A stretch of 64,000 bases of DNA from Flavobacterium sp. CS20 (GTDB taxonomy: Bacteria; Bacteroidota; Bacteroidia; Flavobacteriales; Flavobacteriaceae). Position 1 is the stretch's first letter. The number at the start of each line of letters is the position of its first letter. Positions 1 through 64,000 of the stretch are shown here, piece by piece. The DNA is taken from NCBI RefSeq assembly GCF_018080005.1, contig NZ_CP073015.1, positions 2,322,501 to 2,386,500 of the forward strand, in the 5' to 3' direction. The notes under the pieces were generated by a model that searched no databases, was not told the DNA's origin, and saw nothing but the letters and a program-made list of their open reading frames with translations. Both the position numbers and the translations under genes were made by a program.

Positions 1-48
1 TCAAAAACAGAACCAAAAGATGAACACAAAGGGCATCATCACCATTAA
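1..48 (+). CDS. C-terminal tail of a His-rich protein (partial)
   Basis: The window opens inside a reading frame that runs to TAA at 46-48. The last 15 residues are polar and end in Gly followed by four His. A His-rich tail immediately before an HMA-domain gene suggests a metal-handling protein such as a P-type ATPase or efflux component, but the visible part is too short to name the family. Confidence 0.5.
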   Translation, partial: SKTEPKDEHKGHHHH

Positions 49-55
49 ATACTAA

Positions 56-277
56 ATGATGAAACAAAAATTTCAAATAAGCGGAATCAGTTGCGGTGGA
101 TGTGTATCAAGAGTAAAAAAGACATTGGAAGAACATCCAAAGATTGAAAAGGCAGAAATTTTTCTGGCACCAAAAGGAGCTACAATCATTACTATGAAGG
201 AAACGCTTTCAGTAGATGAATTACAAAAGCAACTCAATACTATTGGTGGCTATACAATTGAGAAAATAGAAAAGTAA
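56..277 (+). CDS. Heavy-metal-associated (HMA) domain protein, CopZ-like
   Basis: A 73-residue protein consisting of a single HMA ferredoxin-like fold. The metal site is the CGGC motif (Cys13 and Cys16) in the first loop, preceded by the usual hydrophobic strand. Such proteins bind Cu(I) or a similar soft metal in the cytosol and pass it to P-type ATPases. The gene follows the His-rich partial gene by 7 bp, and a CopB-type ATPase lies further down the same island, which fits a copper or silver role. ATG at 56 and ATG at 59 are both possible starts. The metal specificity is inferred. Confidence 0.85.
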   Translation: MMKQKFQISGISCGGCVSRVKKTLEEHPKIEKAEIFLAPKGATIITMKETLSVDELQKQLNTIGGYTIEKIEK

Positions 278-294
278 CCTTTAAATTAAAAATT

Positions 295-513
295 ATGCAT
301 TTTTACGAAGGACATTTTGGAGGTATGCACCTAATATGGTGGATTATATGGATTATTTTATTGGCTTGGATATTCTTTATCCCAGCAGATATCCCTTATC
401 AAAAAACAAAAAAAGAAAACCCACTGGATATTCTTAAAAACCGCTTTGCAAAAGGCGAAATATCCAAGGAAGAATTTGAGGAATCAAAAAAGATATTAAA
501 ATCAGACAACTAA
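295..513 (+). CDS. SHOCT domain small membrane protein
   Basis: A 72-residue protein with one Trp-rich transmembrane segment at about residues 11-30, followed by a short basic linker and a C-terminal SHOCT motif at about residues 43-70 (LKNRFAKGEISKEEFEE pattern). SHOCT segments are short oligomerisation modules often attached to membrane anchors. The specific function is unknown. It sits 17 bp after the HMA gene in a co-directional run, so it is probably co-transcribed with the metal-stress genes. Confidence 0.75.
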   Translation: MHFYEGHFGGMHLIWWIIWIILLAWIFFIPADIPYQKTKKENPLDILKNRFAKGEISKEEFEESKKILKSDN

Positions 514-530
514 CTCAAAACTTTAAAATT

Positions 531-806
531 ATGTATCGATTAAACGTAAAAAAACTCGGATTTGCTTTCGGTCTTACGGGAGCACTAATTTACTTGGGCT
601 GTATGATAGTTATGTCAACAGCAGGTCGAGAAGCCACTATCGATTTTTTCAACAGCCTATTGCACGGTTTAGATACCACAAGCATTATCAGGATGGATGT
701 GCCATTATGGGAAGCCGGTTTGGGAATAGTACAGATATTCATTTTAGGATGGCTTATAGGCGCGTGCATCGCTACTTTTTACAATGCTCAAATTAAAAAC
801 AAATAA
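531..806 (+). CDS. DUF5676-like small membrane protein
   Basis: A 91-residue protein with two hydrophobic segments, at about residues 8-30 and 62-84, and an N-terminal LNVKKLGFAFGLT block that resembles the DUF5676 family. No enzymatic motif is visible. In Bacteroidota, proteins of this type accompany SHOCT and copper-handling genes, as here. The function is unknown; a role in the membrane part of a metal or stress response is only a guess from context. Confidence 0.65.
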   Translation: MYRLNVKKLGFAFGLTGALIYLGCMIVMSTAGREATIDFFNSLLHGLDTTSIIRMDVPLWEAGLGIVQIFILGWLIGACIATFYNAQIKNK

Positions 807-829
807 AATTGTGAAAGTTGAAAAAGATT

Positions 830-1612
830 ATGGCGAAAATTAAGATCATTTTTATTCATTTACTATTGGGTGCAGGTATTTTTTATTTCCTGGTACACCC
901 TTTCACAATGGTAATCTATTGGTTTGAGTTCAGTAATACGCCCTTCTCTTTCCCCTTGTTTCAGCAAGTTCTGGAAGAACGTTTTGTGGAATCTTTCACC
1001 TTCGATATGCGGGGAATGGGCGGCTTATTGACTCTATTGGGAGGCTTCTTGGGAATAGTTTCTGGTTTGTTCTGGATAAACCTGAAAAAGAAAGATGAAA
1101 TTATTGGCACACAACAACGCTTATTGCAAAGAGACATTGCCGAAATTATCGCAGATGGCGAAAATGAGATGGTAGAATTCAAGTCTTCCATACGCTACGA
1201 CTATTATCGTAAAGCAACCAACCGCGACCTTGAAAAGGTTATTGCTAAAACCATCACAGGTTTTATGAATGCAAATGGTGGTAAATTAATTATTGGCGTA
1301 GATGATGATGGAAATGTTTTAGGATTAGAAAAAGATTTCAAAACCCTAAAGCACAAAAACAGGGACGGTTATGAGCGCGAAGTTTTCAGAATCATTTCTA
1401 CACTATTAGGCTACGAAGCTTGTTTCAGCAATCACATTTCATTCTATAGTTTAAATGAAAAAGATGTGTGTTTAGTAGATATAGAACCTTCGGAAAAACC
1501 CATTTATGTCAACGATACCGAAAACACCACATTCTATGTGCGTACTGGCAATGCAACCTACCCATTGACTGTTAAAGAAGCTGTTAATTATTTAGAAAAT
1601 AGAAAGCAATAG
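830..1612 (+). CDS. Membrane-anchored AlbA_2 (Schlafen-type) domain protein
   Basis: Two N-terminal transmembrane segments (about residues 5-27 and 63-82) precede a cytoplasmic AlbA_2 domain. The domain is recognised by the E-x-x-x-x-E-F-K-S-S start (near 1165-1185), the conserved ANGGKLIIGVDDDG strand-turn (near 1270-1310) and the closing FYVRTGNAT. AlbA_2 domains bind nucleic acid or nucleotide and occur in regulators and defence proteins; membrane anchoring is uncommon. I prefer the ATG at 830; an in-frame TTG at 818 would add four residues. The next gene starts 4 bp after the stop, so the two are probably translated from one mRNA. Confidence 0.75.
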   Translation: MAKIKIIFIHLLLGAGIFYFLVHPFTMVIYWFEFSNTPFSFPLFQQVLEERFVESFTFDMRGMGGLLTLLGGFLGIVSGLFWINLKKKDEIIGTQQRLLQRDIAEIIADGENEMVEFKSSIRYDYYRKATNRDLEKVIAKTITGFMNANGGKLIIGVDDDGNVLGLEKDFKTLKHKNRDGYEREVFRIISTLLGYEACFSNHISFYSLNEKDVCLVDIEPSEKPIYVNDTENTTFYVRTGNATYPLTVKEAVNYLENRKQ

Positions 1613-1616
1613 GTCT

Positions 1617-2327
1617 ATGCAATATGTCTGGTTTATATGGTCTCTTATAATTCTTGCGCTTTGGGCGATAATCTATTTGTCAAAAAAGGGGTATAGAAAA
1701 GAAATGCTCAAAATGAGCCTTATTACGATGCCCTTTGACCTAACAGAACCCTTGTTTGTTCCAGAATATTGGTTTCCACCTTCCCTATTCCATTTAACGG
1801 AAAGAACAGGTTTTGATATTGAGAGCCTTATCTTCTCTTTTGCTATTGGCGGAATAGGGACGGTATTGTATAATCTGATATTCAAAAAAGGCTATATAGA
1901 TATGCCTCATACCGAACGGAGCCACCAAAGACATAAGCTACATATTTATATACTTTTTGTTCCAGCCATTGTATTTGTAATATTTAGTCTTTTCACCGCG
2001 CTTAACCACATCTATTGTGGCATCATTGCAATGTTTTTTGGTGGTTTGGCAACATTGTACTGTCGCCCAGATTTAAAAGGAAAGATATGGGTTGGAGGAA
2101 TCTTGTTTACCATACTGTACTTCATTTATTTCGGAAGCATCCTTCCGTTCTATCCCCAATATGTGGAGTTGTACTGGAATCTGGACAACCTGACCCATAT
2201 TCTTGTTTTGGGAATCCCAATTGAAGAGTTACTGTTCGCTTTCACCTTTGGTATGTATTGGTCTGGATTATATGAACACTTGTATTGGAGAAAACTTATA
2301 AAATCGAAAGAAATGTCAACCAACTAA
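1617..2327 (+). CDS. Lycopene cyclase domain-type membrane protein
   Basis: A 236-residue polytopic protein with about six or seven transmembrane segments. The last part carries the signature GIPIEELLFAF, in which Pro and a Glu pair precede a hydrophobic stretch, as in the CrtYcd/CarR lycopene cyclase domain. Such domains cyclise carotenoid ends, but stand-alone homologues in island contexts without crt genes are poorly understood. No other carotenoid gene is visible nearby, so the substrate is uncertain. It follows the AlbA_2 gene by 4 bp. Confidence 0.65.
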   Translation: MQYVWFIWSLIILALWAIIYLSKKGYRKEMLKMSLITMPFDLTEPLFVPEYWFPPSLFHLTERTGFDIESLIFSFAIGGIGTVLYNLIFKKGYIDMPHTERSHQRHKLHIYILFVPAIVFVIFSLFTALNHIYCGIIAMFFGGLATLYCRPDLKGKIWVGGILFTILYFIYFGSILPFYPQYVELYWNLDNLTHILVLGIPIEELLFAFTFGMYWSGLYEHLYWRKLIKSKEMSTN

Positions 2328-2339
2328 AACATTCAAATT

Positions 2340-2801
2340 ATGAAAATATTATTAGCTATAGATGGTTCAGATTTCAGTAAAGTAGCCATTCACGAACTTA
2401 TAAAAATGACCCTATCCTCAAATAGTGAAATTCATATTATAAATGTTTATGAAGTTCCGAAAACAACCGGCCTGGGATTGCATACTATGGGCGGCAGGAT
2501 AGGAAATTACATAGAAGAAATTAGAAGTAACGCTCAAAAATTGGGAAACAAAATCGTTTCAGAAGCTTTCGATAAAATCAAAGCTGAAAACAAGGCACTT
2601 ACCATAACCACAAGTGTTGTTAGTACTATGCCCAAAAGTACTATTTATGAAAAAGCAGAAGATTGGGGTGCAGATTTAATTGTAGTAGGCTCTCAGGGTC
2701 ATGGTGCACTTTCACGCTTAGTATTGGGCTCTGTATCCCAATATTTGACCACAAACGCCAAATGTTCAGTACTCATTGCAAAAGCTGGAAATAAAAAATG
2801 A
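2340..2801 (+). CDS. Universal stress protein, UspA family
   Basis: A 153-residue single-domain Usp with the N-terminal ILLAIDGSDFS strand and loop and the C-terminal ATP-binding signature GSQGHGALSRLVLGSVS (G-2X-G-9X-G-S/T), so it probably binds ATP. Usps modulate survival under starvation, hypoxia or redox stress. It overlaps the NDH-2 start by 4 bp (ATGA), which indicates translational coupling. A second, two-domain Usp lies at 7653-8482. Confidence 0.9.
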   Translation: MKILLAIDGSDFSKVAIHELIKMTLSSNSEIHIINVYEVPKTTGLGLHTMGGRIGNYIEEIRSNAQKLGNKIVSEAFDKIKAENKALTITTSVVSTMPKSTIYEKAEDWGADLIVVGSQGHGALSRLVLGSVSQYLTTNAKCSVLIAKAGNKK

Positions 2802-4153
2802 AAGAAAAGCAAACACATAGCATTCCGTTGGAATCCACCTGTAAGATAACAGATGAAATCTGTCTTCCAGATACTAAATTACCTCGTGTGGTTATCGTTG
2901 GTGGAGGATTTGCAGGTTTGGCATTGGTTGAAAAACTGAAACACAAAGAAGTTCAAGTGGTTTTACTCGATAAAAATAACTTCCATCAATTTCAACCTTT
3001 ATTATATCAAGTGGCAACGAGTGCGTTGGAACCTGATAGCATAGTATTTCCATTTAGAAAACAATTCAATGGTTACAAAAATGTAGTATTTCGTTTGGTC
3101 GAAGTAGAAGAAATTCAGCCCTCATTAAACACATTAATAACTTCTAAAGGAAAAGTTCACTATGACTATCTGGTAATTGCTTCAGGTACAACCACCATTT
3201 TTTTTGGGATGGATAAAGTAGCAGAAAACAGCTTGGGAATGAAGGATATCCGAGATTCCCTGAACATTCGCCATATGATGTTGCAAAATTTAGAACAGGC
3301 TGCCATTACCTGTGATGATGATGAACGGGATGCCCTAACAAATTTTGTAATTGTAGGTGGTGGTCCTGCCGGTGTAGAGATGGCAGGAGCATTGGCTGAA
3401 TTCTGTAAATACATTCTACCCAAAGATTATCCAGAGTATCCTGCTTCCATTATGAACATTTATTTAATAGAAGCCATTGATGAGTTGTTAAGTACAATGT
3501 CTGATAAAGCATCTTCGAAAACCCTCAAATATTTAGAGGATTTAAATGTAAAGGTATTATTAAATGAAGCTGTAAGCAATTATGACGGCAACGAAGTCAC
3601 TACCAAAAGTGATAAGACCATATTGGCTAAAAACCTTATCTGGACGGCTGGCGTAAAAGGACAATTCCCAAATGGTATTGATGGAAAACACGTAGTCAGA
3701 GGCAACCGTATTAAAACCAATGCCAATTTAAAAGTAGAAGGCTACGAAAATATTTTTGCCATAGGTGATATCGCAACACTCATTTCCAAAGAAACCCCAA
3801 AAGGACATCCACAAGTAGCACAGACCGCTATTCAACAAGGTAAATACCTGGGCGATTCGATATTAAATATCATAAATAATAAATCCATAAAACCTTTCAA
3901 ATATAAAGATAAAGGTTCCTTAGCAACCGTAGGTAAACGCAAGGCAGTTGCCGATTTGGGCAAATTTAAATTTGCAGGCTATTTCGCCTGGTTGCTGTGG
4001 TCCGTTGTTCACTTGATGTCCATAAATGGATTTAGAAATAGATTGATGGTTGGTTTTAATTGGGCGGTAAGTTATTTCACTTATGAAAAGAGCAACCGCC
4101 TGATTATTAGAAACTTTAAACCGAAATCTTCGGTTAAAAACAGAACAAAATAA
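2798..4153 (+). CDS. ndh: Type II NADH dehydrogenase (NDH-2) / FAD-dependent oxidoreductase
   Basis: A 451-residue flavoprotein that would pass electrons from NADH to quinone without pumping protons. The FAD-binding GGGFAG motif is at residues 35-40, the second dinucleotide (NADH) motif VGGGPAGVEMAG is at about 184-195, and the FAD-contact AIGDIA is near 321. The C-terminal 90 residues contain hydrophobic and basic stretches typical of the NDH-2 membrane-binding end. It is coupled to the Usp gene. An NDH-2 in a stress island fits rapid NADH reoxidation when normal respiration is limited; that role is inferred. Confidence 0.88.
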   Translation: MKEKQTHSIPLESTCKITDEICLPDTKLPRVVIVGGGFAGLALVEKLKHKEVQVVLLDKNNFHQFQPLLYQVATSALEPDSIVFPFRKQFNGYKNVVFRLVEVEEIQPSLNTLITSKGKVHYDYLVIASGTTTIFFGMDKVAENSLGMKDIRDSLNIRHMMLQNLEQAAITCDDDERDALTNFVIVGGGPAGVEMAGALAEFCKYILPKDYPEYPASIMNIYLIEAIDELLSTMSDKASSKTLKYLEDLNVKVLLNEAVSNYDGNEVTTKSDKTILAKNLIWTAGVKGQFPNGIDGKHVVRGNRIKTNANLKVEGYENIFAIGDIATLISKETPKGHPQVAQTAIQQGKYLGDSILNIINNKSIKPFKYKDKGSLATVGKRKAVADLGKFKFAGYFAWLLWSVVHLMSINGFRNRLMVGFNWAVSYFTYEKSNRLIIRNFKPKSSVKNRTK

Positions 4154-4160
4154 TTTTGAA

Positions 4161-5515
4161 ATGAAAAACACCACAGATAAAAATAATAAGCTTTCCCTAA
4201 TAGGTTCCATATCTCTTGGTACAGGCGTAATGATTGGTGCTGGCATATTTGTCCTTATGGGGCAAATAGCAGAGTTGGTGGGTGATCTATTTCCCATTGC
4301 ATTTATTGCAGGTGCTGTTGTGGTGGGTTTTAGCTCATATTCCTATGTCAAGTTTTCAAATGCTTTTCCATCGTCTGGAGGTGTGGTTAAATTCCTTAAC
4401 AAATCCTATGGACCTGGAACAACAACAGGGTTTTATTCTTTGCTGATGTACGTATCAATGGTAGTTTCCGAAAGTCTGGTGGCGGGCACTTTTGGAGCAT
4501 ATACGTTGAGACTATTTCCCGAGTCCTATGCAGGTTATGCCTCTACCCTGGGTGTTGGGCTAATTGTTGTTGCTTATATAGTGAACATCCTGGGCAATAA
4601 GGTTATTGGTGCCACCGCGACATTTACCGCTATTATAAAGGTAGTGGGAATAGCAATTTTAGCTATTGCCGGCCTTGCAATTTCAGGTTTTGCCGATATT
4701 ACGGGAAACTATATTCCCAAAAATACTGAGACATTACCACAAGGCTTCGGATTTGTGGCTACTTTGGCGTTATCTATCCTTGCTTATAAAGGCTTTACCA
4801 CTATCACGAACCAAGGGGCTGATATTAAAAACCCGCATAAAAATCTTGGTAGGTCTATCGTGTTTTCCATACTTATCTGCACACTGATATATGTAGCCCT
4901 GGCATTAGCTGTTGCGGGAGGTTTAAGCATTCCTGAAATAATCGAAGCTAAAGATTATGCCCTTGCGGTAACGCAAAACCTGTTTTTGGGGAATGGGGTT
5001 CCTGGATTACCATTGGCATTGCCATTATTGCCACGGTTTCTGGGGTCATTGCCAGTATCTTTTCCTCTTCACGCTTGTTGGCAATGCTCAGCAATATGAA
5101 AGCAGTGCCTTCTTTAACCAAACTTGGTAGCTTAAAAAATCCAGCACTAGTATTCACGTCTTCCCTCGCCATTTTACTGACCGTGCTTTTCGATTTGACA
5201 AGGATAGCATCCATTGGGGCTATTTTTTACCTTATTATGGATATCGCTATCCATTGGGGGCTGTTCCGCAATCTTAGAAAAGAAGTGGATTTTAAACCAA
5301 TTATCCCCGTGATTGCCATTATACTGGATGTTGCAGTACTTTCTACTTTTATTTATATAAAATATCTGAACGATCCTTTGGTTCTTATTGTCGCGGCAAT
5401 TGGGATTGTTCTAATACTTGTGGCGGAACGCCTTTTTATGATTTCACATACAGACGATGAAGGTAATATGCCGATGGGAATGAAGAATACAAGTGACAAA
5501 AACAAAAAAACATAA
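4161..5515 (+). pseudogene. APC-family amino acid permease, frameshifted
   Basis: The first frame gives an amino acid/polyamine/organocation permease with the TM1 signature GTGVMIGAGIFVLMG and about eight membrane helices. It loses the frame at 4983-4991, in a TTTTTGGGG run, and would end at 5099 with a non-family tail. The second frame continues the protein directly after the run (GEWGSWITIG onward, SSSRLLAM motif) to 5515. A single-base loss in the homopolymer explains it. The full protein would be about 450 residues, the normal APC length. Either a recent pseudogene or a sequencing error; the homopolymer position makes an error plausible. Confidence 0.85.
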
Positions 5516-5534
5516 TTAATTAAAAACAATTTAT

Positions 5535-6549
5535 ATGAAAAATGTAGCAGTTATAGGATACGGAGTCATTGGAAAAAGGGTGGCAGATGCCATCAACTTA
5601 CAAAACGATATGAAGCTTTCGGGAGTATGTGATATCATTAGCGACTGGCGAATTCAAAATGCCGTAAGAAAGGAGTATGATATTTATGCGACAACTAAAG
5701 ATCTTGCTGATAAAATGAAATCTGAAGGGATTTCGGTAAAAGGCGATATGCAGGAACTTTTAAAGAAATCAGATCTTGTAGTGGACTGTACACCCAAAAA
5801 AATTGCCGCTCAGAATGTCGTTATCTACAAGGAGCAAAACATCAAATTTATTCTACACGGTGGCGAAAAACACGAAACCACAGGGCATTCCTTTAGTGCA
5901 GAAAATAATTACAAATCCGCTCTAAACTTGAATGCGACAAGAGTAGTTTCTTGTAATACTACGTCTATTTTAAGAACCTTGACCGCTTTAAAAAGAGCCG
6001 ATTTATTGGATTATGCCAGAGGTATACTTTTAAGAAGAGCTACAGACCCTTGGGAAAGTCATTTAGGTGGTATTATGAATACGATGGTTCCCGAAAAAGA
6101 TATCCCAAGCCATCAAGGTCCAGATGCTAAAAGTGTTGACCCAGAACTGGATGTCATCACCGCGACGGTAAAAATGCCCCGAAACATTGAGCCATATGCA
6201 CTACTGGAATGTGAAATTGAAAAAGCAGGCGACAAAGGAAGAAGTGCTAAATGCTTTCAAAACTTCAAGTCGTATTAAACTAATTCGATATGACCAAGGC
6301 TTGGTTTCTAACAACACCATTAAAGAAATGTTTCTGGATATGGGAAGACCTTGGGGCGATATGTATGAAGTAGCCCTATGGGAAGATATGCTGAAAGTAG
6401 ATGGCGACGAACTTTTCTATGCTTATATAGTCGATAATCAAGCTATTGTAATCCCGGAAACAATTGATGCTATTAGGGCATTAACTGGAATTGAAACAGA
6501 TGGTACAAAATCCATAGCCAAAACAAATGAAAGTTTAGGAATCCATTAA
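5535..6549 (+). pseudogene. Type II (archaeal-type) glyceraldehyde-3-phosphate dehydrogenase, frameshifted
   Basis: The N-terminus has the Rossmann motif GYGVIG followed by the archaeal-type GAPDH arrangement, with the catalytic Cys in SCNTTSILRTL. The first frame drifts after 6185 and stops at 6278; the alternative frame picks up as LSHMHYWNVKLK at 6187 and runs to 6549. One extra A near 6186 accounts for this. The intact product would be about 337 residues, as in the archaeal family, which differs from the usual bacterial GapA. Together with the next gene it forms a two-enzyme archaeal-type glycolytic pair inside a stress island. Confidence 0.87.
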
Positions 6550-6560
6550 ATACTATCAAG

Positions 6561-7620
6561 ATGAAAACAGACAAGAATATAGTAGAACTTTTAGGAGAAA
6601 AAGCAGACTTCTATTTAGAACACGTTTGTGAAAAAATAACAAAGGATGAATTGCAAGTGCCAAGCAAAAATAGTTTAGAAAAAGTATTTGGCAGTAGCAA
6701 CAGAAATTCACAGGTACTTCGTAGCCTTTCCCAATTATACAATCACGGAAATCTGGCAGGAACTGGTTATTTAAGTATCCTTCCTGTGGATAAAGGTATT
6801 GAGCATAGCGGCCTTTTCATTCTATAAAAACCCAGATTATTTTGACCCAGAGAACATCATAAAATTGGCAATAGAAGCTGGTTGCAATGGTGTGGCATCC
6901 ACGTTTGGTGTATTGGGATTGAACGCCCGAAAATATGCCCATAAAATCCCTTTTATCGTCAAGATTAACCATAACGAGCTACTTACCTATCCAAATAAAT
7001 ATGACCAAACATTATTTGGTAAGGTAAAAAATGCCTGGGATATGGGAGCAATTGCCGTAGGAGCTACGATTTATTTTGGTTCAGCAGAAAGCAACAGACA
7101 GCTAAAAGAAATAGCTGAAGCTTTTGAAGAAGCACACAATCTGGGAATGGCCACCATCTTATGGTGCTATACACGGAACGAGGCATTTAAAACCAACAAG
7201 GAAGATTATCACGCAGCTGCCGATGTAACTGGGCAGGCAAACCATTTGGGTGTTACTATTCAAGCAGACATCATCAAACAAAAATTACCTACCAATAATT
7301 TTGGTTTCAAAGAGATAGGATTTGGAAAATATGATGATGAAATGTATAAAACCCTTACCACAGAACATCCCATTGACCTTTGTCGATTACAAGTCGCCAA
7401 TTGCTATATGGGCAAAATAGGATTGATCAATTCCGGCGGTGGCTCTAAAGGTGAATCAGATTTGACCGAAGCGGTAACAACAGCATTAATCAATAAAAGA
7501 GCTGGCGGCTCTGGATTGATTATGGGTCGAAAAGCATTTCAAAAGCCTTTTATTAGAGGGATTGAGTTACTGCACTCCGTCCAACAGGTATATCTGGAAG
7601 ATAGTATAACCATAGCTTAA
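6561..7620 (+). pseudogene. Archaeal-type class I fructose-1,6-bisphosphate aldolase, frameshifted
   Basis: The first frame carries the conserved [12 protein letters not shown] block and then shifts near 6808-6812 (an extra G in AGCGGCC). The second frame resumes as [12 protein letters not shown] and runs to 7620, with [23 protein letters not shown] and the phosphate-binding [11 protein letters not shown] and [12 protein letters not shown] blocks of the DhnA/archaeal class I aldolase family. The Schiff-base mechanism is family knowledge. The full length is about 352 residues. It starts 11 bp after the GAPDH gene. Confidence 0.87.
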
Positions 7621-7652
7621 TTATAACGAAAACAATTTAAAAACAATAAATC

Positions 7653-8482
7653 ATGAAAAACATACTCATAGCTACAAACTTTTCAGAAAACTGCAAGAAA
7701 GCAGAGGAACTCGGAATTGAAATGGCAAAGCTTTACAATTCAGAAATTCATTTTTTTCACTTAATTAACACCCCCGTAAACTGGGTTGAGCTAGATAAGG
7801 AAAAAGAAAAAAGATATCCAGAAATAGTAAAGCAAATAGGCATCGCAAAAGCCTCCTTGAGAGAACTGGAGAAAAAAGCAGAACGACAAGGCCTTGAGTG
7901 CAGGACGTTCCTTGAGTTTGATGGCGGACAGGCAAATATACTTAAACACTCCGGTCATTTTCACCACGACTTTATTGTTACGAGAGCAGCGGCACCCGAG
8001 GTGGAGTGCGCGAATTACCGGGAAGCAATGTAGAGAAAATTGTAAGAAAAGCCGATGTCCCTGTAATTGTGGTTAAGGATGAAAAAGTAACTTTTCCTTT
8101 TAATAATATTGTTTTTGTTTCAGATTTTCTGGAAGATGTGAGCGAAGCATTTAAGCAGGTTATTTCTATTGCGGAAAAGTGCGGTGCACATCTTCATTTA
8201 TTGAGGGTTAATACTCAGACCGATTTTAACAGTATAGAACAAGGGTTGGATCCCATCAAGGAGTTCCTGAAAAAATTCCCCGATTTGGATAACTTCTCAA
8301 TGAATGTATATAACGAACAAGACGTAGAAACAGGGATAAACAATTTTTTACGATATAAAAATGCCGATTTAATCGCAATGTGTACTCACGGACGTACAGG
8401 CTTTTTAACTTTATTCTCTAAAAGCATCGCAGAGGGTGTAACCAATCACTCCGAATTACCAGTATGTAATTCCCTGATATAG
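7653..8482 (+). pseudogene. Two-domain universal stress protein, frameshifted
   Basis: Usp domain 1 begins MKNILIATNFSENC. Near 7979-7985 one base appears to be missing: the first frame goes off-family and ends at 8033, while another frame reads SSGTRG...ELPGSNVEKIV, the usual end of domain 1, and continues through Usp domain 2 (about 8090-8482) with CTHGRTGFLTLFSKSIAEGV. The intact protein would have about 276 residues. The IS3 element begins 3 bp after the stop and may have altered the last residues (PVCNSLI is an unusual ending). Confidence 0.83.
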
Positions 8483-8509
8483 GTTGACCGTTTTTAAAAC
8501 AAATCAAAG

Positions 8510-8908
8510 ATGCTAAAAAACGGAAAAAGAATCAACACAAGACGGAAATATTCCGAAGATTTTAAATTAAGAATTGTAAATGAATACGAGTCAGGTAAAC
8601 ACTCAGTTTGTGAATTAGAAAAGATTTACGATATTCCTAATGCAAGTATTTATAACTGGATTTACAAATATTCCAAATACAACAAAAAGTCAATTAAAGT
8701 TGTTGAATTAAAAGATAGTCAAATGCAAAAACTTAAGGAATTACAAAACAGAATCGCTGAATTAGAACAGGCTTTAGGGCAAAAACAAATGAACATTGAC
8801 TATCTGGAAAAAATGATAGAGCTAGCTAAAGAGCAATATGATATCGACATCAAAAAAAACTCAAACACCCCACAATCTGGTGGTTCCAAGACCACAAAAA
8901 AGAACTAA
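8510..8908 (+). CDS. IS3-family transposase OrfA
   Basis: A 132-residue DNA-binding subunit. Residues 10-60 form a helix-turn-helix of the IS3 OrfA type (RRKYSEDFKLRIVNEYESG...IPNASIYNW), followed by a coiled-coil region at about 72-110 (leucine-rich MQKLKELQNRIAELEQALG). The A8 run at 8852-8859 near the end of orfA is in the right place for programmed -1 slippage into orfB. OrfA alone binds the ends; the OrfAB fusion would be the transposase. Confidence 0.88.
   Translation: MLKNGKRINTRRKYSEDFKLRIVNEYESGKHSVCELEKIYDIPNASIYNWIYKYSKYNKKSIKVVELKDSQMQKLKELQNRIAELEQALGQKQMNIDYLEKMIELAKEQYDIDIKKNSNTPQSGGSKTTKKN
8852..8859 (+). promoter_or_regulatory. A8 slippery site for OrfA-OrfB frameshifting
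   Basis: A run of eight A residues lies 50 bp before the orfA stop codon. Shifting by -1 here joins orfA to the open orfB frame. This matches the known A6G/A7 slippage sites of IS3 elements; no downstream pseudoknot was modelled. Confidence 0.6.
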
Positions 8909-9851
8909 AATACAATTTAAACGCTTTTTATGGTTTTTTGAACATCAGTAAACAAGCCGTTCATCAAGCCAGAAAGAGGCAACAACAATTTGATATGGAA
9001 CTTATGGATTTAGTAAATCAAGCAGATATCATAAGAGAAGATCACCCAGGTTGTGGGGTAGAGAAAATGTATAGAGCTCTTAAGCCAAAGTTTATGGGCA
9101 GAGATAAATTCTGTGAAATTTTTATGGACTTAGGCTATCGAGTAAGAACAATAAAGAATTACAGAAGAACTACTATACCAACTCATTTAAATTACCCAAA
9201 TCTAATTGAAGGTATGGGAGTTACAAAACCACATCAAGTTTTGCAGAGCGATATCGCCTATTTTTATCTAAATGACGATTTCTATTACATAGTCTTTATC
9301 TTGGATGTTTACACAAGAAAGATAATTGGCTACAATGTAAGCTCAAATATGCGTCATGAAAGTAACATAAAGGCTTTAAAAATGGCATTAAAACAAATTA
9401 ACCCTAAAGAGAGAAACAACATGATACATCATTCAGATCGCGGTTCTCAATATGGCAGTAAAGCTTATGTAAAGATTTTGAATGATTCGGAATCAAAATC
9501 AGCATGGGTCTTAAAGCACAGGATAATGCATATGCAGAAAGAATAAATGGAACTATTAAAAACGAATACTTAAAACTATGGAATATAAATGATTACAAAG
9601 ACTTAAAAATCAAAACAAGAAAAGCGGTAAAGCATTACAACACCAAAAGAGGTCATAGTAATTTACCTAATGACTTTTCGCCTAACCAGTTTGAAAAACT
9701 TTTATTAAATTTGAGCACCCAAGAAAGACCGACGGTGATTATTTATGCCGATGGTAATTATAAAGTCAAGGTGGCATCGAGCCACCATGACTTTATTACC
9801 CAAGAAAGACCTCTGGCTCATAATTGTCCGATAATAATTAAAAATGAATAA
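8857..9851 (+). pseudogene. IS3-family transposase OrfB (rve integrase core), frameshifted
   Basis: OrfB is open from the slippery A8 run in the -1 frame (reading KLKHPTIWWFQDHKKELKY) and contains the HTH_21 region and the DDE integrase core: QSDIAYF (first Asp), HHSDRGSQYGS (second Asp) and the AERINGTIKNEYL block with the catalytic Glu. The frame is lost near 9490-9500: one frame stops at 9546 while the other continues the Glu block to 9851. A one-base deletion explains this and would inactivate transposition, since the Glu is on the far side. Confidence 0.85.
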
Positions 9852-9909
9852 TAACCAAAACGGTCAACGCTATTTAGGGAAGGTCAGTAATGACTATTAA
9901 AATGTAACA

Positions 9910-10751
9910 ATGAATAAATCAGTCTTAATAAAAAAATACTCTGGTGAGTACGAAGCCTTTGATGTAAACAAACTCATCAACTCCCTGCGGCGTTCACGGG
10001 CAGATGAGGATATTATTCAGGATATAGCCCGGAAAGTACAAGAGCAGATTGAAGAAGGAATGACAACCAAAAAAATCTATCAGTTGGCTTTCAAGATGCT
10101 AAAACGAAAATCTAGGGTAAGTGCCTCAAAGTACAAGCTCAAAAAAGCTTTAATGGAGCTAGGTCCAACCGGTTTTCCATTTGAAAAGTTAGTAGGCAAA
10201 CTATTGGCACACGAAGGATTTTCAACACAGGTTGGTGTCATAGTTCAAGGCAATTGCGTTCAGCACGAAGTGGATGTGATAGCGCAAAAAGGAAATAAAC
10301 ATTATATGATTGAATGTAAATACCATAGCGACCAAGGCAGGTTTTGTAATGTAAAAATCCCATTATATATCCATTCACGGTTTTTGGACGTAGAAAAGCA
10401 ATGGGAACACCAAAAGGTCACGAGGCTAAACTTCATAAAGGCGGGGTTTACACCAATACGCGTTTCACAACCGATGCCATTCAGTACGGGAAATGTGTTG
10501 GAATGCTTATGACCAGTTGGGATTATCCAAGAGGAAATGGTCTCAAGGACAGAATGGATAAATCGGGGCTACATCCCTTAACCGCTTTAACAACACTTAC
10601 CAAAGCTGAAAAAACAAAATTATTGGATCAAGGCATCATACTCTGCAAGGAGCTACACGAAAATCCAGACTTTTTGGAACAAATGGGTATCAGTAAGCTA
10701 AGGCAAAATAAGATACTCGAAGATTCAAGAGAATTATGTAGATCCCATTAA
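9910..10751 (+). pseudogene. ATP-cone plus Mrr-like restriction endonuclease domain protein, frameshifted
   Basis: Residues 1-90 resemble an ATP-cone (nucleotide-sensing domain known from ribonucleotide reductases). Residues 95-160 resemble an Mrr-type PD-(D/E)xK nuclease: HEVDVIA supplies the Asp and MIECKYH supplies the E-x-K. Near 10400-10410 a base seems lost; the continuation PKGHEAKLHKGGVYTNTRF is in another frame and runs to 10751. The intact length would be about 280 residues. The combination suggests a nucleotide-gated nuclease; its role in a stress island is unclear. Confidence 0.78.
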
Positions 10752-10792
10752 TTCAAATAATGAATAATTACTAATTTTTAAAAATAATACAA

Positions 10793-11071
10793 ATGAAAAC
10801 TGAAGAATTGCAAAAACAGGGCAACATAGATTTAGAACCATTTTACTAGGCATTGGAAGATGACTCAAAACTACTTGAAGAAGCCCTTGAGATATTATTG
10901 GAAATGGTTCACTTTGAACCTAAATCAGTAAAGAAATTGGCTCTTTTTATTAAAGAGGATTCTCGTAATCTATATAAAGAAATAGTGGAATTGAGCAAAT
11001 CAAAACAAGATAAAGGAAATACACCTTCCTGCTTTGCGGTGGTCACTAAATTTGGGGAGCGACTCTTGTAG
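10793..11071 (+). pseudogene. Small acidic helical protein with in-frame TAG
   Basis: From ATG at 10793 the frame encodes about 92 residues, interrupted by TAG at 10847-10849 (after the residues LEPFY). The downstream part (LEDDSKLLEEALEILLEMV...) is clearly coding in character and stays in the same frame, so a CAG-to-TAG change is likely. No domain was recognised. It lies between the ATP-cone gene and the beta-CASP hydrolase gene, both of the same stress island. Confidence 0.55.
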
Positions 11072-11103
11072 TAAATTATGTACAACAACCTAAATAGATA
11101 CCA

Positions 11104-12477
11104 ATGAAAAAAAATAAAATAAACATCCATTTCTTAGGAGCGGCAGGCACAGTAACCGGCTCAAAATATTTAGTGGACACAGGAGATAGAAAGATACTGA
11201 TAGACTGCGGACTTTTTCAAGGGCTAAAGGAATTACGCCTTAAAAACTGGGAGTATCCACCCGTTAATGTTGCTGATATTGACGCTGTTTTGCTTACCCA
11301 CGGTCATATGGACTATACAGGGTATTTACCAAGATTGGTAAAGCAAGGTTTCAAAGGGCCCATCTATGGTACGAATCCTACTTTGGACATTGCAAAAATC
11401 ATTTTGAATGATAGTGCAAAAATACAGGAGCAAGAAGCCGAACGTGCCAATAAGGAAGGCTATTCCAAACATAGTCCCGCAGAACCATTATACGATTTAA
11501 AGGATGTAGAAAAAACTATCCCACACTTTAAAGGAATTCCACAATCACAATGGATTCCGTTATTTGATGGTATTAGGGCTCGCTTCCAATACAACGGACA
11601 CATTCTGGGAGCAACCTATATTGAGTTGGATGTGCACGGAAAACGTTTTGTCTTTTCAGGAGACATTGGTAGAACCAATGATTTATTGCTCTATCCACCC
11701 CTTAAACCAAAAAAAGCGGATGTGCTTTTCATTGAATCCACTTATGGTGGAAGGTTTCATCCCGATGAAATAGAAGCACTTCCACAGATAGAAAAATTGG
11801 TCAATGACACCATCAACAGAGGTGGCGACCTATTTGTTCCAAGTTTTTCAGTAGAACGTGCCCAATTGATGATGCTGATTTTTTGGAAATTATTGAAAGA
11901 GAAGAAAATACCAAAAATACAAATGATAATGGATAGCCCAATGGGAGCAAGTGTATTAGAATTGTTTCATCGCACAAGGGACTGGCACAGACTAGATGAG
12001 AATGAATGTGATGAAATGTGTTCACATTTTACGGTCGTAAGCAGTTATCGGGAAACTATGGAATTACGAACCGATAACATACCAAAAATCGTGATTGCAG
12101 GAAGCGGAATGCTTACTGGCGGAAGAATGCTCAACTATCTCGAAACCCAAGCACAAAATTCAAACAACACTTTGCTCTTTGTGGGTTATCAAGCTGAAGG
12201 TGCTCGGGGAAGAAAATTATTGGAAGGTGATAAGGAACTTAAAGTCTATGGAAAATGGGTGCCGTTTCATATGGAAGTTGCAGAAATTGAAGGGCTTTCG
12301 GCACACGCAGACCATAAAGAACTTATAGAATGGATGGGCAAAATAAAAAATACGCCAGAGCGCATTTTCATAGTACACGGTGAAAAAGAAAGTGCGGAAG
12401 CATTGCAGAAAGGAATTAAAGAAACTTATCAATGGGATTCGGAAATCCCACAGCTATATAGTATAGAAAATGTATAA
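11104..12477 (+). CDS. MBL-fold / beta-CASP RNA-metabolising hydrolase with a substituted metal ligand
   Basis: A 457-residue protein of the metallo-beta-lactamase/beta-CASP (CPSF/Ysh1-like) family, whose members cut RNA. Seen in order: FLGAAGTVTGSKYLV near the N-terminus, the metal motif at residues 66-71, the GHILGA histidine, FSGDIGR (Asp), the beta-CASP region with SFSVERAQ and AGSGMLTGGR, and the final LSAHADH. The motif normally reads HxHxDH but here is HGHMDY, with Tyr71 (TAT at 11314-11316) in place of the last His. One C-to-T change would convert CAT to TAT, so activity may be impaired. Confidence 0.87.
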   Translation: MKKNKINIHFLGAAGTVTGSKYLVDTGDRKILIDCGLFQGLKELRLKNWEYPPVNVADIDAVLLTHGHMDYTGYLPRLVKQGFKGPIYGTNPTLDIAKIILNDSAKIQEQEAERANKEGYSKHSPAEPLYDLKDVEKTIPHFKGIPQSQWIPLFDGIRARFQYNGHILGATYIELDVHGKRFVFSGDIGRTNDLLLYPPLKPKKADVLFIESTYGGRFHPDEIEALPQIEKLVNDTINRGGDLFVPSFSVERAQLMMLIFWKLLKEKKIPKIQMIMDSPMGASVLELFHRTRDWHRLDENECDEMCSHFTVVSSYRETMELRTDNIPKIVIAGSGMLTGGRMLNYLETQAQNSNNTLLFVGYQAEGARGRKLLEGDKELKVYGKWVPFHMEVAEIEGLSAHADHKELIEWMGKIKNTPERIFIVHGEKESAEALQKGIKETYQWDSEIPQLYSIENV

Positions 12478-12495
12478 TTTGTTAATCATATAAAA

Positions 12496-13039
12496 ATGCA
12501 AACCAAAAAAGCAAGCACGAACTGGCAAGTGATTACCGGCGGACCTAGTACTGGAAAAACCACTGTAATTAATATGCTGGCTGAGAGAGGTTATAAAACA
12601 ACCATTGAGCATGCAAGGCACTATATAGACACCATGCGTACTGAAGGTCAAACGGTTGAAGAATTAAGAAGTAATCGTAAGAAATTTCAAATAGGGGTCT
12701 TGGATATGCAAATAGAACAAGAAGCTTCCATATTGCCCCAAGACTTGGTTTTCTTAGATAGGGCCATTCCAGATGCTATGGCATACTATCAATTTTTAAA
12801 GCTTGATTATGATGAGAAGTCTGCTCACCGCAGTTAAAAACACTTCCTATAAAAAAATATTCATTTTAGACCGATTACCATTCACCAAAGATTATGCCCG
12901 TACTGAGGATGAAGAGGCTCAAAAGAAAATACACCAATTAATAATAGATGTTTACACTTCCTTGGGATTTCCAATTGTTTCTGTTCCAGTTTTGCCACCA
13001 ACTGAACGGGTAGAATTTATTTTAAAAAACATAGAATAG
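12496..13039 (+). pseudogene. P-loop AAA_28-type ATPase, frameshifted
   Basis: The Walker A motif is GGPSTGKTT near residue 15, after the strand WQVIT; FLDRAIPDA resembles the Walker B/DR region of AAA_28 NTPases. The first frame runs into a stop at 12837 after an apparent one-base insertion near 12821. The other frame reads LLTAVKNTSYKKIFILDRLPF and continues to 13039. The intact length would be about 180 residues, normal for this family of small nucleotide kinase-like ATPases. The substrate is not known. Confidence 0.78.
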
Positions 13040-13078
13040 CATACACGATCAAGTATCTAAATGTAATTTATAAAGAAA

Positions 13079-13771
13079 ATGTTTAGAAAATTCAATAGAA
13101 AATATCCTACAACATATAGCACAGCTATGATGTTCACGGCGACATTGTTCTATTTTATTTTGGGCTGTACAGGTATAAATGCTCAAAACGAAATGCTTAT
13201 CGGGCAGATTTCAGGCAGGGATGTAGTGCGAAAAAATTTTGATAAAGAAGGTGATTTTCTCAATAAACAAACTTTTGAAGCTGGAGAAACAATAAAGGAA
13301 AATGGATATTATGAAATAAAGGTAATTACAGAATTGTTTGACAAAAACAAACAATCAACCGATAAATACACTACTACCTACCGTTGTGAGCCAGATGACG
13401 CCAATGTAATGATAATGGCTTTTCCGTTTTCCAAGCCAAAATCAAAAGAAACCGAAATTAATACCATTTCTGAAAATTTTAAAAAGCTCTACGATTTACA
13501 AAACTTGAAAGATATTAAATTGGAAATGAGTTTTGACTCGGGCTTGTTAAACTTTTTTGGTTCCAAAAGCATCATAAAAATTTATGACCGAAAATTAGAG
13601 GATGGGAAAAACACTATAAAATCAAAAATTAATATTAAAGCCTATGCCTGGGGAATTCGCATTAAGCAACTCAATTATACCGTTATCGAAAAATTAAATG
13701 AAAAAGGTTTATTGACCTTTCAGGAATTTACAGAAGAGGATAAGAGCTATTTTACAATGAACTATAAATAA
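13079..13771 (+). CDS. Exported protein of unknown function
   Basis: A 230-residue protein with a hydrophobic segment at about residues 17-36 (TAMMFTATLFYFILGCTG), which looks like a signal peptide or a single anchor, followed by INAQ, a common flavobacterial cleavage context. The mature part is rich in beta-strand-like alternation and charged residues; no domain is recognised. It lies between the ATPase and the small cytosolic gene at 13778 (6 bp gap), so it is probably in the same operon. Confidence 0.7.
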   Translation: MFRKFNRKYPTTYSTAMMFTATLFYFILGCTGINAQNEMLIGQISGRDVVRKNFDKEGDFLNKQTFEAGETIKENGYYEIKVITELFDKNKQSTDKYTTTYRCEPDDANVMIMAFPFSKPKSKETEINTISENFKKLYDLQNLKDIKLEMSFDSGLLNFFGSKSIIKIYDRKLEDGKNTIKSKINIKAYAWGIRIKQLNYTVIEKLNEKGLLTFQEFTEEDKSYFTMNYK

Positions 13772-13777
13772 AGACAG

Positions 13778-14071
13778 ATGACAAATTACGATACACTTTC
13801 AGAAGCCATAAATGACTTACAAGCAAACGACTATCCTTATGATTTCAATTTAAAACCAGAGTGCTTAGAATGTCCTTCCCTGAAAATTGAGATCCTAGTA
13901 GAAGATTTTAAAGTAGATAAAACCTATCGCTTTGAAGGAATGAGCAGTACCGATGATAATAGTATTTTATATGCTATATCTTCTAAAAACGGCATTAAGG
14001 GTCTTTTGGTAGATGCTTACGGTGTCTATGCTGAAAACCTAACGGAAGCAATGCGAAAAAAATTAAGATAA
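13778..14071 (+). CDS. Small protein often labelled phosphoribosylpyrophosphate synthetase
   Basis: A 97-residue acidic cytosolic protein with the blocks LKPECLECPSLKIE and YRFEGMSSTDDNSILYAISS. Similar short proteins are widespread in Bacteroidota and are often labelled as PRPP synthetase, although this one is far shorter than a true Prs (about 310 residues) and shows no PRPP-binding motif, so I do not accept that function. It sits directly before PPK2, which is a recurring context for this family as far as I recall. Confidence 0.7.
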   Translation: MTNYDTLSEAINDLQANDYPYDFNLKPECLECPSLKIEILVEDFKVDKTYRFEGMSSTDDNSILYAISSKNGIKGLLVDAYGVYAENLTEAMRKKLR

Positions 14072-14081
14072 AATCTTGAAA

Positions 14082-14813
14082 ATGATAAATTTAGATAAAA
14101 TTTCAACCAAACCACCCCAAACGATTTCAAAAGGCGAGGCAAAGAAAAATCTGGCACAGCTTCGCAAAGAATTTTTTGAACTTCAGAATATGTTTTATGC
14201 CGATGGGCGTTTTGGTTTGCTTATTATCCTACAGGGCATGGATACTTCCGGCAAAGACGGCACCATTCGTCATGCCCTTAGCAGTATGAATCCGCAGGGC
14301 GTTCAGGTTAAATCGTTTAAAAAACCGACCGAGGAAGAGTTGAAGCACGACTTTTTATGGCGTGTTTACCCCCATATTCCACCAAAGGGTATGATTCAAA
14401 TTTTTAACCGTTCGTATTACGAAGATATAATAATGCCAAGGCTCAACAATTCCCTTCCAGAAGAGATTCTCGCACACCGTTGTAAACTCATAAAGCATCT
14501 TGAACAGCATTTTAAACTGAGTAACATTCATGTACTAAAATTTTTTCTCCATATCTCGAAAGAAGAACAAAAACAGCGTATAAAAGAACGACTTTTAAAA
14601 CCTCATAAACGTTGGAAATATAGTGCCAATGATAAAAAAGCGACTAAAAAATGGGAGGCTTATAGAGCTGGCTACAATATGTTATTAAATGACTGCGATG
14701 AACCTTCCTGGCATATTATACCCGCAGATAAACGTTGGCACCGCAACTTTAGCGTTGCCAATATAATTACGGAGCATTTAAAAAAACTAAACCTAAAATA
14801 TCCTAATACTTAA
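14082..14813 (+). CDS. ppk2: Polyphosphate kinase 2 (PPK2 family)
   Basis: A 243-residue single-domain PPK2. Walker A is GMDTSGKDG at about residues 50-58, the Walker B-like NRSYYED is at about 107-113, and the lid region with IKERLLKPHKRWKYSANDKKA follows. PPK2 enzymes transfer phosphate between polyphosphate and nucleotides, usually phosphorylating NMP or NDP at the expense of polyphosphate. ATG at 14082 is chosen; a TTG at 14076 would add two residues. In this island it could regenerate ATP under stress; the class cannot be fixed here. Confidence 0.9.
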   Translation: MINLDKISTKPPQTISKGEAKKNLAQLRKEFFELQNMFYADGRFGLLIILQGMDTSGKDGTIRHALSSMNPQGVQVKSFKKPTEEELKHDFLWRVYPHIPPKGMIQIFNRSYYEDIIMPRLNNSLPEEILAHRCKLIKHLEQHFKLSNIHVLKFFLHISKEEQKQRIKERLLKPHKRWKYSANDKKATKKWEAYRAGYNMLLNDCDEPSWHIIPADKRWHRNFSVANIITEHLKKLNLKYPNT

Positions 14814-14824
14814 AAATAGAAATT

Positions 14825-16928
14825 ATGGAAAATCACGAACACCACAATCACGATGAAATGGGTAATTCTAAAATGGGTAATTCGAAGATGAAACACAAAA
14901 AAGAAGACCATTCTAAAATGAACCACAAAGGTGGAGACCATTCTGTGCACAATCCAGGGCACGGAGAACACGGGCACGACCATCATAAAATGATGATTGC
15001 CGATTTTAGAAAACGGTTTTGGGTAACCCTTGTACTTACTATTCCCATACTGTTCTTCTCGCCGATGATTCAGGACTTTTTTGGATATGAGTTTTTGCTT
15101 CCCGGAAATCCATATATCCTTTTTGCACTTTCCACAATCGTATATTTCTATGGTGGTTGGCTATTTTTAAAAGGATTCTGGTCTGAAATCAAAAAAGGTG
15201 CGCCAGGAATGATGACCCTTATTTCTATGGCTATTACCGTGGCTTACGTTTATAGTTCGGCAACGGTGTTTGGTTTAGAAGGTGTCGATTTTTTCTGAGG
15301 AACCGGCTACCCTTATTGCTATTATGTTGGTAGGTATTGGATAGAGATGAAAAGCGTTCTAGGCGCCTCTAAGGCCTTTGCAGCTGTTAGTAAGCATGAT
15401 GCCTGCCGAGGCACATCGTGTTAAAGGAGACACTATTGAAGATATTCCTCTGGAAGATTTACTGAAAGATGACGTAATACTTGTAAAACCAGGTGAAAAA
15501 GTTCCTGCTGATGGGATTATAGTAGACGGTTCAAGTTACCTGAACAGATCTATGCTTACAGGCAGATCCAAACCTGTAAAAAAAGATGAAAACGATAAGG
15601 TTATTGGTGGTTCGGTAAATGGTAACAGTACCTTAAAAGTAAAGGTTGAGCATACTGGAAAAGATAGCTATCTCAACAAGGTAATCACAATGGTCGAAGA
15701 AGCGCAAAAAACCAAATCAAAAATGCAAAACCTCTCGGATAGAGCTGCAAAATGGCTTACCTATATCGCATTAGGTATTGGTTTTGGAACATTAGCGGTA
15801 TGGCTGATTTTAGGCTTTCCATTTGTCTATGCTTTAGAAAGAATGGTTACCGTTATGGTCATTGCTTGTCCACACGCATTAGGTCTTGCCATACCACTTG
15901 TGGTTGCTATTTCTACTGCTGTTTCAGCTCAAAACGGGTTATTAATTCGAAATAGGACAGCTTTTGAAGAATCCCGAAAAATATCAGCTTTATTGTTTGA
16001 TAAAACGGGAACATTGACCAAAGGCGATTTTGGCGTTACTCGAATTGAGTCTGTTAGCGAAACTTATTCATCTGAAGAAATTTTAAGGCTTTCGAGTGCA
16101 TTGGAACAAAGTTCGGAACATCCTATCGCCGTAGGTATTATTAAAAAAGTCAAAGAAGATAATATGACCATCCCAAAGCCTGAAAACTTTAATGCAATTA
16201 CAGGTAAAGGCGTTGAGAATAATGTAGAAGGTAAGCAAGTAAAAGTGGTTAGTCCTGGTTTTTTAAGGGATGAAAAAATCACTATTCCCGAAGACGCATA
16301 CAGTGATGCCGCTGAAACAGTTGTTTTTGTCTTGATTGATGGAAAATTAGCTGGTTACATTGCTCTTGCCGATGAAATACGACCAGAATCTGCCGAAGCC
16401 ATAAAAGTCTTTAAAAAGAATAATATAAAAGTTTTAATGGCTACCGGTGATAATGAAAGAACTGCCAAAGCTGTTAGCGATAAACTCGGTTTGGATGGAT
16501 ACTACGCCGAAGTTTTGCCACATCAAAAAGTGGAAATAGTAAAAGAATTGGAAAGTAAGGGAGAGTTTGTGGCTATGACTGGCGATGGTGTAAACGATGC
16601 GCCTGCACTTGCAAAAGCTGATGTTGGTATTGCCGTTGGTTCAGGTACTGACGTTGCCGCCGAAACAGCAGATATCATTCTGGTCAACAGTAACCCACAG
16701 GATATTGCCAACTTAATTCTCTTTGGAAAAGCCACCTACAATAAAATGATTCAGAATTTGATTTGGGCTACAGGATATAATGTAGTGGCTATTCCTTTAG
16801 CGACCGGTGTATTATATTCTTCAGGCTTTGTTTTAGGACCTGCCGTTGGAGCGGTATTTATGAGTTTGAGCACGATTATAGTGGTAGGTAATGCGCAACT
16901 ATTAAAGCGAAAAATCGGTAAAAAATAA
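14825..16928 (+). pseudogene. copB: CopB-type copper-exporting P1B ATPase, multiply frameshifted
   Basis: The N-terminus is a His- and Met-rich metal-binding tail, followed by the first membrane helices. The frame breaks at about 15296 and again before 15385: between them, short pieces of the expected helix (PATLIAIM, YWIEMKSVLGASKA) appear in different frames, so at least three indels are needed. From 15378 the frame is intact: transmembrane CPH motif (15867-15875, CopB-type instead of CPC), phosphorylation loop DKTGT (about 15999-16013), MTGDGVNDAPAL. The actuator-domain TGES motif reads TGRS (15558-15569), losing the catalytic Glu. Probably non-functional unless these are read errors. Confidence 0.88.
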
Positions 16929-18167
16929 ATGGACAAAAAAGAAAAACTCAACAGGATATTTTTAATCCTGTTGAGTTTATTTGTAGTGATGTTAGGCTAT
17001 GGTATTTTATTGCCAACCCTTCCTTACTATACCGAAAGGCTTGCTTTAGGAGCTAACCTCGATACTGATTCGATCAATTTTCATATTGGACTGCTTACAA
17101 GCATTTATCCATTATTTCAATTAATTTTTGTTGTGGTATGGGGAAAGCTTTCAGATAGATATGGACGTAAACCAATTATATTAATCGGTCTAATTGGGTT
17201 TGTTATAATGCAATTGCTTACTTGTCTAGCAACATCTTTGACAATGCTATATATTGCTCGAATATTTGGAGGTATTTTTACGTCTTCAGTTATTCCTGTC
17301 AGTAACGCATTTCTCAGTGATATCACTTCTAAAAAACATAGGACTAAAATTATGGCTTGGTCTGGGGTAGCGATAAGTTCAGGGGTTATTTTTGGACCTG
17401 TTTTAGGCAGTTTTCTATCCCAAACTAACCTACACTTTAAATATTCGTTTTGGATATTACATCTGGACCGGTTCTCAGTTCCTTTTATTTTGGTTGCACT
17501 TTTAGGTTTTACTGTATTGGTTATTTTGATTAAATCGTTTAGGAATACAAAACTGGTTAGCAGGTTTGTTTCAGGAAAACAAAAATTAAATTTTAGTTTT
17601 AGTAGGTTCTTTATTGTCCTATTACTGCTCTCTTTTGTTATGCAGTTTGTAGTGACCCTCTTTGAAACGGTTTTTTCAATTTATGGAAAAAATCAGTTGC
17701 TATTTTCAAGTAATCAAATAGGCATTGGCTTTATGCTTTGTGGAGTGGTAATGGCTGTATTACAGCCAGTATTTGCAACCTATGGAGAGAAAATATTGAC
17801 AGCAAAACAACAAATTGGAGCCGGATTGTTGATTTCAGGCATTTCACTAATCGCATTTCCTTTTTTCGGCAATGAAATTTATGTCTATGTACTGATTGTA
17901 ACATTCGCCACTGGTGGAGCAATTGTAACCCCTAACCTACTTTCAGCCGTTTCCTTACTTTCAAAAGAAAAGGCGGGCAGTAATATTTCTGTACAGACCT
18001 CGGCAAACAGTGTCGGACAGATTTTAGGCCCGATCATCGGAACCTGGCTCATTGCCGGTGGGTTTTATTATCCCTTCATTATAGCCGGCATCATTATAAT
18101 TACCTTTATTGGATTACTTTATTTTTATAAATCTTCCAATGACAAATACTCAAAAATCACTTATTGA
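16929..18167 (+). CDS. MFS transporter, TetA-like drug exporter
   Basis: A 412-residue major facilitator protein with twelve predicted helices and motif A GKLSDRYGRKP between helices 2 and 3, as in DHA1/TetA-type drug:H+ antiporters. ATG overlaps the copB stop region (TAAATG), so the two genes are translationally linked. A perfect 14-bp inverted repeat lies at codons 6-17. The substrate is unknown; tetracycline-type exporters are the nearest look-alike. It is the last intact gene of the island. Confidence 0.85.
   Translation: MDKKEKLNRIFLILLSLFVVMLGYGILLPTLPYYTERLALGANLDTDSINFHIGLLTSIYPLFQLIFVVVWGKLSDRYGRKPIILIGLIGFVIMQLLTCLATSLTMLYIARIFGGIFTSSVIPVSNAFLSDITSKKHRTKIMAWSGVAISSGVIFGPVLGSFLSQTNLHFKYSFWILHLDRFSVPFILVALLGFTVLVILIKSFRNTKLVSRFVSGKQKLNFSFSRFFIVLLLLSFVMQFVVTLFETVFSIYGKNQLLFSSNQIGIGFMLCGVVMAVLQPVFATYGEKILTAKQQIGAGLLISGISLIAFPFFGNEIYVYVLIVTFATGGAIVTPNLLSAVSLLSKEKAGSNISVQTSANSVGQILGPIIGTWLIAGGFYYPFIIAGIIIITFIGLLYFYKSSNDKYSKITY
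16944..16978 (+). promoter_or_regulatory. Perfect hairpin inside the start of the MFS gene
   Basis: AAACTCAACAGGAT at 16944-16957 and its exact complement ATCCTGTTGAGTTT at 16965-16978 enclose a 7-nt loop. The hairpin starts 15 nt after the start codon of the MFS gene. It could slow or gate translation or mark a processing or terminator site after copB; no run of T follows, so simple termination is unlikely. Confidence 0.5.
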
Positions 18168-18217
18168 TAATTAAGAGAATTCCAAGAACTTATACAGCCC
18201 ACTAAATTTATTAAATT

Positions 18218-18307
18218 ATGATACATATTACAACAGGAGGAACCATTGAAGGCTTTGATTATACGGAAAAAGAAAATGCTGAAGACATTCTGCCTGTACA
18301 TCATTAA
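18218..18307 (+). pseudogene. 5' fragment of an asparaginase gene
   Basis: ATG at 18218 begins MIHITTGGTIEGFDYTEKEN, matching the N-terminal strand and the catalytic-Thr TGGTIE motif of L-asparaginase. After about 20 codons the family resemblance ends, where the truncated IS110 transposase joins, and a stop follows at 18305-18307. Only the extreme 5' end of the gene remains. Confidence 0.72.
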
Positions 18308-18653
18308 GTGCATTATAAAGCGTCACTTCAGTAGATAACCCATAATCACAAATAGCCTTGGCATCGCTCTTATCGGTCTTTATTTTTGATAATTTCATCT
18401 GAATAAAACGCTTAACTGACAAAGGGTTTACTACCGATACCGGTATACCGTTTTTGTAAAGAAACTGTGCAAGTCGATAATGGTAATACCCTGTGGCTTC
18501 CATCACTACCAAAGTGTCTACTGCTAATGTGCTGACAAATAATTTAAATCCTGAAGAATCATTCTTAAATTGAGAATGACCTCCTTCACTGCTATAAACA
18601 TCAAAAACATCTTTACTGATATCAACTCCAAAAGTTTCTTTATATTTATCCAT
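18285..18653 (-). pseudogene. IS110-family transposase, N-terminal fragment
   Basis: Read on the minus strand from ATG at 18653, the protein starts MDKYKETFGVDISKDVFDVY, with the first catalytic Asp of the DEDD RuvC-like domain, and continues through MEATGYYHY and the KTDKSDAKAIC block typical of IS110 transposases. It is cut after about 120 residues near 18285, where it runs into the asparaginase fragment. The C-terminal transposase_20 half with the catalytic Ser is missing, so the element is dead. Confidence 0.82.
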
Positions 18654-18692
18654 AAGAACTGATTTTATGAAAGAGCATACTACCGTGATCAC

Positions 18693-19283
18693 AACAACTT
18701 GAAAACGAGGTCTAAAGCCTCACAGAACTGAACGTGATTAAAGTAGTTAAAGAGAGGGGATTATCAATGTTGTCGAAGTCTAACGCTTCAGCGTATATCA
18801 TAACCTTAATCCTCTCTTTGTTCTTTCTGATTTATACTATAAAATTAATGAGAAACAAACTTAAGATGTATAACCGCAATCACGGTGTCCCAAACCTTAG
18901 GGAAACCACGTACGAATCCACTTGAAATTGCTAAAACCTGTGCTAAACCGAAAATTTCGCTCTTTTCTGCACCTTACTTGTCATATACAAACACGTCACC
19001 AAATACACCTACTCCAAAACCTCAATCTGTTCAGGATCACTAACAACCATTTGCGGTTTATCTTTATATGTTTGGTGATATCAGTATCTTCCTGTCCTAT
19101 ATAATCACTAACCTCATCAGTACCAATAATCTCTTGAGCAAAAGTGAGTGAGCTATTAATTGAGTCGCATCAGTATTCCTAAACCATAATGATTGATTTA
19201 AAGCCTAACGAAATTCTATAAGCAACTTTTCATTTCAAATATTAAAAATCTTAAATTTGAAACAAATACACCAAAACTAAAGA
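18693..19283. other. Intergenic region with IS110 flank and gene debris
   Basis: About 590 bp without a credible gene. The part next to the transposase would correspond to the upstream non-coding end of an IS110 element, where bridge RNAs are encoded in this group; an imperfect inverted repeat (AAAGAGAGGGGATTA near 18749 and TAATCCTCTCTTT near 18809) lies there. On the minus strand at about 18990-19160, short stretches read like protein (for example SDYIGQEDTDIT, then VVSDPEQIEVLE in another frame), suggesting a decayed gene. The last 60 bp hold the promoter of the methyltransferase gene. Confidence 0.4.
19228..19262 (+). promoter_or_regulatory. Putative promoter and overlapping dyad of the defence module
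   Basis: TAAATTTG at 19252-19259 matches the Bacteroidota -7 consensus TANNTTTG. TTTC at 19228-19231, 20 bp upstream, is one mismatch from the TTTG -33 box. A dyad, TTTCAAAT at 19233-19240 and ATTTGAAA at 19255-19262, overlaps the -7 element and could be an operator. The start codon is 22 bp downstream. Confidence 0.5.
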
Positions 19284-21941
19284 ATGACCTCTACAGAAAT
19301 TCAAGAAAAAGTAAAGGAGTTGGTAAACAACTTTAATCCTGAAACTTTTATATACGACTTATTGCGTGCCTATGGCATTTCTAAAGCCTCGATAACACGC
19401 TTGCAAAAGGGAGATTTTAATTTGGCTAAAAATGAAGGTGAAATCTTATATAAAAAGAAACTGTTATTTAAAGAAGCCAGTGAAGATGAGTTAATGGCAT
19501 TGGTAGAAGATTTAAGCCAAGAAGAAAACCTAAAGCACAATCCGCGCTTTATCATTACTACCAATTACAAAGAGATAGCGACAAAAGATACGCGTACAGG
19601 CAAAAACTTGCACATTGCTATTAAAGATTTACCTAAAAACCATAGCTTTTTCTTGCCCTGGGCAGGTCAAGAAGTATATCAAGCCACGAATGAGAATGAA
19701 GCAGACCGTAAAGCTTCTTATCGTATGGCTAAGCTATACGATATTCTTATTGAAGAAAATCCAAACATTCTGGAAAATGGAGTGCACGATCTCAACCTAT
19801 TCTTTTCACGTTTGCTGTTTTGTTTCTTTGCAGAGGACACCAGTATCTTTCCCGAAGAAGGAATGTTTACCAATACCCTAATGCGACATACCCAAAACGA
19901 CGGCGACGATGTCCACCTTTTTTTAGACGAGCTTTTTCAGGTGTTGAACCTAAAAGAAACCGAACGTAAAAATGTACCTGCACATTTGGATCAATTTCCT
20001 TATGTAAATGGGGGCTTGTTTAAAGATAAATTAAGTGTACCTCACTTTAATAAAGAAGCACGGGGCATTTTACAAGAAAGTGGTGAGTTAGATTGGAGCC
20101 ATATTAACCCCGATATTTTTGGCTCTATGATTCAAGCGGTGGTTAACCCAGACCAGCGTGGAAATCTCGGAATGCACTACACCTCAGTGCCTAATATTAT
20201 GAAGGTGATCAAACCTTTGTTTTTAGATGAGTTGTATGACGAATTAGAAAACGCCAGAGGGAAATCCAAAAAGCTAAGAAAATTAGTAGAGCGCCTCAGT
20301 AAACTTAAAATATTTGACCCTGCCTGTGGGAGCGGTAACTTTTTAATTATTGCTTATAAAGAACTCCGTAAACTCGAAATAGAAATTTGGCAAGCCATTT
20401 TAGAAACCGAAAGCCAACAAAGTTTTATTTATTCTAAAATAGAACTTACGCAATTTTACGGGATAGAGATAGACGATTTTGCCCACGAAATTGCCAAACT
20501 TTCCTTATGGTTGGCAGAACACCAAATGAATAAATATTTTGAACACGAACTAGAACTCGGGAAGTCTAACCCCATTTTACCTTTAAAAGCATCTGGTAAT
20601 ATCACTTGTGCCAACGCCACCCGAATAGACTGGGAAGAAGTTTGCCCCAAACAAAAAGACGATGAAATTTATTTGTTAGGGAATCCGCCTTATTTAGGTT
20701 CTAAAAATCAAACTCAAAAACAACGCGATGAAGTTAATAATATTTCCAATGGTGGTAGTAAAATATTAGATTATATCTCGTGTTGGTTTATAAAAGGTGC
20801 AAGATATATTAAAGATATAAATTCAAAATGTGCATTTGTTTCAACTAATTCAATTTGTCAAGGAGAACAAGTTTCTGCATTGTGGCCTAATGTTTTAGAT
20901 AATGATATTGAAATTGATTTTGCGTATACTTCATTTAAGTGGAAGAATAATGCGGTAGGTAATGCAGGTGTGACAGTAATCATCGTCTGTCTTAGAAATG
21001 TAAATGAAAAAGAAAGATATATTTATTTTAATGATGTAAAAAAAATAGCCAGTCACATTAACCCTTATCTAACTGATGCTAAGACAGTATACATAAAAAA
21101 TAGAGGGAAACCTTTATCTTATTTTCCACCAATGAAGGGTGGCAATGTTGCTTATGATAGTGGAAATTTAATATTTACTGAAAGTGAAAAAAATGAATTT
21201 ATCAAAAGTGAACCAAATTCAAAAAGATGGTTTAAAAAGTGTATAGGTGGTAGAGAATTAATAAATGGAGGCGAGAGATACTGTTTATGGTTTAAAAACG
21301 AAAAACTACAAAGTGTAAATCAGTATCCAGCAATAAAAGAAATTACAGGAAAAGTTGAAGCTCACAGGTTAAAAGCTAAAGATAAAGGGACTCATAAACT
21401 TGCAAAAAGGCCTCATCAATTTAGAGACTTAAATAATCCTGAAGAATATATAGCGATTCCTAAAACCTCAAGTGAACGGCGTGATTACATTCCAATGTCT
21501 TTTGTTGATGGTGGTATTATTCCTTTAGATTCTATTAGGTTTATACAAACTGATGAGCTATATATCTTTGGAGTTTTAATATCTAAGATGCATATGGCGT
21601 GGGTAAGAGCTATAGCAGGTAAATTAAAAACAGATTATAGATATTCTAAAAATATTGTATACAACACTTTCCCATTCCCAAACATCAGTAAAGTCAAAAA
21701 AGCCCAAATAGAAGAAAATGTATTTGCGGTATTAGAAGAGCGAGAAAAGCACCCCGAGAAAACAATGGCACAACTCTACGACCCCGATAAAATGCCAGCT
21801 GGCTTACGCCAAGCCCATCAAGACCTAGATCTTGCTGTAGAACGTTGTTACCGCCTACAACCTTTCGATAATGACACTCAACGTTTAGAATATTTGTTTA
21901 AAGAATATGAGAAAATGGTAAAAGAGAAAGAAGGGAAATAA
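19284..21941 (+). CDS. MmeI-like class I SAM-dependent DNA methyltransferase
   Basis: An 885-residue protein with the MmeI/YeeA-type arrangement: an N-terminal region, a helical spacer (FSRLLFCFFAEDTSIF, PYVNGGLF), then the gamma-type N6-adenine methyltransferase with the SAM motif FDPACGSGNFL (about residues 351-361) and the catalytic NPPY (about 472-475). The target-recognition region follows, ending in the family's RYSKNIVYNTFPFP block. I do not see the D-x9-ExK endonuclease motif in the N-terminus that fused MmeI enzymes carry, so cleavage is probably supplied by partners. It is the first gene of a four-gene module with an AlbA_2 protein, a helicase and a GIY-YIG protein. Confidence 0.87.
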   Translation: MTSTEIQEKVKELVNNFNPETFIYDLLRAYGISKASITRLQKGDFNLAKNEGEILYKKKLLFKEASEDELMALVEDLSQEENLKHNPRFIITTNYKEIATKDTRTGKNLHIAIKDLPKNHSFFLPWAGQEVYQATNENEADRKASYRMAKLYDILIEENPNILENGVHDLNLFFSRLLFCFFAEDTSIFPEEGMFTNTLMRHTQNDGDDVHLFLDELFQVLNLKETERKNVPAHLDQFPYVNGGLFKDKLSVPHFNKEARGILQESGELDWSHINPDIFGSMIQAVVNPDQRGNLGMHYTSVPNIMKVIKPLFLDELYDELENARGKSKKLRKLVERLSKLKIFDPACGSGNFLIIAYKELRKLEIEIWQAILETESQQSFIYSKIELTQFYGIEIDDFAHEIAKLSLWLAEHQMNKYFEHELELGKSNPILPLKASGNITCANATRIDWEEVCPKQKDDEIYLLGNPPYLGSKNQTQKQRDEVNNISNGGSKILDYISCWFIKGARYIKDINSKCAFVSTNSICQGEQVSALWPNVLDNDIEIDFAYTSFKWKNNAVGNAGVTVIIVCLRNVNEKERYIYFNDVKKIASHINPYLTDAKTVYIKNRGKPLSYFPPMKGGNVAYDSGNLIFTESEKNEFIKSEPNSKRWFKKCIGGRELINGGERYCLWFKNEKLQSVNQYPAIKEITGKVEAHRLKAKDKGTHKLAKRPHQFRDLNNPEEYIAIPKTSSERRDYIPMSFVDGGIIPLDSIRFIQTDELYIFGVLISKMHMAWVRAIAGKLKTDYRYSKNIVYNTFPFPNISKVKKAQIEENVFAVLEEREKHPEKTMAQLYDPDKMPAGLRQAHQDLDLAVERCYRLQPFDNDTQRLEYLFKEYEKMVKEKEGK

Positions 21942-21958
21942 ATAATGAATATTTCATT

Positions 21959-22030
21959 TTATTGCAAAAAATAAAGAAAATTTACAATAGTCAACTCCTT
22001 ATTGCAAAAAAGCACTATATTTTGCAATAG
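21959..22030 (+). promoter_or_regulatory. Two tandem dyads upstream of the AlbA_2 gene
   Basis: Two 32-bp elements 40 bp apart share the same plan: TTATTGCAAAAA, about 10 variable bases, then TTTACAATAG (21959-21990) or TTTTGCAATAG (21999-22030). Each has inverted-repeat ends. The arrangement looks like paired operators for a regulator, possibly the AlbA_2 protein itself, or for module-specific control. The second element ends 18 bp before the preferred start codon. Confidence 0.6.
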
Positions 22031-22048
22031 TGATTTATGCATAGTAGT

Positions 22049-23686
22049 ATGAAAGATATATTAGATGAATTATTAGGCTTACCTTCAGAAAATGAAGTGG
22101 TTGAGTTTAAAGAAGCTAAACAGCAATATGATAAAAATAAGCTGGGGAAGTATTTTTCTGCTTTAGCCAATGAAGCGAACCTAGAAAATAAAACTTCGGC
22201 TTATCTGGTTTTTGGAGTAAAAGATAACCAAACTATTGTGGGTACTAATATATCAGAAAAGCGACTTAACGACTATAAAAAAGAAATAGCCGATCATACT
22301 TCTCCGCACTTGGGTTTTATTTCAACCAATCGATTTGTTCGCGAAGGCAGAGAAGTAGTCGTGTTAGAAATTCCTGCTCCAAAAGGAATGCCTGTTAGCT
22401 GGAAAGGTTTTAAATATGGTCGAGATGGTGAAAGTTTAGGTGCTTTAAATGATAACGAATACGATCGTATAAAGAATCAGGTTAAGCAAACAGATTGGAG
22501 TGCTCAAATTATTAAAGAAGCGAGTATTGCAGATTTGTCAAACCAAGCGATAAAAGAAGCTAGAAAGCGTTTTATTCAAAAAAATAAAAGTTTAGCTGAT
22601 GAAGTTAAATCTTGGTCAGATGAGGTTTTTCTAAACAAAGCAAAAATTACCATTAAAGGTAAAATCACCAATACAGCAATTTTACTACTCGGTAAACCTG
22701 AAGCTGAACACTACATTAACCCTGCAAGAGCTACGGTGAGTTGGATTTTAAAAGATGCAGATAATATTGAAAAAGATTATGAACATTTTACGTGCCCTTT
22801 ATTATTAAATGTAGTAGAAATTGGTAAAAAAATAAGAAATCTTAAATATCGGTATATTAATGATGACTCTTTATTTCCAGATGAAGTAGATCAATATGAT
22901 CCTTATATCATACGAGAGGCATTAAATAATTGTATTGCCCATCAAGACTATACATTAGGGGGTAAAATAGTAGTGGTTGAAAATGAAAATTCTACCTTAG
23001 TTTTTTCAAATTCAGGTGATTTTATTCCGCAAAGTATAGAAGCAGTCATCAATGCTGATTCCCCTGAGCAAAATTATAGAAATGCCTTTTTAACCAATGC
23101 AATGGTAGGCCTTAATATGATTGATACCATTGGGAGTGGTATTAAAAGAATGTTTAAAATTCAAAGTAAGAAATTCTTCCCCTTACCAGATTATGAATTT
23201 GGTAATCAAAAAGTGAAAGTAACCATTACGAGCAAGGTTTTAGATATAGATTATGCGCGAAAATTAGCACAAATAGCTAGTTTGTCTTTAAATGATATCA
23301 TCTTATTAGATAAAGTTGCGAAAAATAAAAGTATTACGGTTAAAGAAAGTAGGTCTTTAAAAGAGAGAAAATTAATAGAAGGCAGGCGTCCTAATCTTCA
23401 TATTTCTTCTAAAGTAGCCAAGGCTACAGGCGAAAAGGGAGAGTATATAAAAATGCGAGGGTTTAAAGATGATCATTATAAAAAAATGATTTTAAATTAT
23501 TTAGAAGAATATGAATCTGCTAGTAAAAAAGATTTAGATAAATTAATATTAGATATTCTTCCTAATGTTTTAGATGAAGATCAAAAAAAGAATAAATTAA
23601 GAAACATTATTTATGCAATGTCTAAGCGTGATGTTTCTATTACTAATACAGGTACAAATAGAAAACCTATTTGGAAAAAAGTTTAA
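22049..23686 (+). CDS. AlbA_2 / HATPase_c_4-type regulator of the defence module
   Basis: A 545-residue protein. Residues 1-130 form an AlbA_2 (Schlafen-type) domain with NEVVEFKEAK and AYLVFGVKD, and the middle region (about residues 270-380) contains the EALNNCIAHQDY and ATP-lid-like IDTIGSGIKRMF motifs seen in the HATPase_c_4 proteins that follow AlbA_2. The C-terminus looks helical with winged-helix-like charged stretches. ATG at 22049 is preferred because family members start MKDILDELL; an upstream ATG at 22037 would add four residues. The protein could be the regulator or an RNA/DNA-sensing component of the module. Confidence 0.82.
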   Translation: MKDILDELLGLPSENEVVEFKEAKQQYDKNKLGKYFSALANEANLENKTSAYLVFGVKDNQTIVGTNISEKRLNDYKKEIADHTSPHLGFISTNRFVREGREVVVLEIPAPKGMPVSWKGFKYGRDGESLGALNDNEYDRIKNQVKQTDWSAQIIKEASIADLSNQAIKEARKRFIQKNKSLADEVKSWSDEVFLNKAKITIKGKITNTAILLLGKPEAEHYINPARATVSWILKDADNIEKDYEHFTCPLLLNVVEIGKKIRNLKYRYINDDSLFPDEVDQYDPYIIREALNNCIAHQDYTLGGKIVVVENENSTLVFSNSGDFIPQSIEAVINADSPEQNYRNAFLTNAMVGLNMIDTIGSGIKRMFKIQSKKFFPLPDYEFGNQKVKVTITSKVLDIDYARKLAQIASLSLNDIILLDKVAKNKSITVKESRSLKERKLIEGRRPNLHISSKVAKATGEKGEYIKMRGFKDDHYKKMILNYLEEYESASKKDLDKLILDILPNVLDEDQKKNKLRNIIYAMSKRDVSITNTGTNRKPIWKKV

Positions 23687-23708
23687 CTAACTAGCGATAG
23701 AAGTTTTT

Positions 23709-23744
23709 TTTTAGATAAACTTTTAGATAAACTTTTAGATAAAC
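23709..23744 (+). repeat. Three tandem 12-bp repeats before the helicase gene
   Basis: TTTTAGATAAAC occurs three times without a mismatch or gap (23709-23720, 23721-23732, 23733-23744). A single related copy, TTTAGATAAAC, lies near 23799. The repeats sit in the 159-bp gap between the AlbA_2 gene and the helicase gene and may bind a protein or simply be slippage products. Confidence 0.75.
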
Positions 23745-23845
23745 TTTTTGTTAGTTGTTGTAATAGAGTTTCTTATAAACATTCTTAATTTTAGGGTTTA
23801 GATAAACTTAATGTAGTTTTTCTAGTTAATTAAATAAAAAAACAA

Positions 23846-25816
23846 ATGCCAGATTTAGTTAAAGTCAATTATAAACAGACAGGAAAGAGTAAAAAAACCA
23901 ATGCGCTAGGAATGCGAGAAATGCAAGAAAGAGCATTTGAAGCAAGAACAGCACAGTATTTACTGATTAAAGCTCCTCCTGCATCAGGTAAATCTAGGGC
24001 ATTAATGTTTATTGGCTTAGATAAACTGCGTAACCAAGATATAAAAAAATTAATTGTAGCAGTGCCTGAACGTTCTATTGGCAGTTCTTTCGCTCCAACA
24101 GAGTTAAAAAAATACGGTTTTTTTGAAGATTGGAATCCTAATCCTAAATACAACCTTTGTACGCCTGGCGGTGAAAAGTCTAAAGTAGATGCCTTCATTA
24201 ACTTTATGAATAGTAAGGAAGAAATTCTTATTTGCACACACGCTACACTGCGTTTTGCATTTGATGCTATTGATGAAAAACAGTTTAATGACACCTTAAT
24301 TGCTATAGATGAATTTCATCACGTATCTGCCGAAGGCACCAATAGATTAGGAAGTGTTTTAAGCTCTATTATGGCTAAGTCAACTGCTCATATAGTTGCA
24401 ATGACAGGTTCTTATTTTAGAGGCGATAGTATTCCTATTCTTTTACCCGAAGTAGAAGCGCAGTTCATTAAAGTTAAATACGATTATTACGAACAGCTGA
24501 ATGGTTATGAGTATTTAAAATCTTTAGGAATAGGTTATCATTTTTACCAAAGAAAATATACAACTGCCATTCACGAGGTTCTAGATGAAAATAAAAAAAC
24601 CATTATTCATATTCCTAGTGTAAATTCTGGTGAATCCACTAAAGAAAAATATGAAGAGGTAGGCAAAATAATAGACACGCTAGGTGAAATAGAATACCAA
24701 GATTCAGAAACAGGGGTTATTTACGTTAAATCGCATAAAACAGGAAATCTTATTAAAGTAGCTGATTTAGTAAATGATGACCAAAAATCAAGAGATAAAA
24801 TTCAAAACTATTTACGCAATGTAAATGCTCCAGAAGATATTGATATCATTATTGCTTTAGGGATGGCAAAAGAAGGGTTTGATTGGCCATATTGCGAACA
24901 AGCCTTAACGGTAGGTTATAGGGGTTCATTAACAGAGATTATTCAAATCATCGGCAGGGCTACAAGAGATAGCGACAATAAAACACACGCTCAATTCACC
25001 AATTTAATCGCTCAACCCGATGCCCAAGATGATGAGGTAAAACTTTCAGTCAATAATATGCTAAAAGCAATTACCGCTTCTTTATTAATGGAGCAGGTGT
25101 TAGCGCCTAATTTTAAATTTAAAGCGAAATACCCTGAAGAAGAAGATAATGAATATGAAGTAGATCGTGAAGATGGAACACAGGCAAATGAAGAGGAAAA
25201 CACTATACACATCAGAGGTTTTAAAGAACCTTCAACAGCAAGAGTAGAGCAAATTATCGAATCAGACTTAAACGATTTAAAAGCAAAAATTTTGCAAGAT
25301 AATGATATGCTCAAAGCAATGCCGAGTGAGACTTTGGAGCCAGAGGTGATCAATCAAGTGTTAATACCTAAAATTATTAAAGAAACCTATCCTGAACTTT
25401 CAGATGATGAGGTAGAAGAAGTAAGGCAACATATTGTTGTAGACTCAGTTATTAAAAACGGAAGTATAGAAGAACAAGGAGATAGAAGGTTTATCAAAAT
25501 GGCAGATACCTTTGTGAATATAGATGAAATACACATAGATTTAATAGATAGTGTAAACCCGTTTCAAAAAGCATTTGAAATATTATCCAAATCAGTAACA
25601 GCACCTGTTTTAAGAACTATTCAGGAAACTATAGATGCGTCTAGAATTAAAATGACGGAACAGGAAGCTATTATCTTGTGGCCCAAAATAAAAGCCTGGG
25701 TGCAAAAAACAGGAAAAAATCCCGATATTAAATCGTTAGAGCCAAAAGAAAAAAGAATGGCAGAAGCAGTTATTTTCTTAAAAGAACTAAAGCGTAAACA
25801 AAAACAAAATGTCTAA
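23846..25816 (+). CDS. Superfamily 2 DEAD/DEAH-type helicase of the defence module
   Basis: A 656-residue SF2 protein. Walker A APPASGKS is near residue 45, Walker B IDEFHH near 155, motif III MTGSYF near 190, and motif VI QIIGRATRD near 375. The layout resembles the Res-type helicase subunits of restriction systems. Residues after about 430 are acidic and helical with no recognised domain. The stop overlaps the next start (ATGTCTAA at 25809-25816), so it is translated together with the GIY-YIG gene, which would give a helicase-nuclease pair. Confidence 0.87.
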   Translation: MPDLVKVNYKQTGKSKKTNALGMREMQERAFEARTAQYLLIKAPPASGKSRALMFIGLDKLRNQDIKKLIVAVPERSIGSSFAPTELKKYGFFEDWNPNPKYNLCTPGGEKSKVDAFINFMNSKEEILICTHATLRFAFDAIDEKQFNDTLIAIDEFHHVSAEGTNRLGSVLSSIMAKSTAHIVAMTGSYFRGDSIPILLPEVEAQFIKVKYDYYEQLNGYEYLKSLGIGYHFYQRKYTTAIHEVLDENKKTIIHIPSVNSGESTKEKYEEVGKIIDTLGEIEYQDSETGVIYVKSHKTGNLIKVADLVNDDQKSRDKIQNYLRNVNAPEDIDIIIALGMAKEGFDWPYCEQALTVGYRGSLTEIIQIIGRATRDSDNKTHAQFTNLIAQPDAQDDEVKLSVNNMLKAITASLLMEQVLAPNFKFKAKYPEEEDNEYEVDREDGTQANEEENTIHIRGFKEPSTARVEQIIESDLNDLKAKILQDNDMLKAMPSETLEPEVINQVLIPKIIKETYPELSDDEVEEVRQHIVVDSVIKNGSIEEQGDRRFIKMADTFVNIDEIHIDLIDSVNPFQKAFEILSKSVTAPVLRTIQETIDASRIKMTEQEAIILWPKIKAWVQKTGKNPDIKSLEPKEKRMAEAVIFLKELKRKQKQNV

Positions 25817-27011
25817 AGATAAGTTAAGCATAGAAGATATTTTTGAAGATGACGATTTAGGTATTTTAAAAGAGACTTCAAAGCAGTCGAACGTAAAATC
25901 TACAGATCAACGTTTAATAGAATCTTTTGAAGAAATCAATGCTTTTGTAGATGAAAAAGAAAGAGAACCAGAACAAGGTAATGGTATTTCAGAAATGCGT
26001 TTGTATTTACGCTTAAAAGGCTTTAGAGAAAATGATAAAAAGAAATTTGCATTAAAAGATGTTGATAGGCATAATTTATTGTTTGAGCCTAAAAAAGTTG
26101 AATCTGTAGCCGATATTTTAGAAGATGATGATTTCGGTTTGTTAGCAGATGATGAAGAAGGTACAAGTATTTTTGATTTTAAACATACCCCAAAAGATAA
26201 AAAAGAAACCGATTTTGTAGCGCAACGTAAAGCAATGTCAGATGCAGTATTTGAAAAGTATGACAAGCAATTTAAAAAAGTACACCAAGAAATTAAGTTA
26301 GGTTTACGTAGTTTAAAATCCTTTAAAAATGCAGAAAAAAACTTAAAAGAAGGTAAATACTACATTCTTGATGGGGTTTTATTATTCTTAGAAGTAGGTG
26401 ATATTTCTGAAGCAGTTAGAGAATTAGGTGACAGAGTTAGAAAAGATGTACGAACAAGAACTGTTTTTGATAATGGTACATATAGTAATATGCTTTATAG
26501 GTCTTTAGCAAAACAATTATATAATAATGGTAAAGTAGTAACAGATTTAGAAAAAGACAGCGAGAAAGAGCTATTTACAAATGTAGAACAGTTAGAAGAA
26601 GACGATAAAGAATCAGGCTGGATTTACGTGCTAAAATCTAAATCAACCCATCCAGAAATAAGTAAACTTAATAATTTATATAAAATAGGTTTCTCTACAG
26701 TACCCGTTCAAAAAAGAGTGATTAATGCTAGAAATGAAGCGACCTATCTCAATGCAGAAGTAGAAGTAGTAGCAACATTTAAATGTGTAAATGTAAACAC
26801 ACAAAAGTTTGAAAATTTAATCCACCGCTTTTTTAGTCAAGCACAATTACAAATAGATATTTACGATAAAAATAAAAACAGAATAACCCCAAGAGAATGG
26901 TTTGTAGTTCCTTATCCAATAATAGAAAGAGCAATAGGTTTATTTAATACTGGTGAAATTATCAACTATCACTACGATTTTCAAAATGAAAAAATTACCA
27001 AAAACGATTAA
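25809..27011 (+). CDS. GIY-YIG (T5orf172/Mug113-type) nuclease of the defence module
   Basis: A 400-residue protein. The N-terminal 260 residues are acidic and include repeated EDDD(L/F)G segments (EDDDLGIL near 15, EDDDFGLL near 107) that may be protein-interaction motifs. The C-terminal domain (about residues 275-390) is GIY-YIG-like: GWIYVLKSK...LYKIGF supplies the two signature strands, KRVINAR the conserved Arg, and FENLIHRFF the metal-binding Glu. Its start overlaps the helicase stop. It is the likely cleaving component of the module. Confidence 0.82.
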   Translation: MSKDKLSIEDIFEDDDLGILKETSKQSNVKSTDQRLIESFEEINAFVDEKEREPEQGNGISEMRLYLRLKGFRENDKKKFALKDVDRHNLLFEPKKVESVADILEDDDFGLLADDEEGTSIFDFKHTPKDKKETDFVAQRKAMSDAVFEKYDKQFKKVHQEIKLGLRSLKSFKNAEKNLKEGKYYILDGVLLFLEVGDISEAVRELGDRVRKDVRTRTVFDNGTYSNMLYRSLAKQLYNNGKVVTDLEKDSEKELFTNVEQLEEDDKESGWIYVLKSKSTHPEISKLNNLYKIGFSTVPVQKRVINARNEATYLNAEVEVVATFKCVNVNTQKFENLIHRFFSQAQLQIDIYDKNKNRITPREWFVVPYPIIERAIGLFNTGEIINYHYDFQNEKITKND

Positions 27012-27045
27012 TGACTATAATTTTTTACGACAATAAAACTTGAGA

Positions 27046-27666
27046 ATGAAATTAAAACTTTTAATAATAACTATATTTTTCTGTAATTCAGTTTATTCAC
27101 AGATTTCAAAAGATTCACTCTTTAAAAGAGACATTGAAATTTTAGTGGAAGAAATGGAATTTATGTATGGTTATGACCAAACAATGCGAGAATACACAGT
27201 ATATAAAACTTTTGATAAGTCAGAAACAAACAGAATCGAAAGTCTTTCTGATAGTTTGAGAATTCAAGAAATGAAAAAAAGAAAGTTTGTATCTGACAGT
27301 ATAAGAGATTTAATTTATAGAAAATATATTAATCCAATGGATGCTGAGCATACTGAAAGAATGATAGAAATAACTAAAAAGTATGGTTTCCCTAGTACAG
27401 AAAGAATTAAGAAATATTACGACAAAGAATTTGTTGATCCAGAGTTTAACCCACTAATAATTTTTATTCATTCACCAAAAAAATACTGGAGTGAGCTAAA
27501 AGAATTAATGTTGGAAGAATATGAAAATGGAATAATTAATCAGTGCCAATATGGATATGCGCTTTGGCAATTTACCGGCAGAAAAAACCTTCAACCTATG
27601 CTTAATAATGGATTTAAAATGGTTAAAGAAAATGGTAAAACTAGATTGAAATCAACCTGTGAATAG
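27046..27666 (+). CDS. Secreted protein of unknown function
   Basis: A 206-residue protein with a clear signal peptide (MKLKLLIITIFFCNSVYSQ, cleavage near residue 18-19). The mature part is charged, with no recognised domain. ATG at 27046 is preferred over TTG at 27040. It begins 34 bp after the GIY-YIG gene on the same strand. Whether it belongs to the defence module or is a passenger is open; an exported protein would be unusual in a restriction operon. Confidence 0.65.
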   Translation: MKLKLLIITIFFCNSVYSQISKDSLFKRDIEILVEEMEFMYGYDQTMREYTVYKTFDKSETNRIESLSDSLRIQEMKKRKFVSDSIRDLIYRKYINPMDAEHTERMIEITKKYGFPSTERIKKYYDKEFVDPEFNPLIIFIHSPKKYWSELKELMLEEYENGIINQCQYGYALWQFTGRKNLQPMLNNGFKMVKENGKTRLKSTCE

Positions 27667-29865
27667 AAACCTTAAAGAGAAGGAATTGATTTAGGAAAAA
27701 AATGTCTTAAAAGGAGTAAATTAGCCAGTATTGAAAGTTAAGTGAATTCAACTAAATAATCGATGAATTTCAATTCCCCAAGCAAATAAGTATAATTTCC
27801 ATTTCATTTCATTTATACCTATTTTGCTTTCCGCAGAGTAAAAGCTATAATACTTTCATTGCATTACAGTATTACAGCCCTTACTTTTTGCCATTGCGCT
27901 TTTTTAAATCCGTTTTCATAAGTGTTTGAATTGCAAGATAGAATATAGCGTGGGCAGGTAATATGGTGTGTCTCGGCACCTCTGTTTTGTTCCGGAAAAA
28001 CATATCTACAAGGGCATTTCACCTCAAATCCAACTTAATTAAAAGTTCAAATCCTCAGAGATTAGAAGAAAATAATTCATCCAAAACCCTTGTATATAAC
28101 AAAAATATGACCCATTCGCCTTCCGTCCTCAGGCGCATTGGACCATATTTTCTTGTTTTCCTTCACAGACACGCCAGTGCCTCGCCACCCGCTGTTCCCT
28201 TGTGCCCTAAAACCCAATAAGGTCGCCAAAGGCGTAACAATATTTAGGGCACAAACACAGCTGCATAAAGTGCGAGCCTGCGAATCGTGCCTACACTAGC
28301 AAAACATAGCTTGAACTAAAACAAAACACGTTCCGTACATAAGTTGCGATCTCAATTCCATTTCATAACACAATGAAAGCCAAACAAAACGCTATCCACC
28401 AAATAAACCTCTCGGTGTTACCGCAACCCATGCCGGAACAGATATGGAGAGCTGCCATGTTTACCATGACAAAAGCACAGTTTCATAAAAACCTATCAAA
28501 AACACCAACCCACAACCACCAAACAACCCACACCATAGCCAAAATGCCAGCCCTCCCAAAAGGACAAGCTATGTTTGCTGTGCGTATTACGTTGTGCTAT
28601 GCTTGCATACACAAAGACCCCATAGCACATAGGCACTCAACTCGCAGACGGCTCGCGCGTCTAGATTACCTGCCCGGGTACAAGCTTATCGGTAGCTCAG
28701 CCAACGTTTTCACAAAATGCGGCGTCAGAAACCTGTCTCCAAAACAACCTCATCTCAAATAAATCACTCCAGTAAACCTTTCAAAAATAAACACCGAAAA
28801 CAGAAAATTGTTACCTAGTTAAGATTCAGTTCAACAGTCTAAAATCAAATAAATGTGAAATAAAAACAACAATTAATTGAACCTACATTTGTCATAAATA
28901 ACATACGAATAATAAAATTTCTATTTATCAGTTAAACTAAAAAGTATAGCTAATTTCTAGAATAACGAAATATTACCTAAAGTCTTTTTTCTGCTAAATG
29001 ACTTATCAAAACAAAACTTTAAAAATCAAGGAAGCAGCGCAGGGCGTAAGATAAAAATCTGTTTGAGACCGATGATAATCGGTTGAGTTATTTTTTATCT
29101 GTGGCGGGGGATTCCGTAGAATTTTTAAGGGTTATTTTGTTAGTCTAGACTTTTTTTGGTTCTTTTTTTCGGCAATGGAAAAAAAAGAACATGAAATGAA
29201 AATTTAAACTCCCAGTGCCTTACATAAGTTGCGATTTACTTTTGACTTCAATCATCATAGCGTTAGCAGATTGAACAAACCACCATTGAAAATCACAACT
29301 TATCGCAACCCATGACGGCACCCAAAAAGCAAGAGCTACAAAGTTTGGTCTGTTCGATTTGTATAGAATACAAACACTTCAGTTAGCCAGAAATTAAGAA
29401 CACAACACAACTTCACACCAGACCAAATTGCCAGCACTTGCAAAAGCGTCAAACCAAAAAATCTAATCAAAAAAAAAGACAGAGCATTGAGCATAGCAGA
29501 AATGAAAATTTGAAATGAAAAATGTGAAATCTCAAAATTTGAAATAATAAAGTTTTATATCAAAAAAATAAATAAGAAGGCAAATATATCAGCCTTTGCG
29601 CCAGCCATTGCCCGCACAGCCGTAAAGCTCAAGCCCAAGGGTTTTTTAAAAAAAATGCCCTTGAACTTGCTAAAATATCACGCACTATTTTGATGTTTTT
29701 GCTTCCCAAAAAACAATCAAAAATCCACTCCATTTTTATTTAAAAAAAGCTTGACTGCTTCCCAAAAGGCTGATGCTGGGTGCCTTTCTTTTTTCTTTTT
29801 TTCTTTTTCGTTTGAAAAAAAAATTGTGAGCGAAGCGAATAAACATAATTTTTAAATCCATAATT
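27667..29865. other. Long gene-poor region
   Basis: About 2.2 kb without a credible gene. Base composition changes along it, with relatively GC-rich patches near 28130-28320, 28550-28700 and 29580-29660, unlike the flanks. CATAAGTTGCGAT occurs twice, at about 28338 and 29224. A nested dyad lies at 29049-29100. Two plus-strand frames (27963-28220, 28373-28762) are open but lack coding character. The region looks like accumulated remnants of mobile DNA next to the cassette at 30.5-32.7 kb. Confidence 0.5.
29049..29100. repeat. Nested inverted repeat
   Basis: An inner stem ACCGAT/ATCGGT (29068-29073 and 29078-29083) with a 4-nt loop is enclosed by an outer pair, AGATAAAAA at 29049-29057 and TTTTTATCT at 29092-29100. 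The structure could extrude as a hairpin, or serve as a protein or recombination site. No gene is near enough to assign it as a terminator with confidence. Confidence 0.5.
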
Positions 29866-30288
29866 ATGTTTAAATCAAATGTTTACCAATTAAAAGTTTA
29901 CTCAGGCGTCAAAACTGACGACAAGCCATGTTTTTACATCCTAAACAAAGGATTGAATGCTGGTCGCCCATCGGTCTTAGCTTGCCGAAACTGCTTCATT
30001 GTCAAAGCCAAATCTGAAGCTGAAAGAGATGCCATCTACTGGCTTGCTTATGCGGCTTGGCAGACCAAAAAATTCTATCCTCACCTCAAAGGTTCGGTCA
30101 TCCCTTACCTGGTCACAGCCGATGCCAAAATGGTGCTGAACGATTGTCTAAGCCAATTGAATGATTTGAAATTAAAGCAGAAAATCAAAACATTCAAGGC
30201 GGTCCAACAGAAAGAAGAATTGCTGAGGTTACAGCTGGAGAAGTTTGGCGAACTCAAAATCGCCATTGCGACTACCATGCTGAAATAA
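29866..30288 (+). CDS. Bacteroidota-specific protein of unknown function
   Basis: A 140-residue cytosolic protein with an N-terminal beta-rich part (VYQLKVYSGVKTDDKPCFYIL) containing two Cys in ACRNCF, and a basic, helical C-terminal half (residues 90-140) with coiled-coil character. It resembles short Bacteroidota proteins of the DUF6943 type, but I am not certain of that assignment. A good terminator follows. It lies near the divergent cassette at 30.5-32.2 kb and may travel with it. Confidence 0.65.
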   Translation: MFKSNVYQLKVYSGVKTDDKPCFYILNKGLNAGRPSVLACRNCFIVKAKSEAERDAIYWLAYAAWQTKKFYPHLKGSVIPYLVTADAKMVLNDCLSQLNDLKLKQKIKTFKAVQQKEELLRLQLEKFGELKIAIATTMLK

Positions 30289-30291
30289 TCC

Positions 30292-30320
30292 AAAAAGCCC
30301 TGAATTCAGGGCTTTTTTTA
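30292..30320 (+). terminator. Rho-independent terminator
   Basis: AAAAAGCCCTGAATTCAGGGCTTTTTTT forms a perfect hairpin followed by T residues, 4 bp after the stop of the gene ending at 30288. Confidence 0.85.
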
Positions 30321-30381
30321 ATGAAATGCTTTAAAATTGAACTGAAATCAAAGGATTTGAAACAAGGCTTTAAATGAAGAA

Positions 30382-30403
30382 AGCCCCGCAAACTTGCGAG
30401 GCT
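30382..30403. other. Hairpin without a T-run
   Basis: AGCCCCGCAAACTTGCGAGGCT forms a stem with one mismatch. It lacks a terminal T-run and is not next to a stop codon, so it may be a leader structure or a relic. Confidence 0.4.
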
Positions 30404-30482
30404 TAATAATTAACCAATCTATTATGAAAAACTCATCCTAAAAAGTTTTGCTCTAAAATATACATTTTTAGGGAAACCACAA

Positions 30483-30519
30483 AAAAAATCCGAAACCCAT
30501 AATTTGGGTATCGGATTTT
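30483..30519 (-). terminator. Terminator of the minus-strand cassette
   Basis: AATCCGA-A-ACCCA and TGGGT-A-TCGGATT form a stem; on the minus strand it is followed by a run of U (A-run at 30480-30488 on the plus strand). It lies just beyond the last gene of the minus-strand cassette (stop at 30528). TTTT on the other side means it could work in both directions. Confidence 0.75.
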
Positions 30520-30527
30520 GTAATGTT

Positions 30528-30710
30528 TTAGCGCTTTTTTTTCTTTTTGAATCGTTTGGCAAGGTGCTTCAAAAGCATCGAGGTGATAAAACTCACACTG
30601 GCACCAACAATGACCAAAATACAGGTCGAAATAAAATCATCGATATGTATACTGCCCAAAAGACTGAAAAGTGCACCCCCGATAAATCCAGCCTTTTCAT
30701 GTTGCATCAT
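30528..30710 (-). CDS. Small holin-like membrane protein
   Basis: A 60-residue protein with two hydrophobic segments (about residues 9-20 and 25-46) and a very basic C-terminus (KRFKKKKKR). Size and charge pattern resemble class II phage holins, but also many small membrane proteins. Its start overlaps the end of the preceding 93-residue gene by 4 bp, so the two are translated together. The family is unknown. Confidence 0.62.
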   Translation of the reverse strand: MMQHEKAGFIGGALFSLLGSIHIDDFISTCILVIVGASVSFITSMLLKHLAKRFKKKKKR

Positions 30711-30988
30711 GGCGATCCTTCTTTCGAATCCTCAGCGCTTTTGCTGTTCTTCAGATTCTGTGACTGATCCTTTGCTGAATCATTTTCATTTTTGGTCACC
30801 ACTTGACTCACTGCGGAAACAGCCGTGCCAACGGCCAAACCATATCCGGCAATGGTGATCATTGTGGCTGGCAGTGCCACCGGAGCGCTTAAAATGGCGC
30901 CTGCCACTGCGGTAATCCCTAAACCTATGTTTCGCAAAGTCTTGAAAAACTTCGGCGTCTCTGATTGGTATCTTTGTTTTAAATTCAT
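30707..30988 (-). CDS. Small hydrophobic protein with a Gly/Ala-rich core
   Basis: A 93-residue protein with a basic N-terminus, a central hydrophobic region at about residues 20-64 made of two Gly/Ala/Val-rich segments (IGLGITAVAGAILSAPVAL, MITIAGYGLAVGTAVSAV), and a hydrophilic acidic-basic tail. It may form a membrane hairpin. It sits 30 bp after the DUF5675 gene on the minus strand and overlaps the next small membrane gene. No family name can be given with confidence. Confidence 0.62.
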   Translation of the reverse strand: MNLKQRYQSETPKFFKTLRNIGLGITAVAGAILSAPVALPATMITIAGYGLAVGTAVSAVSQVVTKNENDSAKDQSQNLKNSKSAEDSKEGSP

Positions 30989-31018
30989 CTCTATTATTGT
31001 ATTTAAATGTTAATTATT

Positions 31019-31471
31019 TTAACTTTTATCCTTTAACTGTCCTTGCAGTTGAATATGATCTTCAAAATGTGAACTCCTCAGTTCAATTTTGACCTTGTCC
31101 TTCGCTTGAAAATGCGGTCTCAGCTTATCCAAAATTCGATCTAAAGCTTTTCTCGATGAATACCCATAACCAACATTGATTAAACTGCTGACAGGAGCAA
31201 TACAGCCTTCCAGTTCCTTAGATGAATCATTGGCGGGATGAAACAAAATCCAGGATCGACCTGGCACGCCTTCCACCAACAAATGCCATTTGAATTTTTT
31301 GGTGTATCTCAATTTCAATTCATACACACCATCTGGAATCGCTGACACATTGACTTGATTCGTTTTCCATGGCAATTCTATTGTAAAACTCATGAACTCA
31401 TCAAAATAATAGAGAGCACCAACCGTACCTTGTGGAAAATGCCCTCTATACAAGCCAAGCCTAACCTCCAT
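31019..31471 (-). CDS. DUF5675 family protein
   Basis: A 150-residue protein with the DUF5675 pattern: IPDGVYELKLRYTKKFKWHL, then SWILFHPANDSSKELEGCIAP, which has a His followed by a Gly-Cys-Ile block. The H...GC arrangement recalls the L,D-transpeptidase/endolysin-like active sites, and DUF5675 proteins are common in phages and phage-like loci. It overlaps the stop of the upstream MARQ gene by one base (31471). The biochemical function is unproven. Confidence 0.82.
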   Translation of the reverse strand: MEVRLGLYRGHFPQGTVGALYYFDEFMSFTIELPWKTNQVNVSAIPDGVYELKLRYTKKFKWHLLVEGVPGRSWILFHPANDSSKELEGCIAPVSSLINVGYGYSSRKALDRILDKLRPHFQAKDKVKIELRSSHFEDHIQLQGQLKDKS

Positions 31472-32226
31472 TAGTCATTGTCAATTTTCACGATGCTCAA
31501 GGCATTGTAAGCCCCGTTTTTAAGCGGATACATTGTCCCGTTGACTTCTTGGTAGAACTCAACACCAATCACTTGAATCAGTGGCAAAGTTGAAGCCGCA
31601 GTCACCGCCGTTGATAATGAAATCGCAACAGTTTCTGAAGAATCCCATGGCAAAATACTGGACTCATCCGAATCAAACACGGAGTTTTCTTCAACGAAAT
31701 CCAATTCTGCCAGTCCAGTCACAATTTTAAAGTGAGTGGTTCCCCCAGGAGCGTCAACCATGGTCAATGGCACAAATGGATCAACCTCCACATCACCTTC
31801 ACCAGCCACACGATCTACCGTGTTTTGGAAAGAAGCATAAAGCGTTCGTCCCAACTTCGCTTTCGAATTGAAATCAAAGCCTTGCAAAAGCTCCATATTC
31901 CCATCCTGAATAGTTCGAAGTCCACGATCATTCGTCGAATCAGCTTTGATGACTTTCATCAATTGCTTTTGCAAATTCGGAGTCACACGCTTGTCCGTCA
32001 CATTCTGCAACAACAACCGAATCGAATCTCTCAAGATTTTTCCGCCTTTGCCAGCTCTTCCAAATTCAGAACCATTCTCGCGCGTTCTCTGGAACGCTGG
32101 ATCATTTTTGATTCTGTTACCGTCCACACCACCTTTTTCTCTCGCAAGGTGGCTATCTGCACTCTTGTAGAAGGAAATATCCCCCAAAGTGCCTTTCAGT
32201 TTAATAATACCTGTTTGTCTAGCCAT
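31471..32226 (-). CDS. MARQ-type protein of unknown function
   Basis: A 251-residue protein; ATG at 32226 is preferred because homologues in my memory begin MARQ-G-I-IKLKG, while an upstream ATG at 32247 would add seven residues. The N-terminus (IIKLKGTLGDISFYKS, then REKGGVDGNRIKNDPAFQRTRENGSEFGRAG) is rich in Arg, Gly and Asn and highly distinctive; the C-terminal half is predicted beta-rich. I know this type only as a hypothetical family of Bacteroidota that tends to precede DUF5675 genes. It is the first gene of a four-gene minus-strand cassette. Confidence 0.75.
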   Translation of the reverse strand: MARQTGIIKLKGTLGDISFYKSADSHLAREKGGVDGNRIKNDPAFQRTRENGSEFGRAGKGGKILRDSIRLLLQNVTDKRVTPNLQKQLMKVIKADSTNDRGLRTIQDGNMELLQGFDFNSKAKLGRTLYASFQNTVDRVAGEGDVEVDPFVPLTMVDAPGGTTHFKIVTGLAELDFVEENSVFDSDESSILPWDSSETVAISLSTAVTAASTLPLIQVIGVEFYQEVNGTMYPLKNGAYNALSIVKIDND

Positions 32227-32493
32227 AATTACTATGTTTGACAACAAAGCAAGAGATTAAGCCTATGGTTGACAAGGAACTAAGACGCATCTGCCGTTTA
32301 TGGCATTGATGTCGCATTTGTCACTCAAATAGCGATTAAAAATGTGTAAAACGCAGTATCTTAGCACTAAACGCCAAACATACGACTTGAAAATACCCAG
32401 CTGTGCTAACTAAATGCAGTGGGGATAGTATATGGATAGAGTATAGATAAAGCGTTGTGGTGCTTAAAATGTACCAAATAGGAGTAAATTATA

Positions 32494-32694
32494 ATGAAAG
32501 TCAAAAAGCGCATCAAAGTATTTCCAACAGACATCCAGAGGATCACAGGTCTGAGCCTAAGACAATCGCAAAGAATACTCAAGCGATTGAAGGAAATGCA
32601 TAGCAAAGAAAAAGACCAAATCATCACTACTCACGAACTCGCCGAATACCTCGGCATCAACCTCGAATTAGTCGAAGAATTTATTGAAGATTGA
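32494..32694 (+). CDS. Small helix-turn-helix protein
   Basis: A 66-residue protein: TDIQRITGLSLRQSQRILKRLKEMHSK looks like a DNA-binding helix-turn-helix, and TTHELAEYLGINLELVEEFI is a second helical segment. It has an unusually good ribosome binding site for this organism (AGGAG, 9 bp before ATG). It is transcribed divergently from the MARQ cassette with 267 bp between, so it is a good candidate for the cassette's regulator. Confidence 0.72.
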   Translation: MKVKKRIKVFPTDIQRITGLSLRQSQRILKRLKEMHSKEKDQIITTHELAEYLGINLELVEEFIED

Positions 32695-33755
32695 AAGTGA
32701 AATATGGTTGAATTTGTTTATATTTAGGGATTGAATATAATTATTTGATAGTAAGGAATAACAAATTCAATTAAATTTTAGGTGTCCAAATTGGGGACAA
32801 TTTACAGAAAGTTCTTTTAAATATATGGTTATCAGTCGGTTGTGTTTTTGTTAAGAATCCTGCCACGAACCGAACCTCCCTTGTCATTCTGAACGGAGCT
32901 TGCGGAGTGAAGAATCTCTCCCCGAACCAAACCTCTCCTGTTATTCCGAGGCAAACGCAGTGACGAGGAATCTCTCCCCGAACTGAACCTCCCTTATCAT
33001 TCTGAACGGAGCCTGCCGACCCCTTGTCATTCTGAACGGAGCTTGCGGAGTGAAGAATCTCTCAGTGAAATGAAAACCAATACGTGAGAAAGATTCCTCC
33101 TGCCGTCGGAATGACATTCCCTTGTCATTCTGAACGTAGCCTGCGGAGTGAAGAATCTCTCAGCGAACCGAACCTCAATACGTGAGAAAGATTCCTCCTG
33201 CCGTCGGAATGACAACCTACTTGTCATTCTGAACGGAGCTTGCGGAGTGAAGAATCTCTCAGTGAACCAAACCCCAAAACGTGAAAAAAGATTCCTCTAC
33301 CAAAGCTTCGGTATCGCAATAACAAACCCCCTTGTCGGTTCGAGTGATTTCTATGGGCTGCAAGCCCGTAGAAATTGTATCGAGAACACACAACAATTTT
33401 TAAATTCTCAAAAATTTAAGACATTTATTGCTAATATTATATTTTTAACTCCAGTATAGATCCTCTATAGCTTAAGTATGGCTTAAGTATGGGAAGTGTA
33501 TTAAAACACTAACAAGATATTGACTCAGCCTCAACAAAAAATGAAACAAAATATTGAATTATCCATAATTCGCTTATAGTCAATACAACCCATGTCATTG
33601 GTAGGACTTCTCTCAACAAAAAAAAGTAGAGAAAAGTATATCGAAAATGGGTGTTTATAAACGAAACTAACTCAATTTGGATTAATAGAACTCATGTTGA
33701 ATTAAACAGTCTAACAAAAAAATTGTATTTTTACCTTTCCAATAAAAAATAAACC
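32695..33755. repeat. Gene-free region with an array of REP-like palindromic repeats
   Basis: No gene is visible. Between about 32880 and 33330 the unit GTCATTCTGAACGGAGC, followed by TGCGGAGTGAAGAATCTCT, occurs at least four times with variations, alternating with inverted versions (AGATTCCTCCTGCCGTCGGAATGAC). Unit ends are complementary, so adjacent pairs can form long stem-loops. A second type of stem-loop, built on TTTCTA/TAGAAA and GGGCT/AGCCC, is at 33337-33387. The last 200 bp before recA contain AT-rich sequence with a likely promoter. Confidence 0.8.
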
Positions 33756-34778
33756 ATGAGTACAGAAGATAAAGAAAAAGCGACTAAACTAAAGTCGCTT
33801 AAACTCACCTTAGACAAATTAGACAAAACCTACGGCAAAGGCACGGTGATGAAAATGAGCGACCAATCGGTAGTCAATGTTGATGCCATTTCATCAGGCT
33901 CACTGGGCTTAGATTTGGCTCTTGGTGTTGGTGGTTATCCTCGCGGTCGAGTTGTTGAAATTTACGGACCAGAATCTTCTGGTAAAACCACTTTAACTTT
34001 GCACGCCATAGCCGAAGCTCAACAAAAAGGTGGCATTGTCGCTTTTATTGATGCCGAACACGCCTTTGACAGAACCTATGCCGAAAACTTAGGCATTGAT
34101 ATTGATAACTTAATCATATCGCAACCCGACCACGGTGAGCAAGCTCTTGAAATTACAGATAACTTGATTCGCTCTGGTGCAATTGATATTATTGTGATTG
34201 ACTCCGTTGCCGCATTGACCCCAAAAAGCGAAATAGAAGGCGAAATGGGCGACTCCAAAATGGGTATTCATGCCAGATTGATGTCACAAGCTTTAAGAAA
34301 ATTAACTTCAAGTATCAGTAAGACCAATTGTACGGTGATTTTTATTAATCAATTACGTGAAAAAATAGGCGTGATGTTTGGCAACCCAGAAACAACAACA
34401 GGTGGAAACGCCTTAAAATTCTATTGTTCGGTAAGACTTGATATACGTCGCTCTACACAAATTAAAGACAGCAATAGCGAGGTTAAAGGAAACAAAACCC
34501 GTGTCAAAGTCGTTAAAAACAAAGTCGCACCACCATTTAAAGTTGCAGAATTTGATATTATGTACGGCGAAGGTATTTCTAAAGTCGGCGAAATTATAGA
34601 TATCGGTGTGGATTATGAAATTATCAATAAAGCAGGCTCGTGGTTCAGCTACGGCGACACCAAACTCGGTCAAGGTCGTGATGCTGTAAAAACTTTACTC
34701 AAAGAAAACCCAGACTTGATGGACGAACTTGAAGTAAAAATCAAAGAAGCCATAAAAATTGCCAAAAGTAAAGACTAA
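33756..34778 (+). CDS. recA: Recombinase A
   Basis: A 340-residue RecA of normal length. Walker [10 protein letters not shown] is at residues 71-79, Walker B-like [12 protein letters not shown] follows near 145, and the L2 loop region [22 protein letters not shown] is complete. It catalyses homologous pairing and strand exchange and promotes LexA-type cleavage where LexA is present. It begins about 400 bp after a REP-like array, and a small lipoprotein gene follows. Confidence 0.98.
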
Positions 34779-34815
34779 ACGCAACGTTTTTAAATTTATG
34801 TATCTTAGAAATAAC

Positions 34816-35226
34816 ATGAAACAATTTATTTTAAGTTTGAGTCTAATATCTATACTAACATCTTGTTCAGTTGATAACCCAAGCATAGTAACTGTTCAAA
34901 ATGCCAATGTTGTAGATATTGTAGCTCCAGATACTCTAAATTATCAACAAACAGAAATCTTTGAAATTACTTATATAAAACCAACAACTTGTCACACTTT
35001 TGAAGGTTTTGATGTTTTAGGTGAAGCTCCTGAACTTACGATAAGAACGGAAACAAGATTCGAAGATAATTTCAATTGTGAAGATACACCAACTAATACT
35101 GAAACTGTTCAATTTGAATATTTTGTCGATATCCAACAAGACCATGTTTTCAAATTTCTATCAGGGGCTTCAGATAGTGGTCAATTGCAATTTATAACCT
35201 TAAATATTCCTGTAAATATCGAATAG
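34816..35226 (+). CDS. Small lipoprotein of unknown function
   Basis: A 136-residue protein with a lipoprotein signal peptide (MKQFILSLSLISILTSCS, lipobox Cys at residue 17). The mature part is acidic with several Cys and beta-like alternation. ATG at 34816 is chosen because it directly precedes the signal peptide; a further ATG at 34799-34801 would place it out of position for a signal sequence. It precedes the sigma factor gene by 2 bp, so co-transcription is likely. No family is recognised. Confidence 0.75.
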   Translation: MKQFILSLSLISILTSCSVDNPSIVTVQNANVVDIVAPDTLNYQQTEIFEITYIKPTTCHTFEGFDVLGEAPELTIRTETRFEDNFNCEDTPTNTETVQFEYFVDIQQDHVFKFLSGASDSGQLQFITLNIPVNIE

Positions 35227-35228
35227 TT

Positions 35229-35783
35229 TTGAAATTAAAAAACCTCATAAAACAATGCCAAAACAAAGAGCTAAAGGCTCAAAAAGCTTTGTATGAGATA
35301 TACAGTTCAAAATTATTTAGCTTGTGTTTGAAGTATTCAAAAAATTATGCAGAAGCTCAAGACAATCTTCAAGATGCGTTTATAAGCATTTATGAAAACA
35401 TTCATCAGTTTAAACACAAAGGCTCTTTTGAAGGTTGGATGAAACGCATAGCCATTAATACGGCACTTCAGCGTTATCGCAATCAAAAGGTGTTTTCTTT
35501 GAATTATGAAGAAAACCTAATCCAACCCGATAATGATTACACCGAAAACAACATAAGTCTGCAAGAACTTTTAAAATGTATTCAAGAATTGCCTAATCGA
35601 TACAGAATGGTGTTTAACCTTTACGTGCTTGACGGACATTCACATAAAGAAATTGCAGAAATGATGAATATATCCGAAGGCACATCAAAATCAAATTTAG
35701 CCCGCGGAAGACAAATTTTAAAAGATAAAGTCAACAGAATAATCGATAATAAAAACCTGAATAAAACAGCCAAAACTTTATGA
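35229..35783 (+). CDS. ECF RNA polymerase sigma factor
   Basis: A 184-residue sigma-70 factor of the extracytoplasmic function type. Region 2 (about residues 28-85) includes DNLQDAFISIYENIHQF and GWMKRIAINTALQRYRNQK; region 4 (about 120-170) includes LPNRYRMVFNLYVLDGHSHKEIAEMMNISEGTSKSNLARGRQ. TTG at 35229 is used as start. The stop overlaps the next gene's ATG (ATGA at 35780), as expected for a sigma/anti-sigma pair. Confidence 0.92.
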   Translation: MKLKNLIKQCQNKELKAQKALYEIYSSKLFSLCLKYSKNYAEAQDNLQDAFISIYENIHQFKHKGSFEGWMKRIAINTALQRYRNQKVFSLNYEENLIQPDNDYTENNISLQELLKCIQELPNRYRMVFNLYVLDGHSHKEIAEMMNISEGTSKSNLARGRQILKDKVNRIIDNKNLNKTAKTL

Positions 35784-37160
35784 GTGATCAGCATAACATA
35801 GACCGGTTGTTTCAAGAATCTTTTAAAGATTTTGAAGTCGATGCCCCAAAATCTGCTTGGAGTGGCATTGAAAAACGATTGACTCAAAAGTCTAAAAAAC
35901 GCGTTGTTCCACTTTGGCTCAAACTCAGTGGTCTTTGCAGCAGTGATTGCCATTTTGATTATAGCTGGTTCGCAGTGGTTTTTTAACCCAACTCAACTCA
36001 ATAATATTCCTGTCGTAAATTCATCTCAACAAAACACACAAAACAATCAAGAAGACAATACAATCATTACAAGCTCAAATCAAGATAAAAACCCTCTAAA
36101 TGAGTCAAGTATTTCTAATAAAAACAAGACTATTTCTAATAAACCCAAATCCAGCATAGCTCAAAATACCAACAGTAATTCTTTGTCAAACAAGGCTAAC
36201 AAAAACATTATCAGCAAAACACAACAAGATGAAAGGAAAAATAAATCTTTAAAAGCCAATAGCACTTCAACTGATGAAGCTTTAGCATATTCAAATTTTT
36301 CTTCCAAAGGTTCTATTCAAAAATCTACTACTATTGATGCTTCAACAATTCAAAATCCAATCATTAAAAAAGTGGCATCTCCAAAAAAATCTTTGGTAGA
36401 AGTCGCTGAAAACCTCAATAATGAAGATGAATTAAAAATTTCAAACTCAGAAAAAAACGCTTGGTTTATTAAACCACAAATCTCCCCTATTTTTTATGGT
36501 AATTTAGGCAGTGGAAGTGCCGTTGACCCCAATTTTGCCCAAAACAACGGTCAAGGCGAAGTCAATATGTCTTACGGTATAAATGTGGCCTATCAAATTA
36601 ACGATAAAATAAAACTCCGAACTGGTGTTAATCGTGTCAATCTTAACTATACCACAAACGACGTGTTTTTAGTGCCAAACCAAGGCACAGCCAATTTAAA
36701 CAACGTCAAGACTAACCCCAACTTTACAGCATCGGTTTTGAATAGGCAACAATTGCAAAACCTCTCAACAAACGGTAATTTTAACAGGTCTGAAACTGTG
36801 CCGTCTGAACTTCAACAAGAATTAGGTTATATTGAATTTCCTATGGAGATAGAATATAAAGTCTTAGACCGTAAAATCGATATCAATCTCATTGGCGGTG
36901 CAAGCACACTTTTGTTAAACAATAACAACCTTGATGTAAAAAACCAAAACGGAACAACTTCATTAGGTGAAGCCAACAATATCAACAATCTAAGTTTTTC
37001 AACCAACTTTGCTATCGGTTTAGAATACAACTTCACAGAGCGATTTATGTTTAATTTTGAACCGACTTTCAAATATCAAATCAATACTTTTCAAAGCGGA
37101 ACAACCGATTTTCAACCCTATTTTTTAGGCGTCTATTCTGGAATTGTATTTAAGTTTTAA
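35780..37160 (+). pseudogene. Anti-sigma factor fused to an outer-membrane beta-barrel domain, frameshifted
   Basis: The N-terminus (about 50 residues, DRLFQESFKDFEVDAPKSAWSGIEKRL) resembles the cytoplasmic domain of flavobacterial anti-sigma proteins, followed by one membrane helix (VFAAVIAILIIAGSQWFF), a long Asn/Ser/Lys-rich periplasmic linker (about residues 75-220) and a C-terminal porin-family beta-barrel domain ending in FKF. The first frame fails at about 35930 (an extra G in CAGTGGTC) and stops at 35986; the correct frame resumes with VFAAVIA. If real, the frameshift would free the sigma factor from its partner. The total intact length would be about 459 residues. Confidence 0.82.
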
Positions 37161-37294
37161 ACTCGCCCTCGTCATAATATATGTTGTTAGTCGAACTCAC
37201 GTTAAATTATATACGCATAGCAACCTCTCTTACAGAAAAAGATTTAATTATGAAAATCTAATAATTATAAAGGATAAATTATCGTTTAACGAAA

Positions 37295-37312
37295 AAGTTG
37301 CATATGCAACTT
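37295..37312. promoter_or_regulatory. 18-bp perfect palindrome upstream of the GMC gene
   Basis: AAGTTGCATATGCAACTT is an exact palindrome 67 bp before the GMC oxidoreductase start. Its size and symmetry fit a dimeric repressor or activator site. No regulator gene is adjacent. Confidence 0.55.
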
Positions 37313-37321
37313 AAATCCAGC

Positions 37322-37365
37322 TTTGAAATAAAAATTTAAAATGTATTTTTAATTTTTATTTCAAA
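37322..37365. promoter_or_regulatory. Long AT-rich hairpin before the GMC start codon
   Basis: TTTGAAATAAAAATT (37322-37336) is followed after 14 bases by its exact complement AATTTTTATTTCAAA (37351-37365). The start codon is at 37379. It could be an mRNA leader structure, a terminator of the upstream gene, or a binding site. Confidence 0.55.
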
Positions 37366-37378
37366 AATCAGAATTTAT

Positions 37379-39103
37379 ATGAGCAAAAACAATATTAAAG
37401 TCTCCCCACAACAATTTGATGCTATAGTTGTAGGTACAGGTATATCAGGCGGTTGGGCGGCTAAAGAATTATGTGAAAATGGTTTAAAAACTTTAGTATT
37501 AGATCGCGGTAGAAATATAGAACATATCACAGACTACAAAACCGCTCATATGGATCCTTGGGACTTTCCTAACGGTATAGCAACAACGCGAAAAACAAAA
37601 GAAAGAAAATTTAAACAACACCGAACAGGCTATACGACTCAAGAACCTCACCAACATTTTTTTGTTGATGATATCAAACATCCTTACAACGAAAAGAGAC
37701 GATTTGACTGGATTCGCGGTTATCACGTAGGTGGCCGATCTTTGGTTTGGGGTCGGCAAAGCTATCGTTTAAGCGATATAGATTTTGAAGCCAACAAAAA
37801 GGAAAACATTGGCATAGATTGGCCTGTGCGATACAAAGATATTGAACCTTGGTATGATAAAGTTGAAGAATTTATTGGCATTAGTGGCGAAAATTTAGGA
37901 TTAAAGCAGTTGCCAGACCAAAAACTGCTCAAGCCTATGAATTTGAATTGTGTAGAACAACATTTAAAGAAAAAAATAAAAGAAAGCTTTGATGATGGTC
38001 GATTGCTAACTATTGGTAGAGTTGCACATATCACCGAAGGCACAAAACCTGGAGCTGGACGAACCACGTGTCAATATCGAGACCGATGTATGCGTGGTTG
38101 CCCCTATGGTGCTTATTTTAGTAGCAATGCATCAACCTTACCAACAGCAGAAGCAACAGGTAATATGACGTTAAGACCACACTCTATTGTCTATGAAGTT
38201 GTTTATGATGAACTTACTCAAAAAGCTTCTGGTGTGAGAATTATAGATGCACAAACTCATGAAAAAATTGAGTATAAAGCCAAAGTTATCTTCCTTTGTG
38301 CTTCTGCAATGGCTTCTAATTCTATTTTACTTCAATCAAAATCAAAACGATTTCCAAACGGTTTAGGTAACGATAATGATTTGGTTGGTCGAAACCTTAT
38401 GGATCATCATTTTTGGGTTGGTGCTACGGCAATTGCTGATGGGTTTGATGATAAATACTACAAAGGACGCCGTGCTAATGGAGTTTTTATTCCACGGTTT
38501 AGAAATATTGGGGGCAAAACCAACTCCAAAGATTTTGTTCGTGGTTACAACTACCAAGGCGGTGCTACACGATCAAATATTTCTGAAATGGTAGCCGAAC
38601 TAAAATATGGACCTAAACTGAAAGAGGTAATTCTCAAACCAGGTGAGTGGAAGATAGATCTCATTGGTTTTGGAGAAACTTTACCTAATCATAATAACAG
38701 GTTATTTATGAATTATGATAAAAAAGACGAATGGGGCTTGCCTACTATAACTTTCGATGCTGATTTTGGAGAAAACGAACTGGCTATGCGAAAAGACATG
38801 AAAGACCAAGCCGTCAAAATGCTGAAAGCTGCTGGTTTTAAAAATGTAAAAGGCTATGATGTTAAAGAAAACAGAGCAATGGGCTTAGGTATTCATGAAA
38901 TGGGTGGTGCACAAATGGGACGTGACCCAAAAACATCTGTCCTCAATGCCTACAATCAAGTGCATACTTGTAAAAACGTTTATGTTACCGACGGTGCATT
39001 TATGACCTCATCAGGAAGCCAAAACCCTTCGTTGACCTATATGGCTTTTACAGCAAGAGCGACCAATCATGCGGCTAAACAACTTAAAAAGAATTCAATT
39101 TAA
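37379..39103 (+). CDS. GMC-family oxidoreductase, gluconate/sorbitol dehydrogenase-type large subunit
   Basis: A 574-residue flavoprotein of the glucose-methanol-choline family. The FAD-binding VGTGISGGWAAKEL is at about residues 18-31, a CRDRC-type Cys pair (QYRDRCMRGCPYGAY) near 240, and the C-terminal catalytic block is GIHEMGGAQMGRD...SQNPSLTYMAFTARA. These enzymes oxidise sugars or sugar acids and pass electrons to a membrane carrier. The gene for a subunit-3-like protein follows 14 bp later, which supports a two-subunit dehydrogenase. A palindrome and a hairpin precede it. Confidence 0.88.
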   Translation: MSKNNIKVSPQQFDAIVVGTGISGGWAAKELCENGLKTLVLDRGRNIEHITDYKTAHMDPWDFPNGIATTRKTKERKFKQHRTGYTTQEPHQHFFVDDIKHPYNEKRRFDWIRGYHVGGRSLVWGRQSYRLSDIDFEANKKENIGIDWPVRYKDIEPWYDKVEEFIGISGENLGLKQLPDQKLLKPMNLNCVEQHLKKKIKESFDDGRLLTIGRVAHITEGTKPGAGRTTCQYRDRCMRGCPYGAYFSSNASTLPTAEATGNMTLRPHSIVYEVVYDELTQKASGVRIIDAQTHEKIEYKAKVIFLCASAMASNSILLQSKSKRFPNGLGNDNDLVGRNLMDHHFWVGATAIADGFDDKYYKGRRANGVFIPRFRNIGGKTNSKDFVRGYNYQGGATRSNISEMVAELKYGPKLKEVILKPGEWKIDLIGFGETLPNHNNRLFMNYDKKDEWGLPTITFDADFGENELAMRKDMKDQAVKMLKAAGFKNVKGYDVKENRAMGLGIHEMGGAQMGRDPKTSVLNAYNQVHTCKNVYVTDGAFMTSSGSQNPSLTYMAFTARATNHAAKQLKKNSI

Positions 39104-39117
39104 AGAACCTATTACTC

Positions 39118-39747
39118 ATGAATCGTAGAGAAGTTTTAAAACGTATAGGTATTGCATCAGCGACCGTGGTTGCTACACCAACAGTGTTGAGTATATTAAA
39201 TAGTTGTACTACAGAACCTCAACTGTGGACACCAAAATTCTTAAGCATTCCACAAGGACAATTTCTCACAAAAATAGTCAATGTGTTTTTACCTAAAACC
39301 GATTTACCATCTGCTACAGAATTAAATGTCCCAGAGTTTATTGACCGTTATATAAATGAAGTGTTTAAAATTAAAGACCAGCAACGCTTTAAACTGGCTT
39401 TTGACAAAGTGTTATTAAAATTTGAAGATGAATCAAAAAAAGAAATCAATAAAATTGATGCTAAAGATATTCAATTGTTTTTAGATCAACATTTAAAAGT
39501 AAAAGGAGAAACAGACACAGAAAGAGAGAACAACCCTGACTTTAAAGGCTTAACCACTTCTGAATGCTTAGACGTCTTGAAAAACTTTAGTATATTAGCC
39601 TATTTAACAACCGAAAAAATTGGAGAAGAAGTCTTAGCCTATGACCCTATTCCAGGAACTTATTATTGTGGCAACTTACAAGAATTAACACAAGGCAAAT
39701 CTTGGTCTTTAGAGTATTCTAATTTTCCTTACACTGATTTGAAATAA
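39118..39747 (+). CDS. Gluconate 2-dehydrogenase subunit 3-type protein
   Basis: A 209-residue protein with an N-terminal MNRREVLKRIGIASATVV segment (Tat-like RR followed by a hydrophobic stretch) and the lipobox LNSC near residue 30, so it is probably an exported lipoprotein anchored to a membrane. The rest matches the gluconate 2-dehydrogenase subunit 3 family by its position and its DLPSATELNVPEFIDRYI block. It probably escorts and stabilises the GMC subunit; the pair would be exported together. Confidence 0.85.
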   Translation: MNRREVLKRIGIASATVVATPTVLSILNSCTTEPQLWTPKFLSIPQGQFLTKIVNVFLPKTDLPSATELNVPEFIDRYINEVFKIKDQQRFKLAFDKVLLKFEDESKKEINKIDAKDIQLFLDQHLKVKGETDTERENNPDFKGLTTSECLDVLKNFSILAYLTTEKIGEEVLAYDPIPGTYYCGNLQELTQGKSWSLEYSNFPYTDLK

Positions 39748-39765
39748 ACGAAAATTTTAAGAATT

Positions 39766-40947
39766 GTGAAAAAATTTATTAAAACCTTAAAATGGATTCT
39801 TGTCAGCATATTAATTTTAGTCGTAGGACTTTATATTTTAGGTTACGGCTATATATTTAAAGGGATTCAAGTGGTTTATCTCACTGGGCACACCACAGCT
39901 TTTATAGATGATTATCCTTATTTTGACAACCGCACTATAGAAACATCAACACCACAACCGTGGAAATTGTCTGACCAATACAATTCGGTTTCTGCATCTA
40001 AAAAACTTGAAGAAATCAATGATGAACTAGGAACTGTAGCTTTTCTTATCATAAAAGACGGAAAAATTTGGTATGAAAACTACGCTGAAAACTATAGCAA
40101 AACTTCAAAAACCAATTCTTTTTCTGTAGCTAAAAGCTTTACAGTCAGCCTTCTTTTTAAAGCCATTCAAGAGGGTTACATTACAAGTATAGATCAACCC
40201 ATAACAGATTTCTTTCCAGAATTTAAAGGCAAATTTGCTTCACAATGCACAGTTGGCGATTTGGCTTCAATGTCAAGCGGTTTGAATTGGAATGAGCAAT
40301 ATTACAGTCCATTTTCTATGACGGCAAAGTCCTATTATGACAATAACATCAGAACATTGATAAAAAGCTTAGCTATTGAAGACCAACCAGGTCAATCTTT
40401 TAAATATTTAAGCGGGAATACGCAACTTCTCGGAATGATTATAGAAAAAGCAACTCATAAATCTTTATCTGAATATTTGAGCCAAAGTTTTTGGCGTCCA
40501 CTTGGCATGAATGACTTTGGTTTATGGCAACTCGATAGTGCAGAAAGCGGTATGGAAAAAAGCTATTGTTGCATTGCAACAAACGCTAGAAATTTTGCAA
40601 AGCTGGGTCAGCTTTATTTACAAAATGGGTGGTGGAATGGTCAGCAACTTATAGAAGATAAATTTGTAAAAAAAGCAACTCATCCAAGGTTTGAAGAGTC
40701 TCCTCAGTATGGTTATGGTTTTTGGTTGAGTGATTATAAAGACAAACACATTTTTGCAATGCGAGGAATTTTAGGCCAATACGTGATAGGCATTCCTAAA
40801 GATGATTTGCTTATCGTTCGATTAGGTCACCATAGAAGTCCAAATAGAATCAACTATTTTCCTAAAGATTTTTATGTTTATATAGATGAAGCATATGGGA
40901 TGTTAGCCTCAGAATTTACAGACAGCACATTTTCTTTTATCAAATAA
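39766..40947 (+). CDS. Serine hydrolase of the class C beta-lactamase / esterase family
   Basis: A 393-residue protein with one N-terminal membrane segment (residues 9-30), placing the domain outside the cytoplasm. The SxxK catalytic motif is SVAK in SFSVAKSF (near residue 120), the Tyr motif is in FKYLSGNTQ (near 209), and GYGFWLSDY...MRGILGQY follows. Such proteins act as esterases, D-amino peptidases or penicillin-binding-like enzymes; the substrate cannot be told. GTG at 39766 is used as start. It follows the subunit-3 gene by 18 bp, so the three genes may be one operon. Confidence 0.85.
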   Translation: MKKFIKTLKWILVSILILVVGLYILGYGYIFKGIQVVYLTGHTTAFIDDYPYFDNRTIETSTPQPWKLSDQYNSVSASKKLEEINDELGTVAFLIIKDGKIWYENYAENYSKTSKTNSFSVAKSFTVSLLFKAIQEGYITSIDQPITDFFPEFKGKFASQCTVGDLASMSSGLNWNEQYYSPFSMTAKSYYDNNIRTLIKSLAIEDQPGQSFKYLSGNTQLLGMIIEKATHKSLSEYLSQSFWRPLGMNDFGLWQLDSAESGMEKSYCCIATNARNFAKLGQLYLQNGWWNGQQLIEDKFVKKATHPRFEESPQYGYGFWLSDYKDKHIFAMRGILGQYVIGIPKDDLLIVRLGHHRSPNRINYFPKDFYVYIDEAYGMLASEFTDSTFSFIK

Positions 40948-41558
40948 GAGAAAGTTTAGAGTTAATACGTTAAACACCGCTTTGAAAAAACCCGACGGAT
41001 AAAATTTAAAAAGGTATTAATCAACAAGGTTTTATTATTAAATGCTGTGAACAACCCAAAACATTGTCTTTAACTGCAGGTGAGTTAGATTTATGGAAAG
41101 CTGTAAATCAGATGATTACATCTTTTTGTGAGCAAATTTTGCCATTTCGAACGAAGAATGAGGAGAAATCTCATCCTACTGAGATGTCTCATCACTCATG
41201 CTTCGCTCTGTCAACATGACAAATGATTAAATATCTGTATTTTATATGAATATATTTTATTGGAATTTATATCGAATTCACGCTAACTGCTATAACTGAC
41301 CGTTTACTCGAAGGTTTTTCTTCTAAAAATTGAATATTAAATTATCATAAGTTCGACTATCAAAATTTATGTCAGTCAGATTGCTATGACAAGTAAATTT
41401 TTTGAACAAAACTCTAATTCGCTCACATGCTTTAAGACAAAAAGTCATTCATAAATTCAAAAAAACAGCCAAAACGTCACATGTTTTGGCTTGGTATAAG
41501 AATTGAATATTTGTTTTTGAAATTAAAAAAAAGTTTAACCTTAAAAAATTTAATTATT
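40948..41558. other. Intergenic region with REP-like element and remnant coding stretch
   Basis: About 610 bp without a complete gene. A reading frame near 41028-41150 (KCCEQPKTLSLTAGELDLWKAV in conceptual translation) has coding character but no start and runs into a repeat, so it may be gene debris. A palindromic element is at 41142-41224. Upstream of the Hsp20 gene the sequence is AT-rich, with no clear heat-shock promoter. Confidence 0.5.
41142..41224. repeat. REP-like palindromic element
   Basis: CCATTTCGAACGAAGAATGAG at the left pairs imperfectly with CTCATGCTTCGCTCTGTCA and CATGACAAATG at the right, with GAGAAATCTCA/TGAGATGTCTC nested inside. It is related in style (CATT-CGAACG ends) to the array at 32.9-33.3 kb. 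Confidence 0.65.
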
Positions 41559-41987
41559 ATGGGACTAATGACAAGAACAAGTAACGGATGGTTGCCAAAT
41601 TTATTAGAAGACATTTTTGATGACAGGCTAACCGAAAATGGCTTTAGTGCCTTGAAATCCTTACCAGCTGTAAATATCGAAGAAAAAGAAGATAAATACA
41701 GTTTGGAATTGGTCGCTCCTGGTAAATCTAAAAAAGATTTTAACATTGAATTAGACAATGATTTATTGATTATTTCATCTGAAACTAAAGATGAAAAGGA
41801 AACAGAAGACAAAAACTTTACTAGAAGAGAGTTTAGTTATGAAAGCTTTAAACGTAGCTTTACATTACCAGATACTGTTGACGCTAACAAAATAAAAGCT
41901 AATTACAAAAATGGTATTTTGTATTTAGATTTACCAAAACGCGAGGAAGCTAAAACACAACCTAAGCGTTTGATTGATATAAGCTAA
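41559..41987 (+). CDS. Hsp20/alpha-crystallin small heat-shock protein
   Basis: A 142-residue protein. An N-terminal region (LPNLLEDIFDDRL) precedes an alpha-crystallin domain (about residues 40-130) with the strands YSLELVAPGKSKKDFNIEL, FTRREFSYESFKRSFTLP and the conserved IKANYKNGILYLDLPK. These chaperones hold unfolded proteins in an ATP-independent way. ATG at 41559 is preferred; an internal ATG at 41568 would remove three residues. A strong terminator follows. Confidence 0.94.
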   Translation: MGLMTRTSNGWLPNLLEDIFDDRLTENGFSALKSLPAVNIEEKEDKYSLELVAPGKSKKDFNIELDNDLLIISSETKDEKETEDKNFTRREFSYESFKRSFTLPDTVDANKIKANYKNGILYLDLPKREEAKTQPKRLIDIS

Positions 41988-42016
41988 AATTTGAAACGCT
42001 TATTAAAAATTCCTAC

Positions 42017-42047
42017 AACCCTGAAGTTTTGAACTTCAGGGTTTTTT
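42017..42047 (+). terminator. Rho-independent terminator
   Basis: AACCCTGAAGTT and AACTTCAGGGTT form a 12-bp perfect stem with a 3-base loop, followed by TTTT, 29 bp after the Hsp20 stop. Convergent genes on the other side (HDAC-like) end nearby, so it may serve both. Confidence 0.88.
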
Positions 42048-42087
42048 GATATAACCTGAAAAAGATTCTATCTATGTAAAGCTAAGA

Positions 42088-42996
42088 CTAAAAATAAATT
42101 TGTTGAGCCAACCTGAATGTATTAGCATGTGCCTCGATGATAATTTTAATGTCTTTAGAATAACCACCGCCCATACTAATTTCAACAGGTATATGCTTTT
42201 GATGAAGCGTTTCTAAAACAAATTCATCTCTAGCTTTACAGCCTTCAACTGTACAGCTCAATCGGCCTAACTTATCCGTTTTTATAATATCAACGCCGCT
42301 CAAATAAAATGCAAAGTCAGGCTTTACTTTGTCAATGAGCTTTGGTAATATAGATTTTAGGGTTTTTAAATACTCATCATCTCCTGTTTTATCATCTAAA
42401 GCAATATCAAGATTAGATTTTTCTTTTTGAAAAGGATAGTTGTTTTTGCCATGCATAGAAAAGGTATAAACTTTTGACTCATTTTTGAAAATATCAGCGG
42501 TGCCATTTCCCTGATGAACATCCAAATCTATAATTAATACAGAATGTGCCAGATTGTTTTGGAGCAAATAATAAGCACAAATCGCCTGATCATTGAGCAT
42601 ACAAAAGGCTTCGCCTCTCTGCCTAAAAGCGTGGTGAGTTCCTCCTGCTATATTCATTGCAACACCGTTTTTTAAAGCATAATTGCATGCTTCTATACTT
42701 CCATTGGCAATAAGTCTTTCGCGTTTAACCAACTGAGCCGTAAGAGGAAATCCTATTTTTTTTGCTTCTTTTCGCTCTAAATCACAATTATAAAGTGTTT
42801 TTAAATAGAATTTATCATGAGCGAGTTTAATATAATTTTCATTTTTTAAATCAATTTCTGGTTTAAAAAAATTCTCCGCTTCACAAGTTCCTTCATACAA
42901 TAATTGTTTGGGCAATAATTCGTATTTTTCCATAGGAAACCTATGTCCTTCAGGAAGTGGGTGTTGGTATATAGAATCAAAAGCAATCTTTAGCAT
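42088..42996 (-). CDS. Histone deacetylase-family deacetylase
   Basis: A 302-residue zinc-dependent deacetylase. The tandem His are in GGTHHAFRQRG, the metal ligands in IDLDVHQGNG (Asp and His), and SGVDIIKTDKLGRL supplies the third Asp. Bacterial members deacetylate acetoin-utilisation proteins, acetyl-lysine proteins or polyamines. It begins directly downstream of serS with no gap (stop of serS at 42997), so the two are in one minus-strand transcript. The substrate is not inferable. Confidence 0.9.
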   Translation of the reverse strand: MLKIAFDSIYQHPLPEGHRFPMEKYELLPKQLLYEGTCEAENFFKPEIDLKNENYIKLAHDKFYLKTLYNCDLERKEAKKIGFPLTAQLVKRERLIANGSIEACNYALKNGVAMNIAGGTHHAFRQRGEAFCMLNDQAICAYYLLQNNLAHSVLIIDLDVHQGNGTADIFKNESKVYTFSMHGKNNYPFQKEKSNLDIALDDKTGDDEYLKTLKSILPKLIDKVKPDFAFYLSGVDIIKTDKLGRLSCTVEGCKARDEFVLETLHQKHIPVEISMGGGYSKDIKIIIEAHANTFRLAQQIYF

Positions 42997-44268
42997 CTAA
43001 TCGATTCTATCAAAACCCGTATAAGGTTTAAGAACATCAGGGATTTCTATTCCATCTTTGGTTTGAAAGTTTTCAAGTAAACCTGCAATAACGCGAGGTA
43101 ATGCTAATGAACTTCCGTTTAAAGTGTGAATAAGCTTATTTTTATTAGCCTTATCTTTATACCTGATTTTTAAACGATTGGCTTGATAGGTTTCAAAATT
43201 AGAAACAGACGATATTTCTAACCATTTTTTTTGAGCAGTAGAATACACTTCAAAATCGTAGGTTAAAGCTGAGGTAAAGCCCAAATCGCCACCGCATAGT
43301 TTAAGAATTCTATAAGGTAAATGAAGTTCTTTAAGAATGTCTTTCACATGCTCTACCATTTGATCTAAAACTTTATATGACAATTCTGGCTTCACAAAAT
43401 TGACAATTTCAACTTTGTCAAACTGATGTAACCGATTTAAGCCTCTTACGTGAGCACCATAGTCGCCAGCTTCACGTCTAAAACATGGTGTATAGCCTGT
43501 TAATTTGATCGGTAAATCAGACTCGTTGATAATGTCGCCCCTGTATATATTAGTGATAGGAACTTCTGCCGTTGGGATTAAATACAAATTATCTTCACCC
43601 ACATAATACATTTGACCTTCTTTGTCTGGTAGTTGACCTGTACCATAACCAGAAGCTTCATTGATAACAAGTGGCACCTGTACTTCTTGATATCCTCCTG
43701 CGATATTTTTATCTAAAAAATATTGTATCAATGCCCGCTGTAGTTTAGCACCTTTATTTTTATACACAGGGAATCCAGCACCTGTGATTTTATTCCCAAG
43801 TTCAAAATCTATGATATCATATTTTTTAGCAATTTCCCAATGTGGCAAAGCCTCGTTATGTAGTTTTGGAATATCACCTTCGGCATAAACCTCTACATTA
43901 TCTTCTTCACTTTGTCCATTAGGGACGCTATCATGAGGCACATTAGGAATTTGATACAATAGCTGTTCAATTTCTGATTCTAATGTATCTTTTTGTTCAG
44001 ACAGAGATTTACTTTTTTCTTTTAGTTTGCCAGTCTCTTTTTTAAGCTCATTGGCTTCTTGAGTCTGCTTGTTTTTAAAAAGTAGCCCAATTTGTTTTGA
44101 AATACTGTTAGATTTGGCTAAAATTTCATCAAGTTCAACTTGAGTAGATCGTCTTTTATTGTCTAATTCAAGCAGTTTGTCAAAAAGTGATTTGGCGTCA
44201 AAAGCTCTTTTTGCCAAAGCTTTTTCGTATCTATCACGATGGGTTCTAATATTTTTAATATCTAACAT
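42997..44268 (-). CDS. serS: Seryl-tRNA synthetase
   Basis: A 423-residue class II aminoacyl-tRNA synthetase. The N-terminal tRNA-binding coiled coil spans about residues 28-105. Motif 2 is TPCFRREAGDYGAHVRGLNRLHQFDKVE and motif 3 is NGSSLALPRVIAGLLENF, with the ISSVSNFETYQANR region between. It charges tRNA-Ser, including tRNA-Sec where present. Length and motifs are normal. Confidence 0.97.
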   Translation of the reverse strand: MLDIKNIRTHRDRYEKALAKRAFDAKSLFDKLLELDNKRRSTQVELDEILAKSNSISKQIGLLFKNKQTQEANELKKETGKLKEKSKSLSEQKDTLESEIEQLLYQIPNVPHDSVPNGQSEEDNVEVYAEGDIPKLHNEALPHWEIAKKYDIIDFELGNKITGAGFPVYKNKGAKLQRALIQYFLDKNIAGGYQEVQVPLVINEASGYGTGQLPDKEGQMYYVGEDNLYLIPTAEVPITNIYRGDIINESDLPIKLTGYTPCFRREAGDYGAHVRGLNRLHQFDKVEIVNFVKPELSYKVLDQMVEHVKDILKELHLPYRILKLCGGDLGFTSALTYDFEVYSTAQKKWLEISSVSNFETYQANRLKIRYKDKANKNKLIHTLNGSSLALPRVIAGLLENFQTKDGIEIPDVLKPYTGFDRID

Positions 44269-44492
44269 AAAATGAGAAATAGATGAGAATTAATTATTTG
44301 CAAATCTAATAAATGCCATACTTATTTTTGACATTACTATTAAAACTTATGTTTAAAATTTTCCGTGATGGTTTAAAGGCTAAAATGAAAATGATAAAAC
44401 ATTAATAATTTTTTCATCAAACCGCTTACAAGGTTAAACCTAAAAATGTAATTTAGTCCAAAATTTTTCGTTAAGACATAAAACTATATCTA

Positions 44493-45194
44493 ATGATGTT
44501 TATAAGCCTTTTACAAGAGGTTACTGACCAAGCCAATCCAGTTGCAGAGGTTTCAGAAGAGAAATCTATTTCCCTACTCGAATTGCTGTTTAGTGGTGGT
44601 TTAGGCGGTACCATAATTATTATCATCCTTGCCGTTTTGCTTTTTGTCGCGATTTATATTTATTTCGAGCGTTTGTTTGCCATAAAAGCAAGATCCAAAA
44701 CCGATAAAAACTTTATGTCTCAGATTAAAGATAATGTGAGCAACGGCAATATTGAAGGTGCCAAAGTGCGATGTGCCCAAGAAAATTCGCCAGTAGCAAG
44801 GTTAACTGCTAAAGGCATTTCAAGAATTGGCACTCCACTTGAAGATATCAATACTGCCATTGAAAATGCTGGACGACTTGAAGTCTATAAGCTTGAAAAA
44901 AACGTCAGTATTCTCGCAACTATTGCTGGTGCAGCTCCTATGATTGGGTTTCTTGGAACGGTTATCGGTATGGTTTTAGCCTTTCATGAGTTAGCAACAA
45001 GTAGCGGTCAAGCTGAAATGGGCTTGTTGGCTGAAGGAATTTATACCGCTATGACAACTACTGTTGCTGGACTTATTGTTGGTATCATCGCTTATATTGG
45101 TTATAACCATTTGGTGGTTAAAACCGATAAAGTGGTGCATCAAATGGAAGCCACAGCCGTTGATTTCTTAGACTTATTAAACGAACCGACTTGA
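44493..45194 (+). CDS. exbB: MotA/TolQ/ExbB proton channel protein
   Basis: A 233-residue inner-membrane protein with three transmembrane helices (about residues 34-58, 140-170 and 188-210). APMIGFLGTVIGMVLAFHELA and the following TAMTTTVAGLIVGIIAYIGY are the ExbB/TolQ signature helices. It forms the proton-driven motor with ExbD and TonB for outer-membrane transport. The ExbD gene follows after 1 bp and a TonB-type gene after that. Confidence 0.93.
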   Translation: MMFISLLQEVTDQANPVAEVSEEKSISLLELLFSGGLGGTIIIIILAVLLFVAIYIYFERLFAIKARSKTDKNFMSQIKDNVSNGNIEGAKVRCAQENSPVARLTAKGISRIGTPLEDINTAIENAGRLEVYKLEKNVSILATIAGAAPMIGFLGTVIGMVLAFHELATSSGQAEMGLLAEGIYTAMTTTVAGLIVGIIAYIGYNHLVVKTDKVVHQMEATAVDFLDLLNEPT

Positions 45195-45195
45195 T

Positions 45196-45588
45196 ATGAA
45201 TTTAAGAGGACGAAATAAAATCAGTGCTGACTTCAGCATGTCGTCTATGACCGACATTGTTTTTCTATTGCTCATCTTTTTTATGTTGACTTCGCCTGTG
45301 ATTACACCCGAAGCTTTAGATTTAATTTTGCCAAAAGCCAAAGGCAAAACGACTAACAAACACAACATATCGGTAAGCATAAACAAAAACTTAGAAATTT
45401 ATATCAATCAAGATAAAGTCAGCGAAAGCGGTTTGGAACAAAATTTGATTAATCGTTTAAAAGATATAGAAAATCCAACCATTATTTTAAGAGCTGAGGA
45501 AGGCGTTCCTATAGAAAAAGCTGTTAAAGTAATGGATATTGCAAATAGAAACCGATTTAAAGTCGTTTTGGCCGTGAAACCAAATTAG
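45196..45588 (+). CDS. exbD: ExbD/TolR biopolymer transport protein
   Basis: A 130-residue protein with one N-terminal helix, SMTDIVFLLLIFFMLTS, containing the conserved Asp of ExbD (the proton-coupling residue) in MTD. The periplasmic domain follows. It is 1 bp behind exbB and is followed by a TonB-type gene, so the three form a complete TonB energy set. Confidence 0.92.
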   Translation: MNLRGRNKISADFSMSSMTDIVFLLLIFFMLTSPVITPEALDLILPKAKGKTTNKHNISVSINKNLEIYINQDKVSESGLEQNLINRLKDIENPTIILRAEEGVPIEKAVKVMDIANRNRFKVVLAVKPN

Positions 45589-45671
45589 TGTCAGCCTTGA
45601 GCCTGCTAACGTTGCATGAATGCTCTGACCGTTTACAGTCAGGATGTATCGAGATGAATTAAACCTATGAA

Positions 45672-46565
45672 ATGTCTTTTTTAGAAACCAAATACGAAAA
45701 AAAATCATTTGTCATCACAAGCATTTTGTATGTGATGTTGATTTTGTTATTGTTGCTATTAGGCTTAAAATATTTTGACCCACCAAAAGAAAAAGGTATT
45801 CTCGTCAATTTCGGAACCACAGAAATGGGGCAAGGCAATACACAGCCCACCAAGCCCGTAAAAACGACTCCTGAACAAAATATACCTGAACCTACGCCAC
45901 AGCCACAAACTCAACCTACAAGCTCTGAAGTCAAAGAAGAAGTGGCAACTCAAGAGACCGAAGAAGCTCCAGTGATAAAAGAAGAAGAGCAGAAAAAAGA
46001 AATCACACCCGAAAAAAACGAACCTAAAAAAGAAGAGCCTGAAGAAGAAGTCCCAAAAGAGGAAACCAAACCCGTAGAGAAAAAACCCGAAGAAGTTCCA
46101 GAAAAAAAACCAGACCCCAAACCTGATAAAGCCGTAACCGATGCTATGGACAACTTACTAAATGGTCCAGAAAATAACGGCGAATCTAAAAACAGCGAAG
46201 GCAACGACCAAACCGCAGGCGACAAAGGCGATCCTGACGGTGACCCCGAGGTTAAATCTTATTACGGCACGGGCAAAGGTCTTGACGGCGATGGCAATTA
46301 TAGGCTTGGTGGTAGAAAAGCTTTAACCAAAACAAAATACACCCAAGACTGCAACGAATCTGGAACCGTGGTTGTGAAAATAGAAGTGGATCAAAATGGG
46401 AATGTCATCAAAGCTACACCAGGTGAAAAAGGCACAACCAACAGCGATCCGTGTTTATTAAAACCCGCTCAACGTCTTGCATTAGATACCAAATTCAACA
46501 AAGACAGCAACGCTCCTTCAAGGCAGGTTGGCTATATCACTTATGTGTTTAAGTTGTCGGATTAG
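45672..46565 (+). CDS. tonB: TonB-family energy transducer with a long charged linker
   Basis: A 297-residue protein. A membrane anchor at about residues 16-34 (ILYVMLILLLLLLGLKYF) is followed by a Pro- and Glu/Lys-rich linker (about residues 55-160) expected to span the periplasm, and by a C-terminal TonB domain (about 225-297) with GTVVVKIEVDQNGNVIKATPG and YITYVFKL. It transmits the ExbB-ExbD motor force to outer-membrane receptors. The 83-bp gap before it contains a short palindrome (CTGAC/GTCAG). Confidence 0.9.
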   Translation: MSFLETKYEKKSFVITSILYVMLILLLLLLGLKYFDPPKEKGILVNFGTTEMGQGNTQPTKPVKTTPEQNIPEPTPQPQTQPTSSEVKEEVATQETEEAPVIKEEEQKKEITPEKNEPKKEEPEEEVPKEETKPVEKKPEEVPEKKPDPKPDKAVTDAMDNLLNGPENNGESKNSEGNDQTAGDKGDPDGDPEVKSYYGTGKGLDGDGNYRLGGRKALTKTKYTQDCNESGTVVVKIEVDQNGNVIKATPGEKGTTNSDPCLLKPAQRLALDTKFNKDSNAPSRQVGYITYVFKLSD

Positions 46566-46585
46566 TTGTGTATTAAAAAACGGAC

Positions 46586-47809
46586 TTAAAACCAAGCATC
46601 AAAAATATCTTCTTCATTTAATTTTTCATCTACAGATTTCAAAAACTCCTTAGTGGTTTTTTGGGTTTTGAGTTTTGAGATATTATTGTTTATTTCTTTA
46701 GACTCTTTTTTTAATTGCTTCTTGAAGTTTTCAATGTGAAGCAAAATTTTTCTTTCTGATCTACCAAAAAAGTTTTTATAATAAAATTCATTTTCAGGAT
46801 GTTTTTTGTACACAAATCGTTCTTGCTCTAACTCTTTGGTTTTTTCTAAAAGATTATCAGCAATCTGCTGGAGTTGAGATTTGTTAAGTTCTATGCTTGT
46901 ATCATTGTTTGGCTCTATTTGAGATTGCAATACCAACAATTGATATAAATCTCGATTTTTCCAAACCATAGACAATTCTTTCATTAATTCTTCACGGCGT
47001 TTTCTTTCTGTTTCATCAGTTGTGAGATCTGGATGAACTTTTTTAACTAAGGTTTTATACAGCTTTGTAAATTCTTTGTCTGTAGTAATTACTTGCTGTT
47101 TTTTTTCTTCATGTTTTTCAGTTTCTTGTTGCTTTTCTTTGTATTCAAAAAACCGTGCTTTAAATTTATCTTGGAAATTTGGGTCGTTTAAATCTATATC
47201 TTTAAAAAATTCATCCTCCAAATCTACGCCCATATTTTCTAACATATGTTTGATCATTTCTTTCTCTATCGACTTTGCAAAACTATCTCCAAATTCATCG
47301 TCGTCATTTTCTTCATAGATGCTATCATCTTCATCAAAGCCATAATACTTTTCTTTATATTCATTATATTCATCAATTAAAGAGTCCAAAGTTTCGCTGG
47401 TATATTTTTTAAATAAGAGTTGATCAAAATTATCTTCTATCAAATATTCTAAAAGTCGTCTTTGGTGTTCAGAAAAGCTTTTTTGTTTATAGCGTTTTAC
47501 AAGTTTTTCGGTAAATCGTTCAATATCTTTACATAAGCCATTTAAATCGTCTGGTAGGTTTTTGTGGTAAAGTGTTTTTATTTTATTTAATAATTTTCTG
47601 TCTTCCTCTAAAAGAGATTTTTGTTTTTCAATTTTCTTTAGCCTAGAACTGATAAGTTGTTTTAACTTGCTTTCTTTTTTGGTGTCTTCTTCTGAAATTT
47701 GAAGCTTATCCAACATTTCGGGAACTTTTATTTTTTCATCATTATTTATTGATTTATGATTAGCTTCTTCTTCAAAGAGACGATATTGTTTGGTTTGGTT
47801 TAAAGACAT
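46586..47809 (-). CDS. Large helical protein with a J-domain-like segment
   Basis: A 407-residue, very charged and largely coiled-coil protein. Near residues 244-260 the sequence FTKLYKTLVKKVHPDLTTD contains the HPD tripeptide of DnaJ J-domains with the flanking helix pattern, followed by RREELMKELSMVWKNRDLYQL. The remaining regions are long helices (residues 10-70, 85-150, 205-240, 310-390) without a recognised domain. It might be a co-chaperone that brings a client or membrane to DnaK; this is inference. It is encoded tail-to-tail with tonB. Confidence 0.7.
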   Translation of the reverse strand: MSLNQTKQYRLFEEEANHKSINNDEKIKVPEMLDKLQISEEDTKKESKLKQLISSRLKKIEKQKSLLEEDRKLLNKIKTLYHKNLPDDLNGLCKDIERFTEKLVKRYKQKSFSEHQRRLLEYLIEDNFDQLLFKKYTSETLDSLIDEYNEYKEKYYGFDEDDSIYEENDDDEFGDSFAKSIEKEMIKHMLENMGVDLEDEFFKDIDLNDPNFQDKFKARFFEYKEKQQETEKHEEKKQQVITTDKEFTKLYKTLVKKVHPDLTTDETERKRREELMKELSMVWKNRDLYQLLVLQSQIEPNNDTSIELNKSQLQQIADNLLEKTKELEQERFVYKKHPENEFYYKNFFGRSERKILLHIENFKKQLKKESKEINNNISKLKTQKTTKEFLKSVDEKLNEEDIFDAWF

Positions 47810-48150
47810 TTAGACTGAGATTTACAATTTAAATTGACCGTAAAATTAAATATTAATATTGGTATAAAAAGTTTTTTTTAATCAATTTTACAGTTTAAAA
47901 TACGCTGACTATTTAATAGAAATGACTCAGGTAAAAATAATTAGTGATAGAAAGAATTAGAAAACCTGTTTTGTGATTCTATCTCAACCAATATGGATAA
48001 CTATATTAATCAAAATTGGTATAACATGATGGTATTATGATTTACTTTGTCGAAAAATTGAATGAGTAACATATTAGAAAACCAAAAAACCACTCAGTGA
48101 AGAAAACTAAATTTATTTTGCGATTTTAAAAACAAAGATAATTTTATGGA
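47810..48150. other. Intergenic region, no gene seen
   Basis: 341 bp of AT-rich sequence between two divergent genes (J-domain-like and folC). No coding stretch or repeat was seen. The folC promoter probably lies in the last 80 bp, where AAATTTATTTTGCG resembles a degenerate TANNTTTG box. Confidence 0.4.
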
Positions 48151-49404
48151 ATGCCTAAAAGTGTAAAACATCTCTTGACCTATTCAGAAACCATAAACTG
48201 GCTTTTTTCTCAACTTCCTATGTATCAACGTGTGGGACAAGTCGCTTATCGCAAAGACTTACATAACATCAAAGCACTTTCTGCTCATTTGAATCATCCC
48301 GAACAGAAATTCAAAAGTATTCACGTTGGTGGTACTAATGGCAAAGGTTCATGTAGCCACATGCTGGCATCTGTTTTGCAAGAATCGGGTTATAAAGTTG
48401 GGCTTTATACGTCACCACATTTAAAAGATTTTAGAGAACGAATTCGTGTCAATGGACAAATGATTTCAAAAGAAAATGTTGTTGATTTTATAAGCCAACA
48501 CAAAGCATTTTTTGAAAAAGAAAATTTGTCTTTTTTTGAAATGACAGTCGGTTTGGCATTTCAAATCTTTGCAGACAAAAAAGTTGACATAGCTATTATT
48601 GAAGTAGGAATGGGCGGTCGTTTGGACGCTACCAATATCATTAAACCCGAATTGGCTGTCATCACCAATATCGGTTTAGATCACACCAAATTTCTCGGCG
48701 ATAATTTGAAACAAATCGCCAAAGAAAAAGCTGGCATCATCAAACCAAAAACCCCTGTTGTGATTGGCGAAAAGCGACCTGAAACCGAACCCGTTTTTAG
48801 GCAAACGGCACAAAACACTTCATCCGAAATTTATTTTGCAGAAGACCACAATTTTAAGAGGTTTGTGTCTGATTTAAAAGGTTTGTATCAAACTAAAAAT
48901 CAACAAACGGTTTTAAAGGCTATTGATATTTTAAAAACCCAAGGCTGGCAAATTTCAGAAGAACAAATCGCTAAAGGTTTATCCAATGTCATAAAAAACA
49001 CAGGTTTTCAAGGACGTTGGCAGGTTTTAAGTCAAAATCCACTTTGTGTAGCAGACACAGCTCATAATTTGGAAGGCATAAAATATGTTGCCAAACAACT
49101 TCAAACTTTAAACTATAAAACCTTACACATGGTTATGGGTTTTGTGAATGATAAAGATGTGAAAAGCACTTTAAAAATATTGCCACAAGATGCCGTTTAT
49201 TATTTTTCAGCACCAAAAATTCCAAGAGCCAAACGTGTAGAAGACTTAAAAGATGAACTCCAAAATACGTCTTTACAAAAGCAGTTTTTTTTAACTTTAG
49301 AAGAAGCCTTTGAAAGTGCAAAATCAGAAGCTCAACTCAAAGATGTTATATTTGTAGGTGGCAGTATTTTTACTGTTGCGGAACTTTTAACTGAGGAAAA
49401 GTAA
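48151..49404 (+). CDS. folC: Bifunctional folylpolyglutamate synthase / dihydrofolate synthase
   Basis: A 417-residue Mur ligase-like ATP-dependent enzyme. The P-loop is HVGGTNGKGS (about residues 58-67), followed by TSPHL, the metal-binding VGMGGRLDATN, and the C-terminal ADTAHNLEG block. It adds glutamate to dihydropteroate and to folates. ATG at 48151 is used; the frame is open a few codons upstream without a better start. Confidence 0.95.
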   Translation: MPKSVKHLLTYSETINWLFSQLPMYQRVGQVAYRKDLHNIKALSAHLNHPEQKFKSIHVGGTNGKGSCSHMLASVLQESGYKVGLYTSPHLKDFRERIRVNGQMISKENVVDFISQHKAFFEKENLSFFEMTVGLAFQIFADKKVDIAIIEVGMGGRLDATNIIKPELAVITNIGLDHTKFLGDNLKQIAKEKAGIIKPKTPVVIGEKRPETEPVFRQTAQNTSSEIYFAEDHNFKRFVSDLKGLYQTKNQQTVLKAIDILKTQGWQISEEQIAKGLSNVIKNTGFQGRWQVLSQNPLCVADTAHNLEGIKYVAKQLQTLNYKTLHMVMGFVNDKDVKSTLKILPQDAVYYFSAPKIPRAKRVEDLKDELQNTSLQKQFFLTLEEAFESAKSEAQLKDVIFVGGSIFTVAELLTEEK

Positions 49405-49494
49405 TTACCTTTATATAAACGCTAAATTTCATTCGAATTTAAGTTTTAAAAAATTACTTTTTTATATTGCAATGAAAACTAAGATTTAAAAAAA

Positions 49495-50727
49495 ATGTTG
49501 AAGAAGACAACTACTTTTGAAAATGTCGATAATCTGAAATTTAAGATTAATATATACGATCCCGATAATACCAAGCAAGCTTCATTTACTCATTTTTTAC
49601 AAAATCAAGAAAATGTTCACTCAAGCACTTATAAAAATTCTGCTGTTGAATATGTAAAAGAAATTTTAGAAGGCAAATCTACTACCGAAAAAATATCTGA
49701 TAAAGTAGCAGAAGATGCTCTACAGTATTTATTATTCAATAATACAGAAGATATACCTTATCCAGCACCAAAAAGACCATACTTCAGTTTTATTGATTTA
49801 TTTGCTGGTGTCGGAGGTTTTCGTATTGCACTACAAAATGTTGGAGGAAAATGTGTTTATACAAGTGAATGGGATGAAAACGCTCAAAAGACTTATTATA
49901 AAAATTTTGGTGATATTCCTTTTGGTGATATTACTAAAAAAAGGGTAAAAGAGTTTATCCCACATAAATTTGATATTTTGTGTGCGGGTTTCCCTTGTCA
50001 GGCATTTTCTATAGCTGGATACAGAAAAGGATTTTCAGATACTAGAGGAACTTTGTTTTTTGATGTTGAACAAGTCATAGAAAAGCATAACCCAAAAGTT
50101 GTTTTTTTAGAAAATGTAAAGAATCTGATTTCTCATGATAAAGGAAAAACATTCAAGGTAATTCTTGAAATATTAGAAAAAAAATTAGGGTATAAAGTTT
50201 TTTATGAGGTGCTTAATTCAATGACTCACGCTAATATACCACAAAATAGAGAACGTATTTTTATAGTAGCTTTTGACCCTAAGCAAGTTAAAGATTATAA
50301 TAAATTCAAATTTCCAAAACAAATTAAACTCACTAAAACCATACATAATATCTTAGAAAAAGATAAAAAAGATGATAAATTTTACTACCCAAATAATCAT
50401 AAATACTATCCAGAATTAGAAAAAACAATGACCAGTAAAGATACAGTTTACCAATGGCGAAGAGTTTATGTAAGAGAAAACAAAAGTCAAGTTTGCCCAA
50501 CTTTAACTGCGAATATGGGAACAGGTGGTCATAATGTTCCATTAATTAAAGACGATTTTGGAATAAGAAAACTTACGCCAAAAGAATGTTTTGCTTTTCA
50601 AGGCTATCAAGTGGATAAATTTATCCTACCTGATTTGTCTAATAGTAAACTTTACAAACAAGCTGGAAACTCAGTAACAACTACTTTAGTTGAAAGGATT
50701 AGTCAAGAAATTATGAAAGTATTATGA
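49495..50727 (+). CDS. DNA (cytosine-5-)-methyltransferase, type II modification enzyme
   Basis: A 410-residue C5 methyltransferase. After an N-terminal extension of about 95 residues come motif I FIDLFAGVGGFRIAL, motif IV with the catalytic Cys in AGFPCQAFSIAG, motif VI FLENVKNL, motif VIII QNRERIFIVAF and motif X AGNSVTTTLVERI. It methylates cytosine in a short DNA site that cannot be deduced here. One base after its stop starts a nuclease-like gene, together a typical restriction-modification pair. Confidence 0.93.
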   Translation: MLKKTTTFENVDNLKFKINIYDPDNTKQASFTHFLQNQENVHSSTYKNSAVEYVKEILEGKSTTEKISDKVAEDALQYLLFNNTEDIPYPAPKRPYFSFIDLFAGVGGFRIALQNVGGKCVYTSEWDENAQKTYYKNFGDIPFGDITKKRVKEFIPHKFDILCAGFPCQAFSIAGYRKGFSDTRGTLFFDVEQVIEKHNPKVVFLENVKNLISHDKGKTFKVILEILEKKLGYKVFYEVLNSMTHANIPQNRERIFIVAFDPKQVKDYNKFKFPKQIKLTKTIHNILEKDKKDDKFYYPNNHKYYPELEKTMTSKDTVYQWRRVYVRENKSQVCPTLTANMGTGGHNVPLIKDDFGIRKLTPKECFAFQGYQVDKFILPDLSNSKLYKQAGNSVTTTLVERISQEIMKVL

Positions 50728-50728
50728 T

Positions 50729-51898
50729 ATGAAATCATTTCCTAATAAAGATTTCAATAATTACATCACCTTACTATCTGCTATTGCAAAACTATCAGGT
50801 TTGTTCAGTGAAAGTTCAATTCCATTTATTAATTATAGAGTTGCAGAAAATATTTTTTGTAAGGCATTTAACGCTGAAAACCTTTCTAAATCAGATACAG
50901 CATATGATGCTAAAATGAAAAACACAGGAATTGGTCTCAAGACATTTACTTGTCAATCCAACAACAGTTTGGAAAAAATAGCTGAATTTAACTCAAAAGC
51001 TAATGAATTATTAGATATTAAGAATGATGAATTAGCATATAAACTTTCGGAATTTCGAAATGAAAGAATACTTTTAGCAAATAGGCTTTATGATATTAAA
51101 GACTCTCTTTATCATATTGTTGCTAGAAAAAACAAACAACTTGTTTTATTTGATACTGATTATGCTGAGATTGATTTAGATAGAATAAGACTTATTAAGG
51201 AAACTAAAGCAGGAATTAAATTTTCTGATGGTATTAATGAGTATTCTTTTAATCGATCAAAAAGCACTTTATACAGAAGATTTTATATATCTAAGGATGC
51301 TTACTTCAAAGATATAGATATATTAAAAGACCCTTTCGAGTTGATATTAAAACTATTTAAACACGAAAATGAATATTTAGAAGTAGAAAAACAAGTCCCT
51401 GGTGTCGATTACGTAGTATTGCCACCATATGGTTATAATAATGGAGATAAATTTGTTTTTCCGAGAAGTGGCTTAAATCAGTGGAATGCTCGTGGTAGAA
51501 AAAGAGATTTTAATGAAGTTTATATTCCTGTTTCAGCAATAATTCATCATAAGTTTCCAAATTTTTTCCCCCCTATATTAAAAAATAAAAAATTATATTT
51601 TGATTTACATTTACCAAATGGCAAAACTTATAAAGCTAAAATGTGTCAAACTGCAAAGATTAAAATAGATGGAGAATTATTGAACAAAGGAAAAGGTTTA
51701 ATGACATCATCAAATAAAGGCTTAGGAGAGTGGATACTTAGAAAAGCTCTACAATTAAAGGAAAATGAATTAGTAAAATATAGAATGTTAGAAGTTATTG
51801 GTTATGATAGTGTAATTATTGAAAAAGTTGATGAGGATAATTACAAGATAGATGTTTTGCCGTTAGATTCATATGAGGACTTTATTGACAATACATAA
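50729..51898 (+). CDS. Putative type II restriction endonuclease with a NgoFVII-like C-terminus
   Basis: A 389-residue protein. Near residues 60-80, DTAYDAKMKNTGIGLKTF resembles the active-site region of a PD-(D/E)xK-like endonuclease (Asp followed by G-x-K). From about residue 225 the sequence resembles the B3-like DNA-recognition domain of NgoFVII/BfiI-type enzymes: GLNQWNARGRKRDFNEVYIPVS, PNGKTYKAKMCQ, and NKGLGEWILRKALQLKENELVKYRMLEVIGYDSVII. The placement directly after the methyltransferase supports an R-M role. The exact site and the catalytic class are inferred. Confidence 0.75.
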   Translation: MKSFPNKDFNNYITLLSAIAKLSGLFSESSIPFINYRVAENIFCKAFNAENLSKSDTAYDAKMKNTGIGLKTFTCQSNNSLEKIAEFNSKANELLDIKNDELAYKLSEFRNERILLANRLYDIKDSLYHIVARKNKQLVLFDTDYAEIDLDRIRLIKETKAGIKFSDGINEYSFNRSKSTLYRRFYISKDAYFKDIDILKDPFELILKLFKHENEYLEVEKQVPGVDYVVLPPYGYNNGDKFVFPRSGLNQWNARGRKRDFNEVYIPVSAIIHHKFPNFFPPILKNKKLYFDLHLPNGKTYKAKMCQTAKIKIDGELLNKGKGLMTSSNKGLGEWILRKALQLKENELVKYRMLEVIGYDSVIIEKVDEDNYKIDVLPLDSYEDFIDNT

Positions 51899-51936
51899 CG
51901 TTCAATAAGGATATCAATATTGGATAACAATTTTTT

Positions 51937-52839
51937 ATGACCTGGCACCAAGCTTTAGACGACTTTAAAATGTATTTGAAAATAGAATGCGGTTTGACTG
52001 CAAATTCTGTGCTCAACTACGAGTTTGATATCAAAAAATTGATCAGGTATCTCGACGAGTTTGATATAAAATCTTCACCTGAAACTATCAATGAAGAGGA
52101 ACTCAAAACCTTTATTTATACGATGTCTAAAGTCATTAATGCCCGAAGCCAAGCCCGATTAATTTCAGGATTAAAACGCTTTTTTAATTATTTAATCTTT
52201 GAAAACCAAAGAGCAGACAATCCTATGGCACTGATAGAATCGCCTAAAATTGGTCAAAAATTACCCGAAGTGCTCAGCACCGCAGAAATCGACAAGCTTA
52301 TCAGCAGTATAGACTTAACACATCCACAAGGCGAACGCAACCGTGCGATTATTGAAACGCTTTACGCCTGTAGCCTACGTGTGAGTGAGTTGACCCATCT
52401 AAAATTATCAGACTTATTTTTTGACGAAGGCTTTATCAAAGTCCACGGCAAAGGTCAAAAAGATCGTTTTGTGCCGATTAATTCAAGTGCCATCAAATAT
52501 ATCAACCTTTATAAAAATGACGTCCGCATTCATCAAGAACCCAAACCTGGCGAAACAGATATTTTATTTCTCAATCGACGGGGCAAACGCTTAACTAGAG
52601 CTATGGTTTTTACCATTATAAAACAACTGACTAAAGCCATAAACCTTCAAAAGACCGTCAGTCCTCATACGTTTAGACATTCTTTTGCCACACACTTGCT
52701 AGAAAATGGGGCAGATTTAAGAGCCATTCAACAAATGCTAGGGCACGAAAGCATCATCACGACTGAAATTTACACACATTTAGACAAAACGCATTTAAAA
52801 AATGTCATTGATAAATTTCATCCTATGGCAAAATTTTAG
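51937..52839 (+). CDS. xerD: Site-specific tyrosine recombinase XerD-type
   Basis: A 300-residue recombinase. Residues 1-90 are the SAM-like N-terminal DNA-binding domain. The catalytic domain has the first Arg in CSLRVSEL, then HTFRHSFATHLLENGADLRAIQQMLGHES (His/Arg) and the Tyr in TEIYTHLD. XerC/D resolves chromosome dimers at dif. It lies 38 bp after the restriction gene and may share its transcript, but it is a core gene that looks intact. Confidence 0.93.
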   Translation: MTWHQALDDFKMYLKIECGLTANSVLNYEFDIKKLIRYLDEFDIKSSPETINEEELKTFIYTMSKVINARSQARLISGLKRFFNYLIFENQRADNPMALIESPKIGQKLPEVLSTAEIDKLISSIDLTHPQGERNRAIIETLYACSLRVSELTHLKLSDLFFDEGFIKVHGKGQKDRFVPINSSAIKYINLYKNDVRIHQEPKPGETDILFLNRRGKRLTRAMVFTIIKQLTKAINLQKTVSPHTFRHSFATHLLENGADLRAIQQMLGHESIITTEIYTHLDKTHLKNVIDKFHPMAKF

Positions 52840-53126
52840 GAAAAACTCTCTAATGATAAAATAATGGTATGCCAACGACAGAAGCTTGAAATTGTTGAAA
52901 ATAAATTGTCAGCTTAAATCAAACTCACGTTAAATTAAGATGTTTGCTAAAATGAGCTTTGAATAGCGTTAGTAATTCTATAACTTTAAATTCTGACTTT
53001 CTGAGGAAACCCTATTTAGAGAGTAACACTTTAATGTGTTGAATATCATCATGTTACATAACAAAAACGAAATTATTTTGTTGATTTGTAAGTGTTTAAA
53101 CCTTTTTTTTTCGAATCACAATATCT

Positions 53127-56100
53127 CTATCGTCCTTTTCTGAACCTCAGCTTCGCTCTAATATTCAAATAAAACATCGCAGGTACAACGATTAAAGTTA
53201 AGAAAGTGGCGAAAATCAATCCAAAAATAACTGTCCATGCCAAAGGTCCCAAAAACATAACGTTGTCACCACCGATATAAATTTGTGGGTCAAGGTCTGC
53301 GATTAGCGTGTAAAAGTTGATGTTTAAACCGATAGCTAAGGGAATCAAACCTAAAACTGTTGTGATGGCGGTTAGTAACACTGGTCTTAATCTAGATTTT
53401 CCACCAGCGACAATGCTCACAAAATAATCGTGTTTGCTGAGGATATCATCTTTTTCAAGACCTAATGCTTGTTTTTTACGGTCGATTAAAATTTGGGTAT
53501 AATCAATCAAAACAATGGCGTTGTTGACAACAATTCCCGCCAAAGCAATCACGCCCATCATAGTCATAACTACAATAAAATCCATCTTAAAGCTAACTAA
53601 ACCAAACAACACACCGATTAAGCTCAAAATCACCGCCATAATGATAATCAAAGGTTTTGAAATCGAGTTGAACTGAGCCACCATAATTATTGCTATGCCT
53701 GCAACAGCTAACAATAAAGCTTTAATTAAAAACGCTAAATTTTCAGCTTGTTTTTCTTGTTGACCTGTAAAAGCATAATTCATTCCTTCTTTAATTTGAT
53801 AACCTGATTCTAAAGCAGTTTTGATTTGGTTGACCGTTTCTGTAGGATTATAACCTTCCAAAACATTAGAGTAAAGTGTGATGACCCGTTTTAAGTCTTT
53901 TCGTTTTATGGCGTTAAAAGTCGCTGTAGGTTTGACGTTGATTAAACTTGAAATCGGCACTTGTCTTAACTGCCCGCGGTTGTTTCTAAACGTGATGGGT
54001 TGGTTAAAAATAGCACTTTCATCATAACGATATTTATCATTAAAACGCACATTGATTTGATAATCATCATCGCCATCTTTATAGGTTGAGGCTTCTTGAC
54101 CAAAGACCGATTGTCTGATAGTTTGTCCAACCAGTCCTGTTGAAATTCCTAGTTGTCCAACTTTTTCTCGGTCAACTCTAATTTCCATTTCGGGTTTAGA
54201 CTTGTTGATATCAATTTTGAGTTCTTCAATGCCTGCAATTTCTTGATTTTCTATATATTGTCGCATTTGTTGTGCTTCATTAAGCATTTCTTCATAGTCT
54301 TCGCCTTTGATTTCTATACTGATTTCATAACCTTGTGGTGGTCCTAATTGGTCTTTTTCTACAGTAACAACCACACCTGAAAAGTCTTTAACAGATTGGC
54401 GTATTTCACTCAAAACTTGGCTACTTTTTACGCCACGTCTCAATTTGAATTCTCGCATTGATAAAGTGACTTTGCCTTTGTGTGGCATTTCACTAACTAT
54501 ACCACCATCAGTTTGAGGATTGCCCGCACCTACGCCAACTTGGCTCACTGCAGATTCTACCATAAAGTTATAACCATTTTCATCTTCATATTTTTTAATC
54601 ACATTATAAATGCGTTGCTCTATCTGTTTGGTCATGGCATTGGTTTTTTCAATCGCCGTACCTTCAGGATATTCAATATAGGCTATGGTTTGGTTGGGCT
54701 GATTTTCTGGAAAAAACAAAACTTGGGGTTTTGCTATAGCTAAAACTAAAAAAGCTATAATCAGCAAACTAAGTGTACCAAAAAAAACAAGATAAGCTCT
54801 TCTTCCTTTAATAAAAGTGGCTAATAGTCTTTGATAAAAATTCTCAAGACGTTGTAAAAAATCGAATTGAAAATAAAATATAGCTCTCACTAAAAACATC
54901 TTGAACAGCCACAATATTATAACACTAAGTAAAGCTAAGTTTCCGATAGCTCTCAAAACACGTGAGTCTTGAAATATTCCTAGTGTTAAAATCAACGTGC
55001 CAATAACACTCAAAATTAAAGTCCAACGTATGGTTTTTTGTCTGGTGAGTTGTTTCTCTTTGATTTTCATAAACCTGGACGTTAGCATGGCGTTGATGAG
55101 TAAAGCCACAAATAGTGATGACACGAGAACAATTGAAAGTGTAATAGGAAAATAAATAATAAACTTTCCTATGGTTCCTTACCAAAGTCCAAGCGGAAAA
55201 AATGCAGCAAGAGTGGTTGCCGTAGATGCAATAATTGGTAAAGCTATTTCGCCAATACCTTGTTTAGCAGCTTCAATACGAGAATAGCCTTGACTCATTA
55301 AGCTATAAACATTTTCTACAACCACTATACCATTATCAACCAACATACCAAGCCCCATGACCAAACCAAATAAAACTATTGTATTCAGCGTAAAGCCTAA
55401 ACTAGATATAATTATCAAAGACATCAACATGGATAAAGGGATAGCCACACCGACAAAAAGAGCGTTTCTAAAGCCGAGAAAAAACATCAAGACCAAAACC
55501 ACTAAAATAACTCCAAACACTATGTTGTTGACCAAATCGTTGACTTGATTGATGGTTTTAATGGATTGGTCATTTGATAAAGTGATGTCTAAACTTTGTG
55601 GGTAATAATTTTCTTTTTCGTGTTCAACAATGGTTTTGATTTGATCTACTGCTTCTACCATATTTTTGCCTGCTCGCTTTTTCACATCAAGCATAACAAC
55701 GGGTTTACCCCATTCTCTGGCAAAAGTAGTTGGGTCTTTTTCTTTAAAATTGACTTCTGCAACATCTTTTAAATAAACAATACCGTCATCTTTTTTAACA
55801 ACAATGTCTTCAAGCTCTGAAGGTTCTGAAATTTCACCAATCACACGAATGCTTTTTTGCAAACCTTCATTTTTGATGTTTCCACCTGAAACGGTACTAT
55901 TTTCGGATCGTATAGCATTAAAAATATCATTAAAACTGACTTGAGATGCAGTCATTTTATAGATGTCAACCGCTACTTCAACTTCTTTTTCATCAACACC
56001 ACGAATGGAGGCTTCTTTGATTTGTGGCAATAATTCTATCTTGTCTTGAAGATGTTCTGCAAAATCTTTGAGTTGTTGACTTTTATAATCACCCGTAAAA

Positions 56101-56572
56101 TTGATATTTAAAATGGGCATTTCTTCAGATATATTCAAATCGAAAACATTGGGTTCAACTTTGGCACCATTATCTAAAGTTGGCCAAGTGGTTTCAGATT
56201 TAACGATATCTACTTTATCCTTAATGAGTTGTTTGGCTGTTTCTACTTCGATATCTTCTTCAAATTCAACAATAACCATTGAGAAATCTTCTGCGTGGTC
56301 GAGGTTATTTCTTTTACGCCTTTGACATTATTGAACTCTTCTTCGAGCGGTTCTGTAATAAATTTTTCGATGTCTTTGACCGAATTTCCAGGATTGATAG
56401 AGTTGACGTAGATTTTGGTTTCTACAACTTCAGGAAAATTTTCTCTTGGCATATTGACATAAGCCATAATACCACCAACCAAAATAATAAGCATAATGAC
56501 GTAAACCGTCATTTTGTTATCTATGGACCAAGAGGATATTTTAAATTCTTTATCAATTTTTGACTTTGTCAT
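53127..56572 (-). pseudogene. RND efflux pump (AcrB/HAE1-type), broken in two places
   Basis: Read on the minus strand from 56572, a frameshift near 56280-56290 (one base indel in GTAACG-type sequence around the codons TSTT/AEDF) separates the first 100 codons from the next section. An in-frame TAA at 55179-55181, where homologues have GAA after the residues LGLW, interrupts the following part. All segments align end to end: MTVYVIMLIILVGG (TM1), SNDQSIKTIN, VGVAIPLSMLMSLIIISSLGFTLN, LGMLVDNGIVVVEN (proton-relay helix), GVIALAGIVVNNAIVLID. The total is about 1,148 codons, normal for the family. The pump is dead unless these are read errors; its adaptor and TolC genes appear intact. Confidence 0.9.
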
Positions 56573-56575
56573 AAT

Positions 56576-57754
56576 TTAATCTTCTAATTGTGTGATTTTG
56601 ACCTTTTCTTTATCTCTAAGATTTCGCCCACCTTCTTGAGCAATGATGTCACCAACGGCAATACCTTCTAAAACTTCTACTAGACCATTATAGTGTTTTC
56701 CCGTTTTAAGTGGAATTCGTACGGCTTGACCTAAGCTGTCGTTATCCATTTTTATTTTGAAACAAATTTGAGTGCCGTCTGCCGTTTCTTGCAAAATATT
56801 TTCAGATACAACAATTGCTTCGTTGTTCTGATAATCATTGATTAAAACATTAGCAATCAGATTAGGTTTTACGCCTTTGATATTGTTAGGAATATTGATT
56901 TTAACCTTAAATTTTCGATTGTTGGGATTGATAAAGCTACCCATATGGTCAATTTGAGCTTGAAAGGTTTTGCCAATAGCATTTAAACGAACTTGAACTG
57001 GTGTTCCGATAGAAATATCATTGAGATAGTTTTCAGGAACTTCGGTTTCGATATACATTTCGGAAAGGTTAACTAATCTAAACACCGCCATTCCACCTGG
57101 AGAAACAACTTGACCTTCTTCGGTAATAATGTCGTCAATTTTGCCATTAAATGGGGCTTTAATCTCAGTTTTATCCAATTTTTTTTGAAGGCTTTTTAAA
57201 CTGTTTTGAGAAGATTCGAAGTTAGTTTTGGCTTGTAAATACTGAATTTCTGACCCTATGCTGTCTTGCCAAAGGCGTTTTTGGCGTTCAAAAGTGGTTT
57301 GTGCTAAATCTACACGAGATTGTAATTCGCTTATCTGATCGCGTAAACCACCATCGTCTATTTTGGCTAAAACTTGCCCCTTTTTAACTTCATCACCTTC
57401 TTTGACAAATATTTTTTCTAATTCACCACAGTATTCTGGATAAATCAAAATGTTTTGATCGGTTTTGACGTTGCCTTGAAGATTGAAAAAATGCTTAAAC
57501 GTGTCTGTTTTGATTTGTCGTGCAGTGATCAACGTATAGTTGGTTTGATGGGCTTGTTTAGAAGCCAATTCCTTTTGAATTTTACCTTCTAAGCTTTTCA
57601 ATTGCTCTTGTTGGGTTTTGATTTCTTTCTTTAAGTCCGTCAAAGCTTTTTGGTCATTAGATTCTAATGCTTTATCCACTCGACTTTCTAAGTTTTCTTT
57701 CCCACAGGAAATTAGAAGTAGTGAGATGAATGTTATTTTGATTATATTTTTCAT
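56576..57754 (-). CDS. RND efflux periplasmic adaptor (MFP)
   Basis: A 392-residue lipoprotein (MKNIIKITFISLLLISCGKE, lipobox Cys near residue 17) with a coiled-coil start, then a lipoyl/barrel-sandwich core (GDEVKKGQVLAKID, KAPFNGKIDDIITEEGQVVSPGG) and a beta-barrel with membrane-proximal domain (LKTGKHYNGLVEVLEGIAVGDIIA). It links the pump to TolC. ATG at 57754 is chosen because it directly starts the signal peptide; the longer frame upstream reads into the repeat. It stands 3 bp before the pump gene. Confidence 0.9.
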   Translation of the reverse strand: MKNIIKITFISLLLISCGKENLESRVDKALESNDQKALTDLKKEIKTQQEQLKSLEGKIQKELASKQAHQTNYTLITARQIKTDTFKHFFNLQGNVKTDQNILIYPEYCGELEKIFVKEGDEVKKGQVLAKIDDGGLRDQISELQSRVDLAQTTFERQKRLWQDSIGSEIQYLQAKTNFESSQNSLKSLQKKLDKTEIKAPFNGKIDDIITEEGQVVSPGGMAVFRLVNLSEMYIETEVPENYLNDISIGTPVQVRLNAIGKTFQAQIDHMGSFINPNNRKFKVKINIPNNIKGVKPNLIANVLINDYQNNEAIVVSENILQETADGTQICFKIKMDNDSLGQAVRIPLKTGKHYNGLVEVLEGIAVGDIIAQEGGRNLRDKEKVKITQLED

Positions 57755-57772
57755 AGTTTGGTGTTTTTTTTT

Positions 57773-57900
57773 ACCGCAAGGCTCGCTATGGTTTCGCAAG
57801 GTTCGCCAAGTGTTTTGTTGATTTTAGTTTTAAACATATTTATTCTTTATTTTCCTTGCGTCACTTGCGTATTCTTGGCGTCCCTTGCGGTTAAAATTTT
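57773..57900. repeat. 128-bp repeat, copy 1
   Basis: ACCGCAAGGCTCGCTATGG begins the copy and CCTTGCGGTTAAAATTTT ends it. The ends are complementary (ACCGCAAG/CTTGCGGT), and Bacteroidota-style CGCAAGG-CGCCAAG runs recur inside. It differs from copy 2 at two positions. A third, partial diverged copy starts at 57901 (ACCGCTAAGTTCGCTAAGG). Confidence 0.9.
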
Positions 57901-57933
57901 ACCGCTAAGTTCGCTAAGGTCTCGCCAGGTTCG

Positions 57934-58311
57934 CTATAGATTGTTTACTACTCTTTTAATACCATTTTTTATAAGTGAAACGTTGAAATTTATAAGCATA
58001 CCTAATTTACAGTCAGATAATTTTAAATATGTAATAACCTGAGCCATATGGACATCGTTCAGGGCTTCTACGGACTTGACCTCAATCACTACTTTATTTT
58101 CAATTAAAACATCTACCCGATAGCCTACTTCTAATTTTACATCTTCATACACTAAAGGCAATGGCTTTTGTTTGTCAACTTTAAGTTTATGTTTTCTCAA
58201 TTCGTGAATCAAACACTCTTCATAAGCACTTTCTAAAAGACCTGGTCCTAAGGTTTTATGAACCTTTAAAGCTGAATCAAATACTATTTTAGAAATCTCG
58301 CTTTCAGTCAT
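57934..58311 (-). CDS. GxxExxY family protein
   Basis: A 125-residue protein with the family pattern LGPGLLESAYEECLIHEL (G-x-x-E-x-x-Y), followed by KLKVDKQKPLPLVYEDVKLEVGYRVDVLIENKVVIEVKSVEALNDVH, a fold reminiscent of PD-(D/E)xK nucleases (ExK in VIEVKSVE). Function is unknown. The gene is enclosed by the 128-bp repeats at 57773-57900 and 58371-58498 and separates tolC from the adaptor gene in an otherwise continuous efflux operon, as if inserted there. Confidence 0.88.
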   Translation of the reverse strand: MTESEISKIVFDSALKVHKTLGPGLLESAYEECLIHELRKHKLKVDKQKPLPLVYEDVKLEVGYRVDVLIENKVVIEVKSVEALNDVHMAQVITYLKLSDCKLGMLINFNVSLIKNGIKRVVNNL

Positions 58312-58370
58312 TTTATATCATTTTTTATTAATATTCTAAACAACTCGACGTTAATTGAGGTGAAGTTTTT

Positions 58371-58498
58371 ACCGCAAGGCTCGCTATGGTTTCGCAAGGT
58401 TCGCCAAGTGTTTTGTTGATTTTAGTTTTAAACATATTTATTCTTTATTTTCTTTGCGTCACTTGCGTATTCTTGGCGTTCCTTGCGGTTAAAATTTT
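58371..58498. repeat. 128-bp repeat, copy 2
   Basis: The sequence matches copy 1 (57773-57900) except at two positions (CTTTGCG for CCTTGCG, GGCGTTCC for GGCGTCCC). The two copies are in direct orientation on either side of the GxxExxY gene, so the unit resembles a mobile cassette or a pair of REP-type elements. Confidence 0.9.
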
Positions 58499-58548
58499 AA
58501 TTTTTTCAGACCTTTAAACTCATAAATCTTATACGCTTTACCATAATC

Positions 58549-59898
58549 TCAATTAATATCTGGTTCATTTAATATGGTTTCTAAACTGGTTTTAGAATTG
58601 ATAAGTTGCAACATAGATTGTAAATATTGATTTTGTGCATCGTAAAGTTGTAATTGTGCTTGACGTAATTCAAAACTTGTGCTGATGCCTTCTTTGTATT
58701 TTATAATGTTTTTGTATTCAATGCGTTCTGCTAAATTTAAGTTGGCTTTAGCGGTTTGATAATTTTCTAAAGCAAATTTATAATCGCTTTTAGCTTGGTT
58801 AAAGTTTAGTTTGATCTGTTCAACCGATTGTTTAAAATCTGTTTTGGCTTGTAGCATAGCAATTTCGGCACGCTGTGTGCGTTTGGCTCGTTTTAAAGAA
58901 CTAAAAATAGGAATGTTTAGGCTGACACCAATCGTTGAAAATTGAAACCATTGTGTATCAGACTCTAAAAACACAAAATCATCTCCAAAAGCGGTTGTGC
59001 CATAATTGGCAAAAGCTGATAAAGTCGGTAATGCTTTACTCCTTTCGAGTTGCCATTCTAAAGTGCGTTGTTGAACCAAATTATCAGCAATTTTGTAATC
59101 AACATTTTGTTCGAGTTGAAGTTGAGATTCTAACAAATCAAAGTCTGCAAGTTGTTGTTGAGCCAAGGTTTGTAAATCGTCTGTGAGCTCAATGTCAGCA
59201 TTGACAGGTAATCCCAAAACCATTTTTAGGGTTTGCTTAGACAGGTCTAAATTGCGTTGTGCATTTCTAAGCTGATTGTTCACTTGCTGATAAGTGATTT
59301 GTAGCTGTTCGACTTCTTCTTGCTCTGCTAAACCGTTTTCAAATATCTTTTGGGTTTCGTCTAAATTCTTTTTAGCGGTTGTAGCATTATTTTTAATGAT
59401 ATTGACATTAGATTCTACCAACAAAGCACTAGCGTAAGCACTCACTACGTTTTGCCGAACTTGCAGACGTGTTTTTTCGTTTGAATTTTTAGAATACTCT
59501 AAAAAAGTTTTGGTCGCTTTTAATCCAACAATATAAGAACCGTCAAAAATTAATTGATTAAGCGAAGCTGTAGCACGCATATTTTGTTTTTGACCAAAAC
59601 TAACAGGCACTGTTGTGCCAGGTTCACCACCGATGATTTCGGCGGGAAGCGGTGTAACGATGAGTTTAGGATTATACTCATAGTCAACAGCGGCGTTGAT
59701 TTGTGGCAAACCATCGGCTGTAGTTTCCCATTTTTGTTTTAGAGCTTTAGCTTGGTCACGTTTTGCATTTAAAGAAACGTAGCTACTATCAAGAGCTCTT
59801 TCTATGGCTTCTTCTAAAGAAAACTTATAGAGATTTTGTTCTTGAGAGTTTGCCAAAAAACTCGTTAATAAACAAGCTATAGAAAGTATGTATTTCAT
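58549..59898 (-). CDS. TolC-family outer-membrane efflux protein
   Basis: A 449-residue protein with a signal peptide (MKYILSIACLLTSFLANSQ) and two OEP/TolC repeats, each with long coiled-coil helices (about residues 130-225 and 340-440). It forms the outer-membrane channel of the RND efflux complex. The TetR gene ends at 59895, overlapping its ATG by 4 bp, so the operon order is TetR-TolC-(GxxExxY)-adaptor-pump. Confidence 0.92.
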   Translation of the reverse strand: MKYILSIACLLTSFLANSQEQNLYKFSLEEAIERALDSSYVSLNAKRDQAKALKQKWETTADGLPQINAAVDYEYNPKLIVTPLPAEIIGGEPGTTVPVSFGQKQNMRATASLNQLIFDGSYIVGLKATKTFLEYSKNSNEKTRLQVRQNVVSAYASALLVESNVNIIKNNATTAKKNLDETQKIFENGLAEQEEVEQLQITYQQVNNQLRNAQRNLDLSKQTLKMVLGLPVNADIELTDDLQTLAQQQLADFDLLESQLQLEQNVDYKIADNLVQQRTLEWQLERSKALPTLSAFANYGTTAFGDDFVFLESDTQWFQFSTIGVSLNIPIFSSLKRAKRTQRAEIAMLQAKTDFKQSVEQIKLNFNQAKSDYKFALENYQTAKANLNLAERIEYKNIIKYKEGISTSFELRQAQLQLYDAQNQYLQSMLQLINSKTSLETILNEPDIN

Positions 59899-60503
59899 AA
59901 TTTTGATTGTTGTGCGAGTAATTCTTCTAAACGATTTAGCCCTTTTTCAGAAACAATTCCACGTAGGTGATATTCTAAAAAATGATCTTGTATGTCTTGG
60001 TTTGAAAATTCTTGAACAGGAAAAACCTTTTGATCTTTCAGTAAATTCATTCCATAATAATATAACCTAAAAATAACTTCAATATCAATATTTGGTCTGT
60101 AGAATCCTTCTTTAATACCACGTCTAAAATTTTCAATACAATAGTCATACATTTTATGCCAAATTTTGTTTTTGAGGGTTTTAAAAATTTGCGGATAATA
60201 TTTTTGAAGTTGATATTGAGGTGATGACTTTTCATTTTTAAGATGACGCATAACTTGATTTTTTATGGCTAAAGTTTCTTCGATTGGATCGTATTTTTCA
60301 GCTCTTAATTTATCGATAGTAGATGAAATATTATCAAAAACATAAGTTGTTGTAACTTTAACAAGGTTAGTTTTAGAGTCAAAATGGTCATAAAGTGTTT
60401 TTTTGGATATCCCGAGTTGCTCCGAAATCTCATCCATAGTCACGCTCTTAAAACCGTATTCTAAAAACAGACTCATCGCTTTCTGAATTATTTTCTTTTT
60501 CAT
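59895..60503 (-). CDS. TetR/AcrR-family transcriptional regulator
   Basis: A 202-residue regulator. The N-terminal helix-turn-helix is FKSVTMDEISEQLGISKKTLYDHFDSKTNLV (about residues 17-47), followed by an all-helical ligand-binding domain. It is the first gene of the efflux operon and presumably represses it and itself. The 277 bp upstream contain no other gene, so the operator probably lies there. Confidence 0.9.
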   Translation of the reverse strand: MKKKIIQKAMSLFLEYGFKSVTMDEISEQLGISKKTLYDHFDSKTNLVKVTTTYVFDNISSTIDKLRAEKYDPIEETLAIKNQVMRHLKNEKSSPQYQLQKYYPQIFKTLKNKIWHKMYDYCIENFRRGIKEGFYRPNIDIEVIFRLYYYGMNLLKDQKVFPVQEFSNQDIQDHFLEYHLRGIVSEKGLNRLEELLAQQSKL

Positions 60504-60780
60504 GGCAGCAAATTTAGTTAGGAAACTTTAAGAACAATAAAAGTTTTTAAAGTTTTACAGGAACTTAACAAAACAATATCATATTAGCCTGAGCTCAATT
60601 AATCCAAAATGAGTCAGTTTGATTTCTATGACATGATCAAACAACTTTGAAATAAGGTTTGATTTTTTACTAAAGCAAAAACAATATTAGTCGAATCTAT
60701 ACAATATATTACATTGTTTTTTAATTATACAGATTTTTTTTGCACTTTTGAGAGAATACTTTAATTAAATCCATTTTTTA

Positions 60781-61755
60781 ATGAAATCAATAATTTTAAA
60801 CCTAGTAATTTCTTGTTTTTTAGTATTTACAGTAAGCTGTAAAAATGAGACTAAAAAACCTTCTGAAAATGAAACCAAGTCAGTAACTAAAACAGAAAAT
60901 GAAGCCACATTTTTTAAGTTATCTTTAGCTCAATGGTCATTGCACCGCACTTTTAACGATGATGGTGTTGACCCATTCAAGTTTGCTGAAATAGCAAAAG
61001 AGATGGGTTTTGAAGGCTTAGAATATGTCAACCATATTTACACTCAACAAATTGAAGATTTGGGATTTGACACCGTTATTGACTCACTTAACACACTGAG
61101 TCAAAAACACGGCATGCAAAATGTGCTAATTATGGTTGATGGCGAAGGCGATTTAGCTAGCCCAAACATTGATGAAAGAAATCAGGCTGTAGAAAATCAC
61201 AAAAAGTGGATAGATGCGGCACAAAAATTAGGTTGTCATTCTATTCGAGTGAATACTTTTGGCACTAATAATCCCAAAGAATGGTTACCTGCGGTAGTTG
61301 ATGGTCTCAAAAAACTATCTACTTATGCGGCAACAAAAAACATCAATGTGCTTTGTGAAAATCATGGATGGTTGTCTTCTGATGCACCATTGCTTATAGA
61401 AGCCATTGACAAAGTTAATATGGATAATTGTGGTACATTACCCGACTTTGGGAATTGGTGTGTAAAACGAAAAGATGGCGAACAATGGGGCGAATGCATA
61501 GAAGAATATCCAGACAAGTACCAAGGTATAGAACTGTTGCTGACCAAAGCTAAAGCTGTAAGTGCAAAAGCTTATGATTTTGATAAAAACGGCAATGAAA
61601 CAACATTAGATTTTCCTAGAATTATAAAATTAGTTAAAGAATCTGGTTATACAGGCTATATTGGTGTTGAATATGAAGGCGATCGATTATCTGAAAAAGA
61701 AGGGATTTTAGCCATCAAAAATTTATTACTAAAATCAGCTAAGTCTATCAATTGA
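60781..61755 (+). CDS. Sugar phosphate isomerase/epimerase-type lipoprotein
   Basis: A 324-residue protein with a lipoprotein signal (lipobox Cys near residue 20, VSCK) and a xylose isomerase-like TIM barrel: LSLAQWSLHRTF, GFEGLEYVN, CHSIRVNTFG, VLCENHGW, GTLPDFGNW, GVEYEGD carry the strand ends and the metal-binding Glu and His residues. Family members isomerise or epimerise sugars. A Gfo/Idh oxidoreductase follows 42 bp later, a common pairing in carbohydrate pathways of Bacteroidota. The sugar is unknown. Confidence 0.87.
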   Translation: MKSIILNLVISCFLVFTVSCKNETKKPSENETKSVTKTENEATFFKLSLAQWSLHRTFNDDGVDPFKFAEIAKEMGFEGLEYVNHIYTQQIEDLGFDTVIDSLNTLSQKHGMQNVLIMVDGEGDLASPNIDERNQAVENHKKWIDAAQKLGCHSIRVNTFGTNNPKEWLPAVVDGLKKLSTYAATKNINVLCENHGWLSSDAPLLIEAIDKVNMDNCGTLPDFGNWCVKRKDGEQWGECIEEYPDKYQGIELLLTKAKAVSAKAYDFDKNGNETTLDFPRIIKLVKESGYTGYIGVEYEGDRLSEKEGILAIKNLLLKSAKSIN

Positions 61756-61797
61756 TAAGCTTTAGAAAACTTTTTACTGTGATTTTAACCTTAACTT

Positions 61798-62943
61798 ATG
61801 TCCAATAAAATCAGACTAGGCTTTCTCGGCGGTGGTGAAAATTCGCTTATTGGTATTTTACATCGTGTTGCTTCAAAAATGTACGACAAATACGAACTTG
61901 TTGGCGGTGTTTTTAATACCGATATTAGTAAAAGTCTTGCGTTTGCAAAATCTATTAGTATATCAACACATAGAGTTTATAATGATTTAGATAACTTAAT
62001 TGAAGAAGAATTAAAGTTGCCAAAAAATGAACGTATGCAAGTCCTGTCTGTGCTTACGCCAAATTACCTGCACTTTAGTATGGCTAAAAAGCTTTTGGAA
62101 AATGGGTTTCATGTGATTTGTGAAAAACCTATGACCACAACTTTTGAAGAAGCTAAAATTTTATATCAAACTTTAAAAGATAGCGAACTTATTTTTGCGG
62201 TAACCTACACCTATACGGGTTATCCTATGATTCGGCAAATGCGTGAAATGATAAAAAATGGGGTTTTAGGTAAAGTTCAAAAAATAGATGCACAATATTA
62301 CCAAGGTTGGATAAACCCTATTATTCACAGTGAAGCTGAGCGTTCTTCAACGTGGCGTTTAAATCCTGAAAAATCTGGCATTAGTTGCTGCTTAGGCGAT
62401 ATTGGAATACATGCTTTTGACATGTTGGAATACGTGAGCGGACTTAAAATAGAATCTGTTTTATCTGATCTCAATTTTGTGTATTCAGACAATAAAATGG
62501 ATGTAGATGCTACAGTTTTATTACGACTCAATAATAAAGCTAAGGGCGTGATTTATCCCAGCCAAATAGCTACAGGTTAAGAAAACAGTTTTATCATAAA
62601 AATTTATGGCGACAAAGCAGGTTTAAAATGGGAGCAAGAAAATCCTAACTTTCTGTATTTAATGGAAGAGGGAAAACCTTTACAAGTTTTGAAGCCAGGT
62701 CACGGTTACAACTCAGGTGTTTCTTTAGACGGCACCAAGTTGCCACCAGGTCATCCAGAAGGCATTTTTGATGCTATGGGAAACATTTATAAAGGCATTG
62801 CTAAAGCCATAAATAAAGAACCTTACAACCAAGGCGAGTTTCCGACAATTATTGACGGCGTCAGAGGAATGAGTTTTGTAGAAAAAGCTGTGGAATCTCA
62901 TCAAAAAGGAAATGTTTGGGTTAAAGTTGAAGATAAGTTATAG
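61798..62943 (+). pseudogene. Gfo/Idh/MocA family oxidoreductase with in-frame TAA
   Basis: The N-terminal Rossmann domain starts IRLGFLGGGENSLIG; the EKP motif is in CEKPMTTTFEEA near residue 109. An in-frame TAA at 62578-62580 follows PSQIATG, and the same frame continues ENSFIIKIYGDKAGLKWEQE to 62943 with the family's C-terminal domain. A GAA codon is expected at the stop, so one G-to-T change would explain it. The full length would be about 381 residues. It follows the epimerase gene and probably acts in the same sugar pathway. Confidence 0.87.
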
Positions 62944-63122
62944 ATGAAAATCTTATCAAAAATAAAGACTTTGAGGGTTTGAGAAATACTTAGGTTACGA
63001 AATTTTGACACATAATTTTTACTATTTACTTTCTGTATAAAATTGTTAAAATGAAATATATTTATCTATATATTTTAATAATTCATAAATATTTTGTTTA
63101 TTTATTGTCAAATTAAAGTATT

Positions 63123-63596
63123 ATGGGCATTAAGAGTTTTCAAGGTAATCACATTGGTGAAGTCAACGCCAAAGCAGAAAAGATAACGGTAAGAGATTGT
63201 ATGTCAAAAAACATGATTCTTTTCACCAAGGATCAAAACGTGATAGAGGTTGTAGAAAAATTGATAAAACACCGTATTTCTGGCGGTCCTGTTGTGGATG
63301 AATATAGACATGTTATAGGCATAATTTCTGAAGGCGATTGTATCAAGCAAATTTCTGAAAGTCGTTATTACAATATGCCCATGGAAGATACAAGCATAGA
63401 AAAATATATGTCAACACAAGTTGATACTATGTCGCCAGATATCAATTTATTTGATCTTGCAAATCAGTTTTTAGTTTCCAAAAGACGACGTTTTCCTGTG
63501 GTTGAAAACAATAAAATTATAGGCATTGTCAGTCAAAAAGATATTTTAAGAACTGCTCTTTATCTCAAGGGCAGTAGTTGGAAATATGGGGTTTAA
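63123..63596 (+). CDS. CBS domain pair protein
   Basis: A 157-residue cytosolic protein made of two tandem CBS domains: VRDCMSKNMILFTKDQNVIEVVEKLIKHRISGGPVVDE...IGIISEGDCIKQ (about residues 23-80) and EKYMSTQVDTMSPDINLFDLANQFLVSKRRRFPVVENNKIIGIVSQKDILR (about 95-145). CBS pairs bind adenosine nucleotides and regulate partner proteins. No partner gene is adjacent. Confidence 0.9.
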   Translation: MGIKSFQGNHIGEVNAKAEKITVRDCMSKNMILFTKDQNVIEVVEKLIKHRISGGPVVDEYRHVIGIISEGDCIKQISESRYYNMPMEDTSIEKYMSTQVDTMSPDINLFDLANQFLVSKRRRFPVVENNKIIGIVSQKDILRTALYLKGSSWKYGV

Positions 63597-63766
63597 TTTT
63601 ACTTTGGCATAAAACAGATTATACTAATTGAGAAATTTATCATTCTATTTTATCTAACCTTCTTAGTCTTTTTCTAACAAGTTGATATTAAACCCAAATT
63701 ATACATTAGAGCATAATCTTCCATAATAGCCGACGAAAACACAGTTTTGCTATGGTTTGTGAATAA

Positions 63767-63800
63767 TTTGAGTTAAAAACAATATTTAGAATTATATTTG
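63767..63800 (+). promoter_or_regulatory. Putative promoter of the YebC-family gene
   Basis: TTTG at 63767-63770 and TATATTTG at 63793-63800, 22 bp apart, match the Bacteroidota -33 TTTG and -7 TANNTTTG boxes. The gene starts 34 bp downstream. Confidence 0.55.
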
Positions 63801-63833
63801 CCTAAGAATTATTCTCTCAAAAATTTTTAACAT

Positions 63834-64000
63834 ATGGGAAGAGCTTTTGAGTTTAGAAAAGCTAGAAAAATGAAGCGTTGGGCGACGATGAGCAAAGCCT
63901 TTACACGTATAGGCAAAGACATTGTAATGGCTGTAAAAGAAGGCGGTCCAGATCCAGACACCAACGCCAAACTACGAGCTGTTATCCAAAATGCCAAGTC
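63834..64000 (+). CDS. YebC/PmpR-family protein (5' part)
   Basis: The start [23 protein letters not shown] is typical for YebC/PmpR-family transcriptional or translational regulators, followed by [21 protein letters not shown]. Only the first 55 codons lie within the window; the gene runs off the right edge. Confidence 0.9.

What the first reader, a model, noticed from the sequence alone, without database searches (positions are those of the whole stretch)
19228..27011. Intact four-gene restriction-like defence module: MmeI-type methyltransferase, AlbA_2 protein, SF2 helicase, GIY-YIG nuclease
The methyltransferase lacks a visible nuclease motif at its N-terminus. The helicase and the GIY-YIG gene overlap translationally, and an AlbA_2/HATPase-like protein lies between. 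This is not a combination I can match to a named system: it has the modification and helicase-plus-nuclease logic of restriction, but with a GIY-YIG enzyme and a Schlafen-type regulator. It is also the only multi-gene accessory stretch without frameshifts, in contrast to the decayed island before it.
Basis: partly seen in the sequence, partly recalled or inferred. Interest (0 to 1): 0.8.

Follow-up and report, generated by a model that had tools for sequence, protein, structure and literature searches.

The report
Methylation-based defence operon with cargo slot
A marine bacterium carries a known but little-understood three-gene DNA restriction cluster, and in its relatives the space between the first two genes is a docking site where different toxin-like or possibly RNA-cutting 'backup' genes have been swapped in and out.

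Summary
The four intact co-directional genes are real (19284-27011), but they are not an unmatched four-part system. Three match by domain and order the published DnmA-YeeB-YeeC cluster (MmeI-type methyltransferase without nuclease motif, SF2 helicase, T5orf172/GIY-YIG protein; PMC9973331, PMC7261158). The AlbA_2 gene is not part of that core: of 42 Bacteroidota loci with methyltransferase and helicase together, 19 have nothing between them, 9 hold an AlbA_2 gene and 14 something else (HigBA, RhuM, SecB-like set, DUF3990, kinase, DUF1016, unknowns). Two sibling species with 98.6% identical helicases carry unrelated cargo. The same AlbA_2 family sits in Type I, Type III and BREX operons and is often followed by a phased short-repeat array (14 of 28 versus 7 of 107 controls). 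In 29 of 29 locus pairs with helicases at least 85% identical, the methyltransferase's target-recognition domain has diverged (mean 44% versus 92%), so helicase and nuclease probably take their address from the methyltransferase. Best reading: Type I-like restriction with an exchangeable backup-effector slot, here filled by a Schlafen-like protein. No activity was tested. New variant of a known kind.

The parts
19284..21941 (+). DnmA/YeeA-like MmeI-family adenine methyltransferase, no N-terminal nuclease motif
   Evidence: Pfam MmeI_N, hel, Mtase, TRD, C; PADLOC PDLC03598 over full length, 1024 bits; DPACG and NPP motifs in 43 of 43 aligned rows
21078..21686 (+). target-recognition domain of the methyltransferase (residues 599-801), the exchanged part
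   Evidence: Pfam MmeI_TRD; mean 44% identity in 29 pairs whose helicases are at least 85% identical; gap in DNA homology to L008 at 20981-21667
21942..23845 (.). cargo slot between methyltransferase and helicase
   Evidence: contents non-homologous among sister loci; 19 of 42 loci empty
22037..23686 (+). guest: Schlafen-like AlbA_2 + HATPase_c_4 + C-terminal winged helix protein, 549 aa
   Evidence: Pfam; model best matches DIP2311 3lmm, N-terminal part SAMD9 tRNase domain and SLFN5, C-terminal part winged helices
23710..23748 (+). three tandem 12-bp direct repeats (TTTAGATAAACT), fourth copy at 23797-23811
23846..25816 (+). YeeB-like SF2 helicase
   Evidence: Pfam DEAD, ResIII; DEFHH 50 of 50 aligned rows, Q367, G370, R371, R374, D375 of motif VI 50 of 50, Walker A GK 48 of 50 with 2 gapped
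25809..27011 (+). YeeC-like T5orf172/GIY-YIG protein, overlaps helicase by 8 nt
   Evidence: Pfam T5orf172, MUG113; G270, Y273, K292-I-G294, R303, E335 in 50 of 50 aligned rows

Best explanation
This is a DnmA-YeeB-YeeC-type restriction cluster that works like a Type I system: the MmeI-type methyltransferase reads and methylates the site, and the YeeB-like helicase with the YeeC-like GIY-YIG protein are recruited by it to cut unmethylated DNA using ATP (inferred). The recognition domain diverges between strains while helicase and nuclease stay nearly constant (shown by comparison). Between methyltransferase and helicase lies a cargo slot whose content differs between close relatives (shown for several sister pairs). 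Here the cargo is a Schlafen-like AlbA_2/GHKL-ATPase/winged-helix protein. It probably acts as a backup that stops the infected cell when the main restriction fails, by RNA cleavage, with its winged helix binding the repeat array next to it (inferred).
For: Core; published cluster and gene order (PMC9973331 passages; PMC7261158 passages). Methyltransferase-directed restriction: in 29 of 29 locus pairs with helicase identity 85% or more the TRD is over 10 points less conserved than the methyltransferase domain (means: helicase 92, N-terminal part 87, methyltransferase domain 77, C-terminal part 91, TRD 44%); nearly the same helicase with different TRDs implies that it does not read the site itself. 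Slot: 19 of 42 empty, 9 AlbA_2, 14 other; 13 empty/occupied changes and 20 guest-type changes on the helicase tree; L003 and L004 have 98.6% identical helicases but an AlbA_2 gene versus three ORFs of a SecB-like cassette. Guest shared with other systems: 13 of 20 further neighbourhoods of this AlbA_2 family hold Type I, Type III-like or BREX genes. Schlafen-like fold; Schlafen-histidine kinase-wHTH proteins are described beside BREX as backup effectors (PMC12839542 section 35 part 1).
Against: B. subtilis dnmA, yeeB and yeeC deletions gave no phage phenotype and dnmA deletion no transformation phenotype (PMC9973331, PMC7261158). The third Schlafen acid is not conserved: D63 is D in 13 and N in 12 of 26 rows, although the column may be off by one. 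The GIY-YIG model has no PDB match. 7 of 20 AlbA_2 neighbourhoods have no clear host system. No cleavage, methylation or protein contact was tested. I did not compare directly with the B. subtilis sequences, which no tool gave me.
Confidence: 0.68

Rival explanations
1. One integrated four-part defence system in which the AlbA_2 protein is an essential subunit.
For: All four genes are intact and co-directional; AlbA_2 proteins of divergent subfamilies sit in the slot in 9 of 42 loci.
Against: 19 of 42 loci have no gene there and 14 have other content; the AlbA_2 family is at home in Type I, Type III-like and BREX operons.
Confidence: 0.07
2. A relic: only the methyltransferase matters, as an orphan epigenetic regulator, as concluded for B. 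subtilis.
For: No phage phenotype in B. subtilis (PMC9973331); a decayed copy exists in Mesonia (L007).
Against: Helicase DEFHH and the listed GIY-YIG positions are invariant in 50 of 50 aligned rows; TRDs diversify while helicases do not; PMC9973331 reports that dnmA and yeeB deletions in Vibrio crassostreae raised sensitivity to some phages (the primary paper was not held).
Confidence: 0.15
3. The AlbA_2 guest is a controller rather than an effector: its winged helix binds the phased repeats before the helicase gene and sets restriction-gene expression, as RptR does for a Type I island.
For: Array in 14 of 28 versus 7 of 107 controls, best period 10-13 in 12 of 14; in the window the array lies between guest and helicase; winged-helix C-terminus. 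In guest-free loci the helicase is close-coupled to the methyltransferase (gap -71 to 39 bp). RptR represses a Type I island through three 9-bp direct repeats (PMC12255303).
Against: Half of the AlbA_2 genes tested have no significant array; some other guests in the slot are toxin-antitoxin pairs, which suggests effector-type cargo; binding was not tested; the next gene differs (HsdR, Mod, PglZ).
Confidence: 0.3

Closest known systems
DnmA-YeeB-YeeC cluster (Bacillus subtilis; PMC9973331, PMC7261158)
   Same: Nuclease-less MmeI-type methyltransferase, then SF2 helicase, then T5orf172/GIY-YIG protein, same order
   Different: Here a 1.9-kb cargo slot between methyltransferase and helicase holds an AlbA_2 gene
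Type I restriction-modification with embedded modules (DarTG2 between hsdS and hsdR, PMC12255303)
   Same: Guest gene between specificity/modification and restriction genes; the window's AlbA_2 family also sits in Type I operons (L139, L140, L148)
   Different: Single methyltransferase with built-in TRD instead of HsdM+HsdS; separate helicase and nuclease instead of HsdR
Schlafen-histidine kinase-wHTH backup effectors of BREX (PMC12839542)
   Same: Same domain order as the guest; the family lies between PglX and PglZ in L149 and L154
   Different: Host system here is not BREX: no PglZ, BrxC or BrxL among the four proteins
CglI (R.CglI + H.CglI, PMC5737866, abstract and outline seen)
   Same: Separate helicase-like ATPase and nuclease that cut DNA with NTP hydrolysis
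   Different: There the R subunit is thought to read the site (recalled, from no call); here the TRD data point to the methyltransferase as reader
MmeI (Type IIL, PDB 5hr4)
   Same: Methyltransferase, TRD, spacer and C-terminal domains
   Different: No PD-ExK nuclease motif found in the N-terminus here

Membership tests
DnmA-YeeB-YeeC cluster | MmeI-family methyltransferase without N-terminal PD-ExK motif | tested here: met
   (pattern search in the first 120 residues; window protein has neither strict nor loose pattern)
DnmA-YeeB-YeeC cluster | SF2 helicase and T5orf172/GIY-YIG gene downstream in this order | tested here: met
   also in the loci
DnmA-YeeB-YeeC cluster | helicase and GIY-YIG gene directly 1st and 2nd downstream of dnmA (as PMC9973331 reports) | tested here: not met
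   in the window the AlbA_2 gene intervenes; helicase directly next in 19 of 42 loci. So: core of this cluster plus an insert, not a plain member
DnmA-YeeB-YeeC cluster | direct sequence homology to the B. subtilis proteins | not tested
   MmeI_Mtase rings in the B. subtilis control genome, but no locus was returned
Type I restriction-modification | HsdS with Methylase_S domains and HsdR with HSDR_N | tested here: not met
   no such domains in the four proteins
BREX | PglZ and BrxC core genes | tested here: not met
   none among the six window proteins scanned; PglX models match the methyltransferase weakly and below NCBIfam cut-offs
Type IIG/IIL (MmeI) single-chain restriction enzyme | nuclease motif in the same chain | tested here: not met
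   PADLOC nevertheless names the family REase_MTase_IIG
Schlafen-type RNase (guest) | Schlafen core fold | tested here: met
Schlafen-type RNase (guest) | three-acid active site (E, E, D; recalled) | tested here: inconclusive
   E18 25 of 26, E23 26 of 26, D63 13 of 26

The most novel reading that the evidence does not exclude
The AlbA_2 gene is a portable guard module that plugs into any methylation-based defence operon (Type I, Type III, BREX, DnmA-YeeB-YeeC). It carries its own helically phased operator array, watches the host system through it or through its ATPase, and fires an RNase when the host system is hit; the DnmA-YeeB-YeeC slot is one of a family of standard docking sites sharing one guest pool.
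Probability: 0.22. Interest if true: 0.78.

Novelty: new variant of a known kind. Interest (0 to 1): 0.52.

Why it matters
It gives a mechanism-level prediction for a cluster that its describers called a non-functional relic in B. subtilis: specificity lives in the methyltransferase and restriction is directed by it, which can be tested by swapping target-recognition domains. It also turns the gap between methyltransferase and helicase into a place to look for unknown defence or toxin genes, and the repeat arrays make the control of AlbA_2 proteins directly testable.

Tried and rejected
Named-catalogue match: PADLOC gave only the methyltransferase a full-length model (REase_MTase_IIG), weak hits for AlbA_2 and helicase, none for GIY-YIG. 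NCBIfam: no match over the curated cut-off for any of the six window proteins scanned. PbeA/Dnd relation of the helicase: only weak helicase-domain matches; not pursued.

Solved structures by sequence: none for AlbA_2 or GIY-YIG, two marginal for helicase. The GIY-YIG model (mean pLDDT 70) matched no PDB fold at E 0.001; inconclusive. RNA families in 18000-28500: none at gathering score. Sigma-70 promoter scan: 26 sites versus 33.8 in shuffles; not used.

Four-gene integrated system: considered and rejected. Repeat array as coding continuation of the guest: not favoured, because periods of 10 and 11 bp also occur. Repeat array as recombination site for cassette swaps: not excluded.

Counts and what was dropped. 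48 distinct Bacteroidota helicase loci were examined: the window, L002-L009, and 39 of 42 regions fetched by G handle (L105-L107 duplicate L004, L005, L003). Six were dropped before the 42-locus count: L007 (decayed), L049 (broken methyltransferase), L094 and L044 (no methyltransferase found), L096 and L104 (contig begins inside the cluster). L087, L091 and L103 were kept although a contig end cuts a flanking gene; L087 is 'occupied' only by a 635-bp gap with a 98-aa ORF. Three helicase hits at contig edges (L062, L065, L067) were not examined. Guest labels for the tree were given by me; the tree is the 'quick' kind. In the array test broken AlbA_2 genes (L118, L120, L135, L136), short downstream stretches and duplicates were dropped; a first version with all subfamilies gave 13 of 32 versus 8 of 250 mostly coding controls. 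The 28 genes are related, so the Fisher p of 5e-7 is not a true probability. The 29 pairs share loci and are not independent. Of the 35 AlbA_2 places besides the window and G452, 20 neighbourhoods were fetched.

Papers: Morgan 2009 and Piel et al. were not held; I rely on how PMC9973331 and PMC7261158 report them. PMC13230959 and PMC12707154 were searched for terms without use. That the slot in this cluster and the arrays are not in print rests only, in an open-licence library.

Full report
What is there. The window lies at 2322501-2386500 of a one-contig 3.06-Mb genome. Four genomes of the same genus have contigs whose lengths equal those of Psychroflexus records, so the host is probably a Psychroflexus (inference). 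Four intact genes run on the + strand: methyltransferase 19284-21941, AlbA_2 22037-23686, helicase 23846-25816, GIY-YIG 25809-27011, the last two overlapping by 8 nt. Pfam assigns all five MmeI domains to the first, SLFN_AlbA_2 plus HATPase_c_4 to the second, DEAD/ResIII to the third, T5orf172 plus MUG113 to the fourth. No PD-ExK-like pattern lies in the first 120 residues of the methyltransferase.

What it is called. PMC9973331 (passages read) describes dnmA-yeeB-yeeC in B. subtilis: an MmeI-like methyltransferase without nuclease motif followed by an SF2 helicase and a T5orf172/GIY-YIG gene, with helicase and GIY-YIG families most often first and second downstream in other bacteria. PMC7261158 (passages read) shows m6A at GACGAG and reports the older suggestion of a Type I-like system. 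Neither found a restriction phenotype in B. subtilis. PMC9973331 reports that dnmA and yeeB deletions in Vibrio crassostreae raised sensitivity to some phages. The window has the same three genes with an AlbA_2 gene between the first two.

Spread. Relatives of the GIY-YIG protein occur in 225 of 72,556 plasmid records and of the helicase in 261; in phages only two fragments in 50,697 records. I looked at twelve plasmid regions. Nine, from Actinomycetota, Bacillota, Pseudomonadota and Cyanobacteriota, show methyltransferase, helicase and GIY-YIG in order: seven have no sizeable gene in the gap (one of these, L164, has a 43-codon ORF), one (Paracoccus, L163) has a 137-aa protein without Pfam match, and one (Synechococcus, L165) has an antitoxin/ParE-type toxin pair. 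The other three are disturbed: L014 has no methyltransferase on the stretch, L015 has an IS4-like element in the gap, L016 has a shortened helicase next to an insertion element and no methyltransferase. The chromosomal Psychrobacter locus L011 and the Avisuccinivibrio contig L013 have an empty gap.

The slot. For Bacteroidota I fetched 42 regions by G handles around helicase hits plus named loci. Of 48 distinct loci, 42 have methyltransferase and helicase on the stretch. In 19 these are 39 bp apart or less, or overlap. In 9 an AlbA_2 protein lies between, in 14 something else. Pfam typing of guests: HigB_toxin with an HTH gene; SecB-like with two unmatched ORFs; PDDEXK_3 + RhuM + 23S_rRNA_IVP; Bro-N with a RhuM-like gene (the latter by eye); RhuM; DUF3990; Kinase-PolyVal; AAA_11/12; DUF1016_N; several without match. 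On a helicase tree (quick method) empty/occupied needs 13 changes and guest type 20. Direct cases: window versus L002, helicase 98.5% identical, AlbA_2 of divergent subfamilies; L003 versus L004, helicase 98.6% identical, AlbA_2 versus the SecB-like cassette, with DNA identity ending about 31-41 bp after the methyltransferase stop and resuming within about 15 bp of the helicase start. The border is not always so simple: an 81-bp stretch just before the guest, 21957-22037, is 93% identical in L002 although the guests differ.

Recognition domain. DNA comparison with L008 shows 90% identity to 20980 and 98% from 21668, with most of the target-recognition domain missing from the alignment. Over the 29 locus pairs with helicase identity of 85% or more, mean identities are: helicase 92, methyltransferase N-terminal part 87, methyltransferase domain 77, TRD 44, C-terminal part 91%; the TRD is more than 10 points below the methyltransferase domain in 29 of 29. 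Pairs share loci and are not independent. A helicase-nuclease that stays nearly the same while the recognised sequence must change is unlikely to be the reader of the site; the simplest account is recruitment by the methyltransferase, as in Type I systems. The well-conserved N- and C-terminal parts of the methyltransferase are candidate docking surfaces (inference).

Motifs. Methyltransferase: DPACG and NPP in 43 of 43 rows. Helicase: DEFHH 50 of 50; motif VI Q367, G370, R371, R374, D375 50 of 50, I369 and T373 49; Walker A GK 48 with 2 gapped. GIY-YIG: G270, Y273, K292-I293-G294, R303, E335 50 of 50; the second tyrosine position, 291, is Y in 32 of 50. AlbA_2: E18 25 of 26, E23 26 of 26, GHKL-type N298, N325-x-G327 and G366-x-G368 26 of 26, but D63 only 13 of 26.

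The repeats. Directly after the AlbA_2 stop, 23710-23748, are three tandem copies of a 12-bp repeat and a fourth copy at 23797 (10 matches with up to 2 mismatches in the window versus 2.6 expected; five of the ten lie in or at the edge of this gap). Other AlbA_2 genes are followed by arrays of other sequence: 14 of 28 genes of the window's subfamily have a significant array in the 200 bp downstream against 7 of 107 intergenic controls; the best period, searched from 6 to 30, is 10-13 in 12 of 14. The two type-B genes L002 and L003 have none at p 0.05. The array is inside the exchanged part: homology to L002 resumes only at 23833. About one helical turn per repeat suggests a protein array; the guest's own winged helix is the obvious candidate (inference).

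Verdict. The three-gene core is known; the AlbA_2 gene is an exchangeable guest. New here, as far as my searches went, are the cargo slot in this cluster, the decoupling of recognition domain from helicase-nuclease, and the phased arrays after AlbA_2 genes. Embedding of defence genes in Type I systems is in print (PMC12255303, abstract and passages), so the principle is not new.

Noticed in passing
   Followed up: no
L044:4635-13077: Variant without methyltransferase: SIR2_2, HerA (DUF87), AlbA_2, YeeB-like helicase and GIY-YIG genes in a row.
   Followed up: partly
window 21942-22036: Gap between methyltransferase and AlbA_2 holds direct and inverted copies of TATTGCAAAA, perhaps a promoter or operator; most of it (21957-22037) is 93% identical in L002, where the guest differs.
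   Followed up: no
L015, L016, L085, L087, L088: The GIY-YIG protein is sometimes encoded as two genes, an 85-95-aa N-terminal piece and a 301-412-aa GIY-YIG piece.
   Followed up: no
L014, L015, L016: Plasmid copies carry transposase genes next to or inside the cluster.
   Followed up: no
window 27040-27666: Small gene directly downstream (208 aa) without Pfam or PADLOC match.
   Followed up: no
L143, L144: A second, divergent AlbA_2-like gene (499 aa, 28 bits to the window's) lies just upstream of the first.
   Followed up: no
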